Below are positions 1 through 64,000 of a stretch of DNA of 64,000 nt, piece by piece. This DNA is from [Clostridium] aerotolerans DSM 5434 (GTDB lineage: Bacteria > Bacillota > Clostridia > Lachnospirales > Lachnospiraceae), in NCBI RefSeq assembly GCF_000687555.1, contig NZ_JHWJ01000002.1, forward strand, positions 186,001-250,000, in the 5' to 3' direction. The position numbers and the translations under genes were made by a program. The stretch's first letter is position 1. Every line of letters starts with the position of its first letter. Under the pieces are notes generated by a model. It had not been told where the DNA came from and ran no database searches. It worked only from the letters and a program-made list of their open reading frames with translations.

Positions 1-235
1 CATCAATGGTTCCATATTCAAAGACTGCATCTTCCACTTTTTTAACTCCATGGATCTTTATTTCATTTTCCTTATTCAGTCTTTTTATGATATCTTCCAT
101 ACAACTGGCATCCCCGATTATGATAGGACGACACTTTTTATATACATCTTTATCCAGCAATACCTTTACGGATAACTCAGATCCATTACCAGCCGGATCA
201 CCCATAGTAATTCCGATAATCGGTCTTTTCTTCAT
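1..235 (-). CDS. PdxA2-type 4-phospho-D-threonate/erythronate dehydrogenase, N-terminal part
   Basis: Only the first 78 codons are in the window; the gene runs off the left edge. The N-terminus reads MKKRPIIGITMGDPAGNGSE, the hallmark of the PdxA family (IGITMGDPAG), NAD-dependent dehydrogenase-decarboxylases that act on 4-phosphohydroxy acids. A GGAAGGTGAG ribosome site precedes the ATG. PdxA proper serves pyridoxal phosphate synthesis, but next to an iron alcohol dehydrogenase and a PrpR-N regulator this copy looks more like PdxA2, which together with a DUF1537 kinase turns four-carbon acid sugars into dihydroxyacetone phosphate. That assignment is inference; the family call is firm. The partner kinase would be expected just beyond the left edge. 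Confidence 0.8.
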   Translation of the reverse strand, partial: MKKRPIIGITMGDPAGNGSELSVKVLLDKDVYKKCRPIIIGDASCMEDIIKRLNKENEIKIHGVKKVEDAVFEYGTID

Positions 236-248
236 TGTCTCACCTTCC

Positions 249-1403
249 TTATTTAAGAACCTTTAAATAAATATTTCTTATATCTTCAAGGCTTAATTCC
301 TTCCTATTGTTAACGAGTAATCTCTGTTGTTTGCTTCCTGCTTCTACTAAGGATTCCAAATCTTCTTTCTGAACACCAAATTCTTTTAAATCTGTAGGAA
401 TGTTGGTCGTCTTTACAATATCAGCAATCTGGTCAATGACATACTGTGCTTTCTCAGCTTGCGTTTTTACTGAAAGGCCATGGAAAACAGCATCATATAA
501 TTCTGCAAGTCTGTCTTCACATGCATCTTTATTAAATTCCATAACATGCGCAAATAAAATTGCATTGGATACACCATGGGCAATATGATATTTTCCTCCA
601 AGGGGGTAAGATAGCGCATGAACTGCTGTTGTACCGCTTCCTGTAATGGCTACGCCACCATAAAAAGCACCTAATAGCAGATTGTTTTTTGCTTCTAAAT
701 TATCAGCATCCTCATATGCTTCTCTGATATTATTAAAAATCAATTTTGCTCCTGCAAGCGCATAGGTGTCAGAGAATGGAGTTGCTTTCTTTGATGTATA
801 ACACTCGACGACATGAGCCAGTGCATCCACACCAGTGGCTGCAACGATTGATTTTGGAAGTTTCTTAATGAAATTTGCATCAAGGATTACGTAATCTGGT
901 ATCATATTGTCATTTACAATACCTTTTTTTGATTGTTCTTCTGGAATTGCAACAATTGCATTACAAGTCGCCTCGGAACCAGTACCGCAGGTAGTAGGAA
1001 TCATGATTGTTTTCAGTTGTTTTCTTGCCTGTGTGGGATCATTAAGTAGATCTTTTACGGAGTATGCAGCACCTTTTAAAACAGAGCAAAGTTTTGCAAC
1101 GTCCATAACGCTTCCGCCGCCAATGGCAATAATCAAATCGCCGTCATAATCCTCCACTTCCTTCATCACTCTTTCTGCATCCTGGTAAGCAGGTTCTGGT
1201 GTTAAACCATCATATACTCTGTACTGGGTATTTGATTCATCTAACAGATTTGTTAAAATATCTAAGAGTCCATGTTCGCGTATCCCTTTATCTGTAAATA
1301 TAATTATTTTCTTTGAATCTTCTTTCTTAATTATTGCATTTACATGTTCAATACATCCTTCTCCGCCATATACGCAAGATGGGATTTTAATCTGATAGCT
1401 CAT
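249..1403 (-). CDS. Iron-containing alcohol dehydrogenase
   Basis: A full-length 384-aa group III (Fe-ADH) enzyme, reducing an aldehyde or oxidising an alcohol with NAD(P). The cofactor motif GGGSVMDVAK lies near residue 95; metal-ligand positions are visible in GVDALAHVVECY (about 200) and in the HGVSNAI segment (about 260-280). It ends 13 bp before the pdxA2-like gene, so the two form an operon. The divergent PrpR-N regulator at 1621 probably controls both. The substrate cannot be read from sequence: a four-carbon aldehyde fits the neighbours, while lactaldehyde (the FucO reaction) would fit the rhamnose genes 4 kb away but is less likely given the separate regulator. Confidence 0.88.
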   Translation of the reverse strand: MSYQIKIPSCVYGGEGCIEHVNAIIKKEDSKKIIIFTDKGIREHGLLDILTNLLDESNTQYRVYDGLTPEPAYQDAERVMKEVEDYDGDLIIAIGGGSVMDVAKLCSVLKGAAYSVKDLLNDPTQARKQLKTIMIPTTCGTGSEATCNAIVAIPEEQSKKGIVNDNMIPDYVILDANFIKKLPKSIVAATGVDALAHVVECYTSKKATPFSDTYALAGAKLIFNNIREAYEDADNLEAKNNLLLGAFYGGVAITGSGTTAVHALSYPLGGKYHIAHGVSNAILFAHVMEFNKDACEDRLAELYDAVFHGLSVKTQAEKAQYVIDQIADIVKTTNIPTDLKEFGVQKEDLESLVEAGSKQQRLLVNNRKELSLEDIRNIYLKVLK

Positions 1404-1620
1404 TTTAGTTCCTCCTAGTCATTTTCTCGTCTCAATATAAAACATCCTTTTCATATACTTATCTTACACTATCATAGTGCGGCGATTCAAGCGATACACT
1501 TTGCGTTTTACGTCTTATATTAATACATCTTATTACTAAATCGTTGCTTTTTGCGACATTTGATCATATAATAAGATTAAAATCAACGAACAAAACAGTT
1601 TTTACACATTGGGAGAGCTT

Positions 1621-3411
1621 ATGGAGAAGGTTAAGATACTTGTTATTGCACCATACCAGGGAATGGCGGAAATATTTGAGAATATTTCTAAAAATCGTGA
1701 TGATATAGAATTGACAATTCAAACGGGGGATTTAAATACCGGGCGAAAAATTGTTGAAAACTTGGCTCACAAAAATTATGATGTCATTATTTCAAGAGGG
1801 GGTACGGCTGAGCTGATTCGATCCTCTGTGGAAATTCCCGTTGTTGATATATCAATTTCGGGCTACGACATTCTTCGTAGTATTAAAATGGCTGAAAGTT
1901 ACTCTGGCAAGCTTGTGATTGCTGGATTTTCCGGTATTACCAAGCAGGCAAGGGTACTCTGCGATCTGCTTCAATATGATATCAACATTATTACATTTGC
2001 AAGCGAAGATGGCGCACTTGCTGCTCTTCGCGCAGCAAGAAACGACGGTGCATCTCTTGTACTTTGTGATATGACTGGCGCGAATTACGCAAAAATATTA
2101 AATATGAACTCCATTCTCATAACTTCAGGTATGGAAAGCATTAACGATGCCATCAATGAAGCGAAAAAATTAGTCCATTCATCCAATCATGTGCACAAGC
2201 AAAAGAATCTTTTTCAGAGCCTTCTCACGGATGAGGACCGGGAGTTCCTGATTTATGATCCTGCAGGTTCTCTATGGTTTTCTAGTTTTTCCATTGACGG
2301 TATGAATGTATCGCTGATGAATGTGGTTCAGACATACCTAAAAGCCTTCTTAAAGGTTCCAAACCAAAGTGTTGCCAGACAGATACGTGATAAAGTTTAC
2401 ACGTTCACATGCCGTCATCTCTATATTGATGAGCAAAAATATACAGCTATCATTATAGACCAAAAACCTGCACTTTTTACGGAGGATGATATCGGAATCA
2501 CCATATATAATAAGCCAGATTCGGATTCAGCCAATTTTTCAAGCTTCTTTGGAGGTTCCAATAAAATCGGTATCACAGCTCATATTATAGAGGAATACAG
2601 CAAAAGCTATCTGCCTGTTTTAATTACTGGAGAAGATGGCACTGGCAAAGATAAGGTGGCATCTCTTATGTACGAAAATGGCCCTTATAGTACATCACCT
2701 TTTTATGTCATAGACTGCAAATTTATCAGCGAGCGTAAATGGAACCATATTATGAATCATGAGAATTCTCCTCTTGCAGATGTACATTCTACCATATACA
2801 TTAAAAATATCTGCATGCTCTCTCATTCTCAGCTTGAAAAACTATTTCACTATATCGATCACACTGACCTGGTAAAACGAAATCGCATGATATTCTCTCT
2901 TTTGATTACCAATGAGATATCCCCAGAAGCAACAGCTATGAAAGATCACCTAGAAAAGCGACTCTCCTGTTTAACCTTACACCTACTTCCATTAAGAGAG
3001 AGGAGTGACGATATCCCAAGTATTACCGCATTATATCTTCATAAATTAAATGTATCACTTGGAAAACAGATTATTGGTTTAGAAGCAGAGGCCATGGAGC
3101 TTTTCACTGTTTTTCCCTGGACTCACAATTTAGATCAACTGCAGCACGTGCTTAAGGAGCTTGCGGTAGTCACGAAAACTCCTTATATCACCTATAATGA
3201 TGTGAAATATTTCCTTGATCAGGAAACGCCAGCAATACCTTCGCTTCCTTCCTCTGACTTAGATCTAACTCAGACTTTAGATGAAATCAACTATCAAATT
3301 ATACTAACTGTATTGGCGGAGGAGCACGAAAATAAAGAAAAAACTGCAAACAGACTTGGAATCAGCCGTAGCACTTTATGGAGAATATTGAAGACTCACA
3401 ATGGGATATAG
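1621..3411 (+). CDS. PrpR-N domain regulator with degenerate sigma-54 AAA+ domain
   Basis: A 596-aa cytoplasmic regulator. Residues 1-180 match the PrpR N-terminal sensor domain (for example SRGGTAELIR, then PVVDISISGYDI). A PAS-like stretch follows, then an AAA+ region from about 310 with a Walker A-like GEDGTGKD. The GAFTGA loop that contacts sigma-54 is absent, and the Walker B and Arg-finger areas are poorly kept (HLLPLRERSDDI remains). The C-terminus is a Fis-type helix-turn-helix (TANRLGISRSTLWRIL). ATG 1621 is chosen because GGGAG sits 5 bp upstream; an upstream TTG at 1609 has no site. It is divergent from the alcohol dehydrogenase and no sigma-54 promoter is visible between them, so it probably acts on ordinary sigma-A promoters. 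Confidence 0.8.
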   Translation: MEKVKILVIAPYQGMAEIFENISKNRDDIELTIQTGDLNTGRKIVENLAHKNYDVIISRGGTAELIRSSVEIPVVDISISGYDILRSIKMAESYSGKLVIAGFSGITKQARVLCDLLQYDINIITFASEDGALAALRAARNDGASLVLCDMTGANYAKILNMNSILITSGMESINDAINEAKKLVHSSNHVHKQKNLFQSLLTDEDREFLIYDPAGSLWFSSFSIDGMNVSLMNVVQTYLKAFLKVPNQSVARQIRDKVYTFTCRHLYIDEQKYTAIIIDQKPALFTEDDIGITIYNKPDSDSANFSSFFGGSNKIGITAHIIEEYSKSYLPVLITGEDGTGKDKVASLMYENGPYSTSPFYVIDCKFISERKWNHIMNHENSPLADVHSTIYIKNICMLSHSQLEKLFHYIDHTDLVKRNRMIFSLLITNEISPEATAMKDHLEKRLSCLTLHLLPLRERSDDIPSITALYLHKLNVSLGKQIIGLEAEAMELFTVFPWTHNLDQLQHVLKELAVVTKTPYITYNDVKYFLDQETPAIPSLPSSDLDLTQTLDEINYQIILTVLAEEHENKEKTANRLGISRSTLWRILKTHNGI

Positions 3412-3425
3412 ATAATATTTAGATT

Positions 3426-3451
3426 CGAGAATCCTGCTTGCAGGATTCTCG
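3426..3451. repeat. Perfect intergenic palindrome
   Basis: CGAGAATCCTGC, a TT centre and GCAGGATTCTCG form a perfect 12-bp inverted repeat 15 bp after the stop of the PrpR-N gene. There is no T-run on either side, so it is a poor intrinsic terminator; a REP-like dispersed repeat or a processing hairpin are alternatives. The next 110 bp, up to bioB, show nothing coding. Confidence 0.5.
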
Positions 3452-3564
3452 TACTGAGGAAAGTTGCGTTAGCAAGAACTACCGATGACACTAAAACGCA
3501 TCCTGTGGAGATTTATAATATAAAAAAAGCATTTTTCCATAAGAGATTTTTTCCTTTATCGTTA

Positions 3565-4521
3565 TCACGGCTCAACGTAATATTGAAACCCTGCATCAGT
3601 AATCATCTTTATGGTATCATCAATGCCCTGACCATCTGCCGTCAAATAACCAGAGGCGAAAATGGAATCTGCTGCGTAGAACATCTGCTTTTCTCTTCCT
3701 TTTAGATAAACCTCTCTGCCTGCTGCACAACGAATGTCCGACTGAGGGCATAAAAGGCGGGCAAGACATAAGATCTTTAAACAATAATCCCCAGTTAAAT
3801 ACGAGGTATCTCTATGCTCCAGAGCGGTTCCTTCTAATGGGATAAGAAAATTGATCGGTACTGCCTTAGGCTGTATGGACTGTATCTGAAAAAGCATATC
3901 AACCACATCCGTGTTACTCTCTCCCAATCCGATGATTCCTCCGCAACATAATTCAAAACCAAGGCTTTTCAGTCTCTTAATATTGTCCAGGCGTTCCTCA
4001 TATGTATGGGAGGTGCAGATATTGGGATAATGCTTTCTGCTGGTATTTAGGTTATGATTGATTCTGTCCACGCCTGCTTCTCTTAACATCACCCCCTGTT
4101 GTTCCGTCAAAAAGCCGATAGAACAGCATATGGGGCTGCCTGTTTCTTTTTTCAGCATTCTTACTTCATCAGCAAATTCCCTGATCTCTTCATCGGAAAA
4201 ACGGATTCCGCTTAAGCCAATGCAATGACGGGCCAATTTTTTCTCCTTTACCGTATATCCGTCATGTTGCAGCTTCTCATAGGTAATTAGCCTGTATTTA
4301 TCAATATCAGCTTTGGAATCCTTGGATTGAGCACAATAGGTACAGTTTTGGGAGCAGTCTCCGCTTCGTGCGTTGGTAAGGAGGTGAATTCCCACGGTAT
4401 TTCCTTTATACTTTTTTCTAATTTCATATACCTCTTCTAAAAGAACTGGAAGCTCCTTGTCTGGCAATTCTAATATGGATAATGATATCTCTCTTGTCAT
4501 ATTCTTAAGATCATATTTCAT
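3565..4521 (-). CDS. bioB: Biotin synthase BioB
   Basis: A 318-aa radical SAM enzyme that inserts sulfur into dethiobiotin. The SAM cluster cysteines are C56, C60 and C63 in CSQNCTYCAQS, followed by the BioB-typical stretch through NLNTSRKHYP and GGIIGLGES. AAAAGGAGAG precedes the ATG. It lies 18 bp downstream of bioY and is the second gene of that operon. No bioA, bioD or bioF is near, so the cell either completes biotin from imported dethiobiotin-like precursors or keeps the rest elsewhere; the pairing with a biotin importer fits scavenging. Confidence 0.95.
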   Translation of the reverse strand: MKYDLKNMTREISLSILELPDKELPVLLEEVYEIRKKYKGNTVGIHLLTNARSGDCSQNCTYCAQSKDSKADIDKYRLITYEKLQHDGYTVKEKKLARHCIGLSGIRFSDEEIREFADEVRMLKKETGSPICCSIGFLTEQQGVMLREAGVDRINHNLNTSRKHYPNICTSHTYEERLDNIKRLKSLGFELCCGGIIGLGESNTDVVDMLFQIQSIQPKAVPINFLIPLEGTALEHRDTSYLTGDYCLKILCLARLLCPQSDIRCAAGREVYLKGREKQMFYAADSIFASGYLTADGQGIDDTIKMITDAGFQYYVEP

Positions 4522-4539
4522 GTTCCTACTCTCCTTTTA

Positions 4540-5064
4540 TTATCTCATAGCCGGATACAGCTTTTTTATCAGCGATATACTTAGAACGGTCTTCAAACAG
4601 TCTCCCGCCAGAAATGGCAGAACACAAACCAATAAAGCTGCCACAAAACCGGTACCAGTGATGAGGCAATACCACAGTGTCCCAAATAAATATGTAAGAA
4701 TCCAGCCAGCATAAATGGAGACAGCCATTGCTTTCATGGATTTTTTCCCAAGCCGTTCCATTAAAAATCCACTAAGATAGGCAGAAAAAATGTAGGCGAC
4801 GATATATCCCCCTGTAGGACCAAAGATCCGACCAGGACCACCAGCGAATCCGGAAAAGACCGGAAGCCCTATCACTCCCAATAAAACATACACGAGCTGA
4901 CTGACAGCCCCATATCTGGCCCCTAAAAGGCCCGCGGCTGTATAGGTGGACAAATGGGTCAGATTAACTGGAACGGGACCAATGGGAATGGTAATTTGAG
5001 CGAGTACTGCATTTAGAGCGGCAAAGAAAGCACATAGAACCCATTTTCTGCTTGTTGTAATCAT
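4540..5064 (-). CDS. bioY: Biotin ECF transporter S component BioY
   Basis: A 174-aa membrane protein with about six hydrophobic segments and the BioY signatures NLTHLSTYTAAGLLGARYG and GGPGRIFGPTGGY. It binds biotin outside and works with an ECF energising module, or alone. The start is set at 5064: AGGAGG lies 8 bp upstream, while a longer reading frame (from 5133) would begin upstream of the -10 element of the gene's own promoter at 5101-5106 and so cannot be translated from that transcript. First gene of bioY-bioB, under the BirA-type operator at 5122-5155. Confidence 0.93.
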   Translation of the reverse strand: MITTSRKWVLCAFFAALNAVLAQITIPIGPVPVNLTHLSTYTAAGLLGARYGAVSQLVYVLLGVIGLPVFSGFAGGPGRIFGPTGGYIVAYIFSAYLSGFLMERLGKKSMKAMAVSIYAGWILTYLFGTLWYCLITGTGFVAALLVCVLPFLAGDCLKTVLSISLIKKLYPAMR

Positions 5065-5100
5065 GATCATAACCTCCTGATGTAATTTCAATTCTTTGCC

Positions 5101-5155
5101 ATTATACAAAGACAAGTTCTTATTGTCAACCATTTTATCGTTTTAGGTTAACATT
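5101..5155 (-). promoter_or_regulatory. bioYB promoter with BirA-type operator
   Basis: On the minus strand TTGACA (5124-5129), a 17-bp spacer and TATAAT (5101-5106) make a full-consensus promoter. The dyad AATGTTAACC-N14-GGTTGACAAT (5122-5155) matches the biotin repressor (BirA) box pattern known from Firmicutes, TTGTTAACC-N14/15-GGTTAACAA. Its proximal half-site contains the -35 hexamer, so bound BirA-biotin should block RNA polymerase. Confidence 0.88.
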
Positions 5156-5171
5156 TAATTTCACCATAAAA

Positions 5172-5226
5172 AACCATGCAAAACAGCGTCTTGCTCTGGT
5201 TTTAAGCAGAACAAAACGCTGTTTTC
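5172..5226 (-). terminator. Terminator of the rha operon
   Basis: Arms AAAACAGCGT (5180-5189) and ACGCTGTTTT (5216-5225) enclose a partly paired loop, and on the minus strand the hairpin is followed by a T-rich run towards 5170. It lies about 40 bp after the rhaD stop and separates rha from the bioY promoter. Confidence 0.7.
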
Positions 5227-5265
5227 ATTTTCCTTTTGGTATGGTTATGATTTTTGGTTTAACTA

Positions 5266-6093
5266 TTATTTCTCATAAAGAAATTCTTCTGGCAGCGTTA
5301 CTTTAAAATCACGGGCCAGATCACGGAAGTTTCCTGCTGTGATGGTCTGAAGCTTATCCGGTCTTATGGAGAGGACCTTTACGAGAATTTCAGCAGATTT
5401 CTCCACCGTATGCATGAGGCCAAAGGTCAAGTCAAAGTCTTCTCCTGAGGCAAACAGGCCGTGATGAGCCCAGATAGCCACGTCATACTTTTTCATAAGC
5501 TCACTGGTAGCAACTGCAATTTCACGGCCTCCCGGCACCATCCAGCCAACTACACCAACACCTCCGGGAAATACCACAGGGCATTCAGTAGCCATTTCCC
5601 ATAATTCTCTTGTAAATATCTTATCTTCTAAGGGAAGAACAAAGGTAAGGGCAATGATATTGGTTGGGTGGGCATGGTAAATGACCCTGTGAGCTCCGCC
5701 TGTGGCTTCCTTTTTTACCTCATGGTTCATCAAATGAGAAGGAAGCTCACTGGTTGGACGTCCGCCTTTTGTCAGTCCCCAAAGGATTCTGTAGTTTTCT
5801 CCGCTTTCATCCAGTTCTATGATGCAGGTATTGACTTCCGGCTCAAGAATTACATTGCGGAAATACTTTCCGCTTCCCGTTACCATAAAGCACTCTTTAG
5901 AAAGCCCCTTTACCGTTGTTCCAATGGGCTGCCATGGAGCATCAAAGGTAAGCTCCTCCTTGATAGATTCCACCTCTTCCGGCTTAATCCGGTAGCTTAA
6001 GTTGCCGCCGTTTCTCTCATGCCAGTTCTGTTGAAATCCATCATCACACAAACGGATAAAGCCTTTTACAAATTCTGTATCTAAAATTTTCAT
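5266..6093 (-). CDS. rhaD: Rhamnulose-1-phosphate aldolase
   Basis: A 275-aa class II aldolase that splits L-rhamnulose 1-phosphate into dihydroxyacetone phosphate and L-lactaldehyde. The zinc site is seen in HAHPTN (about residue 142) and in the later IWAHHGLFA; the N-terminus has NGGNLSYR, typical of RhaD. AAGGAGAAAA precedes the ATG. Last gene of the rhaB-rhaM-rhaA-rhaD operon, 13 bp after rhaA and before a terminator at 5172-5226. The lactaldehyde it makes must be reduced or oxidised by enzymes not placed in this operon. Confidence 0.95.
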   Translation of the reverse strand: MKILDTEFVKGFIRLCDDGFQQNWHERNGGNLSYRIKPEEVESIKEELTFDAPWQPIGTTVKGLSKECFMVTGSGKYFRNVILEPEVNTCIIELDESGENYRILWGLTKGGRPTSELPSHLMNHEVKKEATGGAHRVIYHAHPTNIIALTFVLPLEDKIFTRELWEMATECPVVFPGGVGVVGWMVPGGREIAVATSELMKKYDVAIWAHHGLFASGEDFDLTFGLMHTVEKSAEILVKVLSIRPDKLQTITAGNFRDLARDFKVTLPEEFLYEK

Positions 6094-6106
6094 GTTTATT
6101 TTCTCC

Positions 6107-7357
6107 TTATTTCCGGTTTAACAGTACGTCTTTTTCATAAGCAGCCACTGTTTTAAACCAGTCTTCCTTTGCTGGGACTCCATTTAACTCACAGAAATAG
6201 TTCCACACATCACCAATGGGATAAAGCTTTAATTCTTCCTGAAGCATCATAAGCTCCGTAAAGCTGCGGGTATTCTGAAGCTCAGCCAGTTTTTCATTTG
6301 GTAAAAGCAGAGCATTTAACAAAGCCTTCTGCATATTTCTCATTCCAACCACCCAGGCACTGATGCGGTTAATGCTGGCATCAAAAAAGTCAAGGGCTAA
6401 AAGTACACGGTCTGAGCCGCCGCGAATGATTTCCTTTGCAATTTCCTTTGTCTCATCGTCAAATAAAACTACGTGGTCACTATCCCAGCGCACCGGTCGT
6501 GTTACGTGCAGGGCAACCTTGTCAAAGAATAAAAGCATGGATGAAATCTTATCAGAAACCACCTCGGTCGGATGATAATGTCCGCTGTCAAGGAGGCAGA
6601 GGATGTCATTTTTAGAGGCGTAGTTCATATAGAATTCATGGGAGCCTACGGTACAGCTTTCCATACCGATTCCAAATACCTTTGACTCCACGGCTACCAG
6701 CACCTTTGTTTTATCATACTCCATGGAAAGGATCTGGTCCAGAGAATCCTTAAGTCTTGCTCTTGGAGAGGTACGGTCAGCCGGAATGTCCTTAAATCCA
6801 TCAGGAATCCAGATATTCATGGTACAAGGGGTTCCCTGCTCTGTAGCTAAGTACTCTGAAATCCGGATACATGCTTTTACATGGTCGATCCAAAATGAGC
6901 GAATCTTATTATCTTCGCTTGATAAGGTGGCATGCTCTGCATTGGCATGGGAGAATAACGTGGGGTTAAAATCAATGCCAATGCCCCGTTCCTTTGCAAA
7001 TTCCACCCATTTTTTAAAATGCTTTGGCTCCAGTTTATCTCTGTCAGCCCATTCCCCATCTTCAAATATGGCATAGCTGGCATGTAAATTAATGCGGTGC
7101 TTTCCAGGAATTAAGTTTAATGCCTGATCCATATCCGCCATTAATTCCTGTGGGTTTCTGGCGCGGCCCGGATAATTTCCGGTGGTCTGGATTCCTCCGG
7201 AAAGAGCGCCTGCCCCATCAAATCCAGTTACATCATCTCCCTGCCAGCAGTGCATGGAAATGGGAATCTCCTTTAATGCGTTTATAGCCGCATCGGTATC
7301 CACACCAATCCCTTTGTAGCTTTCTTTTGCTGCCTCATATCTCTCTTTTATTGTCAT
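6107..7357 (-). CDS. rhaA: L-rhamnose isomerase
   Basis: A 416-aa isomerase converting L-rhamnose to L-rhamnulose, with characteristic stretches [13 protein letters not shown] near the start, then [15 protein letters not shown] and [15 protein letters not shown] where the metal and substrate ligands sit. The length matches the usual 415-420 aa. I start at 7357 (MTIKERY) because GGAGAAGG lies about 6 bp upstream; an ATG at 7381 that overlaps the rhaM stop (TAATG) would add eight basic residues and could be a coupled restart, but is less family-like. Confidence 0.95.
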
Positions 7358-7380
7358 CGCTTTCCTTCTCCTTTTCTCCA

Positions 7381-7695
7381 TTAATCCAGATGAAATACTG
7401 GTGTTAAGCCAACCGATACCGGGCTGTTATCCGGATTGGTCTTCATGATGTCTGCCATGAAATCCCACCATTTGCGGTTGATTGTAGTATCGGCTGATTC
7501 TGCCCACCGCTCTTCGTCCTCAATTTCAATGTATCCGTAGAGTACGTTGGTCTCTTCGTCTAAAAAGATGGAATAATTATGGCCGCCGCACTGGCGTATC
7601 ATCTCTTTCATCTCCGGCCAGAGCAGGTTATGTCTTTTTTCATATTCCTCAGCCATTCCTTCATTTAAATACATTTTAAATGATTTTCGGATCAT
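7381..7695 (-). CDS. rhaM: L-rhamnose mutarotase
   Basis: A 104-aa RhaM/DUF718 protein that speeds interconversion of rhamnose anomers for the isomerase. Family motifs are present: RHNLLWPEM near residue 22 with the catalytic histidine, and [19 protein letters not shown] near residues 63-81. It sits between rhaB and rhaA, 13 bp after rhaB. Confidence 0.94.
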
Positions 7696-7708
7696 AAAAT
7701 TTCCTCCT

Positions 7709-9145
7709 TTATTTTTTCCCTTTTAGGGGCCTGTATTCCTTCACTGCAAAAGAACGGTATACGCCTTCTCTCGCCTGCTTTAAATCGGTAAATTCATGGA
7801 ACGAAAGCATCTGGGCCAGTAGGTTTCCAATGGCAGTTGCTTCTCCTGGTCCTGCATAAACGGTTCTTCCAGTCATGTCTGCCGTCAGCTGGTTTAGATA
7901 TTCCGCTTGGGAGCCGCCGCCTACCACATGAATGTCAGGATATGTTTTCCCGGTAATGGATTCTAATTCCTTTATCGTTTTTTCATAGCAGACTGCCAGA
8001 CTGTTATAAATAACGGCTGAAATCTCTCCTGGTGTCTTTGGCTCCTGCTGATGGTGATTTCTGCAATACTCCCTTACTGCTTGTATCATGCTCTCCGGTG
8101 CCAGAAATACGCTGTCATTGCAGTCTACGAGAGAAGAGATAGATTCCTTGGAAGCCATCTCGCAAAGCTGTGCAAAGGAATACTCCTCTCCTTGCTCGGA
8201 AAGCTCTTTTCTTACGGACTGGATCATCCAAAGTCCCATAATGTTTTTTAAATACCGGTAACGGTAATCATAGCCGCCCTCGTTGGTAAAATTCGCTTCC
8301 ATGCTTTTGACGGAGCAATCTGCTTTTAAAAGCTCTGTGCCCATGAGGGACCAGGTACCGGAGCTGATATAGAGTAAGTCTTCCATGGAACCGCCTGGGA
8401 CCACGGGAACAGCCATAACTGCTGATGCCGTATCATGAGTGGCCGGAAGCACTACCTGACAATCAAACCCTACTTCTTCTATTATTTGGGGAGTCAGTCC
8501 GCCTGCCAGTGTTCCTGGCATGGAAAGGGGTGAAAACAGTCCCTCAGGAAGTCCCAGGCTCCGAATCAGTTCATAATCCCAGGTTCCCGTCTCCGGACTC
8601 ACCAGCTGTGTGGTGGTAGCATTTGTGTATTCCTGTTTTTTTACTCCGGTAAGGAGATAATGAAAATAATCCGGTATCATTAAAAATGTTTCTGCTTCTT
8701 TTAACTGCTCAGGAGTTTGTTCCTTTACTGCCATCAGCTGATAGATGGTATTAAAAATCTGCTTCTGGATTCCGGTCCTTTCATAAAGGCTTGAAAGAGG
8801 TATGGTCTTATATACTTCTAAATCCATCCCCTTTGTCCGGTCATCCCGGTATCCAACGGCTTTAGAAAGAAGCTTTCCTTCCCGGTCAAGAAGGACAAAA
8901 TCCACAGCCCAGGTATCAATGCCCATGCTCACCGGTATCTTACCAAGCTTTTTACACACTTTCATGCCTTCTTTGATTTCTGCAAATAAGGACTCCACAT
9001 CCCAGCAAAGCCTTTCCCCCATCCGCTTCATGCCATTTTCAAAGCGGTATATCTCCTCCAGAACCATGTTTCCATCTTTTACTGTTCCAAGAATATGACG
9101 TCCGCTGGAAGCACCAATGTCTACGGCAAGATAGTATTTCTCCAT
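7709..9145 (-). CDS. rhaB: Rhamnulokinase
   Basis: A 478-aa FGGY-family sugar kinase phosphorylating L-rhamnulose. The N-terminal phosphate loop reads YLAVDIGASSGRHI, followed by GIDTWAVDFVLLD and, towards the C-terminus, the adenosine motif VVGGGSQAEYLNQLTADM. The start is placed at 9145 because AGGAGGGG (9151-9158) lies 5 bp upstream; a longer frame from 9178 lacks a ribosome site. First gene of the rha operon. No dedicated rhamnose transporter or AraC-type RhaR/S is next to it; the upstream LysR gene belongs to the acn operon and is separated by a terminator. Confidence 0.94.
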   Translation of the reverse strand: MEKYYLAVDIGASSGRHILGTVKDGNMVLEEIYRFENGMKRMGERLCWDVESLFAEIKEGMKVCKKLGKIPVSMGIDTWAVDFVLLDREGKLLSKAVGYRDDRTKGMDLEVYKTIPLSSLYERTGIQKQIFNTIYQLMAVKEQTPEQLKEAETFLMIPDYFHYLLTGVKKQEYTNATTTQLVSPETGTWDYELIRSLGLPEGLFSPLSMPGTLAGGLTPQIIEEVGFDCQVVLPATHDTASAVMAVPVVPGGSMEDLLYISSGTWSLMGTELLKADCSVKSMEANFTNEGGYDYRYRYLKNIMGLWMIQSVRKELSEQGEEYSFAQLCEMASKESISSLVDCNDSVFLAPESMIQAVREYCRNHHQQEPKTPGEISAVIYNSLAVCYEKTIKELESITGKTYPDIHVVGGGSQAEYLNQLTADMTGRTVYAGPGEATAIGNLLAQMLSFHEFTDLKQAREGVYRSFAVKEYRPLKGKK

Positions 9146-9194
9146 GCTTACCCCTCCTAGTTTTCTTAGTTTAATCATAGTTTATTTTTCAACA

Positions 9195-9236
9195 AAAAAT
9201 AAGGACGCTGTTTATTTAAAACAGCGTCCTTATTTG
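9195..9236 (-). terminator. Strong terminator after the acn-icd-lysR operon
   Basis: A perfect 17-bp stem (9197-9213 with 9219-9235, core GGACGCTGTTT) and a 5-nt loop lie 5 bp after the LysR stop. On the minus strand the outer stem and following bases are T-rich. It insulates the rha operon from the genes upstream. Confidence 0.88.
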
Positions 9237-9240
9237 CACA

Positions 9241-10119
9241 TTATCGCGATGATACGATTATAAGCTTCTCTTCTATATACCGAATAAAATCTTCCAGCAT
9301 TTTTGATTTTCTCTTATTTTTTGAATAGATAAACCATGTATTTCTAGTAACCGGAGTTCCATCCCTTTTTGTTAAGGGTGTCAGACAAAGATCATGTTCG
9401 TTCACAAAGTTACTGGGCAGAAAACATAACGTGTACCCCAGTCCCTTGCCAATCAGCTGCCAGGCAAAATCAATAAACCCCACTTCCATACCCAAAGGGG
9501 GTTCTGTATGAAAATGATCCTGCCACCAATCACCTAAAAGCTCCTTGGTTCGGTCATTGGTGCTGTATGCAATCCACTGCAGATCGGGAAGCTGGTCCAT
9601 ATCGACCTTTTCCTTGGTAATGAGATATGCCTGATCCTCAGCAATCAGAACCTTATTAACAGCCCCCTCATAATCACCGCGGATAAAGGCAACGTCTACC
9701 GCTTCCTCTAACATCTTTCTGAACAGGATATTGCTTTGTTCATTCACAATGTGAAAATTTACATTGGAGTGGGTTTGATTGTATTGGTATAAAACATCAG
9801 TCAGAGTATATTTACTATAGGTGTAGGAAGAACCTATAACAATGGTCTCTTCACCGCTTTCTTTTAATTCGGCCAGTCCCCGATTGGTCTCTTTCATAAA
9901 ATCCAGATATACGTTTGCCTGGCTTGCCAGAAATTCGCCTTCTTTCGTAAACTCCAGGCCCTTTGGGGTTCTGTTTACAATGGTCACCTGAAATTCTGAC
10001 TCCATCTGCTTCAGCCTTTTTGTAAGGGAAGGCTGGGTCATGAATAACAGGCTGGCCACCTTTGACATATTTGGATTTTTGTAAAGCTCATACAGGATCA
10101 CCCAATCAGAATCTTTCAT
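9241..10119 (-). CDS. LysR-family transcriptional regulator
   Basis: A 292-aa LysR regulator: winged HTH at residues 1-60 (NPNMSKVASLLFMTQPSLTKRLKQME) and a substrate-binding effector domain from about 90. I prefer ATG 10119 (MKDSDWVIL), which has AGAGG 7 bp upstream; ATG 10149 is possible. It is the last gene of an operon with aconitase and isocitrate dehydrogenase, 25 bp after the latter. By analogy with CcpC, the citrate-sensing LysR of citB in Bacillus, it may sense citrate or a related tricarboxylate and control its own operon; this is inference. Confidence 0.88.
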   Translation of the reverse strand: MKDSDWVILYELYKNPNMSKVASLLFMTQPSLTKRLKQMESEFQVTIVNRTPKGLEFTKEGEFLASQANVYLDFMKETNRGLAELKESGEETIVIGSSYTYSKYTLTDVLYQYNQTHSNVNFHIVNEQSNILFRKMLEEAVDVAFIRGDYEGAVNKVLIAEDQAYLITKEKVDMDQLPDLQWIAYSTNDRTKELLGDWWQDHFHTEPPLGMEVGFIDFAWQLIGKGLGYTLCFLPSNFVNEHDLCLTPLTKRDGTPVTRNTWFIYSKNKRKSKMLEDFIRYIEEKLIIVSSR

Positions 10120-10201
10120 TGCCATTACCTCTTTATCCGTTTCCTCCATTTTATCAGACCTTTTCCTTCCATACAAGGAGGAAGTTACACGTGAAAAGAG
10201 G

Positions 10202-11386
10202 TTATCCTATTTGATCTATGGTATTAAGAAGGTAATCCGTAAATTCAGCGGCACTGGCATCTTCTTTTCTGGTCGTGACCACTGCTTTTTTCTCTGTCAC
10301 CGTACAAATATTGAGTGCCTGATCCAAAAGTGCTTTCTTTTCTCCAAATCCAATATGCTGGAGCATCTGCCCCATAGCCCGGATTAAGCTGCATGGATCT
10401 GCATATTCCCCTCTGCCCTGAGACATCAGATAGGGGGCTGTCCCATGGATTGCTTCAAACATGGCATATTGATTGCCCATATTGGCAGACGAGGCAGTGC
10501 CAAGCCCTCCCTGATGTTCCGCTGCAACATCGGTGACAATATCCCCATATAAATTAGGAAGAATGATTACTTCCATTTCTTTATTAAATTCTGGATCCAT
10601 CATTTTGGCACACATGGCATCCACGAACCGGTCCTGAACCTTAATTTCCGGATATTCCTCTCCCACCTTATGGACCATTTTACTGAAGTTTCCGTCAGTC
10701 AGTTTCACGATATTTGCTTTTGTCACCACAGTAATGTTCTTTTTTCCATTCTTTCTTGCAAAGTCAAACGCAGCTCTGGCAATGCGCTCACTGCCTCTTG
10801 TTGTCTGGATCTTAAAATCAATTGCAAGATCTTCATTCACCTGAATTCCCTTATTGCCCCAGATATACTCTCCTTCAATATTTTCCCGGAAGAATGTCCA
10901 GTCAATATTTTTTTCTGGTATCTTTACCGGGCGGACTGCTGCAAACAGATCCAGCCCTCTCCTTAGGAGGCTGTTGGCACTGATGAGATTTGGCAGCCCG
11001 TCTCCTTCCTTGGGCGTTACCATGGGGCCCTTTACCAGAACATGGCATTTTTTAATCTCTTTCAATACCTCCTCAGGCAGGCTGTTCAATTTTTCCACCC
11101 GGTTTTCAATGGTCATTCCTTCTATGGTCCTTAATTCTATTTTCCCCTGGTCAATTTCTTCTGAAACCAGCTTTTTTACCACCCGAAGCGCCTGTTCCAT
11201 GATAATAGGACCAATGCCGTCTCCAGGCAGGATTCCCACTATGATTTTTGGAAGCTCATTAAAATCCGTCACTTCTGTATTGGATTTCATGCGCTCAATT
11301 CTTTCATACTCTCCTTCAATTAAGCTTCCGAAGGTCTCCTGGGCTATTTTTCTGCTATCCATGATTTCTCCTTTTACTCCGGCCAT
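10202..11386 (-). CDS. NAD-type isocitrate/isopropylmalate dehydrogenase family enzyme
   Basis: A 394-aa beta-decarboxylating dehydrogenase, with ILPGDGIGP at about residue 51, FFRENIEGEY in the substrate loop and LYGDIVTDVAAE holding the metal aspartates near residue 280. Placed 3 bp after an aconitase, it is most likely isocitrate dehydrogenase making 2-oxoglutarate for glutamate synthesis in an anaerobe with a partial oxidative TCA branch. Homoisocitrate or isopropylmalate dehydrogenase activity cannot be excluded from sequence. ATG 11386 has AGGAGG 8 bp upstream, overlapping the aconitase stop; ATG 11362 with AGGAG is an alternative. Confidence 0.85.
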   Translation of the reverse strand: MAGVKGEIMDSRKIAQETFGSLIEGEYERIERMKSNTEVTDFNELPKIIVGILPGDGIGPIIMEQALRVVKKLVSEEIDQGKIELRTIEGMTIENRVEKLNSLPEEVLKEIKKCHVLVKGPMVTPKEGDGLPNLISANSLLRRGLDLFAAVRPVKIPEKNIDWTFFRENIEGEYIWGNKGIQVNEDLAIDFKIQTTRGSERIARAAFDFARKNGKKNITVVTKANIVKLTDGNFSKMVHKVGEEYPEIKVQDRFVDAMCAKMMDPEFNKEMEVIILPNLYGDIVTDVAAEHQGGLGTASSANMGNQYAMFEAIHGTAPYLMSQGRGEYADPCSLIRAMGQMLQHIGFGEKKALLDQALNICTVTEKKAVVTTRKEDASAAEFTDYLLNTIDQIG

Positions 11387-11389
11387 ATC

Positions 11390-13345
11390 TTATGCCTCCT
11401 GTGTCAGCTGCTTTTTTAAATAAGCCAGCTGTCCTCCGTTTAAGACGACCTCCATCTCATTGTCTGTGATGTCAAGCTTCACATCAAACTGAAAATGGCG
11501 TGTTTTATTCTTTATGGTTACGGTCCTTGTAGGAATCTGTTCCAGCAGGTTTTCGATTTCCAGTTCATCTTCCAGTTCCAATCCCTCGTAATCCTCAGAA
11601 TTTGCAAATATCATAGGAATGATGCCATGATTGATTAAATTCCCCTTATGAATTCTGGCAATGCTCTTTGCAATGACTGCCTTTACCCCAAGATACATAG
11701 GATTTATAGCGGCATGCTCTCTGGAAGAACCTTGTCCATAATTTTCTCCGCCAATGATAATGCTTTTTCCCATGGCTTTTGCACGCGCCGCAAAATCAGG
11801 TGCATAGCGATGGTAGCAGTACTGCGACATAAGGGGGATATTGGAGCGCATGCTGCTGAATTCTGCACTTGCCGGTGTGATGTCATCTGTGGAAATGTTA
11901 TCTCCACCTTTTAAGCTGATGGGGGCGCACAGATATTGCTCCGGTGCATCGGGTATTGGAAGGGGTTTGATATTTGGGCCCCTCACCACGGAAACCTCCA
12001 CTGCTTCCTCCTCTGAAAGGGGCTTTACGAGCATTCCGTCATCAACTGCGAATTCTTCCGGCTCTCTTACTTCTCCCAGTTTCCAGATTTCTTCTCCCAT
12101 AATATCCTCTGCCGTAGCAAAGGTACCAGCAATTGCGGTAGCGGCAGCGCTTTCGGGGCTTACCAAATAGATCTCAGCCGTAGGATTTCCTGCTCTTCCT
12201 TTAAAATTCCGGTTGGTGGTGCGAACGGCAATTCCTTTTGTGGCAGGAGTCTGTCCGATGGCACAGCAGGGACCGCAGGCAATTTCCAGCATCCTAACTC
12301 CTGCATCAAGCAGCATATCAATATATCCATCCTGCATCAGCTTTTTATATATCTGTTTTGACGCCACTGCACAGGTACAGCTTACCGTTTCATTTACCAG
12401 ATGACCCTTAAATACCAGTGCGGCTTTTGCTATATCAGAATAGCTGGCATTGGTACAGCTTCCGATAAATACCTGCTGCACAGGCTTTTTTTCCACATCT
12501 CGGATAGGCTTCACGTTATCTGGCTGGTGGGGACAGGAAACCAGAGGCTCCAGCTCACTTAAATTGATTTCCATACAGTCATCATATTCCGCATCTGAAT
12601 CAGGGATCAGCTCTTTGTAATCCTGTTCACGCCCCTGGGAGGCTAAAAATTTGCGAACCTGTTCATCTGCTGGAAAGATTGATGTTGTTGCCCCCGTTTC
12701 TGCCCCCATATTTGCAATGGTCGCCCTGGCAGAGACTTCTAACGCCTCAGCACCTGGTCCTACATATTCATATACATTTAAAAGGCCGCCTTTGATGCTG
12801 ACACGGCGCAAAAGCTCCAGAATGATTTCCTTGGAATTACAGCCTGGCTTTAATGCACCAGTCAAATTCACCTTTATGACCCTTGGCATGGTAAGGCGCA
12901 TGGGAACTCCTGTCATTGCGGTAGCCACATCCATGCCCCCGACTCCGATACAGAGCATGCCAATGGAGCCACCATGGGGCGTATGGCTGTCACCGCCCAT
13001 ACTGATTTTCCCCGGCACTCCAAACCGGGCCACATGGACCGAATGGCAGATGCCGTTGCCTGGACGTGATACATAGACTCCGTAGCGTTTTGCAACGGAC
13101 TGGAGATAAATGTGGTCATCCGGCGTTTTATGATCTACGTACAATAAGTTGTGATCCAGATAGCTGACGCTGCACTCTGTTTTTACGCGGTCAATTCCCA
13201 CCGCCTCAAAGGCCAGATAAGTCATGACTGCATTGATGTCATGGGTCAGTGTCTGGTCCACCTTTACAAATACTTCCTCTCCAGGAATCATGTTTCCTGA
13301 AACTAAATGTGATTCAATAATCTTATGTGTTAATGATTTTCCCAC
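11390..13345 (-). CDS. Aconitate hydratase (single chain)
   Basis: A 651-aa aconitase with the three cluster cysteines in GSCTNASYSD and ACGPCCAIGQ, the GGDSHTPHGG motif near residue 115 and the swivel-domain GGENYGQGSSREHAA near residue 535. It is shorter than AcnA (about 890 aa) and belongs to the compact aconitase class of anaerobes. Translation starts at a GTG with AAGGAGG 7 bp upstream. First gene of acn-icd-lysR. Role: citrate to isocitrate; no citrate synthase gene is in the window. Confidence 0.92.
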   Translation of the reverse strand: MGKSLTHKIIESHLVSGNMIPGEEVFVKVDQTLTHDINAVMTYLAFEAVGIDRVKTECSVSYLDHNLLYVDHKTPDDHIYLQSVAKRYGVYVSRPGNGICHSVHVARFGVPGKISMGGDSHTPHGGSIGMLCIGVGGMDVATAMTGVPMRLTMPRVIKVNLTGALKPGCNSKEIILELLRRVSIKGGLLNVYEYVGPGAEALEVSARATIANMGAETGATTSIFPADEQVRKFLASQGREQDYKELIPDSDAEYDDCMEINLSELEPLVSCPHQPDNVKPIRDVEKKPVQQVFIGSCTNASYSDIAKAALVFKGHLVNETVSCTCAVASKQIYKKLMQDGYIDMLLDAGVRMLEIACGPCCAIGQTPATKGIAVRTTNRNFKGRAGNPTAEIYLVSPESAAATAIAGTFATAEDIMGEEIWKLGEVREPEEFAVDDGMLVKPLSEEEAVEVSVVRGPNIKPLPIPDAPEQYLCAPISLKGGDNISTDDITPASAEFSSMRSNIPLMSQYCYHRYAPDFAARAKAMGKSIIIGGENYGQGSSREHAAINPMYLGVKAVIAKSIARIHKGNLINHGIIPMIFANSEDYEGLELEDELEIENLLEQIPTRTVTIKNKTRHFQFDVKLDITDNEMEVVLNGGQLAYLKKQLTQEA

Positions 13346-13422
13346 AAGTATGCCTCCTTATATGACTCTCCTATGATTTTATCCTCCCTTTATGCCCCTT
13401 GCATAATGAAATTTAGGAATGC

Positions 13423-13439
13423 TCTTATAAAAAATAAGA
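13423..13439. promoter_or_regulatory. Dyad upstream of acn, possible LysR operator
   Basis: TCTTAT-AAAAA-ATAAGA is a perfect 6-bp dyad about 80 bp upstream of the acn start, flanked by partly symmetric AGGAA and GGTTCC. LysR operators are AT-rich dyads of this size, and the autogenous LysR gene is in the same operon. The assignment is tentative, as any AT-rich stretch gives such dyads. Confidence 0.35.
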
Positions 13440-13464
13440 ATAGGTTCCTTTTGTCCTAAATATA

Positions 13465-13504
13465 AATAAAAAAAGACCAGAGCCCTTCTTTTAAGGTTCT
13501 GGCC
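13465..13504 (-). terminator. Terminator of the coiled-coil gene
   Basis: On the minus strand GGCCAGAACC, a loop and GGCTCTGGTC (one mismatch) are followed by seven T residues, about 60 bp after the stop of the gene at 13565. Confidence 0.8.
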
Positions 13505-13564
13505 TGATCATCGATTTAACTTCTTATAATGAATGATTATAATATGTTATCTCCCATGATTATG

Positions 13565-13807
13565 TTATTCTGCTAGCTCCGTTTTTGATGAGATCAACAG
13601 TTCTTTTAAATCCATAATAGACATCTCGTGCTCGTCCAATATGGAGGATACTTCTTTAAACTGTTCCAGTTTTATCTTATCTTGAATTTCTTTTTCTTTT
13701 TCCTCTAATGTAACCAGACAATCCTTATACTGTTTCATGGATTCTCTTACCTCTTTTAATTCCTCGCTCAGTTTTTCAAGCGGTGTCTTTCTTACTCCTC
13801 TTGGCAT
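13565..13807 (-). CDS. Small coiled-coil protein, function unknown
   Basis: An 80-aa charged protein that should be almost wholly helical: after the basic N-terminus MPRGVRKTPLEKL come heptad-like KEVRESMKQY, LVTLEEKEKEIQDKIK and DLKELL stretches. It resembles the general pattern of DUF4315-like small helical proteins, but I do not recognise it securely. AAAGGAG precedes the ATG and a terminator follows, so it is a monocistronic gene with real expression signals. The N-terminal basic patch could bind nucleic acid; that is a guess. It lies between the aconitase operon and an AraC gene and shares neither. Confidence 0.7.
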   Translation of the reverse strand: MPRGVRKTPLEKLSEELKEVRESMKQYKDCLVTLEEKEKEIQDKIKLEQFKEVSSILDEHEMSIMDLKELLISSKTELAE

Positions 13808-14010
13808 TTCGGTTCTCTCCTTTACAGTAATTATTTGTCAACCTTATATAACAAATATATGCCAGCTCTATTTCTTTTATTACCATACATACCCATTTTA
13901 AATAAGATTTATCTTAAACTTTTTTTGATATTTAAGATATTACTTAAACGTTAAGTTCAGGAATGGAACCATTTTTAAGGAGTCAAGAGTTTATAATTTA
14001 ACAATGTATT

Positions 14011-14985
14011 CTAAGGATTGGCTGTTTTATTCTTTTCCCTGTATTCTTTCGGTGACATACTATAATAACCTCGGAAGATTCTGTGAAAATAACTGGTGTT
14101 ATCATAACCTACAGCTATGGAAATATCGGTAACAGATAACCTGGTGTTGAGCAAAAGAAAGGAGGCCTGATTTAACCGTTTGATCTGTAATAACTCTTTA
14201 TAAGTCCGTCCGGTCAGTTTCTTTATGGCTCTGCTTAACCAGTATATATTATAGTTTAAGGATTTTGCAAGCTCCGTAAGTTCCCCTTCTTTATAATTTT
14301 CATCAATGAAGGTAAGAACCTGAAAAATAAGCTTTTGTTCAAAGCCTTCTCTTGTATGGCTGATCTTATCGGTATAATGCATCAGCTGCAAAAACAAGAG
14401 TCCCATGGTTACCTGATTGATGCTTCTTTTATTGGGCTGGTCGTAAAGTAAGGTCCATACCATATTTTCCACCAGATTCTGAATGGGAAGTACATCTGCC
14501 ACTTGAAAATGAAGGTAGCTGGCATACCGGGGATCAAAGCAGAGACTGCCCACTAAAAAGTCCCGTAAAAGGTTTTCTTCTTCTCCCATCATCTCAAAAG
14601 CAGTATCAAAGAATTCAGGAAGAATGATGAAATTCACCGCAATATCACCTTCTCCTGCCGGGAAAATCTCCTGATCGGCATGCTGATTTAAAAACAGAAG
14701 CTCTCCTGTTTTTAAAACCACCCTCTCTCCATCAATGATATGAGTCGTCTCTCCCTTGCACATGTAAATCACTTCAATGTAATTATGCTTATGCCTTGGA
14801 AAATGAACAAATCTGGTATGAGGCCGTATCCGAATCATTTTCCCGTGTTCCAGCATCTTTTTGCTGTCGATGACCAGATCTCTGCCTTCTGTATACCGCT
14901 TTATGTCTATCTCTGTCCGGCCGTTTATGATTTCCCGTTCCTCATCAGTTATGACTCCAAGACGGTCTATGATTTCCTGATTCAC
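14011..14985 (-). CDS. AraC-family transcriptional regulator with cupin sensor
   Basis: A 324-aa protein: an N-terminal AraC-type cupin (HFPRHKHNYIEVIYM, then GELLFLNQHADQEI) and a C-terminal pair of HTH motifs (ELAKSLNYNIYWLSRAIKKL and VTDISIAVGYDNTSYFHRIF). I take GTG 14985 as the start, since AAAGGAGG sits 9 bp upstream; a TTG at 15021 inside the preceding gene has no site. It probably binds a sugar or similar small ligand. It is third in a run MocR-MORN protein-AraC with gaps of 13-16 bp, suggesting cotranscription. No catabolic target lies in the same operon. Confidence 0.85.
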   Translation of the reverse strand: MNQEIIDRLGVITDEEREIINGRTEIDIKRYTEGRDLVIDSKKMLEHGKMIRIRPHTRFVHFPRHKHNYIEVIYMCKGETTHIIDGERVVLKTGELLFLNQHADQEIFPAGEGDIAVNFIILPEFFDTAFEMMGEEENLLRDFLVGSLCFDPRYASYLHFQVADVLPIQNLVENMVWTLLYDQPNKRSINQVTMGLLFLQLMHYTDKISHTREGFEQKLIFQVLTFIDENYKEGELTELAKSLNYNIYWLSRAIKKLTGRTYKELLQIKRLNQASFLLLNTRLSVTDISIAVGYDNTSYFHRIFRGYYSMSPKEYREKNKTANP

Positions 14986-15001
14986 AGGGCAAAGCCTCCT
15001 T

Positions 15002-15859
15002 TTAATCTGTTGAAAACTCAATAAAATTCTTCCATCGGTCTTCTTTTATGCCGCTCTCACTTAAGGTATATGCGTGATTTTCATCCTGGTCTGCCATCCG
15101 TTTATAAATGACTTTTCCCTCATCGTCATTTTCCTGAATCCAGCGGTCATCTGGCACGATAACTCCATCAGCCGTCTGAAAATCCCATTTGGCAGTCTCA
15201 CCCGAAGCATTGGTGGTGGTATAGATCACTTCCCCTTCCATGAGATTGTCTTTAAAATTTCCTTCTTTTGCGCTTTTCTTGTTAATGTCTCCGATTGCTC
15301 CGTCATAATAATTATAGCCGCTGGCGCCGCTTCCGTTCATCTTTCCCTGAGACCAGGTACCGTAAGAGTAATCATACCGCTTTCCTTCGTCAAGGGTAAT
15401 CACCTGGAGAGCCGTACATTTCCCCTGGGGCAGACCACCCGCAAATTCTCCATAAAAAACAGTGGTCCGCTTTAAAAACACCATGCCTTTTGCTCCTGTA
15501 ATCTCCTTTGATAAAGCGGTTCCATCATACATGATGGGAAACTCTGTCCAGCTAAGCCCATAGCTGTCTATCAGCCTGGCTGCTCCTTCCAAATCCCCGC
15601 TATCAAAATATGAAGTAAGGCTATTTAAAAACTCTTTATCCGCCTCCGTAAGGGGAACTTCTGCCTTATCAGCCACCGGTTCCCCGCCGGCTTTCTCCTT
15701 TGCCACAGGCGCTTCTTTCTCCGCCGGAGCCGGTGTCTTTTTCCCATTTTGAAGAGTGCCTGCCACGGATAAGAGAAATAGTAAAAGAGCGGTCAGTCCT
15801 ATAGCAGCCAGTACCCGGATATTTTCCTGTTTTTTAATTTCCTTCCATTTGTGATTCAC
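15002..15859 (-). CDS. Membrane-anchored protein with MORN-like repeats
   Basis: A 285-aa protein not recognised as a named family. One transmembrane helix (about residues 15-35, VLAAIGLTALLLFLLSVAG) is followed by a Lys/Ala/Glu/Pro-rich linker (40-70) and an extracytoplasmic domain. That domain holds degenerate MORN-type repeats: YGEFAGGLPQGKCTA, YGTWSQGKMNGSGASGY and EGNFKDNLMEGEVIYTT. Such repeats usually form beta-hairpin rods used for contact or scaffolding. It begins at a GTG with GGGAGGG 5 bp upstream and sits between two regulators, which suggests a surface or sensing part in one unit with them. Confidence 0.7.
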   Translation of the reverse strand: MNHKWKEIKKQENIRVLAAIGLTALLLFLLSVAGTLQNGKKTPAPAEKEAPVAKEKAGGEPVADKAEVPLTEADKEFLNSLTSYFDSGDLEGAARLIDSYGLSWTEFPIMYDGTALSKEITGAKGMVFLKRTTVFYGEFAGGLPQGKCTALQVITLDEGKRYDYSYGTWSQGKMNGSGASGYNYYDGAIGDINKKSAKEGNFKDNLMEGEVIYTTTNASGETAKWDFQTADGVIVPDDRWIQENDDEGKVIYKRMADQDENHAYTLSESGIKEDRWKNFIEFSTD

Positions 15860-15872
15860 AGCATCCCTCCCT

Positions 15873-17300
15873 CTATTCCTCCACCCTCCAGGCCTTTTTA
15901 AGAAGCTCTAGTCCTGTGGCAATCTCTTCTTCTTTCAGGCTTGCAAAACCCAGTACTATGGTCGGCGGGTAATTATTATGTTCCTCATGAATAAAGTATC
16001 CTGACATTCCATATACCTTAACTCCCGCCTGTTCTGCCTCTTTTATAAGCTCTTCTTCGGTCCTTCCCTTTAAATCCGTAAGCAGCAGATGAAGGCCTGC
16101 GTATTCCCCCTTTATGAGAAACTGTTCCTCAAATGGCTTAAGACCTGTAATTAAAACGTCATGCTTTGCCTTATATACGGCTCTCATCCGGTTTAAATGA
16201 CGCTCATAGTGGCCTTCCTCCATAAACTGATAAAGAATATTCTGGTCAATGCGGGAAACCGTGGAGGCATAAAAGCTTACCTTTTCCCGGTAAACTGCCA
16301 GCAAAGATTTTGGAAGCACCATATAGCTCACCCGAATGGCCGGTGCAATGGATTTAGAAAAGGTCCCGATGTAAATGACCTTATCCTTCTGATCCATACC
16401 CTGTAAGGCTGGAATGGGCTGTCCCTTATAACGGAATTCACTGTCATAATCGTCTTCTATCAGATATCTGCCTTCTTTTTTACAGGCCCAGGAAAGAAGC
16501 TCCTGACGGCGCTTCACCGGCATGACAATTCCCGTTGGATACTGATGGGAGGGCATAACATAGGCGGTATCAGCCCCGCTTTCCTCTAAAAGTCTTACAT
16601 CCATCCCCTGCTGGTCCATGAATACAGGGACTACCTGATAGTTTAAGCTATAGAAGACCCGGTATGCCTGTTTGTAGGTTGGATTTTCCATGGCTATGAT
16701 CCGGTCACTGGAAAGAATCTGGGACAAAAGCATAAGAAGGTATTCGCTTCCCGCACCAACAATAATCTGTTCCGCCAGACAATTCACGCCTCGGGCCGAA
16801 TGAAGATATGTGCGGATGGCTTCCCGAAAACCGGCCTCTCCTTTCGGGTCCCCGGTAACAAACATCTCTCTGTTATCATCCACCAGAGTATTTTTCGATA
16901 TCTTCCTCCAGGTATTGAAAGGAAATGCACCAAGATCAATACCTCTTGGCGAAAAATCCACAAGAAAGCCGGACCCGGTCCTGGAATCTGGAGAGCCTGA
17001 TTGTAACAGGGAAGCTCCCTTTTCTTTTATTTCCTGGCCGGTATGCACAAGGCCATCAATTTCCAAGACGTAATAGCCTTTATAAGGAACCGCCTCAATA
17101 TAGCCTTCTGACAGCAATTGTTCGTATGCCATCTGGGTGGTGCTCCGGCTCACCTTTAAATGCTCCGCCAATAATCTGGTGGAAGGAAGACGGGTCGCCG
17201 GCTTTAGATTACCTTTTTTTATCTCTTCTTTTATATAAGTGTAAATCTGACTGTAATAGGGAAGACCAGCCTGATTTTTCAGAGGAATCATCAGCTCCAA
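15873..17300 (-). CDS. MocR/PdxR-type GntR regulator with aminotransferase domain
   Basis: A 475-aa fusion: winged HTH of the GntR family (residues 10-75, LPSTRLLAEHLKVSRSTTQMAYEQL) joined to a fold-type I aminotransferase-like domain (about 115-470) with the PLP lysine in TFSKSIAPAIR and the EDDYDSEFRY motif. MocR proteins use bound PLP or its amino-acid adducts as ligand; targets include vitamin B6, GABA and amino-acid genes. No such gene is adjacent, so the ligand is unknown. The start is a TTG (AAGGAGG 7 bp upstream); the first in-frame ATG is nine bases further and too far from that site. Confidence 0.9.
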   Translation of the reverse strand: MELMIPLKNQAGLPYYSQIYTYIKEEIKKGNLKPATRLPSTRLLAEHLKVSRSTTQMAYEQLLSEGYIEAVPYKGYYVLEIDGLVHTGQEIKEKGASLLQSGSPDSRTGSGFLVDFSPRGIDLGAFPFNTWRKISKNTLVDDNREMFVTGDPKGEAGFREAIRTYLHSARGVNCLAEQIIVGAGSEYLLMLLSQILSSDRIIAMENPTYKQAYRVFYSLNYQVVPVFMDQQGMDVRLLEESGADTAYVMPSHQYPTGIVMPVKRRQELLSWACKKEGRYLIEDDYDSEFRYKGQPIPALQGMDQKDKVIYIGTFSKSIAPAIRVSYMVLPKSLLAVYREKVSFYASTVSRIDQNILYQFMEEGHYERHLNRMRAVYKAKHDVLITGLKPFEEQFLIKGEYAGLHLLLTDLKGRTEEELIKEAEQAGVKVYGMSGYFIHEEHNNYPPTIVLGFASLKEEEIATGLELLKKAWRVEE

Positions 17301-17404
17301 GATATCGCCTCCTTTTTTGCTTCCAATGGAAAAAATGCCCCACGCCCTTTCTTTCCTCGGTCATGCAGCACTTCTTCCTTTGACCGGCATCTAGCCTGTC
17401 ATCA

Positions 17405-19078
17405 TTATTTTGTTATTTTAAAGGAACTCTTTAAGGATACAATCCGGTTAAATACTAAATGTTCTGGCGTGCTGTCCTTACAGTCCACACAGAAAAATCC
17501 GTTTCTAACAAACTGGAAGCTGTCATAAGCTCTTGCTTTTGTAAGCTCAGGTTCCACAAAACAGTTCTTTATAATGGTCAGAGAGTTGGGATTTAAGTTT
17601 AAGCTTCCGTCTTCATTTAATTTCCCTTTTTCTTCATCCACAATGTTTTCATACAGACGGCATTCTGCTACTACAGCCGTTTTTGCTGCCACCCAGTGAA
17701 TGGTGCCCTTTACCTTTCTTCCTTCAAAGCCGGAACCGCTTCTTGTCTCAGGATCATAGGTACAGTGTACGACGGTTACATTGCCGTCTGCATCTTTTTC
17801 ACAGCTTGTACAGGTTACAAAGTAAGCATTCATAAGGCGAACTTCATTGCCGGGGAAAAGGCGGAAATACTTTTTCACAGGCTCTTCCATAAAGTCTTCC
17901 CGTTCAATATAAAGCTCTTTGCAAAATGGTATCTTTCTCTCTCCAAGTTCCGGATTTTCCAGATTATTGGGAGCATCAAGATACTCTACGGTATCTTCCG
18001 GATAATTATCGATGACAAGCTTAATGGGATCTAAAATAGCCATCACTCTTGGTTTTTTCAGCTTTAAATCTTCCCGGATACAATATTCAAGCATGGCATA
18101 GTCAACAGAACTGTTGGCTTTTGAAACACCTACTAAATCCACGAACATACGAAGTGCTTCCGGTGTATAACCTCTTCTTCTTAAAGCGGCAATGGAAACA
18201 AGACGGGGATCATCCCATCCGTCTACGATGTTGTCCTCAACCAGCTTCTTAATATATCTCTTACCAGTTACTACATTGGTAAGATAAAGCTTTGCAAACT
18301 CGATCTGACGAGGAGGATTTGGATATTCGCATTCTTTTACCACCCAGTCATAAAGAGGTCTGTGGTCTTCAAATTCCAGAGTACAGATTGAATGAGTGAT
18401 GTTTTCTATGGCGTCCTCAATGGGGTGTGCAAAATCATACATGGGATAAATGCACCAGGCATCTCCGGTATTATGATGGGTCATGCGGGCCACACGGTAA
18501 ATAACCGGATCACGCATGTTGATGTTTGGAGAAGACATATCAATCTTCGCACGGAGCACCTTTTCTCCGTCCTTATATGTTCCATCCTTCATCTCTTCAA
18601 ACAGCTTTAAGTTTTCTTCCACGCTTCGGTTTCTGTATGGACTTTCTTTTCCCGGAGTTTTGAAATCACCACGGTATTCTCTGATTTCCTCCGCAGTTAA
18701 ATCACAGACAAATGCTTTTCCTTTTTTAATTAAAAGAACAGCACAGTCATACATTTCCTGAAAGTAATTGGAAGCAAAGAAAAGACGGTCCCCAAAGTCA
18801 GCTCCCAGCCACTTTACGTCTTCCATAATGGATTCCACAAATTCTGTCTTCTCTTTTGTCGGGTTTGTATCATCAAAACGGAGGTTGAATTTTCCACCAT
18901 ACTTCTGAGCCAGGCCGTAGTTAAGCAATATGGACTTTGCATGTCCAATGTGCAGATAACCGTTTGGTTCCGGAGGAAATCTCGTTTGCACGTGATTATA
19001 AACTCCTTCGGAAAGATCCTTGTCTATCTCCTGTTCAATAAAGTTTTTAGAAACAATTTCTTCTTTGTTATCTTCCAT
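17405..19078 (-). CDS. glnS: Glutaminyl-tRNA synthetase
   Basis: A 557-aa class Ic aminoacyl-tRNA synthetase charging tRNA-Gln. The HIGH signature is [14 protein letters not shown] (about residue 40), and the GlnRS stretches NLRFDDTNP and DGWDDPRL are present, as are the C-terminal anticodon-binding beta barrels. The KMSKS-equivalent loop reads VVTGKRY where E. coli has VMSKRK, so only the KR pair is kept. GGAGGAAGAGAG precedes the ATG; the upstream 95 bp show no T-box. Monocistronic by position. Confidence 0.95.
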
Positions 19079-19174
19079 CTCTCTTCCTCCATGTCAGTAT
19101 TTCCAATAATACATTATCATACCATACTTCATCCATTTAGAAAAGGGGGAAAAGAACAGGGATTTGCTCATTTT

Positions 19175-19450
19175 TCACTTTCTTCTGGCGGATTCCCATA
19201 TTTCTATTTTCGCTTCATACTGCTGGTTGATCCAATCCAAAGCCTGTTCCCGTCCTTCTTCCGAAAATGGAAAGACTTCTTTTGTTTTTTGTTCGTCAGG
19301 AGTTGCCTCATAACAGTAAGGCTCCGGATATACCGTCGCTTCCAGACCCTCTTCTTCTTTTTTGATCCGATAACGCATTCCCATCATGCTTCCGGTGTAC
19401 GCTTCTTTTTTAAAGAACTGTATTGGCACAAATGTCTCTTTTTTTAGCAT
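19175..19450 (-). CDS. Conserved small protein in a PadR/glycosyltransferase operon
   Basis: A 91-aa soluble protein of unknown function. It carries FFKKEAYTGSMMGMRYRI near the N-terminus, PEPYCYEATP in the middle and FPFSEEGREQALDWINQQYE near the end; the layout resembles small conserved Clostridial proteins but I cannot name a domain. It is the third gene after a glycosyltransferase and a PadR repressor, 9 bp after padR, so it is under the same promoter at 21231-21259. It could assist the transferase or act on the same compound; nothing in the sequence decides this. Confidence 0.7.
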   Translation of the reverse strand: MLKKETFVPIQFFKKEAYTGSMMGMRYRIKKEEEGLEATVYPEPYCYEATPDEQKTKEVFPFSEEGREQALDWINQQYEAKIEIWESARRK

Positions 19451-19459
19451 AGCTTCTCC

Positions 19460-20008
19460 TTATTTCAGTAAATCAATTTCGTTTAGCATCTCATCGCACC
19501 ATGCGATTACAGACTCTGCAGAAATGATTCCATATCTTAGTGGGGCATGGATAAAAAATCCCTGCTGTGTTTCCAGTGCCCCTTCCTTTTGTTTCATATA
19601 TTCTTCCATTTTACCATATCCATCGAGTTTTTTCACGTGATCTTCTTTGTATTCTAAAATCATGCTCCTGATCTCATCTTTTTGAAGATCCTTAAAGAAG
19701 GAAAGCTTTAATAGAAACTCCGATCTGGCAGGCTGGTAATGGACCGGTTCTTTCAGCCAGCTTAAGAATTCCTCCCTTCCTTTCCCTGTTATGGCATACT
19801 TCTTTTTCCTGTCATTCGTCTCCTCCTCCACCCGCTCAATGAGACCTTCATCCTGCAGCACTTTGAGCACCGGATAGATATGGCCGTAATTTTCATTCCA
19901 GAAATGGGCGATGATCCGGTCGCAGTATTTCTTAATATCATAGCCGGTACAGGGGGAATTATTTAAAACTCCTAAAATAGCGTAACGTGTTTTATTCTTC
20001 ACCGACAT
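19460..20008 (-). CDS. PadR-family transcriptional repressor
   Basis: A 182-aa PadR regulator: winged HTH at residues 5-85 (RYAILGVLNNSPCTGYDIKKY, then HIYPVLKVLQDEGLIER) and a C-terminal helical dimerisation domain, so subfamily s1-like. ATG 20008 has AAGGAG 7 bp upstream and overlaps the end of the glycosyltransferase gene by 17 bp, giving coupled translation. PadR proteins repress detoxification or efflux genes until a phenolic or other toxic ligand binds. Its likely sites are the two ATATCA/TGATAT dyads over the operon promoter at 21211-21253, making it autoregulated. Confidence 0.88.
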   Translation of the reverse strand: MSVKNKTRYAILGVLNNSPCTGYDIKKYCDRIIAHFWNENYGHIYPVLKVLQDEGLIERVEEETNDRKKKYAITGKGREEFLSWLKEPVHYQPARSEFLLKLSFFKDLQKDEIRSMILEYKEDHVKKLDGYGKMEEYMKQKEGALETQQGFFIHAPLRYGIISAESVIAWCDEMLNEIDLLK

Positions 20009-21197
20009 CTTTTTTCTCCTTCCAGGCTGCAAGCAGCTTATGAATCTCATCTGCTGCCTCTTTCATGCCTGCTGTTTTCTCAAACTCAAGACGCAGCTTC
20101 TGACAGGCTTTCTCATAATCTGGCTCATTCATGACCTCCCAGGCCTTTTCTTTTATAATAGAAGAAGTCGACTCCTTCCATGTCATCCTGATTCCGCAGC
20201 CCATAGATTCCACCTGCTTTGCCACCAGGAACTGGTCATTGACCATGGGGAACAGGAGCATAGGTACACCGCTTAGAATGGCCTCTTTGACGCTGTTTAA
20301 GCCACTGTGGGTAAGAAATAAGCTGGCATGCTTTAAGACCTCCAGCTGAGGCACATACGGCCTTACGATGAAATTGGCTGGGATATGAGTAAAATCAGAT
20401 ATCTGACACTTCTTTCCCACAGAAAGAACCACTACACCATCAAAGTCTATAAAGGCTTCCATGCACATTTCATAAAATTCTGATATCTGATTGTTTATGG
20501 TCCCAAGGGAAATGTAAATAACCTTCTTATCCTGAAGCTGTTCTATCGGGAAATCTCCCATGTCCTCTTCCCGGAGCATTGGGCTTACAAACCGGTAGGA
20601 ATCGTCAAGAAACTGACTGCCTGGGTTAAATGCCTTTGAAGTATAAACAATATTTAAGTCCCCCTGATTCTGAAAAAAAGAGAGAGGATCAGGAACCGGC
20701 AAGTGATAGGAAGAGCAAAACCCATTAAGTCTTTGGTAAAACTCATCAAGCTGGGGATGGGTCCCCCGCTCTAACATGTTGTCAGGAATGGGAAGGCTGC
20801 TTAATGCAAAGGAGGAAACGGAACCAATCACAGGCACGCCAAGAATACCTCTTAAAAACTGTCCGGCTCCCAGAACGCTGTCACAAATCAGACAGTCAAA
20901 GGTCCTCTCCTTCCATACCTCTAAAATTACCGGGATCAGTATCTCATCAAGACGGATCATATATTCCAGTATGGTGAAAAACGGGTGGTTTCCCATAGGA
21001 CGATATCCCTTATAAAATTCATCCAGTTCTTTCCCTCCATCTATGCAAATAGCCCCAGCCTCCGAAAGTGCATTACAAAAAGAATCAGCTCCAAAATACC
21101 ATACCTTATCTCCTCGGTTCACAAGCTCTTCTACCAGAGGAAGGGTGGGATTTACATGACCGTGAAGATTGCCATTGACAAACAGTATATTAGACAT
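19992..21197 (-). CDS. GT1-family (macrolide-type) glycosyltransferase
   Basis: A 401-aa GT-B fold UDP-sugar transferase of the YjiC/MGT type. The N-terminus has the acceptor-domain signature NLHGHVNPTLPLVEEL; the C-terminal donor site has the run RPYVPQLEVLKHASLFLTHSG and GVPMLLFPMVNDQF, typical of the NDP-sugar motif. Such enzymes glycosylate and so inactivate macrolides, flavonoids or other small hydrophobic compounds. It heads an operon with a PadR repressor and a 91-aa protein, which suggests inducible detoxification of an outside compound. AGGAG lies 6 bp before the ATG. Confidence 0.88.
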   Translation of the reverse strand: MSNILFVNGNLHGHVNPTLPLVEELVNRGDKVWYFGADSFCNALSEAGAICIDGGKELDEFYKGYRPMGNHPFFTILEYMIRLDEILIPVILEVWKERTFDCLICDSVLGAGQFLRGILGVPVIGSVSSFALSSLPIPDNMLERGTHPQLDEFYQRLNGFCSSYHLPVPDPLSFFQNQGDLNIVYTSKAFNPGSQFLDDSYRFVSPMLREEDMGDFPIEQLQDKKVIYISLGTINNQISEFYEMCMEAFIDFDGVVVLSVGKKCQISDFTHIPANFIVRPYVPQLEVLKHASLFLTHSGLNSVKEAILSGVPMLLFPMVNDQFLVAKQVESMGCGIRMTWKESTSSIIKEKAWEVMNEPDYEKACQKLRLEFEKTAGMKEAADEIHKLLAAWKEKKDVGEE

Positions 21198-21210
21198 ACG
21201 CTTCTCCTAC

Positions 21211-21259
21211 TATATCAGATTGATATACCCATACTATATCAGGCTGATATAGTTGTCAA
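21211..21259 (-). promoter_or_regulatory. Promoter with two tandem PadR-type operator dyads
   Basis: On the minus strand TTGACA (21254-21259), 17 bp and TAGTAT (21231-21236). Two dyads of the form TATATCA-N3-TGATATA lie at 21211-21227 and, extended to a perfect 10-1-10 repeat, at 21233-21253; their centres are 24 bp apart. The distal dyad fills the spacer and touches the -10; the proximal one covers the start of the transcript. The layout fits repression by the PadR encoded in this operon. Confidence 0.82.
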
Positions 21260-21319
21260 GTAAAATTCATAAGGGAGGAGACGAAAGGCAGACAGGAAGC
21301 TGCTGCCTGTATTACAACG

Positions 21320-21357
21320 AAAAGAGGCAGCCTCCCTTCAATATTTGGAGACTGCCA
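21320..21357 (-). terminator. Terminator of the first L,D-transpeptidase gene
   Basis: On the minus strand GGCAGTCTCC and GGAGGCTGCC (one G-T pair) enclose an 11-nt loop, followed by CTCTTTTC, 28 bp after the stop. Confidence 0.75.
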
Positions 21358-21384
21358 TCTGATTTTATTGTATGATTCATTTCC

Positions 21385-23115
21385 TTACATCCCAGGTCCG
21401 GATTTATTCTTTCCCGAACTTTTTGATGAACCAGGCCCTGCCTCCTGGTCAAAGGAGGGGTGGGCGGAAACTGTGGTGGGGGTGGTTGCCGCCGGAGCCG
21501 TGGTGGGAGCTGCTGTCGTAGGTGCTGCGGTGGTTGGTTGTGTGGCTGGCTGAGTAGCTGCCTGTGTGGTTGAGTGAGTAGCAGCCGGTGTGGTTGGCTG
21601 GGTACCTGCCTGAGTCGTTGGCTGCTGGGCACCTTTTGTCTCATCCTTTTTTCCGGTTCCATTGGAAGTGGTCAGAGACTCGGTTCCTGGCAGATGATAA
21701 CAAAGGACCGGAATTCCTGCACTTATGTTCTCAAAAATGGTCTTTGCAACGGCTGGAGGCAGGTTGATACAGCCATGAGAGCCGCTGGTCTTATAGATAG
21801 AACCTCCAAAGGTGCTCCGCCATTTGGCATCGTGAAGACCGATATTGCCGTTAAATGGCATCCAGTAATCCACAGGAGTCCTGTAATTTTCTCCCTTAAG
21901 TGTGGCATTTCGTTCTTTATAAGTAAGGGAGTAAGCTCCTGCTGGAGTGGACCAGCCCTTTGATTCATTGCCTGATACGAAATCAGATTCCACAACCAGC
22001 TTGCCGTCTTTATAATAGTAGATATGCTGAGCCGTCAAGTTGATCTCCACATATGTATTTCCATAATCCTTAGCGCCTCTGCTGGCGCCCCTCTGCTTAT
22101 ACACTGGCTCTCTTACCTGACTGTTACCGGAACGAATCAGTTCCGCCAACTCGTCTGCCTCGGCACTCTGATTAATTCTCCAGCCATAGCTTCCTCCGGT
22201 GATTTTCACATTCTGTCCGGTGGAGGTGGTGAAATTCTTGGCTTTGTAGGCCGTATCATAGGTACTTGCCAGCTCTTTTACATAATCACTGACGGATTTA
22301 CTGTCTAAATAAACCTTGCCGCTGTCATCGGTTTTGACCCATTTGGAGATGGTATCTCCGCTTAGTACTTTTTTCTCATCGCCGAAGTTATATGTAATGG
22401 TTGTGTTGACATACTTATTCATGGCCTGAACCTTGCTTACAAGCCCTGGATCATTGGTCGGCACCTTAGGAGAGATATAAGCTCCCGCCTCGTCTAAATT
22501 AAGCTCCGGCTTTAAATCCATAACTGCATTTGATATCTCTGACTTCAACTTTTCCGGGTTTAATTCTTTGCCATCCCTGGCCGGTTTAATCTGGTAACCC
22601 TGACCGGAAACGTAATCAGAAATTGATGCATTCTGGGCCTTATCCTCTTCTTCTACCTTTAAGCAGGATAATCCGCTTACTACAGTGTCAAATTTATTCT
22701 CGTCATACTGAATCATAGTTCCGATTTCAAATGACTGGGGCTTCCTTAAGTGCTTTGCCCAGGAAAGGGGCTTTTGCTCCCCCAGCAAGGATTCCAGCTT
22801 TCCGTCGAATACGGCTTCCAGACCGATATCCATGCCCTTAATCTCTTCCGTGGTTCCTCCGCGTTCCTGTAAGGTAAGCTTATAATCATCAATGGTCAAG
22901 GCAATCATCTTTTTGACTTCCATCACTGATTTTTTTGAAACGTCCATTCCATTGATAACGGTTTTAGGGAAAAACACCTTCTGATATGACCTGCCAACCT
23001 GTATGTAAGCAAAAGCAGCAATCAGCGCTGCTGCCATAATTCCGCCTCCGACTAATGCCAGCCCCGATACTCCAAAGGACTTCTTCTTCCTGCTGCGCTG
23101 TTCATGTTTTTCCAT
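21385..23115 (-). CDS. Membrane-anchored L,D-transpeptidase (YkuD) with Thr/Pro-rich tail
   Basis: A 576-aa cell-wall enzyme forming 3-3 peptide cross-links. A transmembrane anchor at about 17-40 is followed by a repeat-like PG_binding_4 region, and the YkuD catalytic domain at about 345-475 with active-site SHGCINLPP. After residue 480 comes a low-complexity tail of Thr, Pro and Ala (for example AAPTTAAPTTAPAATTPTT), as in wall-spanning linkers, ending in a Ser/Lys/Gly-rich end. A second, tailless paralogue lies at 28351. The long open frames opposite the tail are shadows of its repeats. Confidence 0.9.
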   Translation of the reverse strand: MEKHEQRSRKKKSFGVSGLALVGGGIMAAALIAAFAYIQVGRSYQKVFFPKTVINGMDVSKKSVMEVKKMIALTIDDYKLTLQERGGTTEEIKGMDIGLEAVFDGKLESLLGEQKPLSWAKHLRKPQSFEIGTMIQYDENKFDTVVSGLSCLKVEEEDKAQNASISDYVSGQGYQIKPARDGKELNPEKLKSEISNAVMDLKPELNLDEAGAYISPKVPTNDPGLVSKVQAMNKYVNTTITYNFGDEKKVLSGDTISKWVKTDDSGKVYLDSKSVSDYVKELASTYDTAYKAKNFTTSTGQNVKITGGSYGWRINQSAEADELAELIRSGNSQVREPVYKQRGASRGAKDYGNTYVEINLTAQHIYYYKDGKLVVESDFVSGNESKGWSTPAGAYSLTYKERNATLKGENYRTPVDYWMPFNGNIGLHDAKWRSTFGGSIYKTSGSHGCINLPPAVAKTIFENISAGIPVLCYHLPGTESLTTSNGTGKKDETKGAQQPTTQAGTQPTTPAATHSTTQAATQPATQPTTAAPTTAAPTTAPAATTPTTVSAHPSFDQEAGPGSSKSSGKNKSGPGM

Positions 23116-23155
23116 TTATTTCCTACCTCTTTACTATCCTTTTCGTTCAGAATCA

Positions 23156-23185
23156 ATTATAACGGATAAACGCGAAATATGTCTA
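23156..23185 (-). promoter_or_regulatory. Promoter of the first L,D-transpeptidase gene
   Basis: On the minus strand TAGACA (23180-23185), an 18-bp spacer and TATAAT (23156-23161), about 40 bp before the start codon. Confidence 0.6.
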
Positions 23186-23305
23186 AATATTTATGGTATA
23201 TTTCTTGACGTTTTTATTACGATTTCCATGAAGGAGTTATTAAGATTTTTCACAGAGAGGAATTGCCCTTCATAAAATGAAACTAAGAATGTTCCAAAGG
23301 AAATC

Positions 23306-23803
23306 ATGTTCATGACCCGTTATACTCCTGTTTATGGGACCATCAGTTCCATTACTCCATTAAAAACCTCGGCTCTGGACCGCAGCTGTTCCATTCTGAT
23401 CTCTGTTATGAGCCAAAGCCTGGGCCAGGTGAATTTTGTCGTCAATCCCAATACTTATGTCTTAGGCCAGCATACATTTGAAGAAGGGGATCCCATCATT
23501 GCTATTTATGATACCAGCGCTCCTGTTCCCTTAATCTATCCGCCTCAGTTTACCGCAGTCATCCTTGCGAAGAATGATGACGGTTTCCAGGCCATGTTTG
23601 ATTTTTTCAATGAGGATCTTTTAAATACCGATGAGACCTTAAAGCTTAATATCTCCGATACTACCAAAGTGCTCTTGCCCAATGGGCAGACATTTTTCTA
23701 CAATCCGGGAAACCACTACCTTTTAGTTCTTTACTTATTTACCACCCGAAGTGTCCCTGCCATAACAACACCACAGTCTGTCATTGTTTTTTGCTCGGAA
23801 TAA
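23306..23803 (+). CDS. Conserved Clostridial protein of unknown function
   Basis: A 165-aa protein without signal peptide or clear membrane segment. The middle reads VNFVVNPNTYVLGQHTFEEG, DPIIAIYDTSAPVPLIYPPQ and FTAVILA, a beta-rich pattern that recalls small OB-like proteins seen in Clostridia, where the phrase about a 'PVPLIYPPQ' loop is kept; I cannot give a function. AAAGGAAATC precedes the ATG. A weak promoter (TTCACA-N18-TAAAAT) lies just upstream. Single gene, ending in a shared terminator with niaR. Confidence 0.65.
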   Translation: MFMTRYTPVYGTISSITPLKTSALDRSCSILISVMSQSLGQVNFVVNPNTYVLGQHTFEEGDPIIAIYDTSAPVPLIYPPQFTAVILAKNDDGFQAMFDFFNEDLLNTDETLKLNISDTTKVLLPNGQTFFYNPGNHYLLVLYLFTTRSVPAITTPQSVIVFCSE

Positions 23804-23810
23804 ACATATG

Positions 23811-23858
23811 AAAAATACCTGGCTCTCATTCATATATCTTTAAGAGCCAGGTATTTTT
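23811..23858. terminator. Bidirectional terminator between convergent genes
   Basis: A perfect 16-bp stem, AAAAATACCTGGCTCT (23811-23826) with AGAGCCAGGTATTTTT (23843-23858), and T-runs at both ends. It serves the plus-strand gene ending at 23803 and the niaR operon ending at 23865. Confidence 0.92.
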
Positions 23859-23864
23859 ATGGAA

Positions 23865-24389
23865 TTATTCTTCCACCAGAAAGCCTTTATTCTTTAATTC
23901 CTGTTGGATTCTGTCTAAATTCTTTATGGAATCCGCTGCTACCGTGTGGTAATGGCAGCCATTGGTAAGCGCCTTTAAAGGCTGGTCCTTCGATGTCTCC
24001 AGGGCTTCTACAAATTCCTCTGCGTCCAACCGGTTATTGATGATTAAATCCACATGGATCTCCCCATAGACCTCATGCTCTATGGATACGTCAAGAAGTC
24101 TGCCGCCATAATCCACAATGGTCTGAAGCTCACTTAAGGTATCTTCTGTCCTGTGTGCAGAGCGAAAGACTCTTACAAAGCTTTCCTCCTCTTTTCCTGG
24201 CTGATGGCGAAGCACATATCCTTTGTTGGTGGAAAGAATCTCCGTCTGCTCTGCCCGCATCAGGGCCACGTCCTGTACAATGACCTGCCGGCTCACTCCC
24301 ACCCGTTTTGCAAGCTCTGTGCCGGAAACAGGCATTTCCTCCTGGTTTAAGATTTGTATTATTTTTTGTCTGCGTTCCACTCCATCCAA
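23865..24389 (-). CDS. niaR: NiaR-type niacin-responsive repressor
   Basis: A 174-aa protein with an N-terminal HTH_11 domain (SGTELAKRVGVSRQVIVQDV) and a C-terminal 3H domain; the histidines that name it are seen in IEHEVYGEIHVDL and GCHYHTVAA. NiaR (YrxA) represses NAD synthesis and niacin uptake genes when nicotinate is present. It starts at a TTG; GGGAG within the last codons of the ABC ATPase gene gives the ribosome site. It is the last gene of an operon with a nucleoside phosphorylase and an ECF transporter, which ties that transporter to NAD precursors. Confidence 0.88.
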   Translation of the reverse strand: MDGVERRQKIIQILNQEEMPVSGTELAKRVGVSRQVIVQDVALMRAEQTEILSTNKGYVLRHQPGKEEESFVRVFRSAHRTEDTLSELQTIVDYGGRLLDVSIEHEVYGEIHVDLIINNRLDAEEFVEALETSKDQPLKALTNGCHYHTVAADSIKNLDRIQQELKNKGFLVEE

Positions 24390-24395
24390 TTTTTG

Positions 24396-26108
24396 TTACT
24401 CCCTGCCTTTATCTTTAATATCGTCTGTTGTTAAAAATATTCCCTGGTATCCCAATGCCTCACACAGCCTTGTCATATGAGGCTGTTCAAGCCTTGCCGT
24501 ACTTAAGCTGTCCTTTTCATAAAAAACAGCTTCTTTCGGCCCGTCTGCCAGCACCTTTCCATGAGCCATGACAATGACCCGGTCAAAGTATTCTGCTACA
24601 AAGTCCATATCATGAAGAATCGCCAGGACAAATACTCCCTTGTCACTGAGCTTTTTTATGATTGATCCCAGAAGCTTACGCCCTTTTATGTCCTGAGCAA
24701 TGGTAGGCTCATCTAAAATCAGCACCTTGGGCTCCATGGCAATAACAGAAGCAATGGCTACCATCTTACGTTCTGAAAGGTCGAGATCATAAGGATTTTC
24801 CTGCTCCCATTTCGTCATACCAACCAGGGAAATGGCTTCTCTGGCCTTTTTTTCTGCTTCTTCCCGGCTCATGCCAATATGAAGAGGTCCTACCATTACC
24901 TCATCAATTACCTTGTTTTTAAAAATCTGATCGTCAGGATTCTGAAACACGTAGCCCACCACACCCGCCAGCTTTGCAACCGTTTTGCTGGAAATATCTT
25001 CTCCGTTTAAAAGGATTTGTCCGTCCCCCGGCTTTAGCAATCCTTTCATAAGCTTCACTAAGGTGGTTTTACCCGCACCATTCTGGCCAATGATGGCTGT
25101 GGGCTGTTTTATTAATTTGAGAGACAGGCTCTGGATCACCAGCTTTCGTGAGGTATAGCCAAAATCCAGCTCCTGAATTTCAAAAAGTTCTTCTTGTTCC
25201 TTTGAGACCTCTTCTTCCCATAAAGCCCCTTGTTTTTCTATCTCCCTGCCGGAAAGGGTTTCTGGAAAGCTGTCCCTTTTCTCCACTGTTTGTGATAAAG
25301 TCACCGGATACTCTTTTTGATCCCCTGCTTCCCTGTAAATTTGAAGCTTCTTACACACCCTTGTATAGACCGGCGGTTCTACTCCATACTGGTCTAAATC
25401 CTCTCTGGAGAAAATCCGTTCCGGTGTATCATAGGCAATCTGTCTTCCCTGGTGCATAAGAAGGATCTTATCGCAGTATTCTGCCAGCTTTTCCATCTTG
25501 TGTTCTACCATCAGTATGGTGATGCCGGATTGTTTTAAGGCCTCTACCACCTGAAAGACTTCTTCGCTTCCCTGAGGGTCAAGCTGAGAGGTTGGTTCGT
25601 CAAGAACAATGACTTCCGGCTCCATGGCCAGGATGCTTGCAATTGCCACTCTCTGGTTCTGACCTCCCGATAAGTCAAATGGGTTCCTGTTTTTATAGTC
25701 TAAAATGTCCAGACGGGAAAGATTATCCTCCACCCGTCTTATGATTTCCTCTCTGGGAATCCCAAGATTTTGAAGACCAAAGGCAACCTCCTCAAACACC
25801 GTTTCCTTGGCTCCTGATAACTGGTTAAATGGGTTTTGAAACACCAGTCCCACATGACGGCAAAGCTTCGCTACCGGTGTTTTAGCCGCCTCCATACCAT
25901 GAATCATGAGCGTTCCGCCGTAGGCTCCCCGGAACATGGAGGGCACCAGTCCCACAAAGGCCTGACATAGAGTGCTCTTCCCCGCCTTATTTTCCCCGAT
26001 GATTCCAATAAACTGACCCTTCTCCACAGTAAAATCAATTCCATCAAGAGCCAGCTTGTCCGTATGAGGATAGCGGTATTTTAACTGCTTCACTTCAATC
26101 AGAGCCAT
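24396..26108 (-). CDS. ECF transporter ATPase, two fused ABC domains
   Basis: A 570-aa double ATPase equal to EcfA plus EcfA'. Domain one (1-235) has Walker A GENKAGKSTLC, signature LSGGQNQRVAIA and Walker B VIVLDEPTSQLD. Domain two (about 310-550) has GQNGAGKTTLVK and LILDEPT, but its signature reads DLSERKMVAIA instead of LSGG. A charged linker joins them. The start at 26108 has GGAGG 8 bp upstream and overlaps ecfT by 10 bp. It powers the S component encoded two genes upstream. Confidence 0.92.
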   Translation of the reverse strand: MALIEVKQLKYRYPHTDKLALDGIDFTVEKGQFIGIIGENKAGKSTLCQAFVGLVPSMFRGAYGGTLMIHGMEAAKTPVAKLCRHVGLVFQNPFNQLSGAKETVFEEVAFGLQNLGIPREEIIRRVEDNLSRLDILDYKNRNPFDLSGGQNQRVAIASILAMEPEVIVLDEPTSQLDPQGSEEVFQVVEALKQSGITILMVEHKMEKLAEYCDKILLMHQGRQIAYDTPERIFSREDLDQYGVEPPVYTRVCKKLQIYREAGDQKEYPVTLSQTVEKRDSFPETLSGREIEKQGALWEEEVSKEQEELFEIQELDFGYTSRKLVIQSLSLKLIKQPTAIIGQNGAGKTTLVKLMKGLLKPGDGQILLNGEDISSKTVAKLAGVVGYVFQNPDDQIFKNKVIDEVMVGPLHIGMSREEAEKKAREAISLVGMTKWEQENPYDLDLSERKMVAIASVIAMEPKVLILDEPTIAQDIKGRKLLGSIIKKLSDKGVFVLAILHDMDFVAEYFDRVIVMAHGKVLADGPKEAVFYEKDSLSTARLEQPHMTRLCEALGYQGIFLTTDDIKDKGRE

Positions 26109-26872
26109 ACACGTATCCTCCATATGAGGGAAGCAAAGAGAAGAGCAGCCATGAAGGCGATAAATCTCTTATCTGCTCCCCGTAATTTACGATCCTGTAA
26201 AAAGGTCTTTTTCTCCTTGGAATCAAAGCCACGGACTTCTAAGGCTATGGCCCTTTCCCTGGTATTGATTAAAGAACTGTTTACCACAGGAGAAATCAGA
26301 GGAAGAAATGCCCTGGCTCTTACCAGTATATTGCCCTCTGTCTCCATGCCCCTGCTTCTCTGGGCATCCAAAATGGTATTCATGGTTCCCATCATCTGAG
26401 GGATGATCTGAAACACCGAACAGATCATATATCCGAACCTGGGAGAAAATCCAGCCTGTTCTAAATCATCCACAAGAACTGCCGGCCTGGTGGTCAGCAC
26501 AAGGACCGCAAAGGCAAGGAGCATATTTAAGATATTAAGTCCTATTTTTAGTGCATATAAAAGTCCTTCCCTGTAAAAAATGAGAGGTCCCAGGGTAAAT
26601 AGAATCTGTTCATTTTTCTGGTTAAAGAGACCGTGAATCAGAAATACCGTAAGAATAATGGTAAATGAAAACGCGATGAGAGGCAAGATTCTTTTTCCGA
26701 TTTTTCCTGCTGCAATCAGACAAAAGCTTAATAAAAGGCTAAGGACATATAAATGGAAACCGCCTCCGATGAGAGGAATGGCAATGGCTGCTGCAATGTA
26801 AAATAACTTGGAAAAGGAATGGAGCCTGGTTAAAAAGGTATCCTGATCCACATAAAGACTAATGCTTTTCAT
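26099..26872 (-). CDS. ECF transporter transmembrane component EcfT
   Basis: A 257-aa membrane protein with four to five hydrophobic helices in the N-terminal two thirds, and the coupling-helix motif AQRSRGME near residue 165, the A-R-G signature by which EcfT grips the ATPases. A second motif, ALEVRGFDSKEKKT, lies near 210. It overlaps the ATPase gene and follows the S component by 18 bp, so the module is dedicated to this operon rather than shared. Confidence 0.92.
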   Translation of the reverse strand: MKSISLYVDQDTFLTRLHSFSKLFYIAAAIAIPLIGGGFHLYVLSLLLSFCLIAAGKIGKRILPLIAFSFTIILTVFLIHGLFNQKNEQILFTLGPLIFYREGLLYALKIGLNILNMLLAFAVLVLTTRPAVLVDDLEQAGFSPRFGYMICSVFQIIPQMMGTMNTILDAQRSRGMETEGNILVRARAFLPLISPVVNSSLINTRERAIALEVRGFDSKEKKTFLQDRKLRGADKRFIAFMAALLFASLIWRIRVWL

Positions 26873-26890
26873 AATTAACCGCCTTTTTCA

Positions 26891-27493
26891 TTAATCCAGG
26901 CTTACAACTTCATCATCAATATCATACAGTGAGGTAAGTTTCCTGGGAAGTCCTTTCACAATAGCAAACACGATCAAAAGAGTAATAAACTTGTCCGGCA
27001 CATCCACCACCACTTCATCTAAAAATGAGCCTAAGAAAACGGGAAGGCCAGAAGCCTGTGACCATGCAAACACTGCATCTCCCCAGATATTCCCGGTGGT
27101 TCCTCCCCAGAAGATAATGTTTAAAGGGGTGGAAATAACGACGGCTGTCAAGCCTGTGACGCAGGCTGTGAGTAAGGCACCCGGCAATGATTTCATATGG
27201 CCCAGTCTTGCCATGATTCCTGCTGCTGCACCGATTCCAAGGCTTGTTAAGGCATATACAAGAGTAATGGAATCCCCGGTGGTAAAACCAAAGATTAAGT
27301 TATTGGCTGCTCCGCAGATCCCGCCGATGACAGGCCCTCCAAGTATTCCGCCAATGCAGGTTCCAATGGAATCCAGCCAAAGCGGCAGCTTTAAAACAGA
27401 AGCAAATAATTTTCCCAGATAATTGATACCGATACAGGCTGGAATCAGCACAAAGCAGGCTGCATTCCATTTCGTTTTAAATAACTGTTTCAT
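26891..27493 (-). CDS. ECF transporter substrate-binding S component, substrate unknown
   Basis: A 200-aa protein with about six membrane helices and Gly-rich turns (GTCIGGILGGPVIGG, LGIGAAAGIMARLG) as in S components. ATG 27493 lies 1 bp after the phosphorylase stop, so translation is coupled. It is not BioY, ThiT, RibU or PanT by sequence as far as I can see. The operon holds an NP-I phosphorylase and NiaR, so a pyridine nucleoside, niacin or another nucleoside is the best guess for the ligand. Confidence 0.82.
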   Translation of the reverse strand: MKQLFKTKWNAACFVLIPACIGINYLGKLFASVLKLPLWLDSIGTCIGGILGGPVIGGICGAANNLIFGFTTGDSITLVYALTSLGIGAAAGIMARLGHMKSLPGALLTACVTGLTAVVISTPLNIIFWGGTTGNIWGDAVFAWSQASGLPVFLGSFLDEVVVDVPDKFITLLIVFAIVKGLPRKLTSLYDIDDEVVSLD

Positions 27494-27494
27494 T

Positions 27495-28250
27495 TCATAT
27501 TCTCCCTTCCTGGTTCTGACTGATCCGAACAAATGCTTGAAGTGCCGTAAGAATCTCTGCTTGTTCTCCCCTCATCATAGCTGATTCGCCGCCGGTATAA
27601 AGGTTTATGTTCTCTTCTAAGGATTCCTCATACTGGACTACGGTATTCAGGATGGAGGCAGTTTTTACTCCCCGTAAGCCTCCTGCCACAAACAGCGCCG
27701 CAGTTTCCATATCTGAGCCAAGAACTCCCTTTTTTGACCAGTACTCACATATTTCCTTTTCTTCATCAATATAAAAGCTGTCATGGCTTCTTACGATCCC
27801 TGCATGATAGGGAACTCCCGATTCTATGGCACCTTCCATTAAGGCCATAAAAAGCTGGGGATCCGGGACTGCCGGGTAAGCGGAATCTATATAGGAAGAG
27901 GAGGCCCCATCATTACGAACGGCACCATTTGCTATGATTAAATCTCCCAGAGAAACGCCCTTTTTAAGAGCACCACAGCTTCCAATCCGGATCATGGCCC
28001 TGACTCCCATGCGGTGAAGCTCTTCGACTGCAATGGCTGCCGATGCGCCTCCGATTCCGGTGGATACCGCCATCACCTCCACCCCCTGAAAGCTTCCCTT
28101 TAAGCTTCGAAATTCCCGGTTATACGCCAGCTCCCTTACATCCTCCAAATAGGGGGCAATCCGGTCAAGCCGTTCCGGGTCTCCGGGTAGAAGGGCAAAG
28201 GGGGCTGCCTGTTCCTTGAAAAGCTTTAAATGCGGCATAATTTCTGACAT
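27495..28250 (-). CDS. NP-I family nucleoside phosphorylase
   Basis: A 251-aa phosphorylase of the uridine/purine nucleoside type: LLPGDPERLDRIA at residue 17 (phosphate loop), STGIGGASAAIAVEELHRMG at about 69, RIGSCGAL, and the ribose/purine-binding SDMETAALF near 195. It splits a nucleoside with phosphate into base and ribose 1-phosphate. ATG 28250 is chosen (AAGGAG 9 bp upstream); a longer frame reaching 28508 runs back through the promoter dyad and the upstream gene and is not real. First gene of pnp-ecfS-ecfT-ecfAA'-niaR. Confidence 0.9.
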   Translation of the reverse strand: MSEIMPHLKLFKEQAAPFALLPGDPERLDRIAPYLEDVRELAYNREFRSLKGSFQGVEVMAVSTGIGGASAAIAVEELHRMGVRAMIRIGSCGALKKGVSLGDLIIANGAVRNDGASSSYIDSAYPAVPDPQLFMALMEGAIESGVPYHAGIVRSHDSFYIDEEKEICEYWSKKGVLGSDMETAALFVAGGLRGVKTASILNTVVQYEESLEENINLYTGGESAMMRGEQAEILTALQAFVRISQNQEGRI

Positions 28251-28284
28251 CAATGTCTTCTCCTTTCTGCCATTTAATGTCATC

Positions 28285-28343
28285 AATGTAACACAAAGGG
28301 ATTGTCTTGTCAATCTGTTGCCAGGTGACAAGACAATCCCTTT
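28285..28343 (-). promoter_or_regulatory. Promoter and large dyad of the phosphorylase-ECF-niaR operon
   Basis: TTGACA (28308-28313), 17 bp and TACATT (28285-28290) on the minus strand. A perfect inverted repeat with 18-bp arms (28295-28312 and 28326-28343; core GATTGTCTTGTCA) and a 13-bp centre covers the -35 and most of the spacer. As RNA it would be a strong hairpin but it lacks a T-run in the direction of the genes. Its TGTCTTGTCA/TGACAAGACA halves look like a repressor site; NiaR from the same operon is the obvious candidate. Confidence 0.75.
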
Positions 28344-28350
28344 CTTTTCT

Positions 28351-29760
28351 TTAATAAAAGCAGATAACCGGTATTCCGGAATAAACAAGACTGTAAAGGT
28401 CCTTCGCCTTTTTGGGAGGCAGATTGACACAGCCATGGCTTCCGCTGTTTTTATAAATAGCTCCGCCAAATTTACTTCTCCAATTGGCATCGTGAAAACC
28501 GATTCCACCGTTAAATGGCATCCAGAAATCTACATGACTTTCGTATTCATAGGTTCCGTCCGCCTTTTTATCTCCACGAAGAATCCGGTCCGTCTGCTTA
28601 TAGGATAAGGTATAGATTCCTTCTGGAGTGGTATAATTCTTTGATACATTGCCAGTGACACAGGGCGCGTCCCAGACAAGGGCTCCATCCTTGTACATAT
28701 AAACATGCTGGGCAGACATATCTGCTTCCACATAGGTTCCGCCCCAGTCATTGTTCCGGTCTGCGGCAGCTTTTATATACTTGGGTTCCTTCGTAATGCT
28801 TTGTCCGCCGCGAATGGCTGCGATCAGCTCCCCGACCTCAGCCGGCTGGTTGATCTGCCAGCCATAAGCTCCTGATACGTTTAAATCCCTGCCGCTTGTG
28901 GTACGGAAATTTCTTCCCCTGCCTGCAGTGTCGTACTTATCCCCCAGGGTCTTTACGTAGGCGGCTGCCTTTTCCTGATTCACCTGAATGGAGCCATCTG
29001 CCCCGGCGGTAATCCAGGTGCTTAGCTCCTCTCCTAAAAGAACCTCGGTTCTGTTTCCAAAGGCATATGTAATCTGCATCTCCCTGACCTTGTTAAGTGC
29101 CTCGCACTGTGCCTTTAAGCCAGGGTCATCCTTAGTAACAGTAACTGTGTCATAGCAGCCGGAATCTTCTAAGCTGATTTCCCGAAGCTCCTGGTTAAGC
29201 CCAGCTTTTACTACTTCCTCCAGCTTTCCCATGTTCACGCTGTTTCCCTGTACCTCCGGAAGAATGGTGAAGGGCACTCCCTGTTGAAAGGCGGATATCC
29301 TTGCATTAACCGTAGTTACGATTCCCTGTCCGCTTACAAAAGAAAGGCCATTCAGCTTTTCCTTTAATTTTCCTTCCTCAAAGGCTACCGTACTTTTTAA
29401 GCTGCGGCTGTTGTCCTCGGCAGGTCCTGCCACGCGGCCTGAGGCATTCTGCTCATCCAGTATGCTCTTTAATCCATCGGTGATCACCACCTGATATCCG
29501 ATATCAGAGCCCTTGATGACCTCAGCCTTTCCGTCTTTTGTCTTAATCGTTAAGTTATATTCTCTTCCATAAAAGCCTTCTATCTGTACCTTTGCTTCTT
29601 CCACTGTCATACCGCCCACAAAGACTCCATTGATCTTTGTTCCAGGCACAAACTTTAAGGAAGCATCTGCCAGTGCACTCCCCTGTCCTGCCAGAATTAA
29701 TACCCCTGTCAGAACCAGGACTTTAGCCATTGTAAGTACATGATTTCTTTTCCTGTCCAT
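28351..29760 (-). CDS. Secreted L,D-transpeptidase (YkuD)
   Basis: A 469-aa paralogue of the enzyme at 21385. A signal peptide (about residues 10-31, ending AGQGSALA) leads to a PG_binding_4-like region and a YkuD domain with active-site SHGCVNLPP near the C-terminus; there is no Thr/Pro tail. I prefer ATG 29760, giving a normal signal peptide; ATG 29802 would add 14 residues and has only a weak ribosome site. Forms 3-3 cross-links in peptidoglycan. Monocistronic; its stop is 7 bp from the dyad of the next operon. Confidence 0.88.
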   Translation of the reverse strand: MDRKRNHVLTMAKVLVLTGVLILAGQGSALADASLKFVPGTKINGVFVGGMTVEEAKVQIEGFYGREYNLTIKTKDGKAEVIKGSDIGYQVVITDGLKSILDEQNASGRVAGPAEDNSRSLKSTVAFEEGKLKEKLNGLSFVSGQGIVTTVNARISAFQQGVPFTILPEVQGNSVNMGKLEEVVKAGLNQELREISLEDSGCYDTVTVTKDDPGLKAQCEALNKVREMQITYAFGNRTEVLLGEELSTWITAGADGSIQVNQEKAAAYVKTLGDKYDTAGRGRNFRTTSGRDLNVSGAYGWQINQPAEVGELIAAIRGGQSITKEPKYIKAAADRNNDWGGTYVEADMSAQHVYMYKDGALVWDAPCVTGNVSKNYTTPEGIYTLSYKQTDRILRGDKKADGTYEYESHVDFWMPFNGGIGFHDANWRSKFGGAIYKNSGSHGCVNLPPKKAKDLYSLVYSGIPVICFY

Positions 29761-29848
29761 TCCCTCAAATCCTTTGCTGTATTTTATGGAAATCATTTCC
29801 ATACCTGTCTAGGGTAACACGATTTTAAGGGAATAACAAGCGTTAAAA

Positions 29849-30601
29849 TTACCTAATTTTTCCATCTAGCAAATGCTTTGTGATCTCTCTTTTGTATTCC
29901 AGGAATTCTTCTGATAAGTGAAACTCAGCGCTTCTGGGCTTTGGCTCTTTGATTAAGATCTCCTTAGTTATCTTTCCGGGAGACCCGGTCAAAAGGCAGA
30001 TACGGTCCGATAAAAGAATGGCCTCGTCAATATCATGGGTGATAAAGAGAGTGGATAGCTTAATCTCCTCCATCACCTTTAAGTACCATTCATGCATGGC
30101 ATGCTTGGTAAGCATATCAAGGGCTGAGAATGGTTCATCCAAAAGGGCAATGGGCCTTTTAAATAAATAAGTCCTTAAAAGAGCTGCTCTTTGCCGCATA
30201 CCGCCTGAGAGCTGGGAGGGATACTTTTTTTCTGTCCCTTCTAAGCCAAACAGTTCAAAGTATCCGGCTGCTTTTTCTCTGGCCTCCTTTTTTCTCATTC
30301 CGGAAAGCAATAGGGGAAGTGCCACGTTGTCAATCACCGTCCGGTATGGAAGGAGCAGATCCTTTTGAAGCATGTAGCTGACGTTACCTGGTTTTCCTGT
30401 AACCTCTCTTTCGCCAATAAAAACATGGCCCTCCTCCGGCAGGCTGAGACCTGCGAGAATCTGAAACAGGGTGGTCTTTCCTCCTCCGCTTGCGCCAAGA
30501 AGGGAGACCAGCTCCCCTTCCTTAAGCTCCAGAGATACGCCATCTAAAATAGTTCTTCCATCAAAAGACTTTTTTATGCCTTCCGCCTTTAAATGTACCA
30601 T
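29849..30601 (-). CDS. ABC transporter ATPase, ThiZ-like
   Basis: A 250-aa ABC ATPase of the nitrate/taurine/HMP group: Walker A LLGASGGGKTTLF, signature QLSGGMRQRAALLR, Walker B IALLDEPFSALD and switch FITHDIDEA. It energises the permease and lipoprotein encoded directly upstream. The operon is under a TPP riboswitch, so the substrate is a thiamine pyrimidine precursor, as for ThiXYZ. Last gene of the operon. Confidence 0.88.
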   Translation of the reverse strand: MVHLKAEGIKKSFDGRTILDGVSLELKEGELVSLLGASGGGKTTLFQILAGLSLPEEGHVFIGEREVTGKPGNVSYMLQKDLLLPYRTVIDNVALPLLLSGMRKKEAREKAAGYFELFGLEGTEKKYPSQLSGGMRQRAALLRTYLFKRPIALLDEPFSALDMLTKHAMHEWYLKVMEEIKLSTLFITHDIDEAILLSDRICLLTGSPGKITKEILIKEPKPRSAEFHLSEEFLEYKREITKHLLDGKIR

Positions 30602-30615
30602 GTAAGCCTCCTGTT

Positions 30616-31638
30616 TTACTGTGGCAAGTAGTCGTTTGAAAAGCCGGTATTTTCCGGTATTGCAGGATTAGAAAGTCCATTGTCGTTAAGCCAGTTATAA
30701 AATCCGTTCCAACGCTTCGGGTCCATATATCCCCATACATCCACTCCAGCCTGATACTTATCAGCAAGGTATTTCTGGCTTGCCAAGACAAGGCCTTTAT
30801 CAAGCTCTGGAGCTGCCTTACATAATATTTCTGCTGCTTCCTCCGGGTTCTTAGCTGCGTCTTCATACCCTTTGCTTACGGCAGCGAGAAATGCTCTTGC
30901 CGTTTCCGGATCATTCTTTAAGAAATCATTGCCAGCTATAATGACTGGTGTATAATAATCAAACACCGGGTTTAAATCTGCAAATTGAAAATAATCGGTA
31001 TCCAGTTTTTCTTCTTCCATCTTAACGCCAGCCCAGCCATAGAAGATCCAGATGGCATCCACTGACTTTGTTTTTAAAGCAGAAACTTCATCGGTCACTG
31101 TGCTCGGAATCATCTCTACCTTAGAAAAATCTCCACCGTCAGCTTCCACCACATCTTTTATCATGGCTTTTTCCACTGGATTATCCCAGGTAGCATATTT
31201 TTTACCTTCCAGACCTTTGGGAGTATCCATGCCTTCCCCTTTTCTCGAGATAATTCCGGAAGTATTATGCTGAATCACAGCTGCCACAGCTGTAATCGGC
31301 AGGGCGTTATCCCCAACCAGTGCCGGGGCCATAGTATCCTGAAAGGACATGCCAAATTCCGCTTTTCCAGAGGCAACTAAAACGGCTGCCCCATCCTCCG
31401 GCGGCTGTACGATATCAACTGCAAGTCCGGCATCTTTAAAATATCCTTTTTCCTGTGCGATATAAAGGCCTGTATGATTGGTGTTAGGCGTCCAATCAAG
31501 GACAAATGTTACTTTCTTTAAATTCTCTGCTTCTGTATTGCCAGTCTGCGTTTCCTGCTTCTTACAGGCACTTAAGGATGCAGCAACTGCCGCTGCAAGT
31601 AAAACTGCCATCCCTGCTTTTCTTATGATTTTTTTCAT
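30616..31638 (-). CDS. NMT1/THI5-like substrate-binding lipoprotein, ThiY-like
   Basis: A 340-aa periplasmic-type binding protein carried as a lipoprotein: signal peptide with lipobox LSAC (cysteine about residue 24) and a THI5/NMT1 domain opening with VTFVLDWTPNTNHTG. That motif marks proteins binding formylaminopyrimidine or hydroxymethylpyrimidine. ATG 31638 has GGAGG 5 bp upstream; a longer frame reaches into the permease gene. Delivers substrate to the permease at 31661. Confidence 0.9.
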   Translation of the reverse strand: MKKIIRKAGMAVLLAAAVAASLSACKKQETQTGNTEAENLKKVTFVLDWTPNTNHTGLYIAQEKGYFKDAGLAVDIVQPPEDGAAVLVASGKAEFGMSFQDTMAPALVGDNALPITAVAAVIQHNTSGIISRKGEGMDTPKGLEGKKYATWDNPVEKAMIKDVVEADGGDFSKVEMIPSTVTDEVSALKTKSVDAIWIFYGWAGVKMEEEKLDTDYFQFADLNPVFDYYTPVIIAGNDFLKNDPETARAFLAAVSKGYEDAAKNPEEAAEILCKAAPELDKGLVLASQKYLADKYQAGVDVWGYMDPKRWNGFYNWLNDNGLSNPAIPENTGFSNDYLPQ

Positions 31639-31660
31639 TGTTTCCTCCATTTTAATTCTG

Positions 31661-32422
31661 TTAGATTTGTTCACACGGCATACATTTTTTAGAAAGGTAG
31701 TCAACCCCTTTCATGAGAAGAAGGCTGATGACTGATATGAGAATAATCACTGCGAACATTTTATCAAAGGCAAAGGCCTTTTTCACCCGGGTCATATAGA
31801 CGCCAAGACCGCCGAATCCCCCCAGCCATTCGGAAATGACCGCACCTACCACTGCATAGGATGCGGATATCCTCAGGCTGGAAAAGAACTGCCCCATGGC
31901 TCCCGGAAGCTTGATGTAACGAAAGATGCTGACATTCCCTGCGCCCATGGAACGAAGTAAGGTGACTTCATCCGGATCAACGGATTGAAAACCGGAAAGG
32001 AGTCCGATGGCAACAGGAAAAAATGTGGTCAGCACGATCAGTATGATCTTCGGTGTCATTTCATAACCAAACCACAACACTAAAAGAGGGGCTAAGGCCA
32101 CCGTGGGAATAGTCTGGGTCAGTACAATGACCGGATAAAATGCCCGGTAGAGTCCATGGAAACGATCCATAATGACAGCGATTAAAAATCCCAGTACCAC
32201 TCCAAGAAAAAGTCCTGCAAATGCCTCCTTTAGGGTTATCTTCCCATGCTCCATCAGTGCCGGGAACTCCGTGATCAGTGCACGTCCCACGCTGATGGGA
32301 GACGGCAGAAGGTAAGCTTCTATGATACCGGCGGAACATACCCCCTGCCACAGGAGCAAAAGCCCCAATACAGCGGAACAGGACCATAGCTTATTGGTGA
32401 TGCTTTGTGACTTTCTTATCAA
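31661..32422 (-). CDS. ABC transporter permease, ThiX-like
   Basis: A 253-aa permease with about six membrane helices and the coupling motif of the BPD_transp_1 family near residue 165 (LRSMGAGNVSIFRYIKLPGA). It overlaps the preceding small gene by 32 bp if it starts at the TTG 32422; other in-frame starts are further in and lack better sites, so the exact start is uncertain. Partner of the THI5-like lipoprotein and the ATPase. Confidence 0.87.
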   Translation of the reverse strand: MIRKSQSITNKLWSCSAVLGLLLLWQGVCSAGIIEAYLLPSPISVGRALITEFPALMEHGKITLKEAFAGLFLGVVLGFLIAVIMDRFHGLYRAFYPVIVLTQTIPTVALAPLLVLWFGYEMTPKIILIVLTTFFPVAIGLLSGFQSVDPDEVTLLRSMGAGNVSIFRYIKLPGAMGQFFSSLRISASYAVVGAVISEWLGGFGGLGVYMTRVKKAFAFDKMFAVIILISVISLLLMKGVDYLSKKCMPCEQI

Positions 32423-32687
32423 TGGTCAATACCTCACCTTCCGGCCGGTAGGTAACTTTAATATAAGCGGCCACAGAAGGAGCGCCTGCACGAATGGCGA
32501 TATGCTGGCATTCCTTTACAATATCCATCAGTTCATCATAATCTCCTTCAATGGCAGTCTCAAATGGCCCAACATAATAAGTCAGCCCCGTGCTTTTGAT
32601 ATAATCAATGACTTCATCTACAATACGGATTAAATCCTCATCATTTTTTGCCTCTGGAAGTGTCTGAATTGCTACGCTTGCATTCAT
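32391..32687 (-). CDS. MTH1187/YkoF-type thiamine-binding protein
   Basis: A 98-aa ferredoxin-like-fold protein (DUF77 family) with SVAIQTLPEAKNDEDLIRIV, YYVGPFETAIEGDYDELMDIV and ECQHIAIRAGAPSVAAYIKV, the usual positions of this family, whose members bind thiamine or its pyrimidine in the cytoplasm. It is the first gene after the TPP riboswitch and heads the ThiXYZ-like operon. GGAGAG precedes the ATG. Probably a chaperone or sensor for the imported pyrimidine. Confidence 0.88.
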   Translation of the reverse strand: MNASVAIQTLPEAKNDEDLIRIVDEVIDYIKSTGLTYYVGPFETAIEGDYDELMDIVKECQHIAIRAGAPSVAAYIKVTYRPEGEVLTIDKKVTKHHQ

Positions 32688-32740
32688 ATGTGTTCTCTCC
32701 TTTTCCTGTTATGTGCATTATGCCCGTAAGGGCTGGTATG

Positions 32741-32769
32741 AAAAAACCCGCCCGGATATCCGGGCGGGT
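32741..32769 (-). terminator. Riboswitch expression-platform terminator
   Basis: CCCGCCCGGATATCCGGGCGGG (a perfect 22-nt palindrome, 32747-32768) followed on the minus strand by six T residues. It lies between the TPP aptamer and the first gene, so TPP binding would favour it and stop transcription. Confidence 0.93.
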
Positions 32770-32784
32770 CAACAGGCAGAGCCT

Positions 32785-32877
32785 GAAAGTTTCCTACGCT
32801 GGCATTATCCAGATCAGGTTACAGGGTTCAAAACAAGATGGTTTTATCTCAGCCGGACTTCATCCAGCACCCCTTTT
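32785..32877 (-). promoter_or_regulatory. TPP (thiamine pyrophosphate) riboswitch
   Basis: The THI-box core is clear on the minus strand: GGGGTGCTGGATG, GGCTGAGAT, ACCCTGTAACCTGATCTGG and ATAATGCCAGCGTAGGAAA. This forms the two-arm aptamer binding the pyrimidine and the diphosphate of TPP. An intrinsic terminator follows at 32741-32769 and controls the thiamine-precursor uptake operon. The aptamer begins directly at the stop codon of the HD-GYP gene. Confidence 0.97.
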
Positions 32878-33551
32878 TAATTTTCTCTGAAAGTATACAT
32901 CGAACCAGCGGGAATGTCAAGCTGGCCCGGTCCCAATGGGCACTGAATGGCTGCTGTCACTTTCTCCCAGTTAAGCAGCGCCAACAGACCGATATCCGGG
33001 TCAAACATTTTTCCTAAATTATTTTTAATTTCCTCATAACAGTAATCCAGGGAATAGGCCTTTCGGTAACCCCGGTCAGAAGTCATGGCATCTATAGAAT
33101 CACAGATAGCTATAATCCTGGCTCCCAGGGGGATGTCTTCTCCTTTTAACCCCTTTGGATAGCCTTTGCCGTCATAACGCTCATGATGGTATAGAACAAT
33201 ATCCTTTAATTCATTTAGATGCCTTGATTTACTTAATATATCGGCTCCTGTCTGGGGATGCTTTTTGATTGCTTCCCATTCTTCCGGTGATAGCCTGTCC
33301 GGTTTGTTTAAAACCGCATCAGGAACCCCTATTTTTCCAATATCGTGAAGATGGGCCGCCACATGGATCTTATCCACCTCTTCCCTTTTAAGCCCCAAAA
33401 CCTCAGAAAGGGCCAGCGCCATTTCGCTGACCCTTTGAGAATGCCCGGCTGTATAAGGGTCCTTGGCATCCAGTGCACTAACGATACACTCGATGATCTC
33501 ATGGTAATCTATCCCATTACTGCATAGCTCAAATCCGGTTTCTATATTCAT
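32877..33551 (-). CDS. HD-GYP domain phosphodiesterase
   Basis: A 224-aa stand-alone HD-GYP protein: HSQRVSEMA, AAHLHDIGKIGVPD (HD) and YHHERYDGKGYPKGL (GYP), all metal-binding residues present. Such proteins hydrolyse cyclic dinucleotides, mostly c-di-GMP. There is no sensor or receiver domain, only a short N-terminal segment. The final codons encode the thiamine operon promoter, and the stop abuts the riboswitch. No functional link with thiamine is known to me. Confidence 0.9.
   Translation of the reverse strand: MNIETGFELCSNGIDYHEIIECIVSALDAKDPYTAGHSQRVSEMALALSEVLGLKREEVDKIHVAAHLHDIGKIGVPDAVLNKPDRLSPEEWEAIKKHPQTGADILSKSRHLNELKDIVLYHHERYDGKGYPKGLKGEDIPLGARIIAICDSIDAMTSDRGYRKAYSLDYCYEEIKNNLGKMFDPDIGLLALLNWEKVTAAIQCPLGPGQLDIPAGSMYTFREN
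32892..32920 (-). promoter_or_regulatory. Promoter of the thiamine operon inside the HD-GYP gene
   Basis: TTGACA (32915-32920), a 17-bp spacer and TATACT (32892-32897), nearly consensus, lie within the last 15 codons of the HD-GYP gene. Start of transcription is predicted near 32885, just ahead of the riboswitch. Confidence 0.8.
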
Positions 33552-33592
33552 ATGCTTTACTCGTCTTTTAGTTAGCTAAAACTAACCATTAA

Positions 33593-34084
33593 TTAGTAAC
33601 ATCCGGCCTGTTCGCATTCACAGGGCTTTACGGAAATGGAAGAAATCTTCTGATCACTTAAATATCCGCAGGCGGAAAGTCCTGCCCGTACAACCAGATT
33701 CCAGTTCTTTGCTGATAAATGATATGTGGTTTCATCATCAAGAACCACCGTGCATGCATTTTCCATAGAGCAGGATTCTGAATAGGCTATTTTATACATG
33801 TTCTTTCTGCTGATGGCACCGATCTCTTCCAATACATTTACCATACGGTAAACCGTTGCAGCTCCAATGCTTTCATCCACTCTCGACGCTTTATAATAAA
33901 TCTCTTTACAGCTGGAGCACTCATGTTCCAGAATGATATCCAGCAGCGTGAGGCGCTGTTTTGTTATTCTGCATCCTTTTTGCTTCAGTCGCTCAATAAT
34001 GAGGTCCTTCTGCATTTTAGATGTACGATAGCTTCTGGAGTCGGTTACTTTTCTTTTTTCACTGATTACGTTACGATTTTCCAT
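33593..34084 (-). CDS. Fur-family regulator, atypical metal site
   Basis: A 163-aa protein with the Fur winged HTH (RLKQKGCRITKQRLTLLDIIL, then ESIGAATVYRMVNVLEEIG). The usual HHHH-L-C-xx-C regulatory metal segment is missing; instead there are ECSSCKE in the HTH region and a Cys-rich end PCECEQAGCY. It lies just downstream of the FeoB-associated gene and feoB, so a role in iron control is likely, perhaps through cysteine-bound iron or an Fe-S cluster. That last point is inference. CGGAGG precedes the ATG. Confidence 0.85.
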   Translation of the reverse strand: MENRNVISEKRKVTDSRSYRTSKMQKDLIIERLKQKGCRITKQRLTLLDIILEHECSSCKEIYYKASRVDESIGAATVYRMVNVLEEIGAISRKNMYKIAYSESCSMENACTVVLDDETTYHLSAKNWNLVVRAGLSACGYLSDQKISSISVKPCECEQAGCY

Positions 34085-34132
34085 ATTGGCACCTCCGTTT
34101 ACTGGTATTGATTCGTTATTAATTGGTATCGA

Positions 34133-34270
34133 TTAGCTGCAATGTCCTCCGCAGTCCTTACAGGACTGACCGCACTGAATGGATTTTCCGTTCTTCTTAT
34201 CACGGACCATACTTCTCACTGCCAATGAAACTGCGCCGATGACGGCTAAGAGTACAACCACTGTTCCCAT
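34133..34270 (-). CDS. FeoB-associated Cys-rich membrane protein
   Basis: A 45-aa protein found by eye: one membrane helix at residues 2-18 (GTVVVLLAVIGAVSLAV), a basic stretch and a cysteine cluster, IQCGQSCKDCGGHCS. This is the pattern of the FeoB_associated family (PF12669). It follows feoB by 63 bp, with AGGAGG before its ATG. It probably binds iron at the cytoplasmic mouth of FeoB, as FeoC-like partners do, but its function is not established. Confidence 0.88.
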   Translation of the reverse strand: MGTVVVLLAVIGAVSLAVRSMVRDKKNGKSIQCGQSCKDCGGHCS

Positions 34271-34290
34271 AATGAGCCTCCTTATATGAT

Positions 34291-34314
34291 GAGCCTGCAT
34301 CTTCATGCAGGCTC
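34291..34314. repeat. Hairpin after feoB
   Basis: GAGCCTGCAT, loop CTTC, ATGCAGGCTC: a perfect 10-bp stem between feoB and the FeoB-associated gene. It has no T-run, so it more likely protects the feoB mRNA end or adjusts downstream expression than terminates. Confidence 0.6.
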
Positions 34315-34333
34315 TATCTGCGTGTACTGCGAC

Positions 34334-36517
34334 TTATTTGGCGCCTGCCACACTTTTAAAATTTGCTTTTGAAACTTTGCTGTCTTTGCCTGGTCTTACC
34401 AGAAGGTAGATAAATCCGGCGATCAATGCAAATGCAACGATTGTGAATACTCCAAAGCTTCCTGTGGTAATGAGTGTACCAATCTGGTAAACGCAAAGAG
34501 CCACTACATAAGCAAGGAGCGTCTGGTAACCGACTGCATACCAGAACCATCTGGCGCTGTTCATCTCTCGTTTGATGGCACCCATAGCAGCAAAGCAGGG
34601 AGCGCAGAGAAGATTAAATACCAGGAAGGAATAAGCAGCTACAGAAGTCATGCTTCCTGCAAGAGTTCCCCAGATTTCGCTTCCGTCTTCTGCCACTTCT
34701 GCAAAGCCGTAAAGGATACCAAAGGTTCCTACTACGTTCTCTTTCGCGATCAGGCCTGTGATGGCAGCGACAGCTGATTTCCAGTTGCCCCAGCCAAGAG
34801 GAGCAAAGATCCAGCTGATGGTACTTCCCACTGCTGCCAGGATACTGTGATCAAGCTCAAGAGTATCAAGAAGTCTGAACTGTCCGTCCACCCAGCCAAA
34901 GTAAGAGGTAAACCATACAACGATGGTTGCAAGAAGAATGATGGTACCAGCCTTCTTAATAAAGGACCAGCCACGTTCCCACATGCTTCTTAAAATATTC
35001 TCTACTGTAGGCATATGATACGCCGGAAGCTCCATAACAAAGGGAGCCGGATCGCCGGAGAAAATCTTTGTCTTTTTTAAAATGATACCGGAACAGATAA
35101 TTGCTGCAATTCCTACAAAATAAGCACTTGGAGCTACCCATGCTGCCCCTCCGAACAAGGCACCTGAGATCAGGGCAATAATGGGAAGCTTGGCACTACA
35201 TGGAATAAAAGTAGTTGTCATGATAGTCATCTTACGGTCACGATCATTTTCAATGGTACGGGAAGCCATGATTCCAGGAACACCACAACCGGTACCGATT
35301 AACATTGGAATGAAGGATTTTCCAGAAAGACCGAATTTACGGAAGATACGGTCCATAATGAACGCAACTCTTGCCATATATCCGCAGCTCTCAAGAAAAG
35401 CAAGGAAGATAAAAAGTACTAGCATCTGAGGTACGAAGCCAAGAACAGCGCCTACACCAGCGATAATACCATTTAAAATCAGTCCCTGAAGCCAGTCCGC
35501 ACAACCGACTGCAACCAGAATGTTTTCTGCTATGACTGGAATTCCAGGAACATCAAGGCCAAAGAAGGAAAAGCCTTCACCAAATAAATTATCATTGGTC
35601 CAGTCCGTTGCCCAGCCGCCCACGGTAGTTACAGATGCATAGTATACGAGGAACATAATAGCCGCAAAAATAGGCAGAGCAAGAAACCGGTTGGTCACAA
35701 TCCGGTCGATCTTATCAGATATTGTAAGCTTATCCCGTTTGCTTCTTGTGTAGCACTCATTAATGATGGAAGAGATGTACACATACCGCTCATTGGTTAT
35801 AATACTTTCCGTATCATCGTCCATCTCACGTTCGATTAAGGTGATTTCTTCTGATACATCCGGTACCCGCTTTAACTGGGTTTCGATCTTACTGTCTTTT
35901 TCTAAAAGCTTAATGGCAAAGAAACGTTTCTGCTCTTCTGGCACCTCGTTTCCTAACTTTTCCTCGATGGAATCCAATACGCTTTCAAGCTCAGCCTGAA
36001 ATTTATGAACCGGAACGTTATTTTTCTTTCCATTGGCTAATGCAACCGCTTTTTCTGCGGCCTGAGAGATACCAGTTCCCTTTAAAGCGGAGATTTCTAC
36101 AACTTCACAGCCAAGCTTCTGGCTTAACTTGCTGATATGTATCTTGTCTCCGTTTTTCTCAACGATATCCATCATGTTGATAGCCATAATAACCGGAATT
36201 CCAAGTTCCATCAGCTGGGTGGACAAGTAAAGGTTACGCTCGATGTTAGTTCCGTCCACGATATTAAGAATCGCATCCGGCCTCTCTCCGATTAAGTAGT
36301 TTCTGGCAACTACTTCTTCCAGAGTATAGGGAGAAAGGGAATAAATTCCAGGAAGGTCCATGATGATAACATCCTTATGGCCCTTTAACTTTCCTTCCTT
36401 TTTCTCAACTGTAACGCCGGGCCAGTTCCCCACAAACTGATTTGATCCCGTAAGCGCATTAAACAGCGTTGTCTTTCCGCAGTTTGGATTTCCTGCTAAT
36501 GCAATCTTAATTGACAT
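34334..36517 (-). CDS. feoB: Ferrous iron transporter FeoB
   Basis: A 727-aa membrane GTPase importing Fe(II). The N-terminal G domain has G1 GNPNCGKTTLFN, G3 DLPGIYSL and G4-like NMMD; a helical spacer follows, then the membrane core with the two Gate domains (CGYMARVAFIMDRIF and GTGCGVPGIMASRTI) and about ten helices. It follows two feoA genes and precedes the Cys-rich small protein. Controlled by the promoter/operator at 37093-37125. Confidence 0.96.
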   Translation of the reverse strand: MSIKIALAGNPNCGKTTLFNALTGSNQFVGNWPGVTVEKKEGKLKGHKDVIIMDLPGIYSLSPYTLEEVVARNYLIGERPDAILNIVDGTNIERNLYLSTQLMELGIPVIMAINMMDIVEKNGDKIHISKLSQKLGCEVVEISALKGTGISQAAEKAVALANGKKNNVPVHKFQAELESVLDSIEEKLGNEVPEEQKRFFAIKLLEKDSKIETQLKRVPDVSEEITLIEREMDDDTESIITNERYVYISSIINECYTRSKRDKLTISDKIDRIVTNRFLALPIFAAIMFLVYYASVTTVGGWATDWTNDNLFGEGFSFFGLDVPGIPVIAENILVAVGCADWLQGLILNGIIAGVGAVLGFVPQMLVLFIFLAFLESCGYMARVAFIMDRIFRKFGLSGKSFIPMLIGTGCGVPGIMASRTIENDRDRKMTIMTTTFIPCSAKLPIIALISGALFGGAAWVAPSAYFVGIAAIICSGIILKKTKIFSGDPAPFVMELPAYHMPTVENILRSMWERGWSFIKKAGTIILLATIVVWFTSYFGWVDGQFRLLDTLELDHSILAAVGSTISWIFAPLGWGNWKSAVAAITGLIAKENVVGTFGILYGFAEVAEDGSEIWGTLAGSMTSVAAYSFLVFNLLCAPCFAAMGAIKREMNSARWFWYAVGYQTLLAYVVALCVYQIGTLITTGSFGVFTIVAFALIAGFIYLLVRPGKDSKVSKANFKSVAGAK

Positions 36518-36590
36518 ACTCTACCTCTTTCTGCCTGTCAGCATTAATATGTTTGGTATTAGTTTTACCTAACTCATCTGTAAAAAAAAA

Positions 36591-36809
36591 TTATTCCACA
36601 ACAATCATTTCCGCATCAGCCTTGCGAAGGGATAATTCATATCCTCTTACTGTGACTTCAACCGGATCTCCAAGAGGTGCGACCTTCCTTACAAAAACGT
36701 CTACGCCTTTTGTGATGCCCATATCCATGATTCTTCGTTTCACAGGGCCTTCACCTGTCAGTTTTGTAACCTTGACTGTTTTTCCTACCGGGATTTCCTT
36801 TAATGTCAT
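36591..36809 (-). CDS. feoA: FeoA domain protein, second copy
   Basis: A 72-aa SH3-like FeoA protein: LKEIPVGKTVKVTKLTGEG, RRIMDMGITKGVDVFVRKVAPLGDP, and VTVRGYELSLRKADAEMI. FeoA supports FeoB activity at the membrane. AAGGAG precedes the ATG. It lies between the first feoA and feoB. Confidence 0.92.
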   Translation of the reverse strand: MTLKEIPVGKTVKVTKLTGEGPVKRRIMDMGITKGVDVFVRKVAPLGDPVEVTVRGYELSLRKADAEMIVVE

Positions 36810-36825
36810 CTTCTTTTCTCCTTCT

Positions 36826-37038
36826 CTAGCCTACCATAATCTTATTGGCCATATCTTTTCCGATTGCCACTCTGGAATCTTTTACATTAACAATCATATT
36901 GCCTCCGATTTCAGAAACAACGGTCACAACTCCACCTGTAACAAATCCCAGATTCTCTAAAAACCGTCTTGTTTCTTCTTTTCCTCCGACTTTACGGATT
37001 ACATTTGGTTCTCCAGCTTTTACCATTGTCAAGGGCAT
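36826..37038 (-). CDS. feoA: FeoA domain protein, first copy
   Basis: A 70-aa FeoA protein (VIRKVGGKEETRRFLENLGF, then NVKDSRVAIGKDMANKI), clearly different from the second copy, so not a recent duplication. First gene of feoA-feoA-feoB. The start is not certain: ATG 37038 has a ribosome site very close, ATG 37026 one rather far. Confidence 0.88.
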   Translation of the reverse strand: MPLTMVKAGEPNVIRKVGGKEETRRFLENLGFVTGGVVTVVSEIGGNMIVNVKDSRVAIGKDMANKIMVG

Positions 37039-37066
37039 CCTTCGTCATCTTCTTTCTTTTATATTT

Positions 37067-37079
37067 ATTGATAATCAAT
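37067..37079. promoter_or_regulatory. Fur-box-like dyad in the feo leader
   Basis: ATTGAT-A-ATCAAT, the core of a Fur box (GATAAT/ATTATC type), lies between the feo promoter and the first feoA. Upstream, minus-strand copies of ATTGATAAA occur three times near 37121-37152. This suggests a second, Fur-type layer of control. Confidence 0.45.
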
Positions 37080-37092
37080 TCCATTTCCTGTA

Positions 37093-37125
37093 GGTTAGTA
37101 TATGCTAACCCAGGGAAGTTGTCAA
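37093..37125 (-). promoter_or_regulatory. feo promoter with DtxR/IdeR-type operator
   Basis: TTGACA (37120-37125), 17 bp and TATACT (37097-37102) on the minus strand. The dyad GGTTAG-CATATA-CTAACC (37093-37110) covers the -10. Its half-sites are those of DtxR/IdeR boxes, and a DtxR-family gene starts 112 bp away in the opposite direction. Confidence 0.87.
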
Positions 37126-37161
37126 TATCTTTATCAATATTTTTTATCAATAAATTTTTAT

Positions 37162-37190
37162 TTGATGTTATGTCATTGGTATGATATACT
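37162..37190 (+). promoter_or_regulatory. Promoter of the DtxR-family gene
   Basis: TTGATG (37162-37167), 17 bp and TATACT (37185-37190), 31 bp before the start codon. Confidence 0.75.
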
Positions 37191-37221
37191 GAAATAACTA
37201 TTTTAGATTGAGGTGACGCTA

Positions 37222-37584
37222 ATGATGCATACCAATGAATCATCGGAAAACTACCTGGAAGTCATACTTGTTTTAAGTAAGACTCGTCCAGTGGTAAGAT
37301 CTGTGGATGTAGCGGAAGAGCTTGGTTTTAAAAAATCCAGTGTCAGCGTTGCTATGAAACATCTTCGTGAACGAAATCACATTACGGTTACAAAAGAAGG
37401 ATTTATCTATCTGACGGAAGAAGGCAAGGCGATTGCAGAGATGATCTATGAAAGACATGAGCTTCTATCCAATTGGCTTGTTACACTGGGAGTATCCAGA
37501 GAAATCGCTGACGAAGATGCCTGCCGAATCGAGCATGTCATCAGCAAGGAAAGCTTTGACGCACTGAAAAAACATATTAAATGA
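37222..37584 (+). CDS. DtxR/MntR-family metal-dependent regulator
   Basis: A 120-aa short form: winged HTH (RSVDVAEELGFKKSSVSVAMKHL) and the dimerisation helices with metal ligands (IYERHELLSNWLVTLGV, ACRIEHVISKESFDAL); no SH3 domain. It should bind DNA with Fe(II) or Mn(II). Divergent from feoAAB, whose promoter carries a matching dyad. ATG 37222 has AGG 8 bp upstream; the upstream GTG 37213 overlaps that site and is unlikely. A terminator follows immediately. Confidence 0.9.
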   Translation: MMHTNESSENYLEVILVLSKTRPVVRSVDVAEELGFKKSSVSVAMKHLRERNHITVTKEGFIYLTEEGKAIAEMIYERHELLSNWLVTLGVSREIADEDACRIEHVISKESFDALKKHIK

Positions 37585-37615
37585 AAAAAGGACCTGTTCA
37601 TAGCGGTCCTTTTTT
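37584..37615. terminator. Bidirectional terminator
   Basis: AAAAAAGGACC and GGTCCTTTTTT around a 10-nt loop, between the DtxR-type gene and the convergent peptidase gene. Confidence 0.92.
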
Positions 37616-37624
37616 CATGCTTCA

Positions 37625-39682
37625 TTACCAGATCTTCACCCTTTTTTCCGGGGGAACGTACATACCATCGGTTTCTTTGATCTCAGGGTAAGCCCAGTAA
37701 AAGCTATCGGTGGCACTTAATACTGCGTTCACCCTCACCTTTGCCGGGGAGTGGACATCTGTGTTAAGTCTTTTAATCATGGCCTCAGGCGTGTATTTGG
37801 AGGCCCAGATGGTGGCATATTGCCGAAACAGATGGCGCAGGGCTTCTTTATCGTCTCCCGCAATGCTTGTGATGCTTTCAAGAGCCCCTAAATCAGCGAT
37901 GTTTTCATTTAAGGTCTGGGCACCGTTTACATGGCGGCCCTCGTATCCATCCTGGCTGTCATAGTATGCTTCCACCTGACTGGCCAGTTTCTTAAATTTA
38001 GCCCGGTCCTCATCCGTCCACCATACATGATAATTACCATTTTCATCGTATTGAGAGCCGGAAGAGTCAAAGGCGTGGCTGACCTCATGGGCGATGACCA
38101 TGCCGATTCCTCCCAGATTAGAAGCATATAACGCCTTGGAATCATAAAAGGGAGGCTGTAATATGGCGGCCGGAAATACGATTTCATTTCCTGTAGGGTT
38201 GTAATAGGCGTTGACCGTTTGAGGCGTCATGCCCCACTCCCCTTTATCCACCGGCTTTTTCACCTTTTCCTTCTCCATCTCATTCCTCGCTTTTAACAGG
38301 GAAATGGTATTGCCGATAAGACTTCCTCCCTTTTCTGCCGGAAGGACCTGGGCTTCTTTATAATAATCCGGCCACTCATCGGGATAACCTATCTTAAGGG
38401 TCATATGGTCCAGCTTTTTCAGCGCTGCCGCTTTCGTCTTTTCCCCCATCCAGTCCAGAGCCATGATCTGCTTCTTATAGGTATCAATGATGGTTTCTGC
38501 CATGGCCTTAATGGCTTCCTTGTCTTTTTCCGAAAAGCATTTCTCCACATAAAGGCGGCCAAATTCAAAACCAAGCATATCCTGAGTCATCTCACTTGCC
38601 AGCTTTTCGTCCGTCTTATTTTCCTTGATTCCATTTTGAATTTTGTGCCAGTTCATATAGTTATCCCGAATCTCAGGCGTCAGATACCCGGCAAAATCAT
38701 TGATCAGGCAGAATACCGCGTAATTTTTAAGAAGAGGCAGAAAATCTTCGTTTAAATACCCGCTGATTTTCTTTAACTGTTCTTGTTCCGTTACCACAAG
38801 GCTTGGCTGCTTTGAAAGTCCGGCTGCCTGCAGGAATATATCCATGGTACCGTCAGGGAACATCTCCTTTAACATCTCAGGTGTGTAAGGGTTATAAATG
38901 ATTTCCGGGTCTCCTTGTTTGCTAAGTGGAAGGGCACTCTTAGCCAGATCCTTTTGAAATGCCAGGATATCTGCTCCCGCCGCTTTCGCATCTTCCTGGC
39001 TTAGGCCAGAGCTTTCCATGATCGTTTCTATATATGCCTGGTAATTTTTTAGAAGTTCTGATAAGGACTCATCTTCCAGAGTTTCCTTTCCAGGTCCAAT
39101 ATCTGCTCCGTTTAAATAGAGCGCATAGCGGCTGGAATCCTTCATATCCTCATACCACTGGGGAAGAATGAGGCTTCCAACTCCCAAGTCTGAATAAACA
39201 GTTCCCAATGCCTTCATATATTCTGATACGCTTTTTGCATCTTTGATACTGTCAATATAAGGGTTCAATGGTTGAAGACCGGCATTTTTTCTTCCTTCCA
39301 TATCAAGAGCTGTCAGATAGTAATCCCCGATTTTCTGCTCGATGGACCCTATCTTTGCATTCGCCCGGTCATTGACTGCACTTTTTAGCACACCATCTAA
39401 AATATCATACGACTTCCTATCCAAATCATAAAAATAGCTCCATTGATTGGAATCCTTTGGTATCTCTTTTTCGCTTAATACTTTTTGGTTTACATAATCA
39501 TAATAATCCTTTGCAAGGGCTCTCTCTTCCTCTTCTGACTGGGCACTTTCTGCTGTTCCGGAGACATTGACCGGCTGAGCCTTCGTTTCCTCCGGGTCAG
39601 CCTCCTTTTTTTTGCTGCATCCACTTAAGATAAATGACAGTGCCAGAACAAGTGCCAGGAATAAGCTGATGGTTCTTTTCAT
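37625..39682 (-). CDS. M13-family zinc metallopeptidase lipoprotein
   Basis: A 685-aa PepO/neprilysin-type peptidase anchored as a lipoprotein (signal with LSGC, cysteine near residue 22). The zinc site is HEVSH (in VIAHEVSHAFDSSG) with the third ligand in NENIADLGAL and the NAYY substrate motif ahead of it. The start at 39682 has AAAGGGG upstream. It faces the outer side of the membrane and cuts short peptides. Single gene between two terminators. Confidence 0.92.
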   Translation of the reverse strand: MKRTISLFLALVLALSFILSGCSKKKEADPEETKAQPVNVSGTAESAQSEEEERALAKDYYDYVNQKVLSEKEIPKDSNQWSYFYDLDRKSYDILDGVLKSAVNDRANAKIGSIEQKIGDYYLTALDMEGRKNAGLQPLNPYIDSIKDAKSVSEYMKALGTVYSDLGVGSLILPQWYEDMKDSSRYALYLNGADIGPGKETLEDESLSELLKNYQAYIETIMESSGLSQEDAKAAGADILAFQKDLAKSALPLSKQGDPEIIYNPYTPEMLKEMFPDGTMDIFLQAAGLSKQPSLVVTEQEQLKKISGYLNEDFLPLLKNYAVFCLINDFAGYLTPEIRDNYMNWHKIQNGIKENKTDEKLASEMTQDMLGFEFGRLYVEKCFSEKDKEAIKAMAETIIDTYKKQIMALDWMGEKTKAAALKKLDHMTLKIGYPDEWPDYYKEAQVLPAEKGGSLIGNTISLLKARNEMEKEKVKKPVDKGEWGMTPQTVNAYYNPTGNEIVFPAAILQPPFYDSKALYASNLGGIGMVIAHEVSHAFDSSGSQYDENGNYHVWWTDEDRAKFKKLASQVEAYYDSQDGYEGRHVNGAQTLNENIADLGALESITSIAGDDKEALRHLFRQYATIWASKYTPEAMIKRLNTDVHSPAKVRVNAVLSATDSFYWAYPEIKETDGMYVPPEKRVKIW

Positions 39683-39717
39683 AAGTTCCCCTTTCTCTTT
39701 CTTCCTTTTATTGGACT

Positions 39718-39748
39718 CAAAAAAGGAAGTGGATGGCTCCACTTCCTT
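39718..39748 (-). terminator. Terminator of the cmk-ispH-rpsA operon
   Basis: AAGGAAGTGGA and TCCACTTCCTT around a 4-nt loop, followed on the minus strand by six T residues; 24 bp after the rpsA-like stop. Confidence 0.9.
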
Positions 39749-39771
39749 ATCTGTCATATATCTTATTATGT

Positions 39772-40866
39772 TTAAGCTTCGTCAGAATATACAGGACCGT
39801 CTTCAATTTCATCCTGTGCCTGAAGTGCTTTGATGCTTAAACTGATCTTTTTCTCATCTTCGTTAAAATCAACGACTCTTGCTTCGATTTCCTGACCAAT
39901 TGCAAGTACATCAGATGGCTTCTCTACGTGCTCTCTGGAAATCTGGGATACGTGAAGAAGTGCATCTACGCCTGGCTCTAACTCAACGAATGCGCCAAAG
40001 TCTGTCATACGAGCAACTCTTCCTGTTACCACATTGCCTACTGCATATTTCTCAGAAGCATCTTTCCATGGATTTGTCTCAGGGAACTTTAAGCTTAATG
40101 CGATCTTATCGCCGTTAATGTCCTTGATTAAAACTTTAACTTTTTCTCCGGCCTTGAATGCTTTTTTAGGGCTTTCTACTCTGCCCCAGCTCATCTCAGA
40201 GATATGAAGTAAACCGTCAGCGCCGCCAAGATCGATGAATGCACCGAAATCAGTTACGTTCTTAATGGTTCCTTCTACAATATCACCAGCATGGATTCTG
40301 CTGAATAATTCCTTCTGTAATTCTGCTCTCTTAGCAACCATAAGCTGCTTTCTGTCGCCGATGATTCTTCTTCTCTTAGGATTGAATTCTGTAATGATGA
40401 ATTCGATTTCTTTATCTGCATATTTAGATAAATCCTTCTCATAAGTATCAGAAACAAGGCTTGCAGGAATGAATACTCTTGCACCTTCTACAACAACGCT
40501 TAAACCGCCGTCAAGGACCTGTGCAACTTTTGCAGTTAATACTTCGTGGTTTTCGAATGCTTCTTCCAGCTTCTTGTTGCCTCTGTCTGCTGCAAGTCTC
40601 TTGTAGGATAAAGCAACCTGACCTTCACCATCGTTTACCTTAGTAACTTTGGCTTCCATCTCTTCTCCAACCTGTACAACGGTGGTAAGATTTAAATTCT
40701 GGTCATCCGTGTATTCGCTACGCGGGATGATGCCATCAGACTTGTAACCTATATTCAAGACGATTTCATCTTCTTTTACGTCGATGACTTTACCAGTGAC
40801 GATCTCTCCTGTACGTATGGTTTTTAATGATTCTTCTAACATTTGTTCAAAACTTAACTCTGACAT
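39772..40866 (-). CDS. rpsA: S1 RNA-binding domain protein, ribosomal protein S1 type
   Basis: A 364-aa protein of four S1 domains: GEIVTGKVIDVKEDEIVLNIG, then about 100, 190 (GDIVEGTIKNVTDFGAFIDLGG) and 275 (GNVVTGRVARMTDFGAFVELEP). This is the short Firmicute S1 form. It overlaps the end of ispH by 20 bp, with AGGAGG inside ispH. In many Clostridia the two are fused in one polypeptide; here they are separate but coupled. Confidence 0.92.
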   Translation of the reverse strand: MSELSFEQMLEESLKTIRTGEIVTGKVIDVKEDEIVLNIGYKSDGIIPRSEYTDDQNLNLTTVVQVGEEMEAKVTKVNDGEGQVALSYKRLAADRGNKKLEEAFENHEVLTAKVAQVLDGGLSVVVEGARVFIPASLVSDTYEKDLSKYADKEIEFIITEFNPKRRRIIGDRKQLMVAKRAELQKELFSRIHAGDIVEGTIKNVTDFGAFIDLGGADGLLHISEMSWGRVESPKKAFKAGEKVKVLIKDINGDKIALSLKFPETNPWKDASEKYAVGNVVTGRVARMTDFGAFVELEPGVDALLHVSQISREHVEKPSDVLAIGQEIEARVVDFNEDEKKISLSIKALQAQDEIEDGPVYSDEA

Positions 40867-41698
40867 TAGTATGAACCTCCTCGATAATATGATTCGGGGT
40901 TGAAGCCCCGGCTGTAATACCTACGCTGCGCACAGAATTTACACAATCAGGATCTAAATCACCTAGTGTCTGGATATAGTAAGTATTCTTACATTCCCTT
41001 CGGCATATCTCGTACAGCTTCTGGGTATTAGAACTGCTTTTTCCGCCTATGACAATCATGGCATCCACTTCTGAAGCTATCCGCTTTGCTTCCACTTGTC
41101 TTTCCTGTGTTGCATTGCAAATCGTATTTAAAACAAGTATATCATACCGCGTTTCAGAAATTTTTTCAACTAAATCTTGAAATTTCTTGTAATTAAATGT
41201 CGTCTGTGATACAATACACAGCCTTTCTCCTTCGATTAGAGGTAAAGCTTCCACTTGTTCGGGTGTTTCCACCACTAGAGTATTTGCATTTCCCCAGCCT
41301 TTAATACCCTCTACTTCCGGATGCGATTCATTTCCAATAATTATCAGGCGTCTTCCGTCTTTATTCTGCTCTTTAGCGACCTTGTGTATCTTCCTGACAT
41401 AAGGACAGGTGGCATCAATGACCTCAATGCCATTCTCTTCTAAGATCTCATAAACCTTCCTGCCAACGCCGTGGGATCTTATGACCACCACACCATCCTT
41501 TAGCTTGCGAAGCTCTTCTTCTGTCTTTATGACTTTTACGCCCTTTTCTTCTAAGTCCCTGACCACTTCCTCGTTATGAATGATGGGACCGTAGGTATAG
41601 ATGGGCTTATCGTTTCGCTTCAGCTGTTCGTAGACTTGGTCAACGGCACGCTTTACGCCGAAGCAGAATCCTGCTGATTTCGCAACTACCACTTCCAT
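40847..41698 (-). CDS. ispH: 4-hydroxy-3-methylbut-2-enyl diphosphate reductase
   Basis: A 283-aa IspH (LytB), last step of the MEP isoprenoid pathway. The three [4Fe-4S] cysteines are in GFCFGVKRA (C12), DATCPYV (C98) and TICNATQ; the catalytic EVEG glutamate stretch is HPEVEGI. It follows cmk by 2 bp. Confidence 0.95.
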   Translation of the reverse strand: MEVVVAKSAGFCFGVKRAVDQVYEQLKRNDKPIYTYGPIIHNEEVVRDLEEKGVKVIKTEEELRKLKDGVVVIRSHGVGRKVYEILEENGIEVIDATCPYVRKIHKVAKEQNKDGRRLIIIGNESHPEVEGIKGWGNANTLVVETPEQVEALPLIEGERLCIVSQTTFNYKKFQDLVEKISETRYDILVLNTICNATQERQVEAKRIASEVDAMIVIGGKSSSNTQKLYEICRRECKNTYYIQTLGDLDPDCVNSVRSVGITAGASTPNHIIEEVHTNVRVKF

Positions 41699-41700
41699 GA

Positions 41701-42387
41701 CTACTTCTTCCCTTCTTTTTTTCGTTCAAGGAACAGCTCCAAAATACGATCCTCCACCTCTTTTTTTGTCATGTCAGAGGAATCCAAAAGAAGGGCATCC
41801 TCTGCCTGTCTTAAAGGGGAATTTTCCCGGTTCATATCCCGGCTGTCTCTCTCTATGATATCTTTTTCTATGTCTTCCAGCGTGTACTGCCCCTGGTTTT
41901 CCTTAAGCTGTGCAAATCTTCTCTTTGCCCTCACCTTGCTGCTTGCAGTGAGATAGATTTTTAAATCTGCTTCCGGGAGCACGCAGGTTCCTATGTCTCT
42001 TCCGTCCATGATTACGCTTTCATTTCTGGCTAGCTCTTTTTGAAGCTCCACCAGCTTTTCTCTGACGGGCAGATATATGGAGGTGGCTGAGGCCATGTCA
42101 CTGACTTCTCCGGTGCGGATGAGTCCGGAAACATTTTCCCCGTTTAAAATCACCTGCTGCTCCCCGTTTTCGTAGGAAATGGTCACCTTTACGTCTTTCG
42201 CTGCCTGAGATATGGCGGCTTCGTCTGCCGGTGAAATGCCCATTCTTAAAAAATGAAGGGCCATGGCACGGTACATTGCTCCTGTATCCACATAAACAAA
42301 ATGAAGCTTTTCTGCTACTGACCTTGCAATGGTACTTTTTCCGGCACCGGCCGGACCATCTATGGCTATATTATAAACCTCTTTCAT
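41701..42387 (-). CDS. cmk: Cytidylate kinase
   Basis: A 228-aa CMP/dCMP kinase with P-loop GPAGAGKSTIA, VDTGAMYRAM and MDGRDIGTCVLP. The start at 42387 overlaps the preceding stop as ATGA; a longer frame to 42429 lies inside the upstream gene. Conserved neighbour of ispH and rpsA. Confidence 0.95.
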   Translation of the reverse strand: MKEVYNIAIDGPAGAGKSTIARSVAEKLHFVYVDTGAMYRAMALHFLRMGISPADEAAISQAAKDVKVTISYENGEQQVILNGENVSGLIRTGEVSDMASATSIYLPVREKLVELQKELARNESVIMDGRDIGTCVLPEADLKIYLTASSKVRAKRRFAQLKENQGQYTLEDIEKDIIERDSRDMNRENSPLRQAEDALLLDSSDMTKKEVEDRILELFLERKKEGKK

Positions 42388-43640
42388 CCTTGGAACTTCT
42401 CCTCTCCTGCAGCATTCCCTGCTGCCCATCCAGTGGACCAGGCAATCTGTAAATTATACCCTCCGGTCACTGCATCAAGATCCAGTACCTCTCCTGCAAA
42501 ATAAAGACCGGGAACCAGCTTTGATTCCATGGTTGAGGGATTTACCTCCTTTACGGAAACACCGCCCTGAGTGATAATTGCCTCATTATAGGCACGGAGC
42601 CCGGATAAGGTAAGGGTAAATGCCTTGGTGATCTGAATGATTTTTTGGCGTTCTTCCTTCGTAATCTCATTGACCTTTTTCTCCGGCGATATCTGGCTTC
42701 TGTCTATCATAACAGGAACCAGCTTTGCGGGGTAGAGGTGATTCAAAGAGTTTTTAAACTGCTTATTGATAGCTTCTTCAAAATCCCGTAAAAGCCTGGT
42801 ATCTAACTGCTCTTCGGTAAGTGCTGGCTTTAAATCAATGGATAAGGTAAGCGGACCTTTTTTTAATTCTTTGGCAGCATAGCTGCTGGCACTTAATAAT
42901 ACAGGGCCGCTGACGCCGTAATGGGTAAAGAGCATTTCCCCAAATTCCCGGTAAATGGTCTTTTTCCCTTTTAATACTGTGGCCTCCACATTACGAAGGG
43001 ATAATCCCTGAAGCTCCTTTACCACCGGCTCCTCAACCACAAATGGAACGAGGGCTGGAGATATGGGCGTAACCGTATGACCGGCTTCCTTAGAGAGCTC
43101 GTAGCCGTCTCCCGTGGATCCGGTCAGGGGATAGGAATAGCCTCCGCAGGCAACAATCACGGAATCTCCCGTAAACCGGACTTTCTTTCCTCCGCTATTT
43201 ACGAGAAGTCCGGTTATGGAACCGTTTTCTATGAGAAGCTTTTTCACCTCTGCGCGGTAGTGAATGGTGACCCCCAGATCCATCAGTCTTTGATTCAAGA
43301 CCCGGATTACATCAGAGGATTTGTCTGATGCAGGAAAGACCCGGTTTCCACGCTCGGTTTTAAGCGGGCATCCAAGCTTTTCTAAAAGATCCATCATATC
43401 AAAATTGGTAAAACCGTAAAAACTGCTATATAAAAATTTGGCATTGGTCACAACGTTTCCAAATAATTCTTCGGTATCACAGGCATTGGTCACATTGCAG
43501 CGGCCTTTTCCCGTGATAAAAACCTTTTTGCCAAGCTTTTCATTTTTCTCAAAAATGTGGACGGTACTGCCCTTCATGGCTGCTGCTATACCAGCCAGCA
43601 TCCCTGCAGCGCCACCGCCCACGATTAAAACCGTATTCAT
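42384..43640 (-). CDS. HI0933/YhiN-family FAD-dependent oxidoreductase
   Basis: A 418-aa flavoprotein: Rossmann VGGGAAGMLAGIAAA at the N-terminus, then KVFITGKGRCNVTN, typical of this family, and a C-terminal VTGGYNLQIAWSTGWAAG. Often annotated as aminoacetone oxidase-like; the true substrate is unknown. AGGAGG lies 7 bp before ATG 43640. First gene of the cmk-ispH-rpsA operon. Confidence 0.9.
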   Translation of the reverse strand: MNTVLIVGGGAAGMLAGIAAAMKGSTVHIFEKNEKLGKKVFITGKGRCNVTNACDTEELFGNVVTNAKFLYSSFYGFTNFDMMDLLEKLGCPLKTERGNRVFPASDKSSDVIRVLNQRLMDLGVTIHYRAEVKKLLIENGSITGLLVNSGGKKVRFTGDSVIVACGGYSYPLTGSTGDGYELSKEAGHTVTPISPALVPFVVEEPVVKELQGLSLRNVEATVLKGKKTIYREFGEMLFTHYGVSGPVLLSASSYAAKELKKGPLTLSIDLKPALTEEQLDTRLLRDFEEAINKQFKNSLNHLYPAKLVPVMIDRSQISPEKKVNEITKEERQKIIQITKAFTLTLSGLRAYNEAIITQGGVSVKEVNPSTMESKLVPGLYFAGEVLDLDAVTGGYNLQIAWSTGWAAGNAAGEEKFQG

Positions 43641-43706
43641 GCCGTATCCTCCTGGTTCATTCACTCCTTTTCTACTTTACACGAAAATAGAATAAAATAC
43701 AAGCGG

Positions 43707-45206
43707 TCACGGTTTTTTCTTTGACTCCATAATCTTTGCTTCCAGGGCTTCCACCACTGTTTTTAAGATCTTTACTCTGGCATAATACTTACAGTTTCCT
43801 TCTACTACGATCCAGGGAGCATAGGTGGTTGAGGTACGGACAAGCATCTCATTGACTGCTTCCTCATACTCATCCCACTTCTCTCTGTTTCTCCAGTCTT
43901 CTTCCGTTATTTTCCACTGCTTCTGAGGATTTTCCTGGCGGGCTTTAAAGCGCCGCTCCTGCTCATCCTTATCAATGTGAATCCAGAACTTTAATACCAC
44001 AGCACCTGCATTGCCTATGTGGTTTTCCATCTCATTGATTTCCTGGTAAGCCTGCTTCCACTGATTTTCACTGCAAAAGCCTTCCACCCGTTCCACCAGA
44101 ACACGTCCATACCAGGTACGGTCAAAGATGGCGATGTGACCTGATTGTGGCATGTGATTCCAGAACCGCCAAAGGTAATGATGGACCCGTTCTAAATCGT
44201 TTGGTGCTGATGTTGGGTATACTTTATAGCCTCTGGGGTCTAAATGACTGGTGAGACGCCTGATGGCGCCTCCTTTTCCTGCTGCATCCCAGCCTTCAAA
44301 CCCAATGACTACGGGGATTTTTAACAGGTAGATCTGACTGTGGAGCTGTTCTAAGCGCTCCTGAAGCTCGTCAATTTCTCTTTTATACTCTTCCTTTGTT
44401 AAGGTCTTTGTTAAATCAACTCCGGAAAGCACTCCATTTTGATATTCCTTCGTGCGGACGGGAACTTCCTTTTCCTTTCGCTCTCCACGGATCAAACGAA
44501 GGTGGTATGCCTCCTCCAGCCGGTCTGCCACATGGGTCATGATCTTTACGGCTGCATAATCTTTATCCGTGGCTTCGATAATAGTCCAGGGAGCATAGTC
44601 CATATCCGTGTTTTCAAGCATCTCTTCACAGATGCCAATAAACCGGTCATACTCCTTATTCCTTCTCCAGTCATCGGAAGAAACTCTCCAGCTGGTACTT
44701 TTTGAGCTTTCCAGCATTTTAAACCGGGCCTTTTGCTCTTTTTTAGAAATGTAGAGAAACAGCTTGATGATGACCATGCCATCATCTGTCAGCTGGCGTT
44801 CAAAGGACTGGATATCCTTATATGCTCCCTCTATGGCGCACTCTTCTATCTTCTCGTCAAACCGCTCCATGGTCACCTGTCGGTACCAGCTCCTGTCAAA
44901 GAGAGCGATTCTTCCCTGGGCTGGAAGCTTGGTCCAGAAACGCCATAGAAACGGGCGCATCCGCTCCTCCTTGCTGGATTTGTCATTGGCATAAACATCG
45001 AAGCCTCTTGGGTCAAGGGCCTGGATCAGATGATTGATCTGGGTGCCTTTTCCCGATGCTCCCATGCCTTCGAATACAATGGAAACAGGGATATTGGCAT
45101 CCTTTAGCTTTCGCTGCAGCTCTCCTAACCGTTCACTTTGTTCCTTGATCTTATCCTTGTATTCTCGTTTATCAATGGTTTTAGACAAATCGATTTTCTC
45201 TAGCAT
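43707..45206 (-). CDS. Polyphosphate:AMP phosphotransferase (double PPK2 domain)
   Basis: A 499-aa tandem PPK2 protein, the two-domain class II form that phosphorylates AMP with polyphosphate. Domain one has the P-loop GMGASGKGTQI, domain two GWDAAGKGGAI; each has the lid motif (FDRSWYRQV, FDRTWYGRV). The second domain is closer to consensus, as in known PAP enzymes where it does catalysis. It follows the aldo/keto reductase by 25 bp. Confidence 0.9.
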   Translation of the reverse strand: MLEKIDLSKTIDKREYKDKIKEQSERLGELQRKLKDANIPVSIVFEGMGASGKGTQINHLIQALDPRGFDVYANDKSSKEERMRPFLWRFWTKLPAQGRIALFDRSWYRQVTMERFDEKIEECAIEGAYKDIQSFERQLTDDGMVIIKLFLYISKKEQKARFKMLESSKSTSWRVSSDDWRRNKEYDRFIGICEEMLENTDMDYAPWTIIEATDKDYAAVKIMTHVADRLEEAYHLRLIRGERKEKEVPVRTKEYQNGVLSGVDLTKTLTKEEYKREIDELQERLEQLHSQIYLLKIPVVIGFEGWDAAGKGGAIRRLTSHLDPRGYKVYPTSAPNDLERVHHYLWRFWNHMPQSGHIAIFDRTWYGRVLVERVEGFCSENQWKQAYQEINEMENHIGNAGAVVLKFWIHIDKDEQERRFKARQENPQKQWKITEEDWRNREKWDEYEEAVNEMLVRTSTTYAPWIVVEGNCKYYARVKILKTVVEALEAKIMESKKKP

Positions 45207-45231
45207 AAGCCATCCCTCCTGGATTAAGCCG

Positions 45232-46353
45232 TCATGCCTCCATGTGGGAAAATACCTTTGCCACTTCTGGCATGACCTGACTGATCTTTATCATCTGCGG
45301 GCACTCTTTTTCACAGCGGTGGCATGCCTTACAGCTTTCCGCATTAATGGAAATGTTCCGGTACCCTTCCACTGCTTCCTTTTCTTTATGGGCAGCTGTC
45401 ATATTGTAAAGGGTGAAGATATCAGGAATAGGAAGTCCAAAGGGGCATGGAATGCAGTAGCGACAGCCAGTGCAGCCCACAAGCGCCATGGAATCGTACA
45501 CTTCCTTTGCCTTTTCATACATTACCTTTTCTTCTTCCGTCACCATATGGACATGACTTCTGTCCGCAAAAGTCAAGTTTTCTTCTAACTGGGTTTCATC
45601 GCTCATTCCGCTTAGGAGCAGACTGACTTCCGGCTGATCCCATAAGAAATCAAGGGCATATTCCACACAGGATTTATCCTCCGGGAAAATCTCTTTTACG
45701 TGGGCGGCCGGTGCTGCCAGCTTACCGCCTAAAAGCGGTTCCATGATAACCACGGCAAGTCCCTTAGAAGCGGCCTCTAATAAGCCTTTTTTGCCTGCCT
45801 GATGGGTCAGATCCACATAGTTATACTGAATCTGGCAGAAATCCCATCCATCATAATAATCTAGGATATCCTGAAATACATCATATGAATCATGGAAGGA
45901 AAAACCAAGATATTTAATCTTTCCCTGTTCTCTTGCCTTTTCCATCTTTTTAACAAGATCGAATTTTTTAACCGTATCTTCAAATCGGTCTCTGCCTAAG
46001 GCATGAAGCAGATAAAAATCAATGTGGTCTGTCTGAAGCTTCTCTAACTGCTCGTCTAACACAGCTTCAAAATCCTCTTCCTTTTGAAGCTTCCAGACAG
46101 GACATTTGGTAGCCAGATACGTCTTGTCCCGGTATCCGTCAAGAAGAGCTTTTCCTACAATCCGCTCGCTTTCTCCCTGGTGATAAGGATATGCGGTATC
46201 AATGTAATTGACTCCTTCGTCAATGGCATGACGAATCATCTGAATGGCCCGTGCTTCATCTACCTGATCGTTTTCTAATACGGGAAGTCTCATGGCTCCA
46301 AACCCAAGTGCTGATACTTTCAAACCTGTTTTTCCAAATTCACGATACTGCAT
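45232..46353 (-). CDS. Aldo/keto reductase with C-terminal 4Fe-4S domain
   Basis: A 373-aa AKR: TIM barrel (residues 1-280) with YIDTAYPYHQGESE and the following catalytic lysine segment, then a ferredoxin-like tail with cysteines in CTGCRYCIPCPFG and CKACHRCEKECP. Such enzymes are common in anaerobes and may couple carbonyl reduction to ferredoxin or flavin carriers; the substrate is unknown. GGAGGG precedes ATG 46353. Confidence 0.9.
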   Translation of the reverse strand: MQYREFGKTGLKVSALGFGAMRLPVLENDQVDEARAIQMIRHAIDEGVNYIDTAYPYHQGESERIVGKALLDGYRDKTYLATKCPVWKLQKEEDFEAVLDEQLEKLQTDHIDFYLLHALGRDRFEDTVKKFDLVKKMEKAREQGKIKYLGFSFHDSYDVFQDILDYYDGWDFCQIQYNYVDLTHQAGKKGLLEAASKGLAVVIMEPLLGGKLAAPAAHVKEIFPEDKSCVEYALDFLWDQPEVSLLLSGMSDETQLEENLTFADRSHVHMVTEEEKVMYEKAKEVYDSMALVGCTGCRYCIPCPFGLPIPDIFTLYNMTAAHKEKEAVEGYRNISINAESCKACHRCEKECPQMIKISQVMPEVAKVFSHMEA

Positions 46354-46433
46354 AATTACCCTCCGCATGTGTATTTAATACTGTAATTGTATCATATTAA
46401 GCCTGACATAAAAATACTTTTCTGGAAAAAAAG

Positions 46434-46477
46434 AGAGACAGGAATCACAGCTTTATAGCTGTTCGTTCCTGTCCCTT
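46434..46477 (-). terminator. Terminator of the aspartokinase gene
   Basis: GACAGGAA (46437-46444) pairs with TTCCTGTC (46466-46473), with an inner ACAGCT/AGCTGT stem; T-rich flanks on both sides. It lies a few bases after the aspartokinase stop. Confidence 0.88.
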
Positions 46478-46479
46478 TT

Positions 46480-47799
46480 TTATACTTCTGTCATAATAAA
46501 GATATCGTAGATTGCCTTGATGGCTTCCTCAAAATCTGCATTCTTTACACCGATAATAATATTCAGTTCACTGGAACCCTGGTCAATCATCTTTACGTTG
46601 ACCCTGGAATGAGCCAGTCCTGAGAAAATTCTTCCGGCAGTCCCTCTGGTCGCTTTCATTCCACGACCGACCACCGCGATTAATGCAAGATCTGATTCCA
46701 TTTCAACAAAATCCGGTTCCACAGCCCGATGGATTCCTGCGATCACAGACTGCTCAAATTCTTCAAATTCGGATTGATGAACAAAGATGGTCATGGTATC
46801 AATGCCAGATGGCATATGCTCAAAGGAAACGCCGTACCGCTCAAATACCTCTAAAACCTTTCTCCCAAAGCCAACCTCAGTATTCATCATGGCCTTTTCA
46901 ATATTAATGGAGCAGAACCCTTTTTTACCTGCGATTCCAGTAATGGTGTAATTGGGCTTTCTGCAGGTGCTTTCCACAATTAAGGTTCCCTTATCCTCCG
47001 GCTTATTGGTGTTTCGGATATTAATGGGGATACCTTCTTTTCTTACGGGGAAAATGGCATCCTCATGAAGCACGCTTGCGCCCATGTAAGCCAGTTCCCT
47101 GAGTTCTCTGTATGTAATGGTCTCAATGACTTCAGGATTTTTAATGATTCTAGGATCAGCTACCAGAAAACCAGATACATCGGTCCAGTTCTCATACATA
47201 TCTGCATGAATGGCCTTTGCTACAATAGAACCTGTGATATCAGAGCCGCCTCTGGAAAAAGTCTTAATGGTCCCATCCTTCTTCGCTCCGTAAAAGCCTG
47301 GAATGACTGCCCTTTCTGTATGACCAAGACGCTCTCCCAGCTCCTTGTCTGTAAGGTCTGCTAAAAAGGCTCCGTCCTCATCAAAAAAGATAACGTCTGC
47401 TGCGTCGATAAATTCGTAGCCCAAATACTCTGCCATAACGAGGCCGTTTAAATATTCACCTCTGGAAGCCGCATAATCCTTTCCAGCCTTCTTAAGGAAA
47501 TTCTCTTCGATGGTGGAAAATTCAAAATCTAAGTTCAGGTTTAAATTAAGACCGTCAATGATCTCATCGTACCGTTCTCTGATCTTTTCCAAAATCTTTT
47601 TATAGCTTTTTCCCTGTGATGCTGCTTCGTAGCACTGATACAGCATATCAGTTACTTTTTCGTCCTTGTCACTACGCTTTCCAGGTGCGGAAGGTACCAC
47701 ATATCGCCTGCTTTTGTCTTCCCGAATGATATCTCCAACCTTTTTAAACTGCTTCGCGCTGGCCAAAGAGCTGCCTCCGAATTTCACAACTTTTTTCAT
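46480..47799 (-). CDS. Aspartate kinase
   Basis: A 439-aa monofunctional aspartokinase, first step of the lysine/threonine/methionine branch. KFGGSSLA at the N-terminus binds ATP/aspartate; SRGGSDITGS near residue 190 is the second hallmark; two ACT domains fill the C-terminal 140 residues (VGRGMKATRGTAGRI). A strong promoter lies at 47848-47876; no lysine riboswitch is visible in the leader of about 50 nt, so control is probably by feedback on the ACT domains. Confidence 0.94.
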   Translation of the reverse strand: MKKVVKFGGSSLASAKQFKKVGDIIREDKSRRYVVPSAPGKRSDKDEKVTDMLYQCYEAASQGKSYKKILEKIRERYDEIIDGLNLNLNLDFEFSTIEENFLKKAGKDYAASRGEYLNGLVMAEYLGYEFIDAADVIFFDEDGAFLADLTDKELGERLGHTERAVIPGFYGAKKDGTIKTFSRGGSDITGSIVAKAIHADMYENWTDVSGFLVADPRIIKNPEVIETITYRELRELAYMGASVLHEDAIFPVRKEGIPINIRNTNKPEDKGTLIVESTCRKPNYTITGIAGKKGFCSINIEKAMMNTEVGFGRKVLEVFERYGVSFEHMPSGIDTMTIFVHQSEFEEFEQSVIAGIHRAVEPDFVEMESDLALIAVVGRGMKATRGTAGRIFSGLAHSRVNVKMIDQGSSELNIIIGVKNADFEEAIKAIYDIFIMTEV

Positions 47800-47847
47800 A
47801 GCGTCTCTCTCCTCTGATACAGGTTATTATCTGGATATTTAACGGAA

Positions 47848-47876
47848 ATAATATCCCAATTACTTTCTGATGTCAA
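47848..47876 (-). promoter_or_regulatory. Aspartokinase promoter
   Basis: TTGACA (47871-47876), 17 bp and TATTAT (47848-47853) on the minus strand, 48 bp before the start codon. Confidence 0.85.
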
Positions 47877-47955
47877 GCATTTTTCGAATTTATTGCATAA
47901 TTTTCCATTTTCATGAATAAATAATCGAATAAATAATCTTTTACTGTCCTAATTC

Positions 47956-48543
47956 TTAAGAAAGTTGTTCCAGTTCTGCGTTTACACTCTCTTCACAGGA
48001 ACGCATGGCGAGAATGGTCTTTTCAAACAAATCCTCCAGGGTCCAGCCAAGAGCCTGTGCGCCGTCTGTTATTACATCTCTGGAGCAGCCGGCCGCAAAC
48101 TTTTTATCCTTGAATTTTTTCTTTAAGCTTGAAACCTCCATATCCATGACACTCTTTGAGGGACGCATTCTGGCTGCGGCACCAATGAGACCTGTAAGCT
48201 CATCAGCAGCAAACAATATCTTTTCCATCTCATGCTCTGGCTTTGTATCCACGCAGATACCGTAGCCATGGCTTACAATGGCATGGACAAGCTCTTCTTC
48301 TGCCCCGATTTCAGAGAGAAGCTCCGGAGCTTTTTTGCAGTGCTCCTCCGGGAATACTTCAAAATCCACATCATGAAGAAGCCCTGCAAGCCCCCAGAAC
48401 TCTTCCTCTTCGGAATAGCCCATTTCTCTTGCATACCACCGCATGACTCCTTCTACGGTCAGTCCGTGAAGCAGATGGAAGGGTTCCTTGTTATACTTCA
48501 TAAGCAGTTTCAGCGCTTCTGGTCTTGTAATTGCTGTTTTCAT
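47956..48543 (-). CDS. HD-domain hydrolase
   Basis: A 195-aa HD phosphohydrolase: HLLHGLTVEGVM, LAGLLHDVDFEVFP (HD pair) and IVSHGYGICVD supply the metal ligands. Family members of this length act on nucleotides or phosphorylated metabolites; the substrate is unknown. 18 bp after the DUF523 gene. Confidence 0.85.
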   Translation of the reverse strand: MKTAITRPEALKLLMKYNKEPFHLLHGLTVEGVMRWYAREMGYSEEEEFWGLAGLLHDVDFEVFPEEHCKKAPELLSEIGAEEELVHAIVSHGYGICVDTKPEHEMEKILFAADELTGLIGAAARMRPSKSVMDMEVSSLKKKFKDKKFAAGCSRDVITDGAQALGWTLEDLFEKTILAMRSCEESVNAELEQLS

Positions 48544-48561
48544 CCTATTCGTCTCCTTTTC

Positions 48562-49023
48562 CTAACGTTCCGTGTTCCTTGTAAATTCTCTCTGGGTGTT
48601 GCTTTCCCCTGTTACCTGGATTCCGTTCTCTTCTAAGAGCGCGGCTGTCATGCCGCTGCCGCCTGTCCTTGTTCCGGTAAAAGTACCGTCGTAAATGATT
48701 CCATGACCGCAGGAAGGGCTTCGCTCCTTTAATATGGCCCGTTTGCAGCCATAAAGCGTTCCGACTCTGAGGGTTTCTTCTGCCCCTCGTTTAAAATACT
48801 CCGTGACGTCCTGCCCCTGATCATTTTTTACAGACCCATCCGCTTGCCTCTCTGCCGGCAGACGGGGCGTCATTAAGCCACCTAACTGCTCCGGGCAGAC
48901 TGGAATCAGATTATAATCTTTCATCAGCGATACCACTTCTTCTCGTTTGCCGTTACCGCCGTCATAGCGGCAATTCACTCCCAAAAGGCATGCGCTTACC
49001 AGTATGTTTTCCTTATCCTCCAT
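48562..49023 (-). CDS. DUF523 / thiouracil desulfurase-like protein
   Basis: A 153-aa DUF523 protein with the cysteine motifs SACLLGVNCRYDGG and RSPSCGHG. The family includes TudS, a [4Fe-4S] enzyme that removes sulfur from 2-thiouracil; the three cysteines here could hold such a cluster. ATG 49023 with AAAGGAGG is preferred over a longer frame from 49110 that runs through the clpP terminator. Confidence 0.87.
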   Translation of the reverse strand: MEDKENILVSACLLGVNCRYDGGNGKREEVVSLMKDYNLIPVCPEQLGGLMTPRLPAERQADGSVKNDQGQDVTEYFKRGAEETLRVGTLYGCKRAILKERSPSCGHGIIYDGTFTGTRTGGSGMTAALLEENGIQVTGESNTQREFTRNTER

Positions 49024-49055
49024 CTTTAAGCCTCCTTTTATAAATCTTACTGTAG

Positions 49056-49090
49056 CAAAAAAAAGAAAGAGGTTCAATCCCTCCTTCTTA
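49056..49090 (-). terminator. Terminator after clpP
   Basis: On the minus strand AGAAGGAGG and CCTCTTTCT (one G-T pair) with a 7-nt loop and eight T residues, overlapping the clpP stop. Confidence 0.8.
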
Positions 49091-49672
49091 TTTTCGTTCC
49101 ACAATTTCATCTATAATCCCATAATCTTTGGCTTCCTGGGCCGTCATATAATGATCCCGGTCGGTATCCCGGTCAATCTCTTCTATGGTGTGCCCTGTAT
49201 TTTCTGCCATGATCCGGTTAAGCTTAAGCTTATCTGATTCCAGCTTTTTCGTAAAAATGGAGATATCCGTTGCTTTTCCTCCGATGTTCTGGACTGCCAC
49301 CTGATGAATCATGATTTCAGCATTGGGAAGGGCAAACCGCTTCCCCTTTGTTCCTCCTGCCAGAAGGAATGCACCGTAGCTTGCTGCAAAGCCAAGACAG
49401 ATGGTGGAGACGTCACATTTGATGTGTCTCATGGTATCGTAAATGGCAAAGCCTGCTGTGACCGAACCGCCAGGGCAATTAATATAAAAGGAGATATCCT
49501 TAGACGGATCCTCTGCTTCCAGAAAAAGAAGCTGGGCGACGATAAGTCTAGCCGATTCATCACTGACCTCTTCTCCTAAAAAGATGATCCGCTCTTTTAA
49601 CAGGCGGGAAAAGATATCATAGCTCCGTTCTCCTGCCGACGTTCTCTCAATGACATATGGCACAAAACTCAT
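49088..49672 (-). CDS. ClpP-family serine protease coupled to an AraC gene
   Basis: A 194-aa ClpP. The catalytic triad is present: serine 98 in [11 protein letters not shown], histidine 123 in AEIMIHQ, and an aspartate in IDRDTDRD. The residue after the serine is Tyr instead of the usual Met. Start 49672 has GGAGG 8 bp upstream and overlaps the AraC stop as ATGA. No clpX is adjacent, which points to a second, specialised ClpP rather than the housekeeping copy; this is inference. Confidence 0.88.
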
Positions 49673-50070
49673 GCTGCGCACCTCCAGTTTCCTGTTTCTC
49701 TGGAAACAATCTCCACCGTTCTAAGTTCCTTACAGATTCCTTTTTCTCTGTACGTCTTTGGCGTACATCCGTATTCCTTTTTAAAGGCCAGAGAGAATGC
49801 CTGCTGGGACTGATAGGATGCCTCCAGGGCGATGTCAGCAATGGATCTTTCTTCTTCCATAATAAGCTTTTTAGCGGCCTCAGAAAGCCTTCGTTCCTTA
49901 ATATAGCGGTGCAGGGTACACCCGGTCACTTCACAAAACATGCGGTTTAGATGAAACCGGGAATATCCGGCTCTCTTTGCAATGGTCTCCAGATCCAGTC
50001 CTTCCTCCAAAGACAATTGGGTTTCCACATATTCAATTACATTTTTAACGGTCCTTTTCTTACCTTCCAT
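49669..50070 (-). CDS. Short AraC-family activator (DNA-binding domain only)
   Basis: A 133-aa protein of the MarA/SoxS size, consisting of the double [25 protein letters not shown] and [25 protein letters not shown]. It has no sensor domain. ATG 50070 with GGAGGTGG is preferred over the long frame to 50184. Translationally coupled to clpP. Confidence 0.86.
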
Positions 50071-50225
50071 GTTCCACCTCCATCTTATGCCTCTCATTAT
50101 ATCAGCCAATAAATTTTTTGTCTTAATAAAAAATGCGGTTATTTTCAGCTTTTTTCCGTAAAATAGTTGGATACAGCCCATCATTTGAACCGGATAGAGA
50201 GAAAATTCATCAAGAGGGGCTTAAT

Positions 50226-50288
50226 AATAGTAAATCCTACTATTTTTGTAGAAAAAACAATGACATTTCCTTTTAAATATAGTATACT
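50226..50288 (+). promoter_or_regulatory. Promoter and upstream dyad of the flavodiiron gene
   Basis: ATGACA (50260-50265), 17 bp and TATACT (50283-50288). Sixteen bp before the -35 is a perfect dyad, AATAGTA-AATCC-TACTATT (50226-50244), a possible regulator site. Confidence 0.6.
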
Positions 50289-50333
50289 TTTAATTGACAA
50301 GATATATCGAACGAAAGAAAGGAAGGCTGCAAC

Positions 50334-51533
50334 ATGTATTGTGTAAAAAAAATCAACGACGATCTATTCTGGGTCGGGGGAAGTGACCGCCGTCTGGCTC
50401 TGTTCGAAAATGCTTACCCGATTCCGAGAGGAATTTCCTATAATTCTTATGTCCTGCTTGACGAAAAGACGGTTCTTTTCGATACCGTAGACCGTGCCAT
50501 TACCGGACAATTTTTGGAAAATGTGGAAGCTGTGCTGGATGGAAGGGATTTGGATTATATTATTGTCAATCATATGGAGCCAGATCATTGTGCTACCTTA
50601 GGAGAGATTGTAAGAAGATATCCAGATGTAAAGGTCGTATGCAATGCAAAGACCGTTCCCATCATTAACCAGTTTTATGAATTCGGTGTTGATTCCAGAG
50701 CAATTATTGTAAAGGAAGGAGATACCTTAAGTACCGGTAAGCATAACTTTACCTTTTATCTTGCTCCCATGGTCCATTGGCCGGAGGTTATGGTTACCTT
50801 TGATACAACAGATAAGATCCTTTTTTCAGCCGATGCCTTCGGTACCTTTGGCGCTATGAACGGGAATTTATTTGCAGATGAATTGAATTTTGAACGGGAC
50901 TGGCTTGATGATTCCAGAAGATATTATTCCAATATCGTTGGCAAATATGGTCCGTCTGCCATGACTCTTTTAAAGAAGGTGGCTCCACTTGATATTCAGA
51001 TTCTCTGTCCACTTCATGGTCCGGTATGGCGCTCCGATATTAACTGGTACGTGGATAAGTACTTGACCTGGAGCAGCTATGAGCCAGAGGATAAGGCAGT
51101 TATGATTGTTTATGGTTCCATTTACGGCAACACAGAGAACGCTGCTAATATCCTTGCCAGCCGTCTGGCAGACAGGGGCGTGAAGAACATCGTTGTTTAT
51201 GATGTATCCGTCACACATGCCTCTATTCTCATTTCAGAAGCGTTCCGGTGCAGTCACCTGGTATTTGCCTCTGCTACCTATAACAGCGGTATTTTCAGCA
51301 ACATGGAACACCTTCTTATGGATATGAAGGCCCATAACGTGCAGAACCGAACCGTTGCTCTTATGGAGAATGGGACCTGGGGTATTACTGCAGGAAAGAA
51401 GATGGCTGAAATCATCTCCGGCATGAAGAATATGACTATTCTTGATGATATGGTCACCATCAAATCTTCTGTCAAAGAAGATCAGCTTGTGGATATCGCA
51501 GCTCTTGCTGATGCCATTGTAAAGACCTTATAA
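50334..51533 (+). CDS. FprA-family flavodiiron protein
   Basis: A 399-aa A-type flavoprotein that reduces O2 to water or NO to N2O, protecting anaerobes. The metallo-beta-lactamase-like domain holds the di-iron ligands: H80, E82, D84 and H85 in NHMEPDHC, then MVHWPE, SADAFG and CPLHGPVW. The flavodoxin domain begins near 255 (YGSIYGNTENAA, FMN loop). AAAGGAAGG precedes the ATG. Single gene with its own promoter and a terminator. Confidence 0.94.
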   Translation: MYCVKKINDDLFWVGGSDRRLALFENAYPIPRGISYNSYVLLDEKTVLFDTVDRAITGQFLENVEAVLDGRDLDYIIVNHMEPDHCATLGEIVRRYPDVKVVCNAKTVPIINQFYEFGVDSRAIIVKEGDTLSTGKHNFTFYLAPMVHWPEVMVTFDTTDKILFSADAFGTFGAMNGNLFADELNFERDWLDDSRRYYSNIVGKYGPSAMTLLKKVAPLDIQILCPLHGPVWRSDINWYVDKYLTWSSYEPEDKAVMIVYGSIYGNTENAANILASRLADRGVKNIVVYDVSVTHASILISEAFRCSHLVFASATYNSGIFSNMEHLLMDMKAHNVQNRTVALMENGTWGITAGKKMAEIISGMKNMTILDDMVTIKSSVKEDQLVDIAALADAIVKTL

Positions 51534-51545
51534 TTCTTAACATAC

Positions 51546-51597
51546 AAAAAACCCTCCCAGGATACAGCTCATTTAAGCTGTTCCCAGGAGGGTTTTT
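51546..51597. terminator. Bidirectional terminator between fprA and agrB
   Basis: AAAAACCCTCC and GGAGGGTTTTT with an inner ACAGCT/AGCTGT stem. The last codons of agrB form one arm. Confidence 0.92.
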
Positions 51598-52153
51598 GAT
51601 TTCTTATCTTTTGAAGCACCAGTAAGAATGCAGCGGCATAGATTCCCCATCTGATGAGACCTCCAATGTTTATGTAATGAATCACAGTTAATATCATACA
51701 GCCTGTATTTGCCAGAATCAGGATAATTCTTGCTTTTTTCCTATAGTATATCTTTTCTTTCTCATCCAGTCTCTTATTCTCATTATCAGCCGGACTTAAG
51801 AAAAATATGATGCAGTCACATAAGGCCAATAATCCCCACAACAAGAACTGATTGATTTCCATCTGAGATAACAAAAGAATGATTGAAATATAACAGCAGG
51901 AAAACAGATAGCATCCTGTTTTTGTCTTTGCATGATATCCCCCTGCACTTCTTCTTAATGGTATTAATACGCATCCAATCACGATTAACTCCGGCACTAA
52001 ATGAAAGCATGCTGCAATCCATAAATATGAAATACAATGAGCGATCTTTAAGATCAGACACTCCATTCCAAATTTATAAAGCTCTCCATCTTCCTCCGAA
52101 ATAATCTGATGGAATACCAGCTTTTTGGTAAACCATATTTCCCATGGTATCAT
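51569..52153 (-). CDS. agrB: AgrB-type peptide processing protease
   Basis: A 194-aa membrane cysteine protease that trims and cyclises the AgrD precursor. The catalytic pair is H74 and C81 in RRSAGGYHAKTKTGC, the same seven-residue spacing as in Staphylococcus AgrB; about five to six hydrophobic segments follow and precede it. AAGGTG lies 8 bp before the ATG, and agrD ends 12 bp upstream. Confidence 0.93.
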   Translation of the reverse strand: MIPWEIWFTKKLVFHQIISEEDGELYKFGMECLILKIAHCISYLWIAACFHLVPELIVIGCVLIPLRRSAGGYHAKTKTGCYLFSCCYISIILLLSQMEINQFLLWGLLALCDCIIFFLSPADNENKRLDEKEKIYYRKKARIILILANTGCMILTVIHYINIGGLIRWGIYAAAFLLVLQKIRNQKPSWEQLK

Positions 52154-52165
52154 CCTGAAATCACC

Positions 52166-52312
52166 TTAGAATTTTCTTAATTTCTTTGCATTTTCAGGTA
52201 GTTTTGGCTGGTAGCCAATGAAAAAGCAGGAACTGTTTGCTTCTGTTTTCGCAGAACTTAAGATTACTTTTGATGCCAGTTTGAGTGATAATTTTTTTAA
52301 CTCATCCTTCAT
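52166..52312 (-). CDS. agrD: AgrD-type autoinducing peptide precursor
   Basis: A 48-aa precursor: an amphipathic N-terminus (MKDELKKLSLKLASKVILSS), the peptide region AKTEANSSCFFIGY and the acidic/proline recognition tail QPKLPENAKKLRKF. Cysteine 29 is the likely thiolactone donor; the cleavage before QPKLPE would give a ring such as C-F-F-I-G-Y, with an N-terminal exotail. GGAGG lies before ATG 52312; a longer frame to 52366 lacks a site. Confidence 0.92.
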   Translation of the reverse strand: MKDELKKLSLKLASKVILSSAKTEANSSCFFIGYQPKLPENAKKLRKF

Positions 52313-52341
52313 TTTGACGCCTCCATTCTTTTTTCTTATTA

Positions 52342-52371
52342 AGAATATATGACTTCTTCCCAGCATTATTC
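52342..52371 (-). promoter_or_regulatory. Candidate agrDB promoter
   Basis: TTGAAT (52366-52371), 18 bp and TATATT (52342-52347) on the minus strand, 30 bp before agrD. A palindrome AATCTTAAGATT (52382-52393) lies just upstream. No terminator separates it from ctfB. Confidence 0.6.
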
Positions 52372-52408
52372 AAAACCTAATACAATCTTAAGATTTTGAC
52401 CGTGTATC

Positions 52409-53065
52409 TTAAACTTCCATCACTTTTAAACTGGGAGAAACGATCAAAGGAGCTTCTGTCTGATTCTGTACATCTTCTACAGAAATGCCGGGAGCAATTT
52501 CTTTTAACAACAAACCTTTACCTGGTACAACGTCAATAACTGCCATATCCGTCACAATGGTCTTAGCCACATGAGCTGCGGTCAGAGGAAGTCTGCATTT
52601 ACGAAGTATCTTCGGTGATCCGTTCTTATTGATGTGCTCCATAGCCAGAATGACTTTTTTAGCGCCTACCACCAGATCCATGGCTCCGCCCATTCCCGGC
52701 ACCTTTTTGCCTGGAATCATCCAGTTGGCAACATTTCCTTCTGAATCAACCTCCAGTGCTCCTAATACCGTAACATCTACGTGGCCGCCCCGTATGATGC
52801 TAAAGGAGAAAGAGCTGTCAAAGAAGCTGGCCCCCTCTACAGTGGTCACGTAATTTCCGCCTGCATCAATACAATTAGGACTCTCATTACCCTCTCCGGC
52901 ATTTGGTCCCACGCCAAGGATACCATTTTCCGCTTCCAGCATAACATGAACATCTTCCGGTATGTAATTTGCCACCATGGTAGGCATTCCTATCCCAAGG
53001 TTGACGACATCACCATCTTTTAATTCCTTTGCCACTCGCTTCGCAATAAATTCTCTCTTATCCAT
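52409..53065 (-). CDS. ctfB: Acetoacetyl-CoA:acetate/butyrate CoA-transferase, beta subunit
   Basis: A 218-aa class I CoA-transferase B subunit: VNLGIGMPTMVANY near residue 21, the catalytic glutamate in LEAENGILGVGP (about 46), and later GGAMDLV. With subunit A it moves CoA from acetoacetyl-CoA to acetate or butyrate, releasing acetoacetate. It starts at a TAATG overlap with ctfA. Confidence 0.92.
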   Translation of the reverse strand: MDKREFIAKRVAKELKDGDVVNLGIGMPTMVANYIPEDVHVMLEAENGILGVGPNAGEGNESPNCIDAGGNYVTTVEGASFFDSSFSFSIIRGGHVDVTVLGALEVDSEGNVANWMIPGKKVPGMGGAMDLVVGAKKVILAMEHINKNGSPKILRKCRLPLTAAHVAKTIVTDMAVIDVVPGKGLLLKEIAPGISVEDVQNQTEAPLIVSPSLKVMEV

Positions 53066-53724
53066 TATAATCCCACCTTTACTATGGCATTTACAAAGAT
53101 TCCAGGAACATTAATATGATTTGGCTCAAGCGTACCAGTCTTTACCACCTCATCTACCTCAGCAACTACATAATCAGCCGCCGTAGCCATGACAATATTA
53201 AAGTTACGGGAGGAACCTCTGATGATTAAGTTTCCCTCTTCATCGGCCTTTTCTGCCTTTATAAAGGCCACATTAGCCTTTAAGGGCATTTCAAGAAGAT
53301 ATTCTTTTCCCTCGATCTCCAGCTTCTTTTTTCCTTCCTCCACTATGGTACCTACGCCAACAGGAGTTAAAACACCTCCAAGTCCTGCACCGCCTGAACG
53401 GATTTTCTCTGCCAGGGTTCCCTGAGGAAACAGCTTTACCTCTGCTTCTCCTGTCATAAGAAGTCTTCCTGTCTCCGGATTGGCACCGATATAGGAAGCA
53501 AAGATACGGCTGACTCTTCCGCTTTTTACCAGTTGATAGATGGATAAATCCTTGGTTCCTGTATCATTGGATATGATGGTCAAGTCCTTGGCAGGATTGG
53601 TGTTTAACAGTGTATTCACCAGATGCTCCGGATGACCTCCTGCCAAAAATCCGCCCACCATGATGGCATCTCCGTTTTTTACTATTTCTACTGCTTCTCT
53701 GGCTGTCATCAATTTACTTTTCAT
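53065..53724 (-). CDS. ctfA: Acetoacetyl-CoA:acetate/butyrate CoA-transferase, alpha subunit
   Basis: A 219-aa CoA-transferase A subunit with DAIMVGGFLAGGHPE near residue 20, the GGAGLGGVLTPVGVGT loop and FIKAEKADEEGNL. It overlaps adc by 11 bp and ctfB by 1 bp, so the three subunits of the pathway are translated together. Confidence 0.92.
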   Translation of the reverse strand: MKSKLMTAREAVEIVKNGDAIMVGGFLAGGHPEHLVNTLLNTNPAKDLTIISNDTGTKDLSIYQLVKSGRVSRIFASYIGANPETGRLLMTGEAEVKLFPQGTLAEKIRSGGAGLGGVLTPVGVGTIVEEGKKKLEIEGKEYLLEMPLKANVAFIKAEKADEEGNLIIRGSSRNFNIVMATAADYVVAEVDEVVKTGTLEPNHINVPGIFVNAIVKVGL

Positions 53725-54484
53725 GATTGATACCTCCTTTGCTTTCTTCTAAGTAATCATACAAAACACTTCCATAGGGAAGGGTAAGATCTGCGATAAA
53801 ATGCTTTCCTTCCAGGCATTTCTTTATGGGAAGGTCTGCCACCGGTGCATTGACATGAGGCGTCAGACTCAGTCTTGCAGGCCCTGACCAGGCACCCTTT
53901 ACTGTGATGTCTTCCAGTTCATAGGATACCAGCTGAGCGATCTTAGGACTTCCGTCCACGTCGGGAATCAGCTTTAAGTTCACCTGGGTCTTTCCTATGG
54001 TTTTAGCAACTGCCTGATGATCAAGAGTGTTATATTTAAAGGGCATGGTTCCCATTGCCACAAGAACGTTATTATAGATCAAGGTGCCAGTGAGAGTTTC
54101 TGTCTCCTCCACCTTTAGAGTGGGATGACCCCATTTTTTAGGAAATCCCCAGACTTCCCGGCCTCCAAGAATGGCGGGACCATTGTTTAAATACATCTGA
54201 GAAATAAAGTTACAAGGTTCTCCGTGATAGAGGCAGGGAATGACGACTCCGCTTTCTTCGTAGGAACCTAAGCCAGAGGAATCCGGCATTTTGATCCATT
54301 CATAGACCACTGTATTGCTCCCGTCCGGCTCCAGGGGCTCCGGGACAGCCTGACGAATAATTTCCGGGTCGGATTCATAGGTGACGGTAAAGAATTCACG
54401 GTTTATGAACCGGCAGGGAGGACGGCCGTAGCTGGCACTTGCAGCCGGCATGGATTGTAAGGATAAAATATCTTCTTTCTTCAT
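53714..54484 (-). CDS. adc: Acetoacetate decarboxylase
   Basis: A 256-aa decarboxylase turning acetoacetate into acetone and CO2. The Schiff-base lysine and its neighbour are in GREVWGFPKKWGHP, and the DSSGLGSYEESG loop carries the conserved glutamate, matching C. acetobutylicum Adc in order and length (about 245 aa). ATG 54484 has GGAAG 6 bp upstream; an ATG two codons earlier is possible. Confidence 0.94.
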   Translation of the reverse strand: MKKEDILSLQSMPAASASYGRPPCRFINREFFTVTYESDPEIIRQAVPEPLEPDGSNTVVYEWIKMPDSSGLGSYEESGVVIPCLYHGEPCNFISQMYLNNGPAILGGREVWGFPKKWGHPTLKVEETETLTGTLIYNNVLVAMGTMPFKYNTLDHQAVAKTIGKTQVNLKLIPDVDGSPKIAQLVSYELEDITVKGAWSGPARLSLTPHVNAPVADLPIKKCLEGKHFIADLTLPYGSVLYDYLEESKGGINHEK

Positions 54485-54514
54485 ACACATCTTCCTTTCT
54501 TTGTATTATGTATT

Positions 54515-55705
54515 TTAAATAGCAGCGTTTTCTACCAGCATGGCAATTCCCATGCCTCCTCCGATACATAAGGAAGCTACACCATAATGAGCGGATCTGC
54601 GCGTCATTTCATGAATGAGAGTGACCAGTATTCTGGCTCCGCTGGCCCCTAAGGGATGGCCGATTGCAATGGCTCCTCCATTGACATTGATTTTTGATGA
54701 GGGTATTTCCAGTTCTCTTGTGGCAGCCACTGACTGAGAAGCGAATGCTTCATTGATTTCAAAAAGATCAATATCCCCTACGGTAAGTCCCTGTCTTTTC
54801 AGTAAGGTGTCCACTGCCTTTAATGGTCCCATTCCCATATATGCAGGATCAATGCCCACCAGGGAGTACCCCTTAATGTAAGCTTCCGGTTTTAATCCAT
54901 GCTCCCTGCATGCCTCATCTGATGCTACAAGCATGGCTGCTGCGCCATCGCTGATCGGGGAGGCATTACCGGCTGTGACAGTTCCATCTGGCCGGAATAC
55001 GGTTCTTAAGGTGGTTAGCTTTTCTACTGTAGTATCTGCTCTTACGTGTTCATCTTCGTTAAAGAGGATTTCTTCCTTCTTCTTTTTGATGGTTACTGGT
55101 ACGATTTGTCCGTCGAATACGTGATTCTTCTGTGCTTCTGCTGCTTTTTTATTGCTCTCATAAGCAAATTCATCCTGTTCCTGTCTTGTTACGTGATATT
55201 TTTCAGCAACATTTTCCGCGGTAAGACCCATATGATAATCGTTGATGGCACAGGTAAGGCCGTCTCCCACCAGGCTATCCACCAGCTCACCGCTTCCAAG
55301 GCGGTAGCCGTTTCTTGCATTTCTCAAAAGGTAGGGAGCACTAGACATATTCTCCATTCCTCCTGCCAATACGATGCTCCCCTGTTCCGCCAGGATGGAA
55401 TTGTATGCGAGGGCTACTGCGTGAAGGCCGGAGCCGCACACGGTATTAATTGTTGATGCTGGCACTTTAACTGGGATTCCTGCTTTTATTGCAGCCTGCC
55501 GGGCCGGATTCTGACCATTGCCAGCCTGAAGGACATTGCCCATATAAACTTCGTTAATGAAAGAACTATTTACATTACTTTGATTCAGACACGCTTTTAT
55601 AACGGTTGCCCCCAATTCCGTGGCACTTATGGTGGAAAGAGTACCATTAAAGGATCCAACTGCAGTTCTTAAAGGACTTACTAACGCTATTTTTTTCATA
55701 ATCAT
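54515..55705 (-). CDS. Acetyl-CoA acetyltransferase (thiolase)
   Basis: A 396-aa biosynthetic thiolase condensing two acetyl-CoA to acetoacetyl-CoA. Active-site residues: cysteine near 89 in NTVCGSGLHA, histidine near 350 in AIGHPLGASGA and cysteine near 380 in SLCIGGGMG. First gene of thl-adc-ctfA-ctfB, the complete route from acetyl-CoA to acetone. Confidence 0.95.
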   Translation of the reverse strand: MIMKKIALVSPLRTAVGSFNGTLSTISATELGATVIKACLNQSNVNSSFINEVYMGNVLQAGNGQNPARQAAIKAGIPVKVPASTINTVCGSGLHAVALAYNSILAEQGSIVLAGGMENMSSAPYLLRNARNGYRLGSGELVDSLVGDGLTCAINDYHMGLTAENVAEKYHVTRQEQDEFAYESNKKAAEAQKNHVFDGQIVPVTIKKKKEEILFNEDEHVRADTTVEKLTTLRTVFRPDGTVTAGNASPISDGAAAMLVASDEACREHGLKPEAYIKGYSLVGIDPAYMGMGPLKAVDTLLKRQGLTVGDIDLFEINEAFASQSVAATRELEIPSSKINVNGGAIAIGHPLGASGARILVTLIHEMTRRSAHYGVASLCIGGGMGIAMLVENAAI

Positions 55706-56072
55706 TCATTCCTTTCATTTATTCGTTTGTCAGTTACCAAGATGAAACAATGATTTCAAATGTGAGACTTCCATTCAAAAATAAGCGATGTAGAATGGTT
55801 TTTATCTGCTCCTTTCTGTTGTCAATTGAATTACAAACGTATTTTGCTACTCTTAAAGTTTGATTTCAATACAAGTGGCATAACTTACAGTTTTTGTTGT
55901 ATGACTGACAGAAAAAGGAGCATTCGGAGCATAAGTTTCTTAAATCTATGGTTTAAAGTTCTTAATAAATAACTGGAAGCATATATTAAAAATCGGTATG
56001 ATAATCAGAAGCTTCAGACCTTAAAAAGTAATCTTAAATCCAACTGCATAGGACGAAATAAGGGGGAATTAT
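55706..56072. promoter_or_regulatory. Divergent control region between thl and the GAF-like gene
   Basis: 367 bp without a gene. A similar element faces both ways: TTGACAACAGAAAGGAGCA on the minus strand (55807-55825) and CTGACAGAAAAAGGAGCA on the plus strand (55905-55922). Neither has a good -10 at normal spacing. TATGAT at 55997-56002 may be the -10 for the plus-strand pair. No Spo0A box or clear LytTR site was found. Confidence 0.55.
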
Positions 56073-56504
56073 ATGGACATCTTTCGCTTAAAAGAATTGT
56101 TTCAGAAGCTTTATGAAGCTACAAATGTAGCTGATATTGGCTGCCATATGATCTTAAATGGACGTTTAAAGCCCGTTTATAAGACTGAAACCGATCAACT
56201 TGGAATGGAGAGATGGAGAACCATACATGAAGAAAATCCTGTATTGATTAAGAATACTCCCATACTAAAGCAGATCATGAATGATAAGAAACCACTTTCC
56301 ATCTACGACACCAAACATGATTCCAGATCAGCGGAAGAATTTTTTCTTTTTGGAGTTGATAGTGTCATGATCCTACCATTTGTAAGAAAGGAAGAGGTAA
56401 ACGCAATTATCTCCATCGTATCCATTGGAAAACTTCACCGTTTTACAAAAGAAGAAATGGATGTCTGCATGAAGCTTATAATTGATTATTTAGAATATTT
56501 ATAA
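56073..56504 (+). CDS. Small GAF-like protein
   Basis: A 143-aa protein with a GAF-like layout: an N-terminal helix (RLKELFQKLYEATNVADIG), a central strand/loop region (LSIYDTKHDSRSAEEFFLFGV) and a C-terminal VMILPFVRKEEVNAIISIVSIG then a helix. It may bind a small ligand; no DNA-binding part. AGGGGG precedes the ATG. It lies 17 bp before the ThDP enzyme and is probably its partner or sensor. Confidence 0.65.
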   Translation: MDIFRLKELFQKLYEATNVADIGCHMILNGRLKPVYKTETDQLGMERWRTIHEENPVLIKNTPILKQIMNDKKPLSIYDTKHDSRSAEEFFLFGVDSVMILPFVRKEEVNAIISIVSIGKLHRFTKEEMDVCMKLIIDYLEYL

Positions 56505-56521
56505 TTCAGGGGGAAATGACT

Positions 56522-58150
56522 ATGAGAATAGCAAATGAAATTTTATTATACTTAAAAAATTCAGGAGTAAATCATATCTTCGGAATACCGGCTGGTACAA
56601 TCAGTCCTCTTTTTGATGCTTTAAACGACGTTTCTATAAAGCCCATTGTTGCCAAAAATGAAGGTGGAGCTGCTTATATGGCTGCCCGATATGCCAGTGT
56701 AACTCAAAAGCTTTCGGTGTGTATGGGCGCCAGCTGCGTAGGTGCCAATAATATGATGAATGGTGTGGGAGATGCCTACAGGGGGAAGGCTCCTGTCCTG
56801 TTTATTACCGGCTATGTCCACAGATGGCAGATTGGTAAGGGCGCCATACAGGAGCTTAATACCGAAGAAATCTTCAGGCCCATTACAAAATACAGCAAAA
56901 CAATCTTAAAGGAAGAAGATGTGATGAAGGAGCTGGCTTTTGCAATCAGGACCGCCTTAACTGCTCCCATGGGACCGGTCCATTTATCCATTCCAATGGA
57001 CATACAGATGGCTGAGATACCTGATGACATGCCTGACTTTAAAGCACCAATTTATGGTTCTTCCCCAGAAGCGCAAGTAATGCTTTCTAAGGCCTGTAAG
57101 GTTATAGAGGAGGCAAATAAGGGGCTGATTCTCGTTGGAAAAGGAGCAAGAGGAAGCTCTCACCTGGTAAAAGAATTAAGCTTGCATCTTAACTGGCCGA
57201 TTATAACGACTCCAAGTGGAAAAGGCGTAATCTCTCATGATTTTCCTTTAAACTTAGGTAATTACGGCTTTGCCAGCACAGATGCCGCTCTTTCTTATGT
57301 GAACGATTCCGCTGTTGACTGCCTTCTCGTTCTTGGTTCCAGTTTGGGCGAGTGCTCCACCAATAACTTTAACAAAGCTCTCACAGAGGGAAAAACTGTC
57401 ATTCATATTGACTGGGACAAAAAAGAGCTTGGAAAGGTTTATGAGACTCAGGTCAAAGTCAATGCCGACTTAGCTGAGGCTTTGCCCTACCTCATTCAGA
57501 ATACCAGGGCATCAAAAAAAGAACGGGTTCAAAGAGGAGTCATTAACCACTCGTCCCCTATCTCCTGTACCGGAGTCAGCCTTAAGAAATTTATGGAAGA
57601 GTTACCAAAATACATGCCATGCGATACCTTTTACGTTACAGATATGGGGGAGTTTATTAATTATATCTTAAAGTATTTAGAGATACCTGAGGCAGGAGAT
57701 TTTGAGGTGAATTTAAACTATGGTTCTATGGGAAATGCCATTGGAGGAGCCATTGGCGTACAGACTGCTTATCCAGAAAGAAATGTAGCTGTTTTTGCAG
57801 GCGACGGGTGCTTTTTTATGAACGGCATGGAGGTACTGACAGCAGCAGAATATGAGCTGCCCATTATTTATTTTATTATTAACAATGCCATGCTGGGCTT
57901 CGTAGAGCATGGTCATGAATTTCTCTTTCAAAGAATTGTTGAGGATTTTCACCAGAAAAGAATCCCCATCGCAGACATGATGGCAGCCTGCGGCTTAAAG
58001 ACCATGGTCATCGACGACAACAGTCAGATCGCGCAGCTTCCAGAATTCTTAAAGGACAGAAAAGGCCCGGTCATCATAGAGATTATGACAGACGGAAGCG
58101 AGCCATCTCCAAACGGTGACCGGTTAAAATCTCTGCAAAATCAAAAATAG
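56522..58150 (+). CDS. Thiamine diphosphate-dependent enzyme, acetolactate synthase/decarboxylase type
   Basis: A 542-aa three-domain ThDP enzyme. The Pyr domain has the catalytic glutamate in AKNEGGAAYMAARYA (about 45-58), the middle domain is near 190-330, and the PP domain has the ThDP motif GDGCFFMNG through INNAML. It does not match IlvB closely enough to be sure, and no small subunit is adjacent; pyruvate or another 2-oxoacid is the likely substrate. ATG 56522 has AGGGGG 8 bp upstream, better than ATG 56516. Confidence 0.8.
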   Translation: MRIANEILLYLKNSGVNHIFGIPAGTISPLFDALNDVSIKPIVAKNEGGAAYMAARYASVTQKLSVCMGASCVGANNMMNGVGDAYRGKAPVLFITGYVHRWQIGKGAIQELNTEEIFRPITKYSKTILKEEDVMKELAFAIRTALTAPMGPVHLSIPMDIQMAEIPDDMPDFKAPIYGSSPEAQVMLSKACKVIEEANKGLILVGKGARGSSHLVKELSLHLNWPIITTPSGKGVISHDFPLNLGNYGFASTDAALSYVNDSAVDCLLVLGSSLGECSTNNFNKALTEGKTVIHIDWDKKELGKVYETQVKVNADLAEALPYLIQNTRASKKERVQRGVINHSSPISCTGVSLKKFMEELPKYMPCDTFYVTDMGEFINYILKYLEIPEAGDFEVNLNYGSMGNAIGGAIGVQTAYPERNVAVFAGDGCFFMNGMEVLTAAEYELPIIYFIINNAMLGFVEHGHEFLFQRIVEDFHQKRIPIADMMAACGLKTMVIDDNSQIAQLPEFLKDRKGPVIIEIMTDGSEPSPNGDRLKSLQNQK

Positions 58151-58165
58151 CAGCAGAACCCTCTA

Positions 58166-59476
58166 TTATAAATTAAAAATGATTTTACAGCTGAATTTTT
58201 TATTCGATTCCTCTAAGACCATGCTGCCGTCATACTTTTTTATGATATTTTCCACATTCAGCAGACCAATACCATGGTTTTTACCCTTTCTTGATACGGG
58301 CTTTCCCATATACCACTTTTCAATGGGCATGGTACGGTTGGTAATGTTAATGACAATGAATTCATTGTATTTGTCCAGCTTCATATCTATGAATCTGTTG
58401 TTCGGGACCATGTCGCACGCCTCGATTGCATTATCCAGCAGATTTCCAAAAACAGTGGTGACTTCAATGGGTTCCATGAAGCTTAAATCAACAGCCCCGA
58501 TTTCCAAGTTAAATTCAATGGAATGAAGGCTTGCTATTCGTTTCTTATCATTTAGCAATACGTTTAATATGGGATTATTGGTGTAATCCTCCAGGGAAAG
58601 AGGCATGAGCATCTGACCGATTTCCCTGGCATAGGTTCTGGCCGTGTCATGTTCTTTTGCCTCATACATGGATTCAATCATATTCAAATGTTTATTGACA
58701 TCATGGAGAATTTTAATGGATTCATTGTATTTCTCTTCCTGATCTTCGTAGAACTCATATTGAAGGGTTGACTGCTGCTCCAAGAGCTTTAATTTTATCT
58801 TAAGCTGGCTGTTTTCCTCCACGAATCTGGCAAAATAAGAAAAATAAAGATCGGCAATCAAAATACACCCCATATTAACGAGAATCAATATGTGGTCCTT
58901 CTGGCTGTTTACCTTGGATATGACAAGAAAGATAACAGCTAAATTGGCAACGCTGTATAAGATAACAATAATCTCGATGAGGCATTGGGTCCTGTTAAAC
59001 GTCCGGCCTGCCTCTTCCTTCCAAAGCTTTGCTATGATCTGATAATAAGAAATCAGTACAAACAATTTGGAAAAGGTGATTTCCATGCTTTTGGCCATAA
59101 TAGGCTCTACGTTATGTATCTGAAACTTCCATAAGATATAGTCTAAAACTTCAACTCCTACTGCCTCGCATATGGATAAAATTAAAATTAATACGGTAAC
59201 ATCCACCAGCCGGTGTATCACCTTTTTATTGATATGATGAAACAGAAAAAGATTGACTGTGCCAGGAAGAACGATCCAGCTTAAGATATTTATAATGGGA
59301 TTATTTAATAAGTTAAGACATACAAGGGCAAGAAAGACCCCTGTTTTTACAAAGAAATATAAGTAACGTTTTTGATAGATTCGCTCATTTCTTTCTTCTA
59401 TGAATTGAAATACAATAACAATGTTGACCAGACATGAAATGATGGATCCATATATAAAAATAATGTAACCTTCCAT
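58166..59476 (-). CDS. AgrC-type membrane sensor histidine kinase
   Basis: A 436-aa kinase: about six to seven membrane helices in residues 1-215, a coiled linker, then the phospho-acceptor histidine in ILHDVNKHLNMIESM and a GHKL ATPase domain (VFGNLLDNAIEAC, NHGIGLLNVENII). This is the HPK10/AgrC pattern that senses cyclic peptides. It follows the LytTR regulator by 8 bp. With agrD/agrB 6 kb away it is the best candidate receptor. Confidence 0.87.
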   Translation of the reverse strand: MEGYIIFIYGSIISCLVNIVIVFQFIEERNERIYQKRYLYFFVKTGVFLALVCLNLLNNPIINILSWIVLPGTVNLFLFHHINKKVIHRLVDVTVLILILSICEAVGVEVLDYILWKFQIHNVEPIMAKSMEITFSKLFVLISYYQIIAKLWKEEAGRTFNRTQCLIEIIVILYSVANLAVIFLVISKVNSQKDHILILVNMGCILIADLYFSYFARFVEENSQLKIKLKLLEQQSTLQYEFYEDQEEKYNESIKILHDVNKHLNMIESMYEAKEHDTARTYAREIGQMLMPLSLEDYTNNPILNVLLNDKKRIASLHSIEFNLEIGAVDLSFMEPIEVTTVFGNLLDNAIEACDMVPNNRFIDMKLDKYNEFIVINITNRTMPIEKWYMGKPVSRKGKNHGIGLLNVENIIKKYDGSMVLEESNKKFSCKIIFNL

Positions 59477-59484
59477 CTCTTCTC

Positions 59485-60228
59485 CTAAATCGAATTCTGT
59501 ATAAATGTATTTAATTTTTTTCTAAACTCTGCGGATCGTTTCTGTGAAACAGGTATGATATCGTTATTATTTAAAAAAACTTCGTAGCCTTTTATCTTTT
59601 TCACATGTCGTAAATTTACTAAAAAACACTGGTGGCAGGTTTCAAAATTATGTAACTGCATCTTGTCTGCCAGATCTTTCATTTTATCCTTAAAGAAATA
59701 TTCTTCCTTTTCCAGTTTGATTTTTATCTTTCTATTAAAGTATTCAAAATAAAAAATATCATCTACTTCAAAATCCTTGATTCTGCTTTCCAGTTCCCCT
59801 TTTTCTGTTATCTCCATAATCTCAAATGCCACGGTTTCTTTATCCTCGTGTTCTTCCTGAATGCAGGATAAGATCTCATCCAGCTGACGGTCTATCTTAT
59901 CCTTTGTAACAGGCTTCACTAAATATGCAAACGCATGAACCCGGTTCACAGCCTGCTTGCAAAACTGTTTATAGCTGGTGGTATAAATAATTTTTAAACC
60001 TCTGTTAGATTCTCTTATTTTCTTGCCTACCTCTATTCCATTCATTCCGCCTAATGCAATATCAAGAAATAATACATCAAACGCCTCACTGGATTCAAGC
60101 AGCTCTTCTCCCGAGCAATACTTCTTGATCTCATAAGAAAATGGGCTCTGGCTCATGTAACCGTTCACCAACGTTTCTAATTTTTCCGCATCCTTCCTGT
60201 CATCGTCACAAATAGTTATAGAAAGCAT
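59485..60228 (-). CDS. LytTR-family response regulator, AgrA-like
   Basis: A 247-aa regulator: receiver domain with acidic ICDDD, phospho-acceptor aspartate in VLFLDIALGGMNG and lysine in YLVKPV, then a C-terminal LytTR DNA-binding domain (FEVDDIFYFEYFNRKIKI, NFETCHQCFLVNLRHV). ATG 60228 has AGGAGG 9 bp upstream. First gene of the pair with the kinase; partner of the AgrC-type sensor. Confidence 0.9.
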   Translation of the reverse strand: MLSITICDDDRKDAEKLETLVNGYMSQSPFSYEIKKYCSGEELLESSEAFDVLFLDIALGGMNGIEVGKKIRESNRGLKIIYTTSYKQFCKQAVNRVHAFAYLVKPVTKDKIDRQLDEILSCIQEEHEDKETVAFEIMEITEKGELESRIKDFEVDDIFYFEYFNRKIKIKLEKEEYFFKDKMKDLADKMQLHNFETCHQCFLVNLRHVKKIKGYEVFLNNNDIIPVSQKRSAEFRKKLNTFIQNSI

Positions 60229-60350
60229 CCATAATACCCTCCTGTCATATACATAAAGTTCCGTTTGTGCCAATATTTTGTCAAGTTTTTTGCATACTGC
60301 CGATTATTACTTCTATAGGCAGAGCTTCTGTCGATGGTATCTTTTGACTC

Positions 60351-60366
60351 TGTTAATATATTAACA
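60351..60366. promoter_or_regulatory. Rex-like palindrome upstream of the LytTR regulator
   Basis: TGTTAA-TATA-TTAACA, a perfect 16-bp palindrome that matches the Clostridial Rex operator (TTGTTAA-N4-TTAACAA) except at the outermost bases. It lies 123 bp before the LytTR gene and 54 bp after the pxpA stop. Confidence 0.5.
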
Positions 60367-60419
60367 CAATTTCCACAGAAATTACCAATATGTAATAAAT
60401 AACCCTTTGCAAGTAATTA

Positions 60420-61175
60420 TTAAAACCCTTTTACTTCAATTCCCTTTACGGCAAGCTCCTCCCGAATCCTTTTCACAAAGGCTAGAGCGTTTCTGCCATC
60501 CCCATGAACACAGACGGAATCAGCCTTTATGGAAATATCCTCCCCGCTAATGGCTCTTACCCTGCCTTCCTTTGCCATGCGGACCACCTGCTTTACTGCT
60601 GCTTCTTTCTCTTCAATCACAGCTCCCTTATGGCTTCTTGAAACAAGGGTTCCATCTCTTTCGTAAGCCCTGTCTGCAAATACCTCGCTGGCAGAAGAAA
60701 TTCCGCAATCCCTGGCTGCCCGGAGCATCTCACTTCCGCTTAAGGCCAGGAGCACCAGACTGTCATCCACGTCATGGATGGCTTCGCAGATGGCCGCTGC
60801 CAGTTTGTAGTCCACGGCTGCCATGTTATACAAGGCTCCATGGGGCTTGACATGATAAAGGTGTATGGAAGCGCTGTCACAAAATGCTTTTAATGCCCCG
60901 ATCTGATAGGTGACACATGCCTTAACTTCTTTTGGAGACAGATTCATGTTTCTTCTGCCGAATCCATTTAAATCCGGAAATCCAGGATGGGCCCCCGGCC
61001 TTACTCCGTGTACTTTACAAAGTGCGACGGTACGTTCCATAATAAGCGGATCTCCTCCGTGAAATCCGCATGCAATGTTTGCTGAGGTAATAAGCGGAAG
61101 AATCTCTTCATCCATACCCATCTTGTAGGCTCCGAAGCTTTCTCCCAAATCGCAGTTCAAATCAATGGTTGGCAT
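60420..61175 (-). CDS. pxpA: 5-oxoprolinase subunit A (LamB/YcsF)
   Basis: A 251-aa subunit of the ATP-dependent 5-oxoprolinase that opens 5-oxoproline to glutamate. Family signatures: LNCDLGESFGAYKMG at the start, SANIACGFHGGDP, GAHPGFPD and HVKPHGALYN. AAAGGAG precedes the ATG. Last gene of the pxpB-pxpC-DUF1445-pxpA operon. Confidence 0.93.
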   Translation of the reverse strand: MPTIDLNCDLGESFGAYKMGMDEEILPLITSANIACGFHGGDPLIMERTVALCKVHGVRPGAHPGFPDLNGFGRRNMNLSPKEVKACVTYQIGALKAFCDSASIHLYHVKPHGALYNMAAVDYKLAAAICEAIHDVDDSLVLLALSGSEMLRAARDCGISSASEVFADRAYERDGTLVSRSHKGAVIEEKEAAVKQVVRMAKEGRVRAISGEDISIKADSVCVHGDGRNALAFVKRIREELAVKGIEVKGF

Positions 61176-61201
61176 ATTTCTTCTCCTTTCCTTTACAGGT
61201 G

Positions 61202-62008
61202 TCAGCTATATTTAAGAACCGTGTTCTTCACATCGGTAATAAACATATGTCCTGGTGCATGGGTCATGGCAAAGGACGGCTGGCTGTTCATTAAAACAGC
61301 CTGAGGCGTAACGCCGCATGGCCAGAATACCGGAATTTCTCCTTCCTTCACCGTTACCGGATCGCCGTAATCAGGGGTCGTTAAGTCCTTAATTCCAATG
61401 AGTTTCGGGTATCCGATATGTATGGGAGCACCGTGTACCTTTGGCATGGCGGCGGTCACCGAAACGGCTGCCGGAACCTGACTATGAGGTATGGGCCTCA
61501 TGCTGACCACCATAGTTCCGGAGAAAACTCCGGCAGAGGTGCATGGAATATTGGTGTTGTACATGGGAACATTGACCCCTTCTTCTATCTGCCTTACGGG
61601 TATGCCTGCTTCTAAAAGCTCCGCTTCAAAGGAGAAGCTGCACCCGATGAGAAAGCTTATGAGCCTGCCCTTTGTTTTCTGGTATTCATCAAACAACGAG
61701 GAGATATCTGTCGGTTCTCCCGTGCAGATTCCATTTTCATAAATCCGGTATCTGGGAATGTCTCTTGTAAGATCACTGCCTTTTGCCGTTATGGGAAATG
61801 ACTTACTGCCTGCATCCGATACCTCTAATAAGGGACAGGCTCTGGGATTTCTCTGACAGAACAGCAAAAAATCCCAGGAAAGCTCTTCCGGAAGTATGAC
61901 CAGATTTCCCTGAGCATACCCGTTGCACATTCCGGTGGTAGGACTATCTATCACTCCTTCCCGTATCAGTGATCTTACCTGCCATGGCTTACTTTCTGCA
62001 TAATCCAT
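61202..62008 (-). CDS. DUF1445 / D-glutamate cyclase-family protein
   Basis: A 268-aa DUF1445 protein with GMCNGYAQGNLVILP, LIGCSFSFEAELLEAG, NIPCTSAGVFSGTMVVSMRP and VFWPCGVTPQAV. It is often called putative hydro-lyase; the mammalian D-glutamate cyclase contains a related domain and makes 5-oxo-D-proline. Its position between pxpC and pxpA supports a role in 5-oxoproline or D-glutamate metabolism. ATG 62008 has AAGGAAG 7 bp upstream. Confidence 0.88.
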   Translation of the reverse strand: MDYAESKPWQVRSLIREGVIDSPTTGMCNGYAQGNLVILPEELSWDFLLFCQRNPRACPLLEVSDAGSKSFPITAKGSDLTRDIPRYRIYENGICTGEPTDISSLFDEYQKTKGRLISFLIGCSFSFEAELLEAGIPVRQIEEGVNVPMYNTNIPCTSAGVFSGTMVVSMRPIPHSQVPAAVSVTAAMPKVHGAPIHIGYPKLIGIKDLTTPDYGDPVTVKEGEIPVFWPCGVTPQAVLMNSQPSFAMTHAPGHMFITDVKNTVLKYS

Positions 62009-62042
62009 ATAGTTTCTTCCTTTCATACTGAATCGTTCTATC

Positions 62043-63071
62043 TTACTTATCTGCCACTGGCAGGAACCTCTTACAGGCAGCTACAAGCCTTTGTTCCTCT
62101 CTCCGGCAGATATTCACTGCCTCCTGTGGAGTTACAAACTGAAATGTCACCCATTCTCCGGGACGTAACTGAGCCAGGGCTGGAATGTCCGTGGAAATTA
62201 CTGTTGCTATCTTAGCATAGCCTCCTGTTGTCTGGTGGTCTGACATCATCACCATGGGAAGACCAGAGGCTGAAACCTGTACCGAGCCTTCTACGATTCC
62301 GTCAGATATGATATCCGCTCCCTGTATCATATCAATTACAGGACCTTCCAGCCTGCAGGCCATGCGGTCACAGTCACTGGATAGCCGGTAAGGATTGCGA
62401 AGAAAGGTCCTCACTCCCTCCTCTGTGAATGCCTGAATCTGCGGCCCTTCTACTGCCCGTAGAAGTACATATTCCTCTGTCCCATAATAGCGTTTGGGAG
62501 TAGACGATCTTTGAAGCAATGGCTGTTCTGCGTTAGGCGCAGATCCCTTTCCATTTCCCTGGATGCTTTGCCAAAGGGCTCTTACCTCTTCTGCCGATTT
62601 TCCGGTAGGGAGAATATCTCCCTGCTTTAATACTCTACCATGAAAGCCTCCAAGCCTGCATTTTAAATTGGTGGAACGGCTTCCCATAACGAGAGGAACA
62701 TCAACACCTCCATACACAGCCAGGTAAGTCCTTAAGCCCTCTTTCGCAAGGGAAAGGGTGAGCACATCCCCTTCCTCCGCACAAACTGGTTCATACATAG
62801 GAACCGGGGTTCCATTTAAGAAAGGCTCCATGTCTGCGCCGGCCAAAGAGAACACCTCAGGGGAGGTGAAACGAATTTCTCCCCCCCTTAACGTAAATTC
62901 CACCACAGCGGCCCTACATTCTCCCTCTAAATTACCGGCCAGGAGATTGGAGAGTCTCATGGAATATTTATCACAGGCTCCGCTTTCCTGAAAGCCCTGG
63001 CTTTGATATCCTCTTCTTCCCAAATCCTGTACCGTTGACAATGCTCCCGGCTGTAAGATTTCTAATGCCAC
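62043..63071 (-). CDS. pxpC: 5-oxoprolinase subunit C (carboxyltransferase-like, KipA family)
   Basis: A 342-aa AHS2-domain subunit: LSTVQDLGRRGYQSQGFQES near the start, then AAVVEFTLRGGEI and VVMSDHQTTGGYAKIATVI-like segment near 265. It begins at a GTG 4 bp after pxpB, whose stop forms part of its ribosome site GAGGTGA. Partner of PxpA and PxpB. Confidence 0.93.
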   Translation of the reverse strand: MALEILQPGALSTVQDLGRRGYQSQGFQESGACDKYSMRLSNLLAGNLEGECRAAVVEFTLRGGEIRFTSPEVFSLAGADMEPFLNGTPVPMYEPVCAEEGDVLTLSLAKEGLRTYLAVYGGVDVPLVMGSRSTNLKCRLGGFHGRVLKQGDILPTGKSAEEVRALWQSIQGNGKGSAPNAEQPLLQRSSTPKRYYGTEEYVLLRAVEGPQIQAFTEEGVRTFLRNPYRLSSDCDRMACRLEGPVIDMIQGADIISDGIVEGSVQVSASGLPMVMMSDHQTTGGYAKIATVISTDIPALAQLRPGEWVTFQFVTPQEAVNICRREEQRLVAACKRFLPVADK

Positions 63072-63075
63072 TTAG

Positions 63076-63762
63076 TCACCTCATTTCCTGTGTCCGGCTG
63101 ATTTCATCAAATTCCTTTTGATCTATTGGAACAAACCGGATGGAGTCACCCGCCTTATAAAGCTTTTCTTCTCTCATCTGAAGCTCAAAAAGCCGAAGAG
63201 GAGTCCGCCCGATCAGCTGCCAGCCGCCGGGTGACTCCATGGGGTATATTCCAGTCTGCTCTCCTCCGATTCCCACTGACCCTGCCGGAATAACAGTTCT
63301 TGGCACGGAAAGCCTTGGAGCATTGATCCGGGGATCCATGCCTCCAAGATAGGGAAATCCTGGCAGAAAGCCAAGCATATAGATGCGGTAGTCCCTGCCG
63401 GAATGAATGTGAACTACCTCGTCTTCCCTTAAGCCGGTATGCTCTGATACAAAGGAAAGGTCTGGTCCGTATATTCCTCCGTAGCAGACTGGTATTTCGA
63501 TTAATTTCCCTGAATCCGTTTCTTCCTTCTCTTCCACTTCCTGTAAGGCTAAAAGGTATTTAGATACCTGTTCATAATCAGTAATCAGGGGATTGTAATA
63601 AACAAGAAGAGAAGAAAAGGCAGGGACTGTCTCTATGATTCCTTCCGTCTTGGAGGAAAGTACCTTCCGGTTCAGTTCCATAACCCTTCGGTTCGTTGCT
63701 TCATCAATGGAATTTCCCAGCTCCGCAAGTACCCCACGGTCTCCAACTGCCTTAAGTATCAT
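63076..63762 (-). CDS. pxpB: 5-oxoprolinase subunit B (KipI family)
   Basis: A 228-aa AHS1-domain subunit: VGDRGVLAELGNSIDE, IPVCYGGIYGPDL, YMLGFLPGFPYLGGMD and PAGSVGIGGEQTGIYP, typical of PxpB/KipI. First gene of the operon with AAAGGAG before the ATG. No transporter is seen between it and the right edge. Confidence 0.93.
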   Translation of the reverse strand: MILKAVGDRGVLAELGNSIDEATNRRVMELNRKVLSSKTEGIIETVPAFSSLLVYYNPLITDYEQVSKYLLALQEVEEKEETDSGKLIEIPVCYGGIYGPDLSFVSEHTGLREDEVVHIHSGRDYRIYMLGFLPGFPYLGGMDPRINAPRLSVPRTVIPAGSVGIGGEQTGIYPMESPGGWQLIGRTPLRLFELQMREEKLYKAGDSIRFVPIDQKEFDEISRTQEMR

Positions 63763-63843
63763 AATGCCCCTCTCCTTTCTTTATAATAAATCGCTTACTT
63801 GCTCTGAACCTATCCCGCCTTCACGTTAGCGGTGATTTTCCTG

Positions 63844-64000
63844 CTACCGAAAGAATCCTTTGGCAATGACGGGAGCAAACCAGTGCTCTGAATTGCCGGA
63901 GTACCGAACGGCATAGGCTGTACACTGACGCATCAGACTAAGGATACCTGTATTCATTCGGGTATTAAAGCCATCAATTCCGGGTAAAAGAGAACCTGTC
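63844..64000 (-). CDS. C-terminal end of an unidentified reading frame, uncertain
   Basis: On the minus strand a frame is open from the right edge to a TAG at 63844 (51 codons), with MNTGILSLMRQCTAYAVRYS and NSEHWFAPVIAKGFFR near its end. It shows no membrane character and I do not recognise it. It may be the tail of a real gene upstream of pxpB or a chance open frame; the 81 bp to pxpB hold only its ribosome site and a short inverted repeat. Confidence 0.25.
   Translation of the reverse strand, partial: TGSLLPGIDGFNTRMNTGILSLMRQCTAYAVRYSGNSEHWFAPVIAKGFFR

Follow-up and report, generated by a model that had tools for sequence, protein, structure and literature searches.

A candidate vitamin B3 riboside salvage operon with an ECF transporter and NiaR in [Clostridium] aerotolerans

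Five adjacent genes of [Clostridium] aerotolerans DSM 5434 probably form a vitamin B3 salvage operon (probability roughly 0.6), in which an ECF transporter (S, EcfT and EcfA) imports a pyridine riboside, a nucleoside phosphorylase (NP) splits it and the repressor NiaR controls expression. The link of the operon to NAD is strong on sequence grounds, and the operon very likely imports some form of vitamin B3, perhaps a riboside, for NAD synthesis. The survey of related loci described below, in which NP, or in other loci a PfkB kinase, stands beside S, suggests by association that a pyridine riboside enters the cell and is cleaved by NP. In the proposed mechanism, S, energised by the dedicated EcfT and fused EcfA, would import the riboside, most probably that of nicotinamide or nicotinic acid. 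NP, judged from its family and position, would then use phosphate to convert it to ribose 1-phosphate and nicotinamide or nicotinate, and a PncA-like protein and PncB, both encoded elsewhere in the genome, would convert the base to NaMN. When nicotinate is plentiful, NiaR would bind it and, by comparison with characterised NiaR proteins, repress the operon at a double operator lying over the -35 element. In relatives with a PfkB-type kinase in place of NP, the riboside would be phosphorylated directly.

Coordinates are positions in the window, the whole 64 kb stretch of DNA analysed. A sequence-only reading had proposed a five-gene operon, and coordinates and Pfam matches bear out all five genes, which lie on the minus strand with short gaps or overlaps, running from 28250 to 23865. 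NP, an NP-I nucleoside phosphorylase (27495..28250; PNP_UDP_1, E 7e-35), starts at an ATG at 28250 with AAGGAG immediately 5' and stops at 27495. The S component, the proposed B3 riboside binder (26891..27493; ECF_trnsprt, E 9e-7), follows after a 1 bp gap, with its ATG at 27493 and its stop at 26891, and is separated by 18 bp from the transmembrane coupling subunit EcfT (26099..26872; CbiQ, E 4e-22). EcfA joins two ABC ATPase domains in a single polypeptide (24396..26123; ABC_tran twice, ECF_ATPase models) and overlaps EcfT, starting at 26123 or alternatively at an ATG at 26108, so that EcfT and two EcfA ATPase domains are encoded beside S as an energising module. NiaR (23865..24389; HTH_11 and 3H, the latter at E 4e-32) begins with a TTG at 24389, 6 bp after EcfA, and stops at 23865. 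No Rfam element scored above its gathering score within the operon. The end assigned by the sequence-only reading, 28343, lies beyond the NP start and spans the operator.

The role of NiaR as local repressor is supported by both the protein and the region upstream of NP. Sequence comparison matched NiaR to solved structures (E 8e-35 to 1j5y; 6e-32 to 7cv0), and the alignment keeps the niacin and metal ligand residues His79, Glu87, His146 and His148 (T. maritima numbering), which are named in PMC7713382. A site on the minus strand at 28303..28335, with the form TGTCTTGTCA - 13 nt - TGACAAGACA (arms 28303-28312 and 28326-28335; inverted repeat extending a few bases beyond both), is predicted to be a double NiaR-type operator at the promoter. 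A promoter-like TTGACA - 17 nt - TACATT (28285..28313, minus strand), which agrees with the consensus at 10 of 12 positions and has a TG ahead of its -10 (0.3 such sequences expected by shuffling), places its -35 inside the right operator arm, and a similar arrangement was seen by eye in related niaR operons. The operator core has only two matches in the window; the exact double-arm pattern occurs at a single site in the 4.73 Mb genome, from which the TGTCTTGACAC form is absent.

The core lies 5' of 38 of 79 related S operons (0.03 loci expected; the control, the remainder of the same loci, held two matches in 1.17 Mb), including 29 of 31 niaR-bearing operons versus 9 of 48 without niaR; since it was first read by eye from these same loci, the count measures conservation and is not an independent prediction. 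Three more loci of the window's clade (L024, L029, L033) keep the core with no niaR nearby; two of them, from Roseburia (L024) and Oliverpabstia (L029), have sites that agree with the pneumococcal NiaR operator of the literature at 19 of 22 positions. Taken alone, the pneumococcal consensus is weak operator evidence: the window's upstream region scored 15/22 (p 0.57), and p 0.05 was reached by 26 of 81 regions (13 of 32 with niaR, 13 of 49 without), six of the loci (L003, L005, L006, L011, L044, L047) having been scanned from the S start, owing to overlapping genes, instead of the operon start. The case for an operator in the window rests on the core shared with relatives that match the published operator better.

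The proposal that the operon supplies an NAD precursor also agrees with the gene content of the host. No NadA, a key enzyme of de novo NAD synthesis, was found in the host genome, which encodes PncB, a PncA-like protein and a single NiaR, its sole 3H protein. The genomes tested include draft bins and, sharing ancestry, are not independent samples; among them NadA is present in 1 of 31 from the window's S clade (28 tree members and three near copies), in 8 of 19 from beyond the clade, a background rate, and in 60 of 150 across the family. PncB was found in 51 of 60 genomes tested.

Of 87 related S loci found, 80 were kept, and their neighbourhoods were taken as the 5 kb around S. EcfT and EcfA are near S in 78 of the 80, the two exceptions being contig ends. 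NP is nearby in 44 loci and a PfkB kinase in 10 others, the two never together, while 26 have neither; these counts draw partly on draft bins and on lineages that share ancestry, and so are not independent. S is accompanied by one or the other enzyme in 54 of 80 loci, across Lachnospiraceae, Bacillaceae and Carnobacteriaceae, and this pattern is the basis for proposing a riboside substrate. It also weighs against the reading in which niacin as such (nicotinate or nicotinamide) is the transported molecule, as predicted for NiaX, and NP only recycles riboside from internal NAD turnover: NP and kinase, both presumed riboside enzymes, apparently swap beside S, and the window's operon opens with NP, 1 bp from S. 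Operons with S, EcfT, EcfA and niaR but neither enzyme do exist (L007, L015, L016, L040), and four Sporosarcina loci, like one of Lentibacillus, carry the operator core with neither NP nor niaR nearby. Three Sporosarcina genomes (L065, L067, L073) were tested for an NP ortholog and have none; the core is present in two of them (L065, L067). Import of niacin itself is judged unlikely, though worth keeping in view.

NiaX, which PMC5343564 predicts to be a NiaR-regulated ECF S component for niacin in streptococci and clostridia, gives that reading a precedent. The window's S resembles it as an ECF S component under NiaR control with a proposed role in B3 uptake, and differs, in a comparison by description only, in its adjacent EcfT and EcfA and presumed riboside enzyme. 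NiaY, a predicted NiaR-regulated niacin transporter reported from five Bacilli and Clostridia genomes, is likewise a NiaR-regulated membrane protein with an overlapping host range; it was set against the window's S by description only, and S may itself belong to the NiaY family.

The S component has the fold of its class, though its ECF_trnsprt score (29.5 bits, E 9e-7) is slightly below the 30.7 cut-off. Its best NCBIfam match, the CD3073-family ECF S component (NF045596), reached 88.1 bits against a 180-bit cut-off, so that membership is not assigned; no function for that family was found in the open-licence PMC literature. In the fold search ThiT, RibU and FolT scored alike, leaving specificities unseparated, and the match lists contain no entry named NiaX, which has no bearing either way. 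The sequence-only reading had named clustering of S with a known non-pyridine family as evidence against itself; none was seen, and the fold match does not resolve specificity.

The identity of NP bears on a further reading, in which the operon handles ordinary nucleosides (uridine, purine nucleosides) as a carbon source and NiaR joined it by chance in one lineage. The closest solved structures are Vibrio fischeri 4lnh and 4mch (E 4e-69 by sequence; 44-45% identity by fold search with a predicted model of pLDDT 88.7); 'uridine phosphorylase' is the name those entries annotate, and 4mch contains 6-hydroxy-1-naphthoic acid according to its title. The top NCBIfam models for NP, uridine phosphorylase and DeoD, favour that reading, but both scores fall far below the curated cut-offs, at 180.2 versus 280.3 bits for the uridine phosphorylase equivalog (TIGR01718) and 119.9 versus 230 bits for DeoD purine nucleoside phosphorylase. 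His7, Gly23-Asp24-Pro25, Arg27, Arg45, Arg88 and Met181-Glu182, which we take to align with the NP-I phosphate and ribose sites, are invariant in 31 aligned NP proteins and common to Udp and DeoD. The segment of E. coli Udp that presumably recognises uracil (Gln166/Arg168, with an insertion after them) is missing from NP in the alignment, the aligned positions differing among eight NP rows, and the place of DeoD Asp204, presumably the base-protonating residue, falls in a gap. At E 1e-25 or better the NP profile retrieves no protein of the genome except NP itself, which could therefore be a general phosphorylase.

The sequence-only reading had also counted absence of niaR from most homologous operons against itself. 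Across all loci niaR is indeed in the minority (31/80), yet in the window's S clade it is nearby in 24 of 38 tree rows. More distant NP-S-EcfT-EcfA operons lack NiaR nearby, eight having a Crp/Fnr-type gene upstream, and this, with the lack of NadA bias outside the clade, would suit nucleoside catabolism; the near absence of NadA within the clade and the operator core before the Sporosarcina and Lentibacillus operons speak against it, and we consider it improbable. That the inverted repeat instead ends transcription of the L,D-transpeptidase-like gene before it is very hard to credit: it is strong, directly follows that gene's stop codon and, with its 13-nt loop, would be missed by a terminator scan (loops of 3-8) that found none, but it overlaps the -35, has no run of T after it, is conserved as a core in 29 niaR loci whose upstream genes vary, at 31-165 bp ahead of the first gene, and in related sites matches the published NiaR operator, although a dual role could hold.

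A wider proposal can tentatively be made, at somewhat less than even odds: an ECF importer for B3 ribosides, undescribed before, with a modular intracellular step performed by NP or by a PfkB kinase placed behind NiaR or fused to it. No ECF riboside system was found in the open-licence PMC literature. No NP ortholog occurs elsewhere in the 10 kinase-locus genomes (best 214 bits versus 344 or more); PncB is present in six and absent from four (L035, L039, L042, L044), gaps that may reflect incomplete drafts; a consistent lack of PncB in these genomes would have indicated that the kinase yields NMN or NaMN in a single step. Fusions of repressor and kinase (3H-PfkB) occur in relatives and would constitute a repressor-kinase analogous to NadR, built from unrelated parts. 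PnuC and NadR likewise salvage riboside for NAD, whereas the window's transporter is of another class, ATP-driven by its architecture, the relatives' kinase is of the PfkB family and the window would use phosphorolysis in place of phosphorylation. Some NadR proteins, according to PMC7221760, combine a DNA-binding part with a riboside kinase, as the 3H-PfkB fusions may do.

A gut-bacteria survey reports that a known B3 transporter (NiaP, NiaX, NiaY) was confidently found in only 25% of B3 auxotrophs (PMC6593275). The window operon is a candidate for one such missing B3 importer in Lachnospiraceae without NadA; if so, B3 ribosides, beyond niacin, would join vitamin exchange, and an unassigned ECF S family and the 3H-PfkB fusion would gain a testable substrate.

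An isochorismatase-like neighbour (c6) occurs in 22 of 80 loci, though not near the window operon. It does not keep the metal pattern of 1ilw, the nicotinamidase metal site presumably being Asp-x-His...His, and is not assigned as a nicotinamidase; its catalytic-type Asp, Lys and Cys are conserved in 18 of 18 proteins. Of the host genome's three isochorismatase-family proteins, one matches any c6 query, at 23-25% identity.

The operon comprises five minus-strand genes, with intergenic gaps of 1, 18 and 6 bp at three junctions and an overlap at the fourth: an NP-I phosphorylase (NP; 28250-27495; Pfam PNP_UDP_1), an ECF S component (27493-26891; ECF_trnsprt, slightly under the cut-off), EcfT (26872-26099; CbiQ), a fused double EcfA (26123-24396; two ABC_tran stretches) and a 3H-domain regulator (24389-23865; HTH_11 and 3H). 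The host genome (4.73 Mb, 99.97% complete) has no other 3H match. The regulator aligns over almost its full length with the solved NiaR structures 1j5y from T. maritima (E 8e-35; the aligned sequence of 9ebr is identical to that of 1j5y) and 7cv0 (E 6e-32), and the alignment shows that it keeps all four residues described as metal or niacin ligands in solved NiaR structures in the accessible text of PMC7713382. The operon appears to encode a NiaR-controlled ECF vitamin importer, which could be of the NiaY family, combined with an unusual, apparently exchangeable riboside-processing enzyme. The vitamin B3 transporters named in the accessible part of a gut survey are NiaP, NiaX and NiaY, with PnuC for the riboside (PMC6593275); no ECF system for pyridine ribosides was seen in the open-licence literature consulted.

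Control by NiaR is supported by a conserved candidate operator. The sequence TGTCTTGTCA lies upstream of the first gene in niaR-bearing relatives, often with an inverse copy 13 bases on. Counted within 250 bp of the operon, its core, TGTCTTG[T/A]CA, occurs at 38 of the 79 loci with upstream sequence, namely 29/31 with niaR and 9/48 without (Fisher p 3e-11, for loci that are not independent); elsewhere in the same loci there are 2 matches in 1.17 Mb, so that 0.03 loci would be expected by chance. The two arms before NP (28303-28312 and 28326-28335) are the only core matches in the 64-kb window, and the exact double-arm pattern is found at a single place in the host genome. The -35 of a promoter-like site falls inside the right arm, and the arrangement is similar in relatives whose upstream sequences were viewed. 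Compared with the pneumococcal NiaR operator as given in the accessible text of PMC5343564, the Roseburia (L024) and Oliverpabstia (L029) sites agree at 19/22 positions and a site from a kinase-type relative (L034) at 20/22; the window's own upstream region agrees at 15/22 and did not pass the test (p 0.57). The two arms are no longer intact in Lacrimispora celerecrescens (L062), a single case, where niaR is not near the operon. In Sporosarcina (four loci) and Lentibacillus (one locus), the core also precedes S-T-A operons with neither NP nor niaR nearby.

A scan for S relatives found 87 loci, of which 80 were kept. Neighbours no more than 5 kb from S include EcfT and EcfA at 78/80 loci, NP at 44, NiaR at 31, an isochorismatase-like gene at 22 and a PfkB-type kinase at 10. 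NP and the kinase never occur together (0/80; p 1.5e-4, the kinase loci being related to each other), an NP ortholog elsewhere in the genome was found in none of the ten kinase-type genomes, and all ten kinase loci also carry NiaR and the isochorismatase-like gene. The top model for one such kinase (L030) is fructoselysine 6-kinase, with a score under its cut-off. A riboside substrate accounts best for this exchange of enzymes: phosphorolysis and phosphorylation by a sugar- or nucleoside-type kinase are alternative routes for a riboside, and a free base needs neither enzyme. The rival reading, that the transporter imports the base itself, draws its main argument from operons with neither enzyme, which account for 26/80 loci. 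Among three genomes whose S locus has NiaR and lacks a neighbouring NP (L007, L015, L016), one holds an unlinked NP ortholog (344 bits); it lies at G160:C8:71602-72339 in the L015 genome, whose S operon is without NP. In a tree of S (69 rows), the niaR loci, the kinase loci and some NP-only loci form one supported clade (99/100, 38 rows). Nearest to the window's S is that of Clostridium sp. 12(A) (97-99%), with Lacrimispora and Hungatella relatives adjacent. NiaR is missing from the vicinity of more distant NP operons (Anaerocolumna, Kineothrix and others), eight of which have an upstream gene that clusters with a Crp/Fnr-type regulator (Pfam on L048). At five loci (L035, L036, L039, L042, L043), NiaR (HTH and 3H) and the PfkB kinase form a single open frame of 483-505 aa downstream of EcfA, confirmed by Pfam for L035; the product is possibly a repressor-kinase.

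The phosphorylase is closest to V. fischeri 4lnh. It retains residues aligning with phosphate- and ribose-site positions in E. coli Udp and DeoD, the segment that binds uracil in Udp is absent, and no position in the alignment could be assigned to the purine-binding Asp. Such an NP-type pocket would suit a pyridine riboside, since the pyridinium base is already charged and leaves without protonation. E. coli DeoD splits nicotinamide riboside as a non-typical substrate, according to work cited in the accessible text of PMC3923242, and the reaction therefore falls within the superfamily of NP.

Under the riboside reading, nicotinamide or nicotinic acid riboside would be imported by the ECF transporter and phosphorolysed by NP; following deamidation by a PncA-like protein, the base would enter NAD synthesis through PncB, and nicotinate-bound NiaR would repress the operon. 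PncB is clear in the host genome (685 bits against a 469-bit cut-off) and was detected in 51/60 genomes tested. One of three isochorismatase-family proteins in the host aligns with nicotinamidase structures (3s2s, itself putative, E 1e-13; 3o90, 5e-11) and keeps an Asp-x-His pattern; its NCBIfam nicotinamidase score, 34.9, falls short of the cut-off of 174. NadA, of de novo synthesis, was not found in the host genome by a search positive in 12/14 control genomes. It is present in 60/150 genomes of a family sample and in 0/7 of those with a close S ortholog (>330 bits, host genome counted; p 0.04). Among 50 hand-picked genomes of the 80 loci, nine have NadA, in one case as a partial hit interrupted by a stop: 1/31 within the window's S clade (28 genomes in the tree and three near copies left out of it) and 8/19 outside. 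The difference between clade and family sample (p 2e-5, computed on loci L003-L050, likewise 1/31) is suggestive only, because the genomes are related, the two sets share some of them and draft bins are numerous.

The model of the S component (pLDDT 90) adopts an S component fold whose nearest matches are ThiT, RibU and FolT (Foldseek top E 0.005), a predicted likeness that does not reveal the substrate. S-component-like membrane domains were also observed within long Lachnospiraceae signalling proteins (L113:281-3880, L114:824-3538; further rows have open frames of about 590-1620 aa), including a 904-aa hybrid histidine kinase and a 1199-aa protein that combines Reg_prop, Y_Y_Y and HD domains and whose S-like part gives a marginal 5TMR-LYT match; here the ECF S fold may have been co-opted for sensing.

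Around the operon, two long and similar minus-strand genes, L,D-transpeptidase-like by eye, lie on either side (21385-23115 and 28351-29802), and their relatives fall into a single cluster. By eye, a minus-strand PadR-like regulator adjoins a glycosyltransferase resembling macrolide-type UDP-glycosyltransferases (19460-21197). A TPP riboswitch (68 bits; 32773-32884, minus strand) lies upstream of an ABC transporter operon (~29.8-32.4 kb, by eye), perhaps for thiamine precursor uptake.
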